From contig JAAXIL010000056.1 of assembly GCA_012270355.1 (NCBI GenBank), forward strand, positions 1 through 23,085: a DNA stretch of 23,085 nt, in the 5' to 3' direction. The notes under the pieces were generated by a model. That model had not been told where the DNA came from, made no database searches, and saw only the letters and a program-made list of their open reading frames with translations. Origin of the DNA: Psychrobacter sp. Lineage in GTDB: Bacteria; Pseudomonadota; Gammaproteobacteria; Pseudomonadales; Moraxellaceae. Below, in pieces: positions 1-23,085 of this stretch (position 1 is the stretch's first letter; each line of letters starts with the position of its first letter). A program made the translations under genes and the position numbers.

Positions 1-539
1 ATGATCTGCTTGTCTTGGCGCACCTTGACGACGATGCAGTCTAAATAGACGATAGGATAGACGCTGCTCAATGGTCGGTTCTGCCAAGCGGTGATGTCGT
101 CTAAGATATTATCGGTGACTCTTGAAACCAATGTACTTGAGATATCTACATCGTAGAGCTCTTTGATGCTCTCTACAATCTCGGTAGTGGTTTGACCTTT
201 GGCGTAAAGGAATATGATCTTGTCATCAAGGCCTGAGATACGACTTTGATGCTTACGCACTAACGCAGGTTCAAAGCTACTGTCGCGGTCTCTGGGGGTG
301 GAGATCTCAAGCTCGCCTGTGTCGCTACGGACTCTCTTTTTAGTGTGCCCATTGCGCTTATTAGGCCTGTCTGCCTTTTCATGCTTGGGGTAGCCGAGAT
401 GCTCTTCCATTTCTGCTTCTAGGGCAGTGTCGATGAAGGACTGCATGAGCTGCTTTTGAAAGTCTTTGATGTCATCGAAGCTTTTCATGCTGCTGGCCAT
501 TTGCTCAGCCAGTTTCTTGATGTCAGATTGGTTAGTCAT
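1..539 (-). CDS. IS256-family DDE transposase, N-terminal part
   Basis: The reading frame starts at an ATG (complement of 537-539) and stays open for 179 codons to the window edge. It encodes a Mutator/IS256 transposase, which cuts and rejoins IS ends. Family features are the early block EAEMEEHLGYPKHEK, the basic block NKRNGHTKKRVRS, the stretch FEPALVRKHQSRISGLDDKI, and YLDCIVVKVR near the edge, which carries the first catalytic Asp of the DDE triad. IS256 transposases are about 400 aa, so a little over half is off-window. No frameshift or stop is seen in the visible part. The start lies 32 bp inside the candidate terminal repeat and is preceded by AGGAGAAT, a good ribosome-binding site. 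Confidence 0.9.
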   Translation of the reverse strand, partial: MTNQSDIKKLAEQMASSMKSFDDIKDFQKQLMQSFIDTALEAEMEEHLGYPKHEKADRPNKRNGHTKKRVRSDTGELEISTPRDRDSSFEPALVRKHQSRISGLDDKIIFLYAKGQTTTEIVESIKELYDVDISSTLVSRVTDNILDDITAWQNRPLSSVYPIVYLDCIVVKVRQDKQI

Positions 540-596
540 TGCTTATTCTCCTGTTAGTGGATTATAAGCAGTTACACAAAGTTTGGGAAACTCCCC
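1..596 (-). mobile_element. IS256-family insertion sequence, partial (runs off left edge)
   Basis: This is the transposase-start end of an IS256 (Mutator) family element. The outer end is set by a terminal-repeat-like stretch at 571-596, read on the plus strand as GTTACACAAAGTTTGGGAAA followed by CTCCCC, directly upstream of the transposase. IS256-family ends typically have this TTTGTGTAA / GGGAGTTT make-up. The other end lies outside the window, so the 8-bp target duplication cannot be checked. Confidence 0.85.
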
Positions 597-640
597 TACT
601 CTACGATAGAAGCATTTATTCAGGTAAGTTGGATCAATGA
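597..640 (+). pseudogene. possible 3' remnant of a host gene cut by the IS256 element
   Basis: Just outside the IS256 end, one plus-strand frame stays open and ends at TGA 638-640, with final residues YDRSIYSGKLDQ. It lies about 40 nt before a strong bidirectional terminator, where the tail of a gene converging on the TonB receptor gene would be expected. The piece is far too short to identify. A second plus frame stays open to the TAG at 727 but runs through the terminator stem, so it is less likely. Tentative call. Confidence 0.2.
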
Positions 641-680
641 GGCCGACGAAGCATTATTTATGCTTATTGATACAGTCATA

Positions 681-721
681 AAAAATCCCCAGCTATATTT
701 TTATTATAGCTGGGGATTTTT
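681..721. terminator. bidirectional rho-independent terminator
   Basis: Perfect 17-bp inverted repeat: arms AAAAATCCCCAGCTATA (681-697) and TATAGCTGGGGATTTTT (705-721) with a 7-nt loop. A and T runs on both sides allow it to work in either direction. It lies 41 bp past the stop of the minus-strand TonB receptor gene and probably ended the lost plus-strand gene as well. Confidence 0.9.
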
Positions 722-762
722 CCATTAGGAGTAATGTATCAAGGTTATCTATTCAATGCTAG

Positions 763-2949
763 TTAAAAAGCTTTAGTCACGCCAATGGTAAAGGTACGTG
801 GTAGGTTTGGTCTAGCACCGTATGGCGTACGGCTCACAATAACTTGTTTGTCAGCGATGTTTTCAACCTTACCAAAGACCTTAGCATCATAACCGATAGG
901 GTAGTGGGTAATAGCATCAAAAGTGAATAACGAGTCAGTCTCGCTACGCGGCTCATTAGTACGATTGCAGCCCACTGATTCACAAATGCCGCCAGCATAT
1001 TTGGCAGTCAAGTAAGTATCCCAACCTGAATCCATCTCGATTCCGGCGCGTACACTGGCTTGATTTTTGGGCACTAGCGTTAAGCGATCGCCATCTAAAG
1101 TGTCTTTGTAGTCCTCGGCAAGCTCAGCTTGGGTGTAAGTATAAGTGGCATGCAGCGGAATACTGAATCCATCTCCATCAAAGCGAGTGCCAGCCATTAA
1201 CTCAAGCCCTGCGATCACCGCAGAACCACTCTCTTTTTCGGTACCTGACGTTATGGCATCTGAGCCACTGCCGCAAGGCACGTTTTCTGTGCAGTTTCTG
1301 ATTACAGAATCAAAGTCACTATAAAACCCAACGGCCTCAATATAATTGTTACCATCAATATAGCGCGTACCGATTTCATAGTTGATACTTTCTTCAGGAT
1401 CCGTGTTGTCATCTTCGGACACTCCAGCACCTAATGGGCTGAAGCCTTTGTGGACCCCACCTATAAGCTGTACTTCATCATTGAGTTGATAGCTTGCGGA
1501 TAAACCTGGCAAAAATATAGACTGAGTATTGCTCACGCGTGCTTGATTATCAGTATCAACACCGCGTGTCTCTTCAGTATCAATATACTCGTAACGCATG
1601 GCTAGGTTTAGAAGTAAGGGGTCAGTCACTTGCCACTTATCAGTTAGCCAAAGACTAGTTGCGTTGGCTCTTTCTTCGCGGTTATTACTGCCATTAGGGA
1701 CTTTGGTGCTTTGATAAATTAAATTACCGTCTACCTGATTAAAAATATCGCTTGGCTGATAGCGCTCAACTTTGTCACGGTGATAGCGAGCACCTACATC
1801 AATATTGTGATCGCCATAGGCACTTAAAATGTCAGTATTGAAGTTCGTCTGAACACCGGTACTATAATAAGTGCGATCATTGGCTTTTAATTCGATACCT
1901 GCTAAATCCTCGGTACCATCTAGCTGCCCTTGGGTGATATTGCCTTCATAAAAATCATTGATTTTGTTATCATTGAGCTTATACCAGTTACGATGGGTTT
2001 TATTGTAATAAGCGGTAGTACGTAGCTCGCTATTATTATCCGTGATCCAGTTGTGCGTCAAGTTAAGTCCGGTATGTTCGTCTTGTATGTTATCAAGCGC
2101 AGACATCGGGTAGCGTCTGTTAGGATTTTTATTGAAGTCAGCATCTGTTAAACCTAAGTAAGTCTCATCACTAGATCTATCAGAATACTGTGCTTTGGCA
2201 AACAAACTATGCGCAGGATTGATCTGATAACGACCCTTTAGGACATAATCTTGATTGTCATAGTCGCCAATGTCTTTACCATCAATTTCTTTAAAGCCTT
2301 TGCCTCGTTGTTGCACAGTTTCAATTGAGCCTGCAAAGTCGCCTTCGCGTCCACCAGCATAAGCATGAACATCCACACCGCCACGGTCGTTGATTGAGGT
2401 CATCGCTTGACCGCCATTAGTGGCAGGAATAGGGGTTGATAAATAGTTAATAACGCCACCAGTCGTTTGCGGCCCATAACGTAGCAGCGGCGCGCCTTTT
2501 AGAATCTCAACACCTGACATACGCAGCGCTGTCGGATGATAGTAGGCGGCAGGGGCAGCATAAGGAGCGGGTGCGATAGGAATACCGTCCTCCATTAAAT
2601 GCACTTTACTACTACGTCCACCGATACCAGCACGAATACTGATGTTAGGACGTAAGCCCAACCCATCTTCTTCAGAGACGTAAACCCCTGGCACGGTCTT
2701 TAAAACTTGGTTAATATCTGTAATGTACTCATTTTCTAACTGTTCGTTATCGACGTAATAACCAGAACCCGTCATCAAGGGCACATTGTCTTTACTACCG
2801 ATAACAGTAATTTCGTCTAAGGTTACCGAGACTGCTGATTCTTCGAGATTACCTTGCTGGGTATCAACGCTTTGCGCATAAACTGCCTGCATGGACAAGG
2901 CTAAAGTGGACAATAAAAATATAGTAACAGACTTATAAGGATGAGACAT
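763..2949 (-). CDS. TonB-dependent outer-membrane receptor, FecA-like
   Basis: A 728-aa outer-membrane beta-barrel receptor, likely importing a ferric chelate using TonB energy. Residues 1-25 form a signal peptide (hydrophobic FLLSTLALSM, cleavage after AVYA). A TonB box, DEITVIGS, lies at about 45-52. The plug domain follows, with NQVLKTVPGVYVSEEDGLGL, LMEDGIPIAPAPYAAPAAYY and GVEILKGAPLLRYGPQTTGG, wording typical of the FecA/YncD group. The barrel runs to the C-terminal TIGVTKAF, ending in the expected Phe. GGAG precedes ATG by 8 nt. No fecIR-type sigma/anti-sigma genes are nearby, and there is no extended N-terminal signalling domain before the TonB box, so regulation is probably by Fur alone. 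The substrate cannot be read from sequence: ferric citrate or another siderophore are both possible. Confidence 0.92.
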   Translation of the reverse strand: MSHPYKSVTIFLLSTLALSMQAVYAQSVDTQQGNLEESAVSVTLDEITVIGSKDNVPLMTGSGYYVDNEQLENEYITDINQVLKTVPGVYVSEEDGLGLRPNISIRAGIGGRSSKVHLMEDGIPIAPAPYAAPAAYYHPTALRMSGVEILKGAPLLRYGPQTTGGVINYLSTPIPATNGGQAMTSINDRGGVDVHAYAGGREGDFAGSIETVQQRGKGFKEIDGKDIGDYDNQDYVLKGRYQINPAHSLFAKAQYSDRSSDETYLGLTDADFNKNPNRRYPMSALDNIQDEHTGLNLTHNWITDNNSELRTTAYYNKTHRNWYKLNDNKINDFYEGNITQGQLDGTEDLAGIELKANDRTYYSTGVQTNFNTDILSAYGDHNIDVGARYHRDKVERYQPSDIFNQVDGNLIYQSTKVPNGSNNREERANATSLWLTDKWQVTDPLLLNLAMRYEYIDTEETRGVDTDNQARVSNTQSIFLPGLSASYQLNDEVQLIGGVHKGFSPLGAGVSEDDNTDPEESINYEIGTRYIDGNNYIEAVGFYSDFDSVIRNCTENVPCGSGSDAITSGTEKESGSAVIAGLELMAGTRFDGDGFSIPLHATYTYTQAELAEDYKDTLDGDRLTLVPKNQASVRAGIEMDSGWDTYLTAKYAGGICESVGCNRTNEPRSETDSLFTFDAITHYPIGYDAKVFGKVENIADKQVIVSRTPYGARPNLPRTFTIGVTKAF

Positions 2950-3005
2950 CGCACGGGCTCCAAAACGAAAACATAAAAATTAATGCTGCATTTTTGTAAA
3001 AACGA

Positions 3006-3034
3006 ATATTAACAATAATGATTATCGTTTGCAA
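3006..3034 (-). promoter_or_regulatory. sigma70 promoter of the TonB receptor gene
   Basis: On the minus strand a -35 TTGCAA (3029-3034) and a -10 TAATAT (3006-3011) are separated by exactly 17 bp, about 57 bp upstream of the receptor ATG. The Fur box fills the spacer, a typical repression geometry. Confidence 0.75.
3014..3032 (-). promoter_or_regulatory. Fur box
   Basis: The minus-strand 19-mer GCAAACGATAATCATTATT matches the Fur consensus GATAATGATAATCATTATC at 15 of 19 positions, including the unbroken core GATAATCATTAT. It overlaps the spacer and -35 of the receptor promoter, so iron-loaded Fur should block RNA polymerase and the receptor should be made when iron is scarce. Confidence 0.8.
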
Positions 3035-3151
3035 GCAGTAAGCAACATTTATATATCCTATTTTTAATGGATCTACCCAAATTTTAGTGGTTATCATCTT
3101 AAGTGACTGTTAATACAGGTTATTTATTAGGCTACAATAATACTTAAAACA

Positions 3152-3190
3152 AATAAAGGCAGCGCTAAACATTTAAGCGCTGCCTTTATT
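3152..3190 (-). terminator. rho-independent terminator downstream of the dapE remnant
   Basis: 15-bp perfect inverted repeat: AATAAAGGCAGCGCT (3152-3166) and AGCGCTGCCTTTATT (3176-3190), 9-nt loop. On the minus strand it is followed by a T-rich run and lies about 37 bp after the dapE stop, so it is the natural dapE terminator. Confidence 0.85.
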
Positions 3191-3226
3191 GTTGCTGTTT
3201 TATTAACGTCATTGATACGGTAGAGC

Positions 3227-3424
3227 CTAATCAAGCAACAAATTCTTCAAAATTCCCTCATAAATCTGCGCTAACCTGCCCAAATCATCAACTTCAACCT
3301 TTTCATCGACTTGATGAATAGTGGCATTACGTACGCCTAATTCAACAACCTGCGCACCAGTCGGGGCAATAAAGCGTCCATCGGAGGTTCCGCCAGAAGT
3401 AGATAAAGTCGTATCAGACGAGAC
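3227..3424 (-). pseudogene. dapE: dapE C-terminal fragment (succinyl-diaminopimelate desuccinylase)
   Basis: The minus strand encodes the last 65 or so residues of DapE, the zinc hydrolase that removes succinate from N-succinyl-LL-diaminopimelate in lysine and peptidoglycan precursor synthesis. Diagnostic blocks are [20 protein letters not shown] and [16 protein letters not shown], then a normal C-terminus ILKNLLLD and TAG (3227-3229). Full DapE is about 375-400 aa. Here about 300 N-terminal residues, including most metal ligands, are missing, because similarity stops at about 3416-3424, exactly where IS3 transposase coding begins on the other strand. The fragment cannot be functional. Its own terminator is still present, so this was probably the native 3' end before an IS-linked deletion or rearrangement. 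The gene is normally important, so an intact copy should exist elsewhere. Confidence 0.88.
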
Positions 3425-3768
3425 TTAAACCAAGTGGAGTGCTGTTTCACTCTGATCAAGGCACGCATTACACCAGCAAGCAGTTCGCCCAGTCAATAGT
3501 AAAGTGTACACAAATGAAGCAAAGTATGAGCCGAAAAGGCAATTGCTGGGACAATGCCCCCACTGAACGCTTCTTTAGAAGCTTTAAGACAGAGTGGATG
3601 CCCAAAGGCGGTTACGAGAATATCACCGAGGCTAAACAAGATATCTGTGATTACATCTGGGGTTATTATCAGACTGTGAGACCGCACAGCTTCAATAATT
3701 ATTTAACGCCAGTAGAAAAAGAGAAACGATACTTCAATCAAAACCTCTTATCAGGTGTCCTAAATTAG
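3421..3768 (+). pseudogene. IS3-family transposase OrfB, C-terminal fragment
   Basis: The frame from 3421 reads [19 protein letters not shown], then MSRKGNCWDNAPTERFF, the hallmark rve/DDE core of IS3-family OrfB. It holds the second Asp (HSDQG) and the final Glu (PTERFF), and ends normally after RPHSFNNYLTPVEKEKR at TAG 3766-3768. The first catalytic Asp and the N-terminal helix-turn-helix region are missing. A GTG at 3439 could start a 109-aa product, but this would lack an intact active site, so the fragment is dead. Confidence 0.88.
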
Positions 3769-3780
3769 TTGACCACTACA
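3421..3780 (+). mobile_element. IS3-family element, 5'-truncated remnant
   Basis: Only the right-hand part of an IS3-family element remains: the C-terminal half of OrfB and the right end. The right terminal repeat is about 3754-3780, ending TTGACCACTACA, typical of the IS3 group. OrfA, the first half of OrfB and the left end are missing, and the cut edge abuts dapE at about 3421. One-sided loss with a clean junction to a host gene suggests deletion between IS copies or an adjacent deletion rather than simple insertion. Confidence 0.85.
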
Positions 3781-3973
3781 CTATAGATGGTGAGTTAGTA
3801 TCAGAAAATCTTACCATCGAATATTCTACTAAGTGCTAATTATTAAATAATATTTTTAAGTGTAGCCGAACCTAACTAAAAGTGGTATTGAGGCATGCTG
3901 AAAAATCGTATAATTACCTGGGGATAATTAAATTAATATCGAAGTGGTAAAAACACCCTGTTTAAAGCATTCA
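3781..3973. other. 193-bp gene-free stretch between the IS3 end and the recombinase trio
   Basis: Very AT-rich. An 18-codon open tail at 3783-3839 (IDGELVSENLTIEY, then STKC and stop) could be the 3' end of a gene lost at the IS3 junction, but it is too short to call. No strong terminator hairpin follows the recombinase stop at 3974. The left boundary of the mobile island should lie in or near here. I found no convincing direct repeat shared with the far side. Confidence 0.4.
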
Positions 3974-6900
3974 TCATATATTCTTACTATCAGCAGGGTA
4001 ATCACCCAAACCCACCAGACAAACCAACACCCCGCCCACAAACTTAAGTACCCCTGCCGATTTATAATAGCTTTCTCCCTTTTCTGGTTTTATCATTAAC
4101 ATTAATCTTACCTCAAAACCTTTAAAATTAGGTCTCATACCTGTCATGATTTTAGGGTCTAAACCATATTTTTTCTTCAAGTTCCGAACCGCTTGCTCAC
4201 TGTCAGAACGTATCTGCCAATGCTGAGCGTCGATAAGTTGACAAGCCAGATCCATAAATTCGGCTAAAAGCTTTTGCTGAAATTTTTTGATGCCAAAGTT
4301 TATATACGAGTTTGATGTAATGTGCTTCTGCTTATAAATCTCAACAAACTTTCTTAAATTATTGGGTTGTTTAATAGACAATTTATAAGCTCGATCTATA
4401 GCGATACTTGCAAGATCATTGGCTTTATTCCCTCTGATATGAGTAACCAGTTTTTGGTTATTATTTAACTGTCTTGCATTAGCAAAAATTTGCCTTGCCT
4501 CATTGCCGTAAATGCCATGTTTAAAGCCAATTTTCTCCACTTGCTTTTCTCTATTTTCAGGGCTGACTTCATCTAAATCGAATAAAAAGTTGATGACGTC
4601 ATTGTATTTTGCGTGTATAAAAATTGAATGCTCAACTGGACTGTCCTTTTGATGAGATTGCATTAAGGCGGGTGCACTGTTCGATTTGTCGTTATCAGCT
4701 GTAAACAGTAAATTATGATGGGCTTGCAGTTTTTGAGCGAGATACCCTCTGAGGATGTTTAAATTAACGGTTTTAGTCGTCTTATCGTAGGCGGTCTTAT
4801 CGAAGTAGTTTACCCGTTGATAATCGAGTCCTGTGATGTTTTGCCACGTGGTTAACGGCATACTGAGTTTGGTCTGGCTCAGTTGCTCTCCAGCAAGCAA
4901 ATGAGCGGTGTGAATATAATGCTCAAATGTCGTATCACACGTCAAATGTCCGACAAAGCTTGCCAACCCGAACCAAGCCCCTTGAGTTTGATGGCATCCT
5001 AACAAAGCCTGACAAATTGCTTCAACTTCTTCTGCTGTGTAATCCGTCATCGCATAAGTTAATGGCGACTTATTGACAACTAATGCCAATTGACTAATGG
5101 CAGTATGCCGAAAACTATGAAACGTATAATCGTGATTGTCCTCACCGAGCGTTAGATCAAGTAGTATTCGCAATAGATTGACAAACACATGACCCGGTAG
5201 TGGAGAATCCCCCATACCTTGTGAAAATAAATAATTTCGTCTTGCTCGTCGTTGCTGTGCGACTAACTTTTTGAACCTCTCAAGCTCATCAGTTTTGAAC
5301 AATGGGGTAATAGGAACTCGACGTCTGGCACTGCTACTTTTTAGGCGTCGATAGCGATTGGGAGTAAGTACAATGTTAATCGCATCACTGTTTTTACTGT
5401 CTTCAATATCTTTGACTTGTATACCTGCCAATTCATTTAATCTCATGCCTGTGCGATACGCTAAAGTGATAATGCTTAGACAAAGTTGTTTTTGTTCATT
5501 GCTTAGCGGTGCGTTGCTCAATCGAGCTTGCATCGCCCCATACACTTTAGGTGATATCATATTGGCTTTAACGATTTGTAAGCTGTCTCTACGACCGAAA
5601 CTTAATTCAGGGGCATCATAGTCCTCTTTATAACGTTTCTTTTGGAACTCATGAAATGCATACAGTCGACCTTTGACGAAGTTTTTATTGTGTAATGGAA
5701 AAGTTTTAGTATCATTGCTCACATTTTTTTCGTCTAACTTTGTTAAAGCATCAGTGTCTATATCAGCAGGCTCTGCATCATTGTCATCACTCTCATCTTG
5801 ATAGAGTAAACACCGTTTACGTCCATCGGCCCTTTTTCTTAGCAGGATTTGGTTATAAACTTCTATATAGTCGTGCGACTCCCATAGACTTAAATCTTCA
5901 TTCATTGTCAGCATGAGCCAATCTCGTCCAATTGTGCCAATATATTTACTGATGGACTGCTGAATAATTTTATGACGCTCTAACATGGAAACTGTCCATT
6001 CAATCAAACGTACCGCATTAGGTTGCGGATATAATTCCAATAACGCCTGCACGTCTTCTTTGGCTTTTAATTTTGACTGCTTTAGAGCATCTTGAATACT
6101 TTTAATAATGTTTTTGCTAAAAGCTGGGTAGTGTTCGGGGTCACGTGTTTGCTTTAAACGACTTTTAGAATGCCCAAATAGTAAGTCCCAACTTAATGCG
6201 GTATCAGAAGCCTCGTTTTTCACCATCTCTTTGTTATAGTGGATCAGTTTGTCAAAAGGTAGTGCCGTCGTTTTGATATCGCCTTGCATCACTAAACTGC
6301 CTGCCCCATCGATGGCAGACTCAGGCAAATTACGCCAATGAAAAACGGCATACTTAACGAGATGCGACAGATTAGGTTTGTCTGGATATCGCTGGTACAG
6401 TTTAAGATCATTACTAAGTTGATTGATGAGCATTTCAAACTGACTAATTTCGCTTCTCTTTAAGTCAATATCTTTTAGGGCATATAAAAACATCAGACTG
6501 ACAGGGTCTGGCACGTAATTGACATATCTTATCAAGTGGCTTTCACTCTGATGCGTACAACCATAGTGTTCATCATCGACCGCAAGTGGTATGAAGACCA
6601 ATGGTCTTCCCAATGTATTTCGTTTTTCATCCGTCTCGTTAAGGTTAATCTGATAAAGCGTTCGCTCACTAAAAAGCCAGTCATATAAAGCTTTTAATGC
6701 CTCAATATCACAGAGTCCGCCAATCATGATAGAACTGTATAATAGGTATTTCACCTTATCTTCAGCGGAAAACTTACGTTTGTTCTGCCAAATATCGAAC
6801 ATATCTTTATAACTTTCGCTGACTTTTGACCCTTCCACGAACCAGTCATAACCGATGCTTAGCTTGTCCCGCCCTTCGACAATAGGCACCACAGGTTCGT

Positions 6901-7159
6901 CGAGTTGCAACTCATTTAATTTATTAAAATCGCGTACCGCTTGCAAAAAACCTTGGCGGGCAATACGGTATTGACTGAAGGTTGTGAATTGCTTGGCTAA
7001 CTCATTATCAATGGTTTGATACAGCTCAGTTGTATCTGAGGATTCATCAAAATGATGGGCATTGAGCTTTTCGTAAGCAATGTCAAAGGCTCGCTTTTGG
7101 ATTTGATTCTTTTGATCTTTTTGCTTATCGGCACGGGCAAGGTGAGCATGGTCGGACAT
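3974..7159 (-). CDS. gmtY: large tyrosine recombinase of the trio (GmtY-like)
   Basis: A 1061-aa site-specific tyrosine recombinase, likely the catalytic integrase of the island. The catalytic domain lies mid-protein, about 510-760. Active-site residues can be placed: Arg573 in RTGMRLNELAG, a probable Lys607, His681 and Arg684 in HSFRHTAISQL, His738 in VGHLTCDTTF and nucleophile Tyr748 in FEHYIH. About 500 residues precede it and 300 follow, unlike the 300-400 aa of phage or Xer integrases; both extensions are unrecognised. The C-terminal part is basic (e.g. KKKYGLDPK). The ATG follows the previous gene's TAA directly, and that gene's end supplies a strong GGAGGT site 7 nt upstream, so coupled translation is expected. 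The recombinase call is firm; the GMT name rests on gene order and size. Confidence 0.85.
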   Translation of the reverse strand: MSDHAHLARADKQKDQKNQIQKRAFDIAYEKLNAHHFDESSDTTELYQTIDNELAKQFTTFSQYRIARQGFLQAVRDFNKLNELQLDEPVVPIVEGRDKLSIGYDWFVEGSKVSESYKDMFDIWQNKRKFSAEDKVKYLLYSSIMIGGLCDIEALKALYDWLFSERTLYQINLNETDEKRNTLGRPLVFIPLAVDDEHYGCTHQSESHLIRYVNYVPDPVSLMFLYALKDIDLKRSEISQFEMLINQLSNDLKLYQRYPDKPNLSHLVKYAVFHWRNLPESAIDGAGSLVMQGDIKTTALPFDKLIHYNKEMVKNEASDTALSWDLLFGHSKSRLKQTRDPEHYPAFSKNIIKSIQDALKQSKLKAKEDVQALLELYPQPNAVRLIEWTVSMLERHKIIQQSISKYIGTIGRDWLMLTMNEDLSLWESHDYIEVYNQILLRKRADGRKRCLLYQDESDDNDAEPADIDTDALTKLDEKNVSNDTKTFPLHNKNFVKGRLYAFHEFQKKRYKEDYDAPELSFGRRDSLQIVKANMISPKVYGAMQARLSNAPLSNEQKQLCLSIITLAYRTGMRLNELAGIQVKDIEDSKNSDAINIVLTPNRYRRLKSSSARRRVPITPLFKTDELERFKKLVAQQRRARRNYLFSQGMGDSPLPGHVFVNLLRILLDLTLGEDNHDYTFHSFRHTAISQLALVVNKSPLTYAMTDYTAEEVEAICQALLGCHQTQGAWFGLASFVGHLTCDTTFEHYIHTAHLLAGEQLSQTKLSMPLTTWQNITGLDYQRVNYFDKTAYDKTTKTVNLNILRGYLAQKLQAHHNLLFTADNDKSNSAPALMQSHQKDSPVEHSIFIHAKYNDVINFLFDLDEVSPENREKQVEKIGFKHGIYGNEARQIFANARQLNNNQKLVTHIRGNKANDLASIAIDRAYKLSIKQPNNLRKFVEIYKQKHITSNSYINFGIKKFQQKLLAEFMDLACQLIDAQHWQIRSDSEQAVRNLKKKYGLDPKIMTGMRPNFKGFEVRLMLMIKPEKGESYYKSAGVLKFVGGVLVCLVGLGDYPADSKNI

Positions 7160-9526
7160 TTAAGTGACCTCCACCTGTTTAAGCGTCAGTTCTTTTGCGA
7201 TGTCATCAATGTGAGTTTTAATAGATTTAAGGTCTGACATGCTGGAAGATGAGAAGGGATGCATCAGCTCCTGTTCGGGGTGCTCATGCCCAAAGATGGC
7301 ACAAATTAGGGTTTCATCTGCACGGTTAGTGAGTAAAGAGCGTAATTGGTGCCGAAGCCAATTATCCTGATGGCGTAAGGCTTTACCCAGTAAACTCTGT
7401 ACACGACTGGGCTTGTAAGCAATAAAGCCCAATGGATTGTAGTTAAAAAAAGTTAACAGCGGCTTTTTAGATTGCAAAATATCCTCTATTAAAAGCGGGT
7501 GCTCGGGATATAGCATGTTATGTTTACTGGCAAATCTTTGCAGATATGCCTTGTAATTTTGCACCGCCGTTGCCACAAAATCAGCTAAGGGAATCAAACG
7601 ACCTTGCCGACTATTGTGCTTATTTGCTTTATCCGATATCCATAACAGATGTTGTTTAAAGTTAAACTGGTTGAGAAAGCCAGGAGCATCATTGACAGGA
7701 CGAATGCCTGTAAGCAGTTGCAAAACGTGCCATAGCCATAACCCATAGGCATTAAATTGCTTAATACTTTGATTTTCATGGATGCTTAGGGAATGGTTTG
7801 TGGCATCATTATATTTTTCGACATGCGTAGCTAACTCTTGAAAAAACTTTTGGCAAACTTTTTCTTTCAATACCATGTCACTGCCAATAACAGGTTTATT
7901 GATGGCATGGGCATCATTGATTAACTCAGACTTAAACGCTAATTGTTTTTCTTGAGGTAAATGTGCGATGAGTCGAGATGTCGCATGAGCATATGTGGTA
8001 ATTAAAGACTCTGTTGCTATGCTTGTATAGTACAGCGGAGCAGAATGTTTAACGTCAACCCCTGTGATTAAATCCGCATGAAGTGGCTCGCCGACATAAT
8101 GGGTAATGATAACTGCCAACGCCGCTTCAATATGTTGACGTGAAAGCAGTGGCATTCCTAAGTCTTCCTTGATGTTCGCAATAGCGTCATCGATATCCTG
8201 CTTATTGACCTCAAAATTATAATGACATATCGTTTGCAAGGCACTTGGTAAGGGTAAATAAAATGTATTACCGAAACTTTGTTGAAGTTTTTTTAGTGCA
8301 CTACGATTGTTGGCAGTGACGTTAATTTCTGCCTTTATACCTATAATGGACATCACATCTGAACGCTTGCCATGGTGCGACAAAATATCTCGTTGTGACT
8401 GGGTTTGCTTAAGGTCATGTATGAGATCACTGATTTTTCTGCCCGATAATAGCGATAATAATATAACGGTTATCGCCCTTTTTTGCGGTAACGCCACGTC
8501 ATCCAAACGTAGCCATAGCGATGCAAAGACTTGTTGATAACTTGCCAGGTTAAGTACCCGAAGGTTACTCGGAAAAGCAAACTGATTCCGCCTGCTATGT
8601 CTCGCCTGATTTCTGATTTCCCATCGTTGAAGTTCTGCGGATTTGGCGGTTTTTTTACTGGGTCTAAACGCATTGTCAAGTAGCTTGAATGCGTCCTCAT
8701 CGCTTTGAGTTTCCGCTTGAGCAACATTACTGTCATCTTTTATTAAAGGTTGCCAAGCACGAACAGGGGCATTGTCATTATCTAAAGGATTATCCGAAAA
8801 ATTGTCTAAGTTAGGTAATAGATGAGTCTGATTTTGTGATTGTTTCGTTTTAGCACTTCTTCGCTGACCACCGCCTGCTTTACTAATAAAATCTAAATCT
8901 TTAATGATGACTTCATAAGCCAAGCGAATTTGACCAATTTTACTACCGAGCTTGTAGTCCTTACCTGTGGCTTCTTCATGTTTGATTTGAATTTCATAAT
9001 CTCTAAGCTTATCGAGAATATGTTCAAGCGTTGCTGTCGATGTGTGCCATTCAATTAAATTTGACAAAATGATGGATTGCACATTATCAGGTTTTAAACC
9101 CATTCGGACTCGCACGCCCAGAGTATCAATCTTTCTATAATGCTCATCATTCCGAGTGGTCAGCAAAAACATGGTTTGCAAATACCCACTCATAAATCGC
9201 CATTCAGGACTGTCTAGCGATTTATCTCGATAAACTTGTGTGAACAATGCCAGCATATAGGGCACTGCCCAAGTTTTACTCATCCCCTCCGACCTTGTGT
9301 GTTCTATGATCTCTATACATTGTGAAACCCTAAGCTTGTCATGCGGACTATCATGATGTGAGATATTACTTAAATTATCGTCATAGGGTTCAACCAAATC
9401 AGAAGCATAGTCTTGGTGTTTGTGAATCAGTGCAATGACAACCCCTTGTACTTGGTCTGCATGAGGTGAGTCTGGCGGAACCAGTTTATCTAGTATCCAT
9501 TTAGCCGTAATATCTGAGGTCGCCAT
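7160..9526 (-). CDS. gmtZ: second trio protein: recombinase-fold protein lacking the catalytic tyrosine (GmtZ-like)
   Basis: 788 aa. Its last 200 residues keep the order of a tyrosine-recombinase catalytic core: Arg609 in LLTGIRPVND, Lys633/Lys636 before RLIPL, His726 and Arg729 in RHQLRSLL, and His747 in IFGHEHPEQE. Where the nucleophilic Tyr should stand, about 10 residues on, the sequence reads MHPFSSSSMSD, with Phe758 and serines. No Tyr follows to the C-terminus at 788. It may therefore be a structural or regulatory partner rather than an active recombinase. The N-terminal 590 residues are unrecognised. The gene starts 16 bp after the small gene and ends immediately before the 1061-aa recombinase ATG. 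This fold assignment comes from motif reading by eye. No frameshift is seen. Confidence 0.7.
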   Translation of the reverse strand: MATSDITAKWILDKLVPPDSPHADQVQGVVIALIHKHQDYASDLVEPYDDNLSNISHHDSPHDKLRVSQCIEIIEHTRSEGMSKTWAVPYMLALFTQVYRDKSLDSPEWRFMSGYLQTMFLLTTRNDEHYRKIDTLGVRVRMGLKPDNVQSIILSNLIEWHTSTATLEHILDKLRDYEIQIKHEEATGKDYKLGSKIGQIRLAYEVIIKDLDFISKAGGGQRRSAKTKQSQNQTHLLPNLDNFSDNPLDNDNAPVRAWQPLIKDDSNVAQAETQSDEDAFKLLDNAFRPSKKTAKSAELQRWEIRNQARHSRRNQFAFPSNLRVLNLASYQQVFASLWLRLDDVALPQKRAITVILLSLLSGRKISDLIHDLKQTQSQRDILSHHGKRSDVMSIIGIKAEINVTANNRSALKKLQQSFGNTFYLPLPSALQTICHYNFEVNKQDIDDAIANIKEDLGMPLLSRQHIEAALAVIITHYVGEPLHADLITGVDVKHSAPLYYTSIATESLITTYAHATSRLIAHLPQEKQLAFKSELINDAHAINKPVIGSDMVLKEKVCQKFFQELATHVEKYNDATNHSLSIHENQSIKQFNAYGLWLWHVLQLLTGIRPVNDAPGFLNQFNFKQHLLWISDKANKHNSRQGRLIPLADFVATAVQNYKAYLQRFASKHNMLYPEHPLLIEDILQSKKPLLTFFNYNPLGFIAYKPSRVQSLLGKALRHQDNWLRHQLRSLLTNRADETLICAIFGHEHPEQELMHPFSSSSMSDLKSIKTHIDDIAKELTLKQVEVT

Positions 9527-9542
9527 AGCAATCGCTCGTTTG

Positions 9543-10106
9543 TTATTCGCTTGATTCGTTTGCCCAGCTCATATCGTTAGGTAAGCCGAGTGACTCTTGT
9601 TGGGCAACAATCTGTCGCTGTTGATACTCAAGGTGGTCAAGTTCGATGCCCACAAATTCCGTGTAATCTTTTCTTGTTAACGATGCTGTTTGCATAAGCT
9701 CTAACAAAATGGTGGTTGGACAATCACTTTTTAGAGTATGCCAAAGCAGTGCGTGATTAACGTCACGTATAAATGCCAATTGTAAAACTTCTGCCCATGC
9801 CATTTTTTTAATATGCCAGCTTTTATGTTCACTGATAATAAAAGGTTGGCGGTCGTTTGCCTCAAACTGCATGATATTCTGCATGCGTTCAAACGCATAG
9901 TAGTACTGAAAACCCGTCTTAGTTTCAATCAAGCGAATTGGTGGTTTATGGTAATCATCTACTCCAGACAAATTGATATGTTTGTGACCAACGCGACAAT
10001 TTAACCAAACTTGATAAACTGGTCTGGCAACCTCGTGAACACAAAAGTTATATTTGTTAGGAATTAAAAAACGATGGCGTGATTTTACGTTATTCGTTTT
10101 CGGCAT
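9543..10106 (-). CDS. gmtX: small first protein of the trio (GmtX-like), function unknown
   Basis: 187 aa, first gene of the three-gene minus-strand operon. I recognise no domain. The N-terminus is basic (KTNNVKSRHRFLIPNK) and a middle stretch IRLIETKTGFQYYYAFERM may be beta-rich. The C-terminus is helical and Gln/Glu-rich (LEYQQRQIVAQQESLGL). There is no signal peptide or membrane segment, so it should be cytoplasmic. GAGG stands 6 nt before the ATG. It lies 119 bp downstream (in its own direction) of the tandem ACGGACGATT repeats, so it could bind them as a regulator or accessory factor, but this is inference. Size and position fit the third GMT component. A GInt-type GinD protein is an alternative. 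Confidence 0.6.
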   Translation of the reverse strand: MPKTNNVKSRHRFLIPNKYNFCVHEVARPVYQVWLNCRVGHKHINLSGVDDYHKPPIRLIETKTGFQYYYAFERMQNIMQFEANDRQPFIISEHKSWHIKKMAWAEVLQLAFIRDVNHALLWHTLKSDCPTTILLELMQTASLTRKDYTEFVGIELDHLEYQQRQIVAQQESLGLPNDMSWANESSE

Positions 10107-10224
10107 GACATACCTCAGCTTGTTTCAACTATATTTATAAATCATCCATTCAAGCCAAATAAACCAGCAAATAACGTCTTAGGGTGTTGATGTTCACCTT
10201 CATCTCATTTTTACTCACTTATAA

Positions 10225-10260
10225 TCGTCCGTAATCGTCCGTAATCGTCCGTAAACGTCC
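10225..10260. repeat. 10-bp-period tandem repeat GTAATCGTCC (about 3.6 copies)
   Basis: On the plus strand AATCGTCCGT recurs at 10-bp steps from about 10223, the last unit being changed to AAACGTCC. A 10-bp period puts each unit on the same face of the helix, as in iterons or arrays of protein-binding sites. A related ATCGTCCAT lies at 10276-10284. The array lies upstream of the recombinase trio, between it and the Fic gene, so it may be a recombinase or directionality-factor arm site, or an operator for the operon. Confidence 0.8.
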
Positions 10261-10304
10261 GCAAAGCACTATTAAATCGTCCATCTTCGTTCTGGCGGAC
10301 GTCC
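10255..10304. repeat. inverted repeat ACGTCCGC / GCGGACGT beside the tandem array
   Basis: ACGTCCGC at 10255-10262 and GCGGACGT at 10295-10302 form an 8-bp inverted pair with a 32-bp spacer. The second arm is part of the palindrome GGACGTCC (10297-10304). The left arm overlaps the last tandem unit, so one protein could read both. Two inverted arms around a short spacer resemble a tyrosine-recombinase core site, but crossover has not been shown. Confidence 0.5.
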
Positions 10305-10360
10305 TTATACCAAGTGTGGTGTATCACTGGTCGTCGAAGGTGTCTCTGAGTAAACTAAAT

Positions 10361-10477
10361 CTAAAAATCAGAAGCCAACTGTTGCCAATGCTGGTGTAGT
10401 AACTGTCGTTCAGATTTAAGTAGTGGCAACACAGTTAAGGCGTCTTGCCAAATTGTGCTATCTATAGCTTTTATGAC
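10361..10477 (-). pseudogene. short open remnant between fic and the trio
   Basis: A minus-strand frame begins next to the Fic stop and runs 38 codons to TAG at 10361-10363, with protein-like content (IDSTIWQDALTVLPLLKSER, then QLLHQHWQQLASDF). It has no ATG, and a stop closes it upstream inside the end of fic. It may be the 3' end of a former cargo gene fused to fic by deletion, or chance. I do not recognise it. Confidence 0.25.
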
Positions 10478-12054
10478 TCAAACACTTGCTTCAATGCTTT
10501 AATAATCCTATCGTAAACGTTTTTATCCGAGAGCTTTGGTATATCTTTCATTAGCTTATTGGATTTTTGACCTTGATGGTTTTGAAAGCTACGAATAATA
10601 CGGTCAGCATAGTCATTGGGCATATCTATGATATCTTTAATTGCCAGACGGGCTTGATCATGACGCAATAAATAAACGGATTCATTCCGCATATCATGGG
10701 TGATAACGTGGGCGATGAGTTTGGCAAGATAAATCACGTGCCCAGTCAAATCCAGATAACGCCAAACAGGATTGGCAATATCTAATCCATTAAAAGTTAG
10801 GTTAGATACAATGCCATCAGCATAGGTTTGTTGTTCTAAGCTAAAGTTATAATGTCCATGCAAAGCTTGCATCAAAGGCTTTGAAATAACATCTAGAACC
10901 TGACTGTATTCTTTTAAACTCCGAGGCGTACCAACGATGGATTTAGAAAGAGGCAAAATCAGCGGGTCTTCAGTCACGCCATCTCGCCGTAGCACATCAT
11001 TGAATAAAAAACGATGCAATCTACCGTTACCATCAGCAAGTGGATGAATATAAACGAAAGCAAACGCCACTGATGCACTTCGCATGACGGCAGACTGTCC
11101 TTGTGTCGCATTCATAAAGGTGTTTAAGCCTTTAAGCTTGTCAGGTACCTGCTCATAAGGCGGGGCGATGTAATGCACAATTTCATTAAAGCTCATCCGC
11201 CTTTCACCAATAAAAACGGGGGACTGACGCACTCCGAAATGATTAAGAACGGTATCGCCCATCATTACCCGTTGATATCTTGCCAAAGTTTGCTGTGAGA
11301 AGGGTTGGTCGCTTTTACCAACTTCTCTTGCTATAAAATCAGCAAACCTTTCAATACGTTTTATCTGCCCACCTTCCCCTTCAATAGTAAAACTGGCTTT
11401 ACTCTCACCCAATGTCAACCAAACCGAGGCTCGCATCAGCAAATCTTCACCGAATGCATTATTCAAATCATACAGCATGGTAGTAACATCTAACTTGGAT
11501 GCTGTTAAAAAAGGTTCTGTTTTTACCAGCATGGGTGCAAACGCTTGAGTTCCAGCGATATTGTTATTAATCCGCCAACGCCTTTCTTTCTTGATAAACG
11601 CCTTAGAGGCGGTTACCAACTTGTCGTCGTCAATGGCATCGACATAATTGCCTCCTAAAGCTTGGGGAGGGTTAAGTTTCTTATCCGACAAAAACTCATA
11701 TAAAAAAGCACAACGTCTGGCGTATTGCCCCGTCGGTTCTTCATCAACCCACGCTTGAATCTCCTGACCATCTAAAGCAGTAAAAAGGCGGGATAAAAAC
11801 TCGAAATGTACCACTTCATGGCGTAGGTGAAATTGCAGATGAGCAGTCATTGTCGCACTAGGTCGCATGATGGACTGATAAACCTGATGAACAAATCCAT
11901 TATGACGAAAATCCTGACGACGCGAACCAATACTACTGGAATGATAAATCGGTAGCACAGGTTCAATTCCTGTATGCTGAATGATCCACATGATGCCAAT
12001 CGGCTCTCCACGATTATGAAAATAGTCGTCTGCGTAATAGATGTCTGTCAGCAT
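10471..12054 (-). CDS. Fic-domain protein with built-in inhibitory motif (probable AMPylase)
   Basis: 527 aa. The Fic core reads IHPLADGNGRLHRF, with catalytic His337 and the D-G-N-G-R anion-hole residues 341-345, matching HxFx(D/E)GNGRxxR except Leu for the first Phe. Such enzymes usually transfer AMP from ATP to a target hydroxyl. About 110 residues upstream, SFTIEG (221-226) fits the inhibitory helix (S/T)xxxE(G/N), with Glu225 as the expected blocker, so this is a class II, self-inhibited Fic protein. The 200-residue N-terminus and the C-terminal region of about 130 residues are unassigned; the latter may contain a winged helix. No separate antitoxin gene is present. It is the only cargo-like gene of the trio island, so a role in phage defence or host control is plausible but unproven. 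The ATG has a weak AGGT site 9 nt upstream. Confidence 0.88.
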   Translation of the reverse strand: MLTDIYYADDYFHNRGEPIGIMWIIQHTGIEPVLPIYHSSSIGSRRQDFRHNGFVHQVYQSIMRPSATMTAHLQFHLRHEVVHFEFLSRLFTALDGQEIQAWVDEEPTGQYARRCAFLYEFLSDKKLNPPQALGGNYVDAIDDDKLVTASKAFIKKERRWRINNNIAGTQAFAPMLVKTEPFLTASKLDVTTMLYDLNNAFGEDLLMRASVWLTLGESKASFTIEGEGGQIKRIERFADFIAREVGKSDQPFSQQTLARYQRVMMGDTVLNHFGVRQSPVFIGERRMSFNEIVHYIAPPYEQVPDKLKGLNTFMNATQGQSAVMRSASVAFAFVYIHPLADGNGRLHRFLFNDVLRRDGVTEDPLILPLSKSIVGTPRSLKEYSQVLDVISKPLMQALHGHYNFSLEQQTYADGIVSNLTFNGLDIANPVWRYLDLTGHVIYLAKLIAHVITHDMRNESVYLLRHDQARLAIKDIIDMPNDYADRIIRSFQNHQGQKSNKLMKDIPKLSDKNVYDRIIKALKQVFES

Positions 12055-12233
12055 AATGCTTATACCTAAAAAGCAATAAAATGGATTAGAAAATTGACTA
12101 TGGCATAAAAATGATTATGGTTGCAATAAACCGATTATATTTGAGCTAATTTGCAAATTTTTAATTATAAGAAACATCAAATTTTAAGAGGTGTACCTTT
12201 TATACATGTCATAAATACAGACAAATAATTTAC

Positions 12234-12325
12234 TTACCTCCCCTCGCAATAGTGAAGCAAAACGATACTAATTGCTTAACGCAAGTCTCGAAACAGAGCA
12301 ATTCTGACTCAGTAGGGGAGGATAA
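12234..12325. other. 92-bp imperfect hairpin region, possible structured RNA or recombination site
   Basis: Outer arms TTACCTCCCCT (12234-12244) and AGGGGAGGATAA (12314-12325) pair over 11 bp with one bulged A. An inner pair AATTGCT / AGCAATT (about 12270-12276 and 12296-12302) lies within. The arms are GC-rich in AT-rich surroundings, which makes chance less likely. There is no T-run, so it is not a terminator. It could be a small RNA, an end of the mobile island, or a protein-binding site. I recognise no known RNA family. Confidence 0.4.
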
Positions 12326-12440
12326 TTTAAGTGTACGATTAAAAATTGTTATGTGTCAAATAATGTAAAATTACAGTGACTAAAATATTAAAATAATTTT
12401 ATTTTTCTTAGAAATTAATCATTTATTCAAAACATAAAAA

Positions 12441-12475
12441 AGGCTATAATCCTTTTAAATAAAGGGTTATAGCCT
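12441..12475 (-). terminator. rho-independent terminator for minus-strand transcription
   Basis: 15-bp stem AGGCTATAATCCTTT / AAAGGGTTATAGCCT with one G-T wobble and a 5-nt loop. On the minus strand the stem is followed by TTTTTT; the plus strand lacks a T-run. It would end transcripts from the TauE/SafE gene, about 240 bp away, or from a gene now lost between. Confidence 0.8.
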
Positions 12476-12503
12476 AATAAATATTTAAGTATTTTTGTCT
12501 TAT

Positions 12504-12522
12504 GACCTTGCCAAGGTCGGGG
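12504..12522 (+). other. tRNA-Gly(GCC) anticodon-arm match, possible attachment-site remnant
   Basis: GACCTTGCCAAGGTCGGGG is identical over 19 nt to the anticodon arm and start of the variable loop of bacterial tRNA-Gly(GCC), as remembered from E. coli. Neither flank continues as tRNA: no acceptor, D or T arm and no CCA. Tyrosine recombinases often use this part of tRNA genes as att core, so an attP-like or old att site is plausible. Chance is possible because 15 of the bases are a simple palindrome. Confidence 0.4.
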
Positions 12523-12712
12523 GTTCATAATTTTTAGACCTTTAGATGAGAGGTTGGACTACTCTAGCCCCAAAAGTTTCATACAGTGTTAATTTATTTC
12601 GTCGGTGATTCTATATGAAATAGCCATCTAACCTTAAACCTTTAGGTCAAGCCAATGCTCAAGAGCTATTAGCCTGTCACATCAACACCATTAATCCCGC
12701 ACACAACAACTG

Positions 12713-13480
12713 TCAAACTGCAAAAATCAATAACACAACAAACGCTTTTTTAAGGGTTTGAGCCGGCAGTTTGTGGGCGAGTTTTGCCCCGACTTTGGCA
12801 GTCAAAAAACTAGCGGCAGCGATGCACACGAAAGCAATCACATGCACAAAGCCGATTGCTCCTTCAGGCAACCCTGTCACGTCTTGCCCAAACCATGCAA
12901 AACCCAATGCCCCTGCCGCCGCAATAGGCAGACCGCATGCTGCCGATGTACCGACCGATTGACGCATCGATAAACCTGCCCAATTCAAAAATGGCACAGT
13001 CAAACTACCACCAACAATACCAATAATTGCCGAGGTTAAGCCGATGCCCGCTCCTGCCCCAACTTGCACAGGCGTTGAGGCGAGCGGTTTACCCATCTTT
13101 TCCTTGTTGGATAAAAACAACATTTTTAGGGCAACGAGTAGTGCCGCCACCCCAATCATCACCTGTAATACCTGCCCGCTGATTTGGTCAGCAACTGCTG
13201 CACCAAGCAAGCTACCGACGACTAGCCCGCCTGCCATGTGCTTCCACACGTCCCAACGCACGCCACCTTGCTTGTGATGAGCGGTGAGCGAGCTAATAGA
13301 CGTAATGATGATGGTGGCAAGCGATGTGCCAACCGCCAAATGAGCCACCACCTCGGGCGAGTAGCCGTAGGCGGTAAAAATCCACACGAGGGCTGGCACA
13401 ATAATCATGCCTCCACCAATGCCAAATAGCCCCGCACACAGCCCTGCAAACGCCCCCGCCAACACAAACCAAACAACCAT
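12713..13480 (-). CDS. TauE/SafE-family membrane transporter (probable sulfite/anion exporter)
   Basis: A 255-aa inner-membrane protein of the TauE/SafE (TSUP) family, which exports small sulfur-containing or organic anions. The first repeat opens with FAGLCAGLFGIGGGMIIVP, the hallmark motif, and the second half repeats it as GLTSAIIGIVGGSLTVPFLN. This gives the internal duplication of the family, with about 7-8 hydrophobic segments. Length is normal. I chose the ATG at 13480, preceded by CAGGG at 6 nt; a TTG five codons upstream would also keep the frame. The substrate is unknown. It is divergent from birA with a 75-bp gap. A terminator for its transcript may be the one at 12441-12475. Confidence 0.85.
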   Translation of the reverse strand: MVVWFVLAGAFAGLCAGLFGIGGGMIIVPALVWIFTAYGYSPEVVAHLAVGTSLATIIITSISSLTAHHKQGGVRWDVWKHMAGGLVVGSLLGAAVADQISGQVLQVMIGVAALLVALKMLFLSNKEKMGKPLASTPVQVGAGAGIGLTSAIIGIVGGSLTVPFLNWAGLSMRQSVGTSAACGLPIAAAGALGFAWFGQDVTGLPEGAIGFVHVIAFVCIAAASFLTAKVGAKLAHKLPAQTLKKAFVVLLIFAV

Positions 13481-13555
13481 AATTGCCCTGCTCAACTGTC
13501 AAAAAACCGCTATCATAGCATCATCCCCTTTACGCTATGTTGGCTTTATTTCATC

Positions 13556-14506
13556 ATGTCCTTGAATTTTACCCATCATAACTCACCTCGCCATCGTCAT
13601 GTCCGCACGTCCACCTCAACCAACACCGAGCTGATGCACGCCTTGCAAAACGGCTCGCTAGATACTCGCCAAACACACCTACTCACCGCCGACATTCAAA
13701 CCGCAGGGCGTGGACAACGGGGGCGTTCGTGGCAATCGCCAGCGGGCAACGTGTATTTATCGCTATATCATCCAATGACTCAACCCTTATCGGGCATGTT
13801 GTCGTTAATGGTTGGTTATCAGGTGATGCAACTGCCACTTTTGCAACGGCTCAATCAAGGGTTAGCCACTGCAAACTTACCGCTGGTTGGTGTGAAATGG
13901 GCGAATGACATTGGCTTTTATAAGCAAAATTTGCAGGGGGCAGATGCTAACTTCTTTTATAAATTGTCAGGCATCCTGATTGAACCTGTGCTCATAAATG
14001 GCAAGTTGCAAGGAGTGATTGTGGGTTTAGGGCTTAATGTTGATGCGCCCCCTATTTTAGATGCCGCTAAGCAAGGAGGCATGGGATACCAAGCGGGTGG
14101 TTTGGCAGACTTGGCAACACAGGTCGCCATCCCTTTAACTATTCATCCATCAGAATTATATGCCCCGCTCGCAAGTCGCATTTGCCATGCCATTGCTCAG
14201 TTTGAGCTGATGCAAACCGATGCATTTTTAGCCCATCAATTTATGGAAAAATTTGCCGATGTCGATATTTTGCAAGGTAAAATCATCCGTGTTGAAAACG
14301 ACAGGCTGAGTAGCTTAAATGTCTTAGATAGCTTAAATATAAATCAGACGATTTATGAGGTACTTGGCATCGCTTTAGATGGTGGGTTGCGGTTGCAAAA
14401 TGTAGAAACAAGTGATTCAGAACAGGTAATTTATACGGGAAAGATTGATGTAGTTTCAAACTGCCCGAAGATACCAGTCAATTTCTCGATCAAACCCCAC
14501 CTTTAA
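13556..14506 (+). CDS. birA: biotin--[acetyl-CoA-carboxylase] ligase
   Basis: A 316-aa biotin protein ligase, which makes biotinyl-AMP and attaches biotin to the acetyl-CoA carboxylase carrier protein. Visible motifs are the adenylate loop GRGQRGRSWQSPAGNVYLS at about 52-70, VKWANDI at about 119 and KLSGILIE at about 141. The N-terminus starts directly with the catalytic domain, so the DNA-binding domain of E. coli BirA is absent and it cannot repress a bio operon (group I ligase). The expected C-terminal SH3-like domain ends at about IYTGKIDVV, yet the frame runs on about 19 residues into the convergent NUDIX gene (51-bp overlap), so the native stop may have been lost. No clear Shine-Dalgarno site precedes the ATG. 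Confidence 0.92.
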   Translation: MSLNFTHHNSPRHRHVRTSTSTNTELMHALQNGSLDTRQTHLLTADIQTAGRGQRGRSWQSPAGNVYLSLYHPMTQPLSGMLSLMVGYQVMQLPLLQRLNQGLATANLPLVGVKWANDIGFYKQNLQGADANFFYKLSGILIEPVLINGKLQGVIVGLGLNVDAPPILDAAKQGGMGYQAGGLADLATQVAIPLTIHPSELYAPLASRICHAIAQFELMQTDAFLAHQFMEKFADVDILQGKIIRVENDRLSSLNVLDSLNINQTIYEVLGIALDGGLRLQNVETSDSEQVIYTGKIDVVSNCPKIPVNFSIKPHL

Positions 14507-15196
14507 TAAGTCCGCCAAAATTCGCCCCGTCAAACCCCACACCACCTCGCTATCAATCAGCCAACTTAGCGTGACCAGCGTTGCCGTCTGCTCGCCTTGC
14601 GTATATTCAAATTTATAATCTTGGGTCGGTGCGTCAATCAGCGTTGCCAAATCTGCCCAAAAAATGCGTTCAATCTCGCCCAGTTCTGGCACATAAATCA
14701 CGTCGGGGTCAGCCAGTGCCACTATCGGACGCACGCTCAATCCCGCCTTTGAGGTTTGCGGGGGTAACTGCCCAAGTAGCTTCACTTTGCTTGGGGGCAA
14801 TGCAGTCTCTTCGCAGGTTTCTCTCAGAGCGGTAACCACATTATTACCGTCGCTCGCCTCATGTTTTCCGCCTGCAAATGACACTTCGCCTGCGTGGGCG
14901 TTCAGATGCCCTGCACGACGAGTCAGCATGAGTTTTGGCTCAGCCTCATCGGTTAGCACAATCAGCACCGACGCATCAGCAATGTCGGTTTGGGTCAGCG
15001 TGTCTAAAATCTGCTTGGCATAAGCGATGTCCGATGTTGCCTCGTTTTGTTCATAAATTGAGGCTTGCAACCGTTCAGTAAGTTGTACAATCAGCGGATG
15101 TGTGCCCGCTTGACGCAAGGCGTCTGGCAGGGCAATGGCAAATTCGGTAAACCGTGGCGACTGTAGCAACTGAGGGCTTGATGATGAAGCAGGCAT
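14456..15196 (-). CDS. NUDIX hydrolase, CoA pyrophosphatase type (NudL/YeaB-like)
   Basis: 246 aa from the ATG at 15196 (a TTG six codons upstream would give 252). The NUDIX box GGKHEASDGNNVVTALRETC, continuing EETAL, supplies the metal-binding REXXEE glutamates. It is preceded by LMLTRRAGHLNAHAGEVSFA, the UPF0035 signature of enzymes that split coenzyme A into 3',5'-ADP and phosphopantetheine. Members are about 190-250 aa, so length is normal; the first 75 residues are poorly conserved. It is convergent with birA, overlapping it by 51 bp, and divergent from the next NUDIX gene with 95 bp between the starts. Specificity for CoA is inferred from the family. Confidence 0.87.
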   Translation of the reverse strand: MPASSSSPQLLQSPRFTEFAIALPDALRQAGTHPLIVQLTERLQASIYEQNEATSDIAYAKQILDTLTQTDIADASVLIVLTDEAEPKLMLTRRAGHLNAHAGEVSFAGGKHEASDGNNVVTALRETCEETALPPSKVKLLGQLPPQTSKAGLSVRPIVALADPDVIYVPELGEIERIFWADLATLIDAPTQDYKFEYTQGEQTATLVTLSWLIDSEVVWGLTGRILADLLKVGFDREIDWYLRAV

Positions 15197-15291
15197 AATA
15201 AATCGGCTTAGCAAATGGCAAAGTTTAGACTAACTCAAATTCCTAAACTATGCTATGTTGATGCTTGAATTCATGAGTTAAGATAAAAACG

Positions 15292-15852
15292 ATGGCATAT
15301 TGTTTGCAATGCGGACACGAGGCGGTTCGCAAAATTCCCGAAGGTGACCAAAAACCCCGTATTGTGTGCCCTGCCTGCGGATATATCCATTATGAAAACC
15401 CCAAAGTCGTGTGCGGGGCACTTGTTGTGCATGAGGACAAAGTTTTGCTGTGTCGCCGTGCCATTGAGCCACGCTATGGCTTTTGGACAATTCCCGCAGG
15501 CTTTATGGAAATTGGCGAAACCCTCGCTGAGGGGGCTTTGCGAGAAACGGTGGAAGAAGCCGATGCGGTGGGCGTTAATCCGCACCTATACTGCCTCTAT
15601 GACATTCCTGCTATCGGACAAGTGTACGCCATGTATTTGGCAGACCTCAAAGACGGCAAGTTTGGCACGGGCGTCGAGAGCCTAGAATGTGCGTTGTTTA
15701 ATGAGGCGGACATTCCTTGGGACGACATTGCGTTTGAGGCGGTGCATCGCACACTCACCCATTATTTTGCTGACCGCAAAACCGCGTCCACTCATGCTGA
15801 TTTTAGCTTGCATCAAGAGTCCATCGCCAAGGATAAACGGATTGGTTCGTAA
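15292..15852 (+). CDS. zinc-ribbon NUDIX hydrolase
   Basis: 186 aa. An N-terminal zinc ribbon, CLQCGHE then CPACGYIHYENP (about 4-40), is followed by a NUDIX domain. Its box GFMEIGETLAEGALRETVEE at about 70-89 continues with ADAVG, carrying the REXXEE metal ligands. This layout is the common ADP-ribose / nucleotide-sugar or NADH-type pyrophosphatase family related to NudC but shorter. It lacks the SQPWPFPQS signature of true NudC, so a NADH substrate should not be assumed. The ATG is preceded only by a weak purine stretch. It likely shares a short divergent promoter region with the CoA-type NUDIX gene. Confidence 0.88.
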   Translation: MAYCLQCGHEAVRKIPEGDQKPRIVCPACGYIHYENPKVVCGALVVHEDKVLLCRRAIEPRYGFWTIPAGFMEIGETLAEGALRETVEEADAVGVNPHLYCLYDIPAIGQVYAMYLADLKDGKFGTGVESLECALFNEADIPWDDIAFEAVHRTLTHYFADRKTASTHADFSLHQESIAKDKRIGS

Positions 15853-15989
15853 AAACGTTTCAAACATACGGGTTGCCGAGCCATCACTTAGATTTATCGC
15901 TTTTTTTAGGGAATGGGTTATAATCCGTGTTATTACCTTACTTAAGCACTTCAATTGATTACCCTAAAATTTTGCAAAAGGACCCTGCC

Positions 15990-16484
15990 ATGACCGCTCA
16001 CCTCAGCCTAAAAACCGCATTGACTGCCTCGCTATTGGCATTTGCCACGCTTGCCCTACCTTCACAAGCTACCACCGTGTATAAAAGCATTGGTAACTAT
16101 GGCGAAGTTAAATACTCGCAAACACCGCCACCTGTTGGCACTAAATACGAAGTGATTGAAATCCGTAGCAATGGCGGTGGCACGGTTGATAGAGGTGTGT
16201 AAGACGGTAGAGTTGATGCGAATGAAGCAGCCCCACCATCTGCCGAAGAACAACGCATCGACCAGCTTGAAGCCCAGATGAAAGAACAAGAAGAGAGGCA
16301 ACTCGCCGAACGCTGTCAGAACCTTCGCAATCAGATGACCAACTTAAATGCAGGCGGTCGGGTGTATGAGATGGATGAAAACGGTGAACGAAAATATCTT
16401 GACAGCCGTGAAATGCAACTGAAAAAAGAGCAAATCCAAGAAGCGATGAGCCAGTATTGTTCAGGTAATGGGCAGGCGACTTAA
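15990..16484 (+). pseudogene. DUF4124-like secreted protein with an in-frame stop codon
   Basis: AAGGA stands 8 nt before the ATG at 15990. The first 70 codons encode a signal peptide (about 1-28, ALTASLLAFATLALPSQA) and a short domain TTVYKSIGNYGEVKYSQTPP, typical of DUF4124 proteins. A TAA at 16200-16202 stops it, yet the same frame stays open for another 93 codons to TAA 16482-16484, with natural content (EEQRIDQLEAQMKEQEERQL, then CQNLRNQM and REMQLKKEQIQEAMSQYC). The tail is charged, coiled-coil-like and has two Cys, as expected for the second half of this family. A single nonsense mutation is the simplest reading. An internal ATG at 16278 is unlikely to be a real start. A TATAAT at 15919-15924 may be the -10 box. 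Confidence 0.8.
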
Positions 16485-16508
16485 CCACTAACTAAAAGAT
16501 TAAAACAT

Positions 16509-16679
16509 TTGGAAATTATCTCAGAAATCGATTTGTCATCTAGCCAGCATGATGCCATTACTCAGCTAAGAAATGCGAGTTTTCCAGAGCATCAAGTGCC
16601 TCGCTCCTATTATAAACAACTGCCTTATCTACGGGGCATGGTGTATAAGGGCGAGGTGCTGATTGGTCATATGTTTTAA
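16509..16679 (+). pseudogene. truncated GNAT N-acetyltransferase fragment
   Basis: A 56-codon frame from a TTG reads ISEIDLSSSQHDAITQLRNA, then FPEHQVPRSYYKQLPYLR and VYKGEVLIGHMF, and stops at TAA 16677-16679. This resembles the first third of a GNAT acetyltransferase, ending where strand beta4 with the acetyl-CoA-binding motif should begin. A working GNAT protein needs about 140-180 aa. The rest is missing, since the next gene comes in on the other strand. It is probably a deletion remnant. Family assignment is by pattern and moderate. Confidence 0.55.
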
Positions 16680-16754
16680 GCTTATGCTCTATTCTTTATC
16701 ATGTAGCTTGACCATCTTTTAAATACCTTCTTGCTCACCTCATACCTTTACCAC

Positions 16755-17804
16755 TTATCTCACACACTCGTTAATTTGCCGAGCGATCGTCTGCCAGCTT
16801 GTGATGAAGTCATTAAAATTACTCATGTCCTCGCTATGCGTGCTGGTACGCAGGGGCTTGAGTTTGTCCACCACCTTTTGATTGCTGTCCGTTTGTAGCA
16901 CCATGCACATGGTTTGCCCCGTTGGGCGAGTGCCTTGCAACCAACGAAACTGGCTGGCTTTGGGGGGCAAGTGATGGTCGATGGTCAGCGATCCAAGCAG
17001 ATTTAGTTTGAGTGTCGGCTCAAGATAGGCAAACGCATCGTGATACGCCCAATACGGACGGCTGGCAGGGGTGGCGTTTTGTACCGAAGCCGAGGCTTGC
17101 ACGTTGGCAACTGCTTCATTCATCTGTTGTTCAAACTCCTGCACATTTTGCAGATAGGTTTCGGCGTACTTAGGATTCGCCCTAGCGTGCAACACCCCCA
17201 ATGCCCGCACGATGGCTTTAGCATTGTCAGGGTCGAGCCAAATGTGCGGGTCAAGCGTGTCATCTATGGGTTTTGCCTGCACGTCTCGAAATGGCAACCG
17301 ATTAAACGCATCAAAGTCGTATAAGCTGATGGCATTGGGTGCATTTGTCAATGTTTGCTCTAAATTGGTTTCTAACGCCTCGCCAAACCACACCACATAA
17401 CGGCTGTCTTGCACGGTTTTCATATCGCTCGGGCTTAAGCTACCGTGATGCCCAATGTCGCCCGCATCGAGTAGCAACTTGGCAGATGGAGCGTTTTTGG
17501 TAACCGCTTCGCTGAGCAACCAAAGCGGATAATTACTCACGGCAATCTCGGTTTTTGCCATGATGCCCTCAACCGTCTGTGGGGCGATACCGTCATTTAT
17601 CAAGCTTGTCTTTATATCTTCCGCATTCTGATACTTGGCATTTTTATAATATGCGTTATCAGCCATTGACGTTGGCGATAGCATCATTATTCCCAACAAT
17701 GCAGACAAACTAAACGCTCGCAAAGTTTTTTTTGCAAATTTTTGAGGCAAGGTTTGATTAAAAGCGGTTTGTTTAGAAAAAGTTTGATGGAATAAGGAAA
17801 GCAT
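16755..17804 (-). CDS. znuA: zinc ABC transporter periplasmic binding protein
   Basis: 349 aa from the ATG at 17804. Longer upstream frames begin at a TTG next to the Zur operator and are unlikely. Residues to about 47 form a signal peptide with a long basic front and core LSALLGIMMLSP, cleaved near SMA. Zinc ligands expected for ZnuA are visible: His in GDIGHHGSLSP, His in LDPHIWLDPDNAKAIV, His in YWAYHDAFAYLEP, and acidic residues near the end. The long His-rich loop of E. coli ZnuA is nearly absent. Two cysteines, TMCMVLQ and the terminal NECVR, could form the known C-terminal disulfide. It is divergent from zur-znuC-znuB, sharing the Zur operator. Role: delivers periplasmic Zn2+ to ZnuBC. 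Confidence 0.9.
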   Translation of the reverse strand: MLSLFHQTFSKQTAFNQTLPQKFAKKTLRAFSLSALLGIMMLSPTSMADNAYYKNAKYQNAEDIKTSLINDGIAPQTVEGIMAKTEIAVSNYPLWLLSEAVTKNAPSAKLLLDAGDIGHHGSLSPSDMKTVQDSRYVVWFGEALETNLEQTLTNAPNAISLYDFDAFNRLPFRDVQAKPIDDTLDPHIWLDPDNAKAIVRALGVLHARANPKYAETYLQNVQEFEQQMNEAVANVQASASVQNATPASRPYWAYHDAFAYLEPTLKLNLLGSLTIDHHLPPKASQFRWLQGTRPTGQTMCMVLQTDSNQKVVDKLKPLRTSTHSEDMSNFNDFITSWQTIARQINECVR

Positions 17805-17877
17805 GATGAGAAATCGTCCTGTCAAGCCGATAGGGGATGAGGTAAATATGCTAAGATAGGCATAATACAAATCAGAT

Positions 17878-17894
17878 ATGTTATATTATAACAT
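17878..17894. promoter_or_regulatory. Zur operator between znuA and zur
   Basis: ATGTTATATTATAACAT is a perfect 17-bp palindrome (8-bp arms, central T) matching the proteobacterial Zur consensus GAAATGTTATANTATAACATTTC at its core. It lies 74 bp upstream of znuA and 78 bp upstream of zur and overlaps a minus-strand TATAAT (17885-17890). Zinc-loaded Zur bound here should repress both arms, including zur itself. Confidence 0.9.
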
Positions 17895-17971
17895 TAAATT
17901 TAATTTTATATCATCTCTCAAATCGTCCTGATAACATTCTCCCTTATTTTATTAAATAATACCCGAATACC

Positions 17972-18562
17972 ATGACTGCAAACCAATCCGATGCGTCCAT
18001 TCATCATGACCCAGCTCATGCCAATTACCATGACCAATTTGACCATAAAGATACGCACATTCATTCGGTGACCGCGTTGAGTGATTCCGATATTGCCGAA
18101 CGCATCGCCACTGCCAATGCCCATTGCACCAAACAAGGCGTGCGATTTACGCTCTTGCGTGAGCGGGTGTATCGCTTGATATTACAAGCAGATAAACCCA
18201 TCGGGGCGTATGACCTCATGCAACAAGTGCAAGATGAACGCACCGAGCAGGCACGGCAAACGGGCGATACCAGTGAGGCAAAACGGGTTGCCCCGCCAAC
18301 GGTGTATCGCACGTTGGAATTTTTGCTTGAGCAAGGATTTATCCATCAACTCACCTCAAAAAATGCCTATGTGCCCTGCTGTCATCCTCGCCATGCTCAC
18401 ACCGCTATTTTTTTGCTGTGTAAAAGCTGTGAAGCGGTGCAGGAATTTGGTGATTTATCGGTGAGCGGTTTGCTTGCCGACATTAAACAGTTGGCAGGGT
18501 TTGCCGTGCAAGATGGCGTGATGGAATTTCAGGGGCTTTGTGCAAAGTGTCAGGTAGCGTAA
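17972..18562 (+). CDS. zur: zinc uptake regulator Zur (Fur family)
   Basis: 196 aa. The winged helix-turn-helix is at about 50-115 (RFTLLRERVYRLIL, APPTVYRTLEFLLEQGFIHQ). The dimerisation/metal domain follows: CHPRHAHTAIFLLCKSC (Cys150, Cys153) and LCAKC (Cys190, Cys193), the four-Cys structural zinc site, with the His-rich segment giving regulatory ligands. CHPRHAH and the flanking znu genes point to Zur rather than Fur. The first 40 residues carry an unusual His/Asp-rich tail (HHDPAHANYHDQFDHKDTHI) absent from E. coli Zur, which could bind zinc. The stop is 2 bp before znuC, so they are co-transcribed. The start codon has no clear ribosome-binding site. Confidence 0.92.
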   Translation: MTANQSDASIHHDPAHANYHDQFDHKDTHIHSVTALSDSDIAERIATANAHCTKQGVRFTLLRERVYRLILQADKPIGAYDLMQQVQDERTEQARQTGDTSEAKRVAPPTVYRTLEFLLEQGFIHQLTSKNAYVPCCHPRHAHTAIFLLCKSCEAVQEFGDLSVSGLLADIKQLAGFAVQDGVMEFQGLCAKCQVA

Positions 18563-18564
18563 CG

Positions 18565-19434
18565 ATGGGATTAAAACTTACCGACGATGCTAGACCTAAG
18601 AGCCACGGCACGGTTGCCAACCCGATCCCGTTGGCGAACAACTTAACCTCGCAAGATGCCTCATCTGCTTTGCTTACTTTATCAGGGGTAAGTTACGCCG
18701 TCGCTGACCGTCAGGGGTTAAGTAGGCGAAGTGGTCAAAACTTATCGAACCAGAAAACCTTCCAGAAAACTTTGCTGTCTAATATCAACCTCACCGTGAT
18801 GCCCAATGAATTGATGAGCATCATCGGACCGAATGGGGCAGGCAAATCGACGTTAATGAAGGTGATTTTAGGCTTGATTGAGCCCACGAGTGGAACGGTG
18901 CATCGGCGGGCGGGTTCAAAAATCGGCTATGTGCCACAAAAATTTGCTGTGCCTACCATTTTGCCTTTGCGGGTCAAAGATTTACTGTCTCAAGTCAAAT
19001 CCCGTTGCACTGCCGATGAACAAGCGATTTTGTTTGAGCAATTATCAATAGACCCATTATTAACCCAGCAAGTCACCGCTTTATCAGGGGGCGAGACGCA
19101 ACGGGTATTACTTGCTCGCAGTCTATTGGGCAAGCCCGACTTGCTTATTTTAGATGAGCCAATGCAAGGGCTTGACCCCGAAAGCGAGCGTTGGCTATAC
19201 GCCTTTATTGACGATTTGCCCGAATTTTTACGCTGTGCGATGGTGGTGGTATCGCACGATTTGCATTGGGTGATGCGGGGGGCGCGTAAGGTAATTTGCC
19301 TCAACACGCACATTTGCTGTTCGGGGCAACCGAGTGAGATTGAGTTGACGCCTGAGTTTACCAAACTGTTTGGGCACCAGTATGAGCTGCCGTATGTGCA
19401 TCAGCACACTCGTTGTCAGCATGAGGCGAGGTAG
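18565..19434 (+). CDS. znuC: zinc ABC transporter ATP-binding protein
   Basis: 289 aa from the ATG two bases after the zur stop; an AGGT inside the zur end lies 9 nt upstream. It powers zinc import with ZnuB. All ABC ATPase elements are present: Walker A GPNGAGKSTL at about 88-97, signature LSGGETQRV at 173, Walker B LLILDEP at 193-199 and H-loop His231 in VVSHDLHWV. E. coli ZnuC is about 250 aa. Here about 40 extra residues sit at the N-terminus and within the first domain (DDARPKSHGTVANPIP; SRRSGQNLSNQKTFQKT), so the true start could be further in, although no other start has a better site. It overlaps znuB by one base if the GTG start of that gene is used. Confidence 0.92.
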   Translation: MGLKLTDDARPKSHGTVANPIPLANNLTSQDASSALLTLSGVSYAVADRQGLSRRSGQNLSNQKTFQKTLLSNINLTVMPNELMSIIGPNGAGKSTLMKVILGLIEPTSGTVHRRAGSKIGYVPQKFAVPTILPLRVKDLLSQVKSRCTADEQAILFEQLSIDPLLTQQVTALSGGETQRVLLARSLLGKPDLLILDEPMQGLDPESERWLYAFIDDLPEFLRCAMVVVSHDLHWVMRGARKVICLNTHICCSGQPSEIELTPEFTKLFGHQYELPYVHQHTRCQHEAR

Positions 19435-19436
19435 TG

Positions 19437-20264
19437 ATGATGGGTGTAATGACGAGTATCTTGAATGAGTGGTCGGCTTGGCTACCAATTGTTGCCCCAG
19501 CATGGCTAGCAGGAACCTTGCTTGCCCTGCTCTCTGCCCCACTCGGCTGTTTGGTGCTGTGGCGACGCATGGCGTTTTTTGCCGATGCGTTGGCTCACGG
19601 CACGTTGCTTGGCGTGGCGTTAGCGTTGTGGTGGCAGATGCCTACCCCACTTGGCATTGGCTTGGTGAGTGTGCTGGTGGTGTTTGGGCTATTTTGGCTC
19701 GACGACGAGCGATTGCCAAGTGATGCGGTGCTAGCAGTGGTGGCGGTGTCTTTGCTATGTGCTGGACTGCTCACCATGACGCAGATGACGCAAATGCAGG
19801 CGAACGTGCTGGGCTATTTGTTTGGCAATCTGTTGGAAATGCGATGGGCGGATATGCCTTGGCTGGTGGGCATGGTGGTGATTGGAATGGCAGGTCTAGC
19901 GGTTACATGGCACTCGCAGGTAAAACTAGCAACGCATGCTGATTTGGCACAGATTGCAGGCGTGTCAGTGGCACGGCAAAAGCTATTGTTTATGGGCATT
20001 TTGGCAGGATTTTGTGCGGTGGCGTTGCAAGCGGTCGGTAGTTTGCTGATTAGCGGATTGCTGGTCTTACCTGCCCTCACTGCACGGCTGTACGCCCATT
20101 CGCCAAAGCAAATGCTGGTATTGGCGTTGATTTTGGCTCAAGTGGCAGTTACGCTCGGCGTATGGGGCAGTGTGTGGCTAGATATTCAAACGGGGTTGAC
20201 AATCGTGCTAACGCTGGCAGTGGCGTTCTTTATGTCGTTTGCGGTAAAGCGAGTGGTTGGGTAG
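19437..20264 (+). CDS. znuB: zinc ABC transporter membrane permease
   Basis: 275 aa, very hydrophobic, 7-8 transmembrane segments, ABC-3 family. The early block LWRRMAFFADALAHGTLLGV is the family's substrate-path and coupling region (compare R-M-A-Y-F-G-D-A-L-A-H/S-S in other members). GSLLISGLLVLPALTARLYA is the conserved late segment. It forms the Zn2+ channel with ZnuC. Start choice is open: GTG 19434, ATG 19437 and ATG 19440 all follow GAGG; I took the first ATG, at 5 nt spacing. It is the last gene of the zur-znuC-znuB operon. No strong hairpin terminator was seen after the stop. Confidence 0.92.
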   Translation: MMGVMTSILNEWSAWLPIVAPAWLAGTLLALLSAPLGCLVLWRRMAFFADALAHGTLLGVALALWWQMPTPLGIGLVSVLVVFGLFWLDDERLPSDAVLAVVAVSLLCAGLLTMTQMTQMQANVLGYLFGNLLEMRWADMPWLVGMVVIGMAGLAVTWHSQVKLATHADLAQIAGVSVARQKLLFMGILAGFCAVALQAVGSLLISGLLVLPALTARLYAHSPKQMLVLALILAQVAVTLGVWGSVWLDIQTGLTIVLTLAVAFFMSFAVKRVVG

Positions 20265-20360
20265 AACGTTATAGTAAAATCATTCATCTAGCCTGCCATT
20301 CCGTAATACCATCGTAAATTAATTGTTACGTTTACTTGGCTCGTCGGTTACGGATTGATA

Positions 20361-20377
20361 TTGACTTGACAAGTCAA
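20361..20377. promoter_or_regulatory. palindromic site and candidate -10 box upstream of cpdA
   Basis: TTGACTTGACAAGTCAA is a perfect palindrome with 8-bp arms around a central A. A further half-site TTGTCAAG lies at 20390-20397, directly followed by TATAAT (20398-20403), about 110 bp before the cpdA ATG. An operator overlapping the promoter is likely. The regulator is unknown, and the site does not resemble a CRP site (TGTGA-N6-TCACA). Confidence 0.5.
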
Positions 20378-20513
20378 ACGAACTAACATTTGTCAAGTAT
20401 AATAACCATTTATCGACAAAATTACCGATTCATGTCAGCTATTCGCCATCTGTCAGCTTAATTTACCGTTTAATCTATTATCTATTGAACCGCTTACCTA
20501 AACCCATCTGCTC

Positions 20514-21368
20514 ATGACCTCTTATGCCTCATGTCCTCCGCAACACATAACCACGCCTGATAGTGTGGCGAATGTGTTGCAGTTGACAGATTTGCATCTG
20601 TTCCCTGACCCAGACAAGATGGTTGCAGGCGTGAATTGTCATGACAACTTTGAGCGGTGTTTATCACAAGCATTCAGCGAGGACGTACGTTGTGATTTGA
20701 TTGTGGTCACGGGCGATTTAGTCAACGAAGTTAAAACTGAAATTTATGACCACATTTTTGCTCGCTTAGATGCAACAGGCATCCCTTATGTCTGCATTGC
20801 AGGCAATCATGATGTAACCGACGAGATTGGCGAGGACTTACCGTTTGAACAGCGAAAGTTTGTCGCTCATGCACCTGATACTCGCCTTTTGAGTGATTTT
20901 CGGGTGCAACTCAATCATTGGCAATTGTTACTGCTGGATTCCAGCGTTGTAGGCGAGGTGGGTGGACGGTTAAGTTCTGAAAGCCTGACTTGGATTGAAC
21001 AGAGATTAAAAAATCACGACGACCCAACCGTATTGGCATTGCATCATCATGTCGTACCAATGCAGTCAGAATGGATTGACAACCATTTGATCGCCAATAG
21101 CGAACAATTTTGGCAGACGATTCAGCCGTTTTCACACGTTAAATCTGTGATATCCGGTCATGTCCATCAAGAGTTTGCTTACAAACAAGATGACATTCAG
21201 ATTTACGCCACACCTTCAACTTGCTATCAGTTTGAGCCTCAGCAAGACGAATTTGGCTATGATAAAGATGCTAAGGCAGGCTATCGCTGGCTCAAACTTG
21301 AGGCAAATGGCGAGTTGTCCAGTCGAGTGGTGCGATTGGCGGAAGTTTCTGCATCAGCATCAGTTTGA
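20514..21368 (+). CDS. cpdA: 3',5'-cyclic-AMP phosphodiesterase CpdA
   Basis: 284 aa, calcineurin-like metallophosphoesterase that hydrolyses cAMP to AMP and so limits CRP-type signalling. The dimetal motifs are all present: QLTDLHLF (Asp26, His28), VVTGDLVNE (Asp68), AGNHD (Asn98-His99), LALHHHVVP and SGHVHQEF. These, the spacing and the length (E. coli CpdA 275 aa) support the class III assignment. It ends with RWLKLEANGE as in homologues. It is a single-gene unit: 249 bp separate it from znuB, with a palindromic site in the gap, and its own terminator follows at 21420-21455. Other small phosphodiesterases share the fold, so cAMP is inferred from the family. Confidence 0.88.
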   Translation: MTSYASCPPQHITTPDSVANVLQLTDLHLFPDPDKMVAGVNCHDNFERCLSQAFSEDVRCDLIVVTGDLVNEVKTEIYDHIFARLDATGIPYVCIAGNHDVTDEIGEDLPFEQRKFVAHAPDTRLLSDFRVQLNHWQLLLLDSSVVGEVGGRLSSESLTWIEQRLKNHDDPTVLALHHHVVPMQSEWIDNHLIANSEQFWQTIQPFSHVKSVISGHVHQEFAYKQDDIQIYATPSTCYQFEPQQDEFGYDKDAKAGYRWLKLEANGELSSRVVRLAEVSASASV

Positions 21369-21419
21369 TATTTATTATTGAAAGTTGTTGCGACGATAAC
21401 CACCTTTGAATAACGTAAT

Positions 21420-21455
21420 CCCTGCCAAATTAATATAGGTTTGGCGGGGTTTTTT
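21420..21455 (+). terminator. rho-independent terminator after cpdA
   Basis: Stem CCCTGCCAAA / TTTGGCGGGG (10 bp with one G-T wobble), a 10-nt loop, and TTTTTT directly after it, about 50 bp past the cpdA stop. Confidence 0.9.
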
Positions 21456-21500
21456 ATGGTGGGCAGATCAATTCACGTAAATTTTGTAGTGGTAATGATT

Positions 21501-21529
21501 TTGACAGTGTGATATAAGTTGCCGTTATT
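21501..21529 (+). promoter_or_regulatory. candidate promoter of dksA
   Basis: A consensus -35 TTGACA (21501-21506) is followed after 17 bp by GTTATT (21524-21529), a poor -10 with only 3 of 6 matches, about 32 bp before the dksA ATG. The position is right but the -10 is weak. Confidence 0.3.
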
Positions 21530-21561
21530 TTTTACAGGACGACACCACACAGGATGAAGCC

Positions 21562-22083
21562 ATGACCGAACGCAAAACCACTAAATCTACAACTAAAAAA
21601 ACGAAAACTGCCAGTAAATCAACCGCTAAAAATCCATCTAGCAAAGCCCCTGCCTCTAACCAAACCGAAAATTTGGACATTAAGCCGTATGAAGCGGGGA
21701 AGGACGAAGAGTATATGTCGGACGCTCAGCTTGAGCATTTTGAGTCGGTACTCAAAACATGGAAAGCCCAACTGCAAGGCGATGCAGAAGAAACCAAAAC
21801 ATACATCCAAGACGAGTCCACATCGCTGTCAGACATCAACGACCGGGCGACGCAAGAAGAAGAATTTGCTCTCGCTCTTCGCACCCGAGACCGGGAACGC
21901 AAGCTGATTCGCAAAATTGACAAATCGCTTGCAGACATTGCCAGTGGTGACTATGGGTTCTGCCAAACTTGTGGCGTCGAAATTGGCTTGCGTCGCTTAG
22001 AGGCTCGCCCTACTGCCACGCAGTGCATCGACTGCAAAACCTTATCGGAAATGAAAGAAAAACAAACCTGGGGTCATGCCTAG
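21562..22083 (+). CDS. dksA: RNA polymerase-binding transcription factor DksA
   Basis: 173 aa. DksA enters the RNA polymerase secondary channel and, with ppGpp, adjusts rRNA and amino-acid promoters. The coiled-coil tip residues are in [13 protein letters not shown] (Asp-x-x-Asp-x-Ala). The C-terminal zinc finger reads [18 protein letters not shown], then QCIDC, all four Cys present, and the end is the usual [13 protein letters not shown] tail. The first 40 residues are a Lys/Thr/Ser-rich extension ([19 protein letters not shown]) not found in the 151-aa E. coli protein but common in Moraxellaceae as far as I recall. AGGA precedes the ATG. It overlaps gluQ by 8 bp, so the two are co-translated. 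Confidence 0.95.
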
Positions 22084-22969
22084 TCCACTGATCAATTCCG
22101 AAATTCCCATCGGGCGATTTGCCCCCTCCCCCACTGGCGAGCTACATTTAGGCTCGCTGACCACCGCCCTCGCCAGCTATTGCCATATTAAATCTCTCGG
22201 CGGTCGCTGGCTGTTGCGAATGGAAGACACCGACACCCAGCGATGCAAACCTGAATTTAGTCAGCAAATTTTGCGTGATCTAGACAATTTGGGATTGCAT
22301 CATGACGGTGAAGTGATTTATCAATCTCAGCGTCAAGCGATTTATGACGATTATCTACACGATAAACTAGCGGACACTGCCTATGCCTGCGAGTGTTCTC
22401 GCAAAGATTTAGCGGGGTTTAACGTTTATCCCCGTTTTTGCTTGGGCAAAGGATTGACATGGATCGGGCATAAAATTCGGGTGCAACTGCCTGACCGTGA
22501 CGTGACCTTTTTGGATAATTTACAAGGCTGGCAAAGCGTCAACCCTCAGCAAACGCTAGGCGATGTGGTATTAAAGCGAGCAGATGGCATCATCAACTAC
22601 TTTCTAGCAGTGAGTGTCGATGATGGTTTGCAAGGCGTAACACATATCATGCGGGGCTTGGACATTTTGCCCCTCACGACTGCTCAAATTGCACTAATGG
22701 ACATGTTAGACTTGCCTGCCGTCCGCTCTTGGCATCATTTGCCCCTTGTGCAAAATGCTTATGGGCAAAAGTTGTCGAAGCAAAATTTAGCTCAACCGAT
22801 TGATACCGGTAGTGTGCAGAAGTGTCAGGCACTCATCCAGCATGGCTTAGGTTTACTCAAACAACCCCCCGTCGAGATGGACACACCCGAACGGATGCTG
22901 GTTCAAGCAGTGGTACAGTGGGATGAAACGCCATTAAAAGGGCAGGCGGTGTTGGGGCGGACGGGCTAA
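22076..22969 (+). CDS. gluQ: glutamyl-queuosine tRNA(Asp) synthetase
   Basis: 297 aa. A truncated glutamyl-tRNA synthetase paralogue that attaches glutamate to queuosine at position 34 of tRNA-Asp. It has the class I signature [13 protein letters not shown] (HLGS as HIGH, 24-27) and KLSKQN as the KMSKS loop (232-237), and lacks the anticodon-binding domain of GltX. The zinc cluster CEC, Tyr and PRFC fits C-x-C-x10-Y-x3-C. Length matches the family (about 290-310). The start overlaps dksA by 8 bp; dksA-gluQ is a conserved pair in gammaproteobacteria. The 3' end reads [11 protein letters not shown] and stops at TAA 22967-22969. Confidence 0.93.
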
Positions 22970-23085
22970 ATCAGTGTTTTATTAATAATGCCGACAGTTA
23001 GCAGGAGAAATACGAGGGCTTTGATGAGTAATCTTGAGTACTCACACCCCCATAAATAAACTGCCCCCCCTCGACGACCCGGCAT

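Follow-up and report, generated by a model that had tools for sequence, protein, structure and literature searches.

A recombinase trio beside a Fic gene in Psychrobacter: one end and the recombination module of a probable genomic island distinct from GMT

Introduction

Modules that combine several recombinase-type genes have been described in different mobile elements. GMT islands carry both defensive and offensive tools, as stated in PMC12715929, and GInt elements are presented in PMC5385486 as multi-integrase operons with variable cargo. In PMC10214605, SE and GInt are both reported to combine active recombinases with a protein of recombinase fold whose active site is incomplete (Tfp and GinC, respectively) and a small helper; the same paper indicates that Tfp of SE is devoid of the RHRY motif, that TnpA and TnpB of Tn554 both keep it, and that RIT proteins are 315-410 aa long, all with the tyrosine.

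The locus considered here lies in a window of 23,085 nucleotides, the whole stretch of DNA that was analysed, from an incomplete genome (1.95 Mb, 83% complete) of Psychrobacter sp. The original prediction had proposed a minimal GMT island of a Moraxellaceae-type genome, composed of three tightly coupled minus-strand genes for proteins of 187, 788 and 1061 aa (P3, P2 and P1) beside a Fic gene. The ORF list of the window agrees with this layout, since all four ORFs are found on the minus strand with the same coordinates, 16 bases separating P3 from P2 and 0 bases P2 from P1; protein homologues bear Psychrobacter names wherever they are named. The GC content, calculated in 1-kb windows, is 0.39-0.43 inside the island and 0.36-0.38 at both AT-rich edges, compared to 0.43-0.44 in the left flank and 0.44-0.53 in the right one, as anticipated. 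No tRNA genes or Rfam families were detected within the window. On the whole, a mobile-type recombinase trio island with Fic in a Moraxellaceae genome is retained, while its identity as GMT is not, and its far end was not found; the locus probably consists of one end of a site-specific genomic island together with its recombination module, the family of the island being distinct from GMT.

The recombinase trio

P1, the large tyrosine recombinase of 1061 aa (3974..7159, minus strand), is identified by its ORF, a match to Pfam Phage_integrase (E 8.1e-10) and its aligned catalytic set; all its matches in Pfam, NCBIfam, PADLOC and PHROGs are generic integrase matches. The complete R-K-HxxR-H-Y set of tyrosine recombinases, predicted for one gene of the trio, is indeed present in P1, where R573, K607, H681, R684, H738 and Y748 are identical in 22/22 aligned family members, in an alignment from which broken copies were left out.

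P2 (788 aa, 7160..9526, minus strand), with a tyrosine-recombinase fold in its C-terminal part, has the entire set except the tyrosine: R609, K633, H726, R729, G746 and H747 are kept, and the position of the nucleophile is occupied by F758, followed by the conserved S759 and S760. The same R-K-HxxR-GH pattern without tyrosine is observed in 21 of the 22 P2 rows. Pfam, NCBIfam, PADLOC and PHROGs contain no model of a family to which P2 belongs; in Foldseek tyrosine recombinases account for 18 of the best 19 matches, but none has E < 0.001, and the link between P1 and P2 is weak (hhalign probability 4.4%). P2 may be a two-domain protein, with a first recombinase-like part (about residues 319-525) bearing H494 and the invariant Y500 and a second one bearing R-K-HxxR-H; thus, both parts could build one shared site. 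The role of a non-cutting recombinase subunit can be tested directly on a protein of this kind, in which the pocket is kept and the tyrosine is missing.

P3 (187 aa, 9543..10106, minus strand) is a small conserved protein defined by its ORF, for which no family model was found in Pfam, NCBIfam and PADLOC and PHROGs gave one non-significant match. Its C-terminal stretch reads like a helix-turn-helix, in a poor model (pLDDT 40.6). The small proteins of distant trios were not detected by hmmsearch with the P3 profile, so that they are tied to P3 by place and size only.

Distribution of the trio

By sequence comparison, the trio is a conserved unit and a family of its own. Twenty loci were retrieved from around the matches of the closest class, and 17 of them contain complete P3-P2-P1 genes in the same order and on one strand, a recurrence that exceeds chance; the remaining three are cut by a contig end (L036), include part of P1 only (L040) or are broken (L041). 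Among the complete trios whose DNA was seen, that of Psychrobacter sp. I-STPA6b is the closest, at 65% in each protein. P1 was detected at E <= 0.001 in 44 of the 96 genomes searched, distant clades being counted, and 43 of these are within the genus, including the window's own genome. Distant trios, with about 22-37% identity, occur in Psychrobacter and on Acinetobacter plasmids, and the three Acinetobacter plasmids examined have trios with the same size order. Plasmid records with a match are nearly all from Acinetobacter, both for P1 (257/261) and for P2 (250/253), always with less than 60% identity. Profiles of P1 and P2 built without the Acinetobacter rows recover both the Acinetobacter and the second-clade proteins, with E values from 3e-42 to 8e-87. 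When the P2 profile was used at E <= 1e-10 on 274 genomes across the class, the window's genome alone matched, indicating a narrow family for this threshold and this choice of genomes.

The trio is a three-gene recombination module without a name in the databases searched, and no such module is described in the titles and opening parts of abstracts of the papers found on Psychrobacter and Acinetobacter. Defence genes are clustered in islands, the movers of which are often unknown; here P2 and P3 are without a family model, yet matches to P1 with at least 40% identity, some of them broken, are present in 21 of 59 genomes searched from the rest of the genus (hand count).

The element end and the tRNA-Gly(GCC) gene

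The DNA of the window and that of I-STPA6b (L098) align at the same end, position 12522. In the terminal region between the element end and the Fic gene (12096..12525), the stretches 12096-12169 and 12335-12525 are 73% alike to the same end in I-STPA6b. The limits originally assigned to the element, 3974..12054, are thus too narrow on the right, where it extends to 12522; a second end was found neither in the window nor in seven longer contigs scanned. A 10-base tandem repeat in 4 copies (10222..10261) is located between Fic and P3, and its unit is also found upstream of P3 in I-STPA6b; the match with that locus is due in part to the repetition, and the repeats were therefore left out of the flank homology.

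The element end at 12522 is a copy of the anticodon arm of tRNA-Gly(GCC). It is marked by the motif GACCTTGCCAAGGTCGGGG (12504..12522, plus strand), the sole match in its genome at up to 2 mismatches, after which host DNA and TauE follow. This motif differs from the genus form at 2/16 positions and 3 of 100 shuffles of the window gave at least 2 such matches, so that the window motif would be weak without the L098 alignment. The flank past the motif is not a tRNA, and no tRNA-Gly copy with the window's arm was found elsewhere in this incomplete genome.

At up to 3 mismatches, the end motif precedes P3 in 7 of the 20 close loci (L022, L024, L028, L029, L033, L034 and L035); among the others, one is truncated by a contig end at this place, another begins within the trio and the rest are without the motif. 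Five relatives, chosen for their similar upstream DNA, have a sharp left end common to all and four different flanks, L029 and L035 having the same one. What lies directly past the end in L022 and L024 is the 3' half of a tRNA-Gly(GCC) gene, with no intact tRNA at that place. Of 100 genus genomes, 13 contain the exact motif ATTGCCAAGGTTGGGG, at 15 sites altogether. At 13 of the sites P1 and P2 genes from one or other clade are adjacent, with a chance probability of 1.6e-26, a rough value based on an assumed trio density; the other two are without a trio nearby, one of them at a contig edge. The site of I-STPA6b was located under G302 and inspected under G279, with identical contig number and position. 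At the 13 trio-side sites P3 is clearly of the first clade in L022, L024, L156 and L159 and was also matched in L154, and in the remaining ones it is too distant to match.

Past GGGGT, the flank of the 15 sites is a tRNA 3' half in 8 cases (L162, with one extra base, being counted among them), the out-of-register 3' end of a tRNA in 2 and unrelated DNA in the other 5. The 5' halves of tRNA-Gly are present in two copies per genome in 9 of 10 genomes, with none in G302, and 18/18 belong to intact genes; the halves in surplus are thus the 3' ones, the pattern of classical tRNA islands. The combination of a fixed end with varied flanks, including tRNA ends out of register, suggests loose targeting or deletions beside the end. 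G018 represents an apparent empty site for the second-clade trio of G046, since its intact gene is followed by DNA alike (90% over 1.5 kb) to the 3' flank of the displaced half in G046. A different junction is seen on the left in G286, within the first codons of a gene read as norB, which is empty in G004 and G024; the right half of this empty site was not found in 97 kb.

These junctions also bear on the idea that the trio is a plasmid or prophage maintenance system, of which the tRNA-like end would be a by-product. Distant trios near replication genes on Acinetobacter plasmids are in line with it, as are the Psychrobacter loci L037-L039, where the upstream genes read like phage replication genes; however, the sharp end of copies whose flanks differ and the association with split tRNA-Gly genes make such a system an improbable explanation. 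As for the other end of the island, it could be an intact tRNA-Gly gene some distance away. In 6/6 genomes with both copies on one contig (G035, G286, G311, G291, G297 and G057) an intact gene is found on the trio side, in the same orientation and 54-84 kb apart; however, the G035 copy resembles relatives on its two sides as well, and the trio of G286 and that of G311 have their end at a place other than a tRNA. With an end motif defined, part of such islands can be located and their ends put to the test.

Position in the host genome

The host genes of the right flank are TauE and a biotin-ligase gene, which are found together in relatives too. In ten relatives an SMC-type gene is located, by eye, within a few genes of TauE, with varied small insertions between them. 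The trio is absent beside TauE in all the 12 relatives fetched, L091 being visible for only 0.6 kb on that side; among these relatives the block is not found at the same place as fixed host DNA, the outcome that the original prediction had named as contrary to it.

On the far side, the window contains a TonB receptor between IS pieces, namely the C-terminal piece of an IS3-family transposase (3439..3768, plus strand), past the 3' end of P1 and outside the trio, and an IS256-family piece at the left side (3..539). The block is thus located between IS debris and host genes, as had been noted from the sequence; the "minimal" character attributed to the island is not proven, as no far end was detected and the last gene is directly adjoined by IS debris. 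This arrangement of the far side implies that either the left junction has been rearranged or the cargo continues. Since the P1 side is disturbed by IS debris, the window copy may no longer move. A stronger version of this view considers the locus a dead remnant, with an old end fixed beside TauE and cut by IS and with Fic as a resident gene. The IS3 and IS256 pieces and the TonB receptor that replace the expected far side, the DNA similarity to L098, which stops at window position 4007, and the missing second end all fit such a remnant, while the four genes are open and the catalytic residues are kept, except for the P2 tyrosine, which favours recent activity without proving it. The remnant reading, which is compatible with that of an island end with its recombination module, is possible and somewhat doubtful.

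The Fic gene and other putative cargo

The 527-aa protein encoded at 10471..12054 (minus strand) matches Pfam Fic above the cut-off (E 2.1e-11). The Fic/Doc motif is of the type HPFx[DE]GNGRxxR, and it is present at position 337 as HPLADGNGRLHR, with L replacing F; an inhibitory-type motif, SFTIEG, is found at 221. The protein is probably an AMP-transferase. It also matches the PADLOC model PDC-S24 over residues 16-526 (E 3.4e-160), where PDC presumably designates a candidate defence gene.

The Fic gene is located between the element end and the trio, and the same slot is filled in I-STPA6b by an SLFN_AlbA_2 gene; the proposal of Fic as cargo thus holds, the gene being inside the element end at a place whose content differs in the closest relative. 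The window's Fic was found in none of the 20 other trio loci, nor in L098. Fic genes of this type are present in 12 other genus genomes and in one of another family, and in those 12 genomes, mostly as draft contigs, they are never on the same contig as a first-clade trio. Other trios have different neighbours: a Thoeris ThsB TIR protein (6e-49), Nmad2, dCTP-deaminase-like proteins, bpMoxR and a protein kinase, whose best PADLOC models are mad6 and PD-T4-6. These genes are mostly past P1, where the limit of the island is not defined, and among ten such neighbours picked by eye PADLOC matched 4 (two of them weakly or partially) and gave no match for 6.

Proposed mechanism

In the mechanism proposed for the island, P1 would cut and join DNA, while P2 would bind the same kind of site without cutting and build the synapse, with P3 as a putative DNA-binding helper. 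The predicted core site is the palindromic anticodon arm AACCTT-GCC-AAGGTT; the island would enter at tRNA-Gly(GCC) or at secondary sites, bringing defence-type cargo, here Fic, and its joined ends would bear the TTGCCAAGG motif at the joint. The wider proposal of a new mobile-island family, characterised by a recombinase of about 1000 aa with a tyrosine-less partner, by a tRNA-Gly(GCC) arm as core and by travelling Fic, ThsB and kinases, is advanced tentatively, as one that falls slightly short of probable.

Comparison with known systems

The original prediction identified the three genes as GmtX, GmtZ and GmtY, which in the present context would have to be diverged forms, with Fic as cargo. 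The general outline is the same, since GMT too consists of three genes, which encode a protein of about 200 aa and a pair of larger ones of recombinase type, and defence-type genes are found near related copies of the trio. The facts on GMT used for the comparison were taken from annotated records. The NCBIfam model recomb_GmtY (NF040693.1, 441 positions, cut-off 340 bits) exceeded its cut-off in 1 of 185 class genomes, and this match led to annotated GMT modules on plasmids, seven of which were compared; profiles for GmtZ (VPA1269 family) and GmtX were built from 6 and 7 modules, respectively. NF040694 was also considered as a GMT model and discarded, since it corresponds to ribK.

No GMT match was obtained for the trio in NCBIfam, recomb_GmtY included. 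The hhalign probabilities were 0.4% for P1-GmtZ, 0.3% for P1-GmtY, 0.5% for P2-GmtZ, 0.3% for P2-GmtY and 0.2% for P3-GmtX, to be read with the shallowness of the profiles in mind, as even P1 and P2 reach just 4.4% with each other. Likewise, hmmsearch with the P1, P2 and P3 profiles against three of the seven modules gave no match, and with the P1 and P2 profiles no GMT or SE protein was found below E 0.5. Gene order and sizes differ too: GMT genes are arranged as gmtY-gmtZ-gmtX in 7/7 modules (with one split VPA1269 gene and two middle genes named integrase family protein) and encode proteins of 442-466, 865-1273 and 196-226 aa, whereas here the order is small-medium-large, with the 1061-aa recombinase last. 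Membership in GMT was therefore rejected, and descent of the three genes from GmtX, GmtZ and GmtY is very improbable.

SE (intA-tfp-intB-srap) resembles the trio in having a large recombinase, a small helper and a protein of recombinase fold whose site is incomplete, and GInt in its multi-integrase operon with variable cargo. Thus, the trio could be an SE or GInt-like element minus one gene, as active recombinases, an incomplete recombinase-fold protein (Tfp, GinC) and a small helper are components of both according to PMC10214605. However, no match was obtained by hmmsearch with the P1, P2 and P3 profiles against four pAQU1 genes near blaGMA-1, taken as SE by place and order. SE has four genes and the trio three; GInt, compared by description, has four as well (ginABCD), three of them integrases, and inspection by eye of 20 ORF lists revealed no recurrent third gene of recombinase-like type next to the trio. 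The incomplete proteins are also different, since Tfp is without the RHRY set in that paper, GinC is without the first arginine, and P2 keeps this arginine and is without the tyrosine alone. A derivative of SE or GInt is accordingly considered unlikely.

Tn554 and RIT, compared by description, share with the trio three proteins and the use of tyrosine recombinases. In Tn554 (TnpA, TnpB, TnpC) RHRY is found in two proteins and here in P1 alone, and RIT differs from the trio both in the sizes of its proteins (187, 788 and 1061 aa here) and in the missing tyrosine of P2. The locus is read here as a trio island of a new kind, an analogue of GMT and not a member of it.

On the host side of the element, the interval between the TauE gene and an SMC-type gene contains small genes or insertions that vary among the Psychrobacter genomes compared (L082-L093); because its content differs from one genome to another, this interval looks like an insertion hotspot in Psychrobacter. 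On the far side of the window, a TonB-dependent siderophore-type receptor (763-2949) is flanked by an IS256 piece and an IS3 piece, and it may be either a host gene or island cargo.

The family of the Fic cargo gene is also found in five other genomes, on contigs of similar size, 32-36 kb (L074, L075, L077, L078 and L080), which perhaps represent one plasmid.

In the close Psychrobacter trios L037, L038 and L039, a repressor-like gene and phage-replication-like genes, as read by eye only, are found directly upstream of P3, the 187-aa member of the trio, with a nearly zero gap in L037 and L038. In five trios of the more distant second clade (L152, L153, L157, L163 and L164), the tRNA-like end is located about 400 bases past P1, the tyrosine recombinase, and not before P3.

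Trios are also carried by Acinetobacter plasmids. In an Acinetobacter johnsonii plasmid (L106), the trio has a type I restriction system on one side and a replication gene on the other. In p3ABAYE (L107), alignment of 22 relatives of P2, the 788-aa protein with a recombinase fold, revealed that the homolog has methionine at the position of the catalytic arginine R729 and, as the sole case among them, a tyrosine at the nucleophile place, which is F758 in the window P2.
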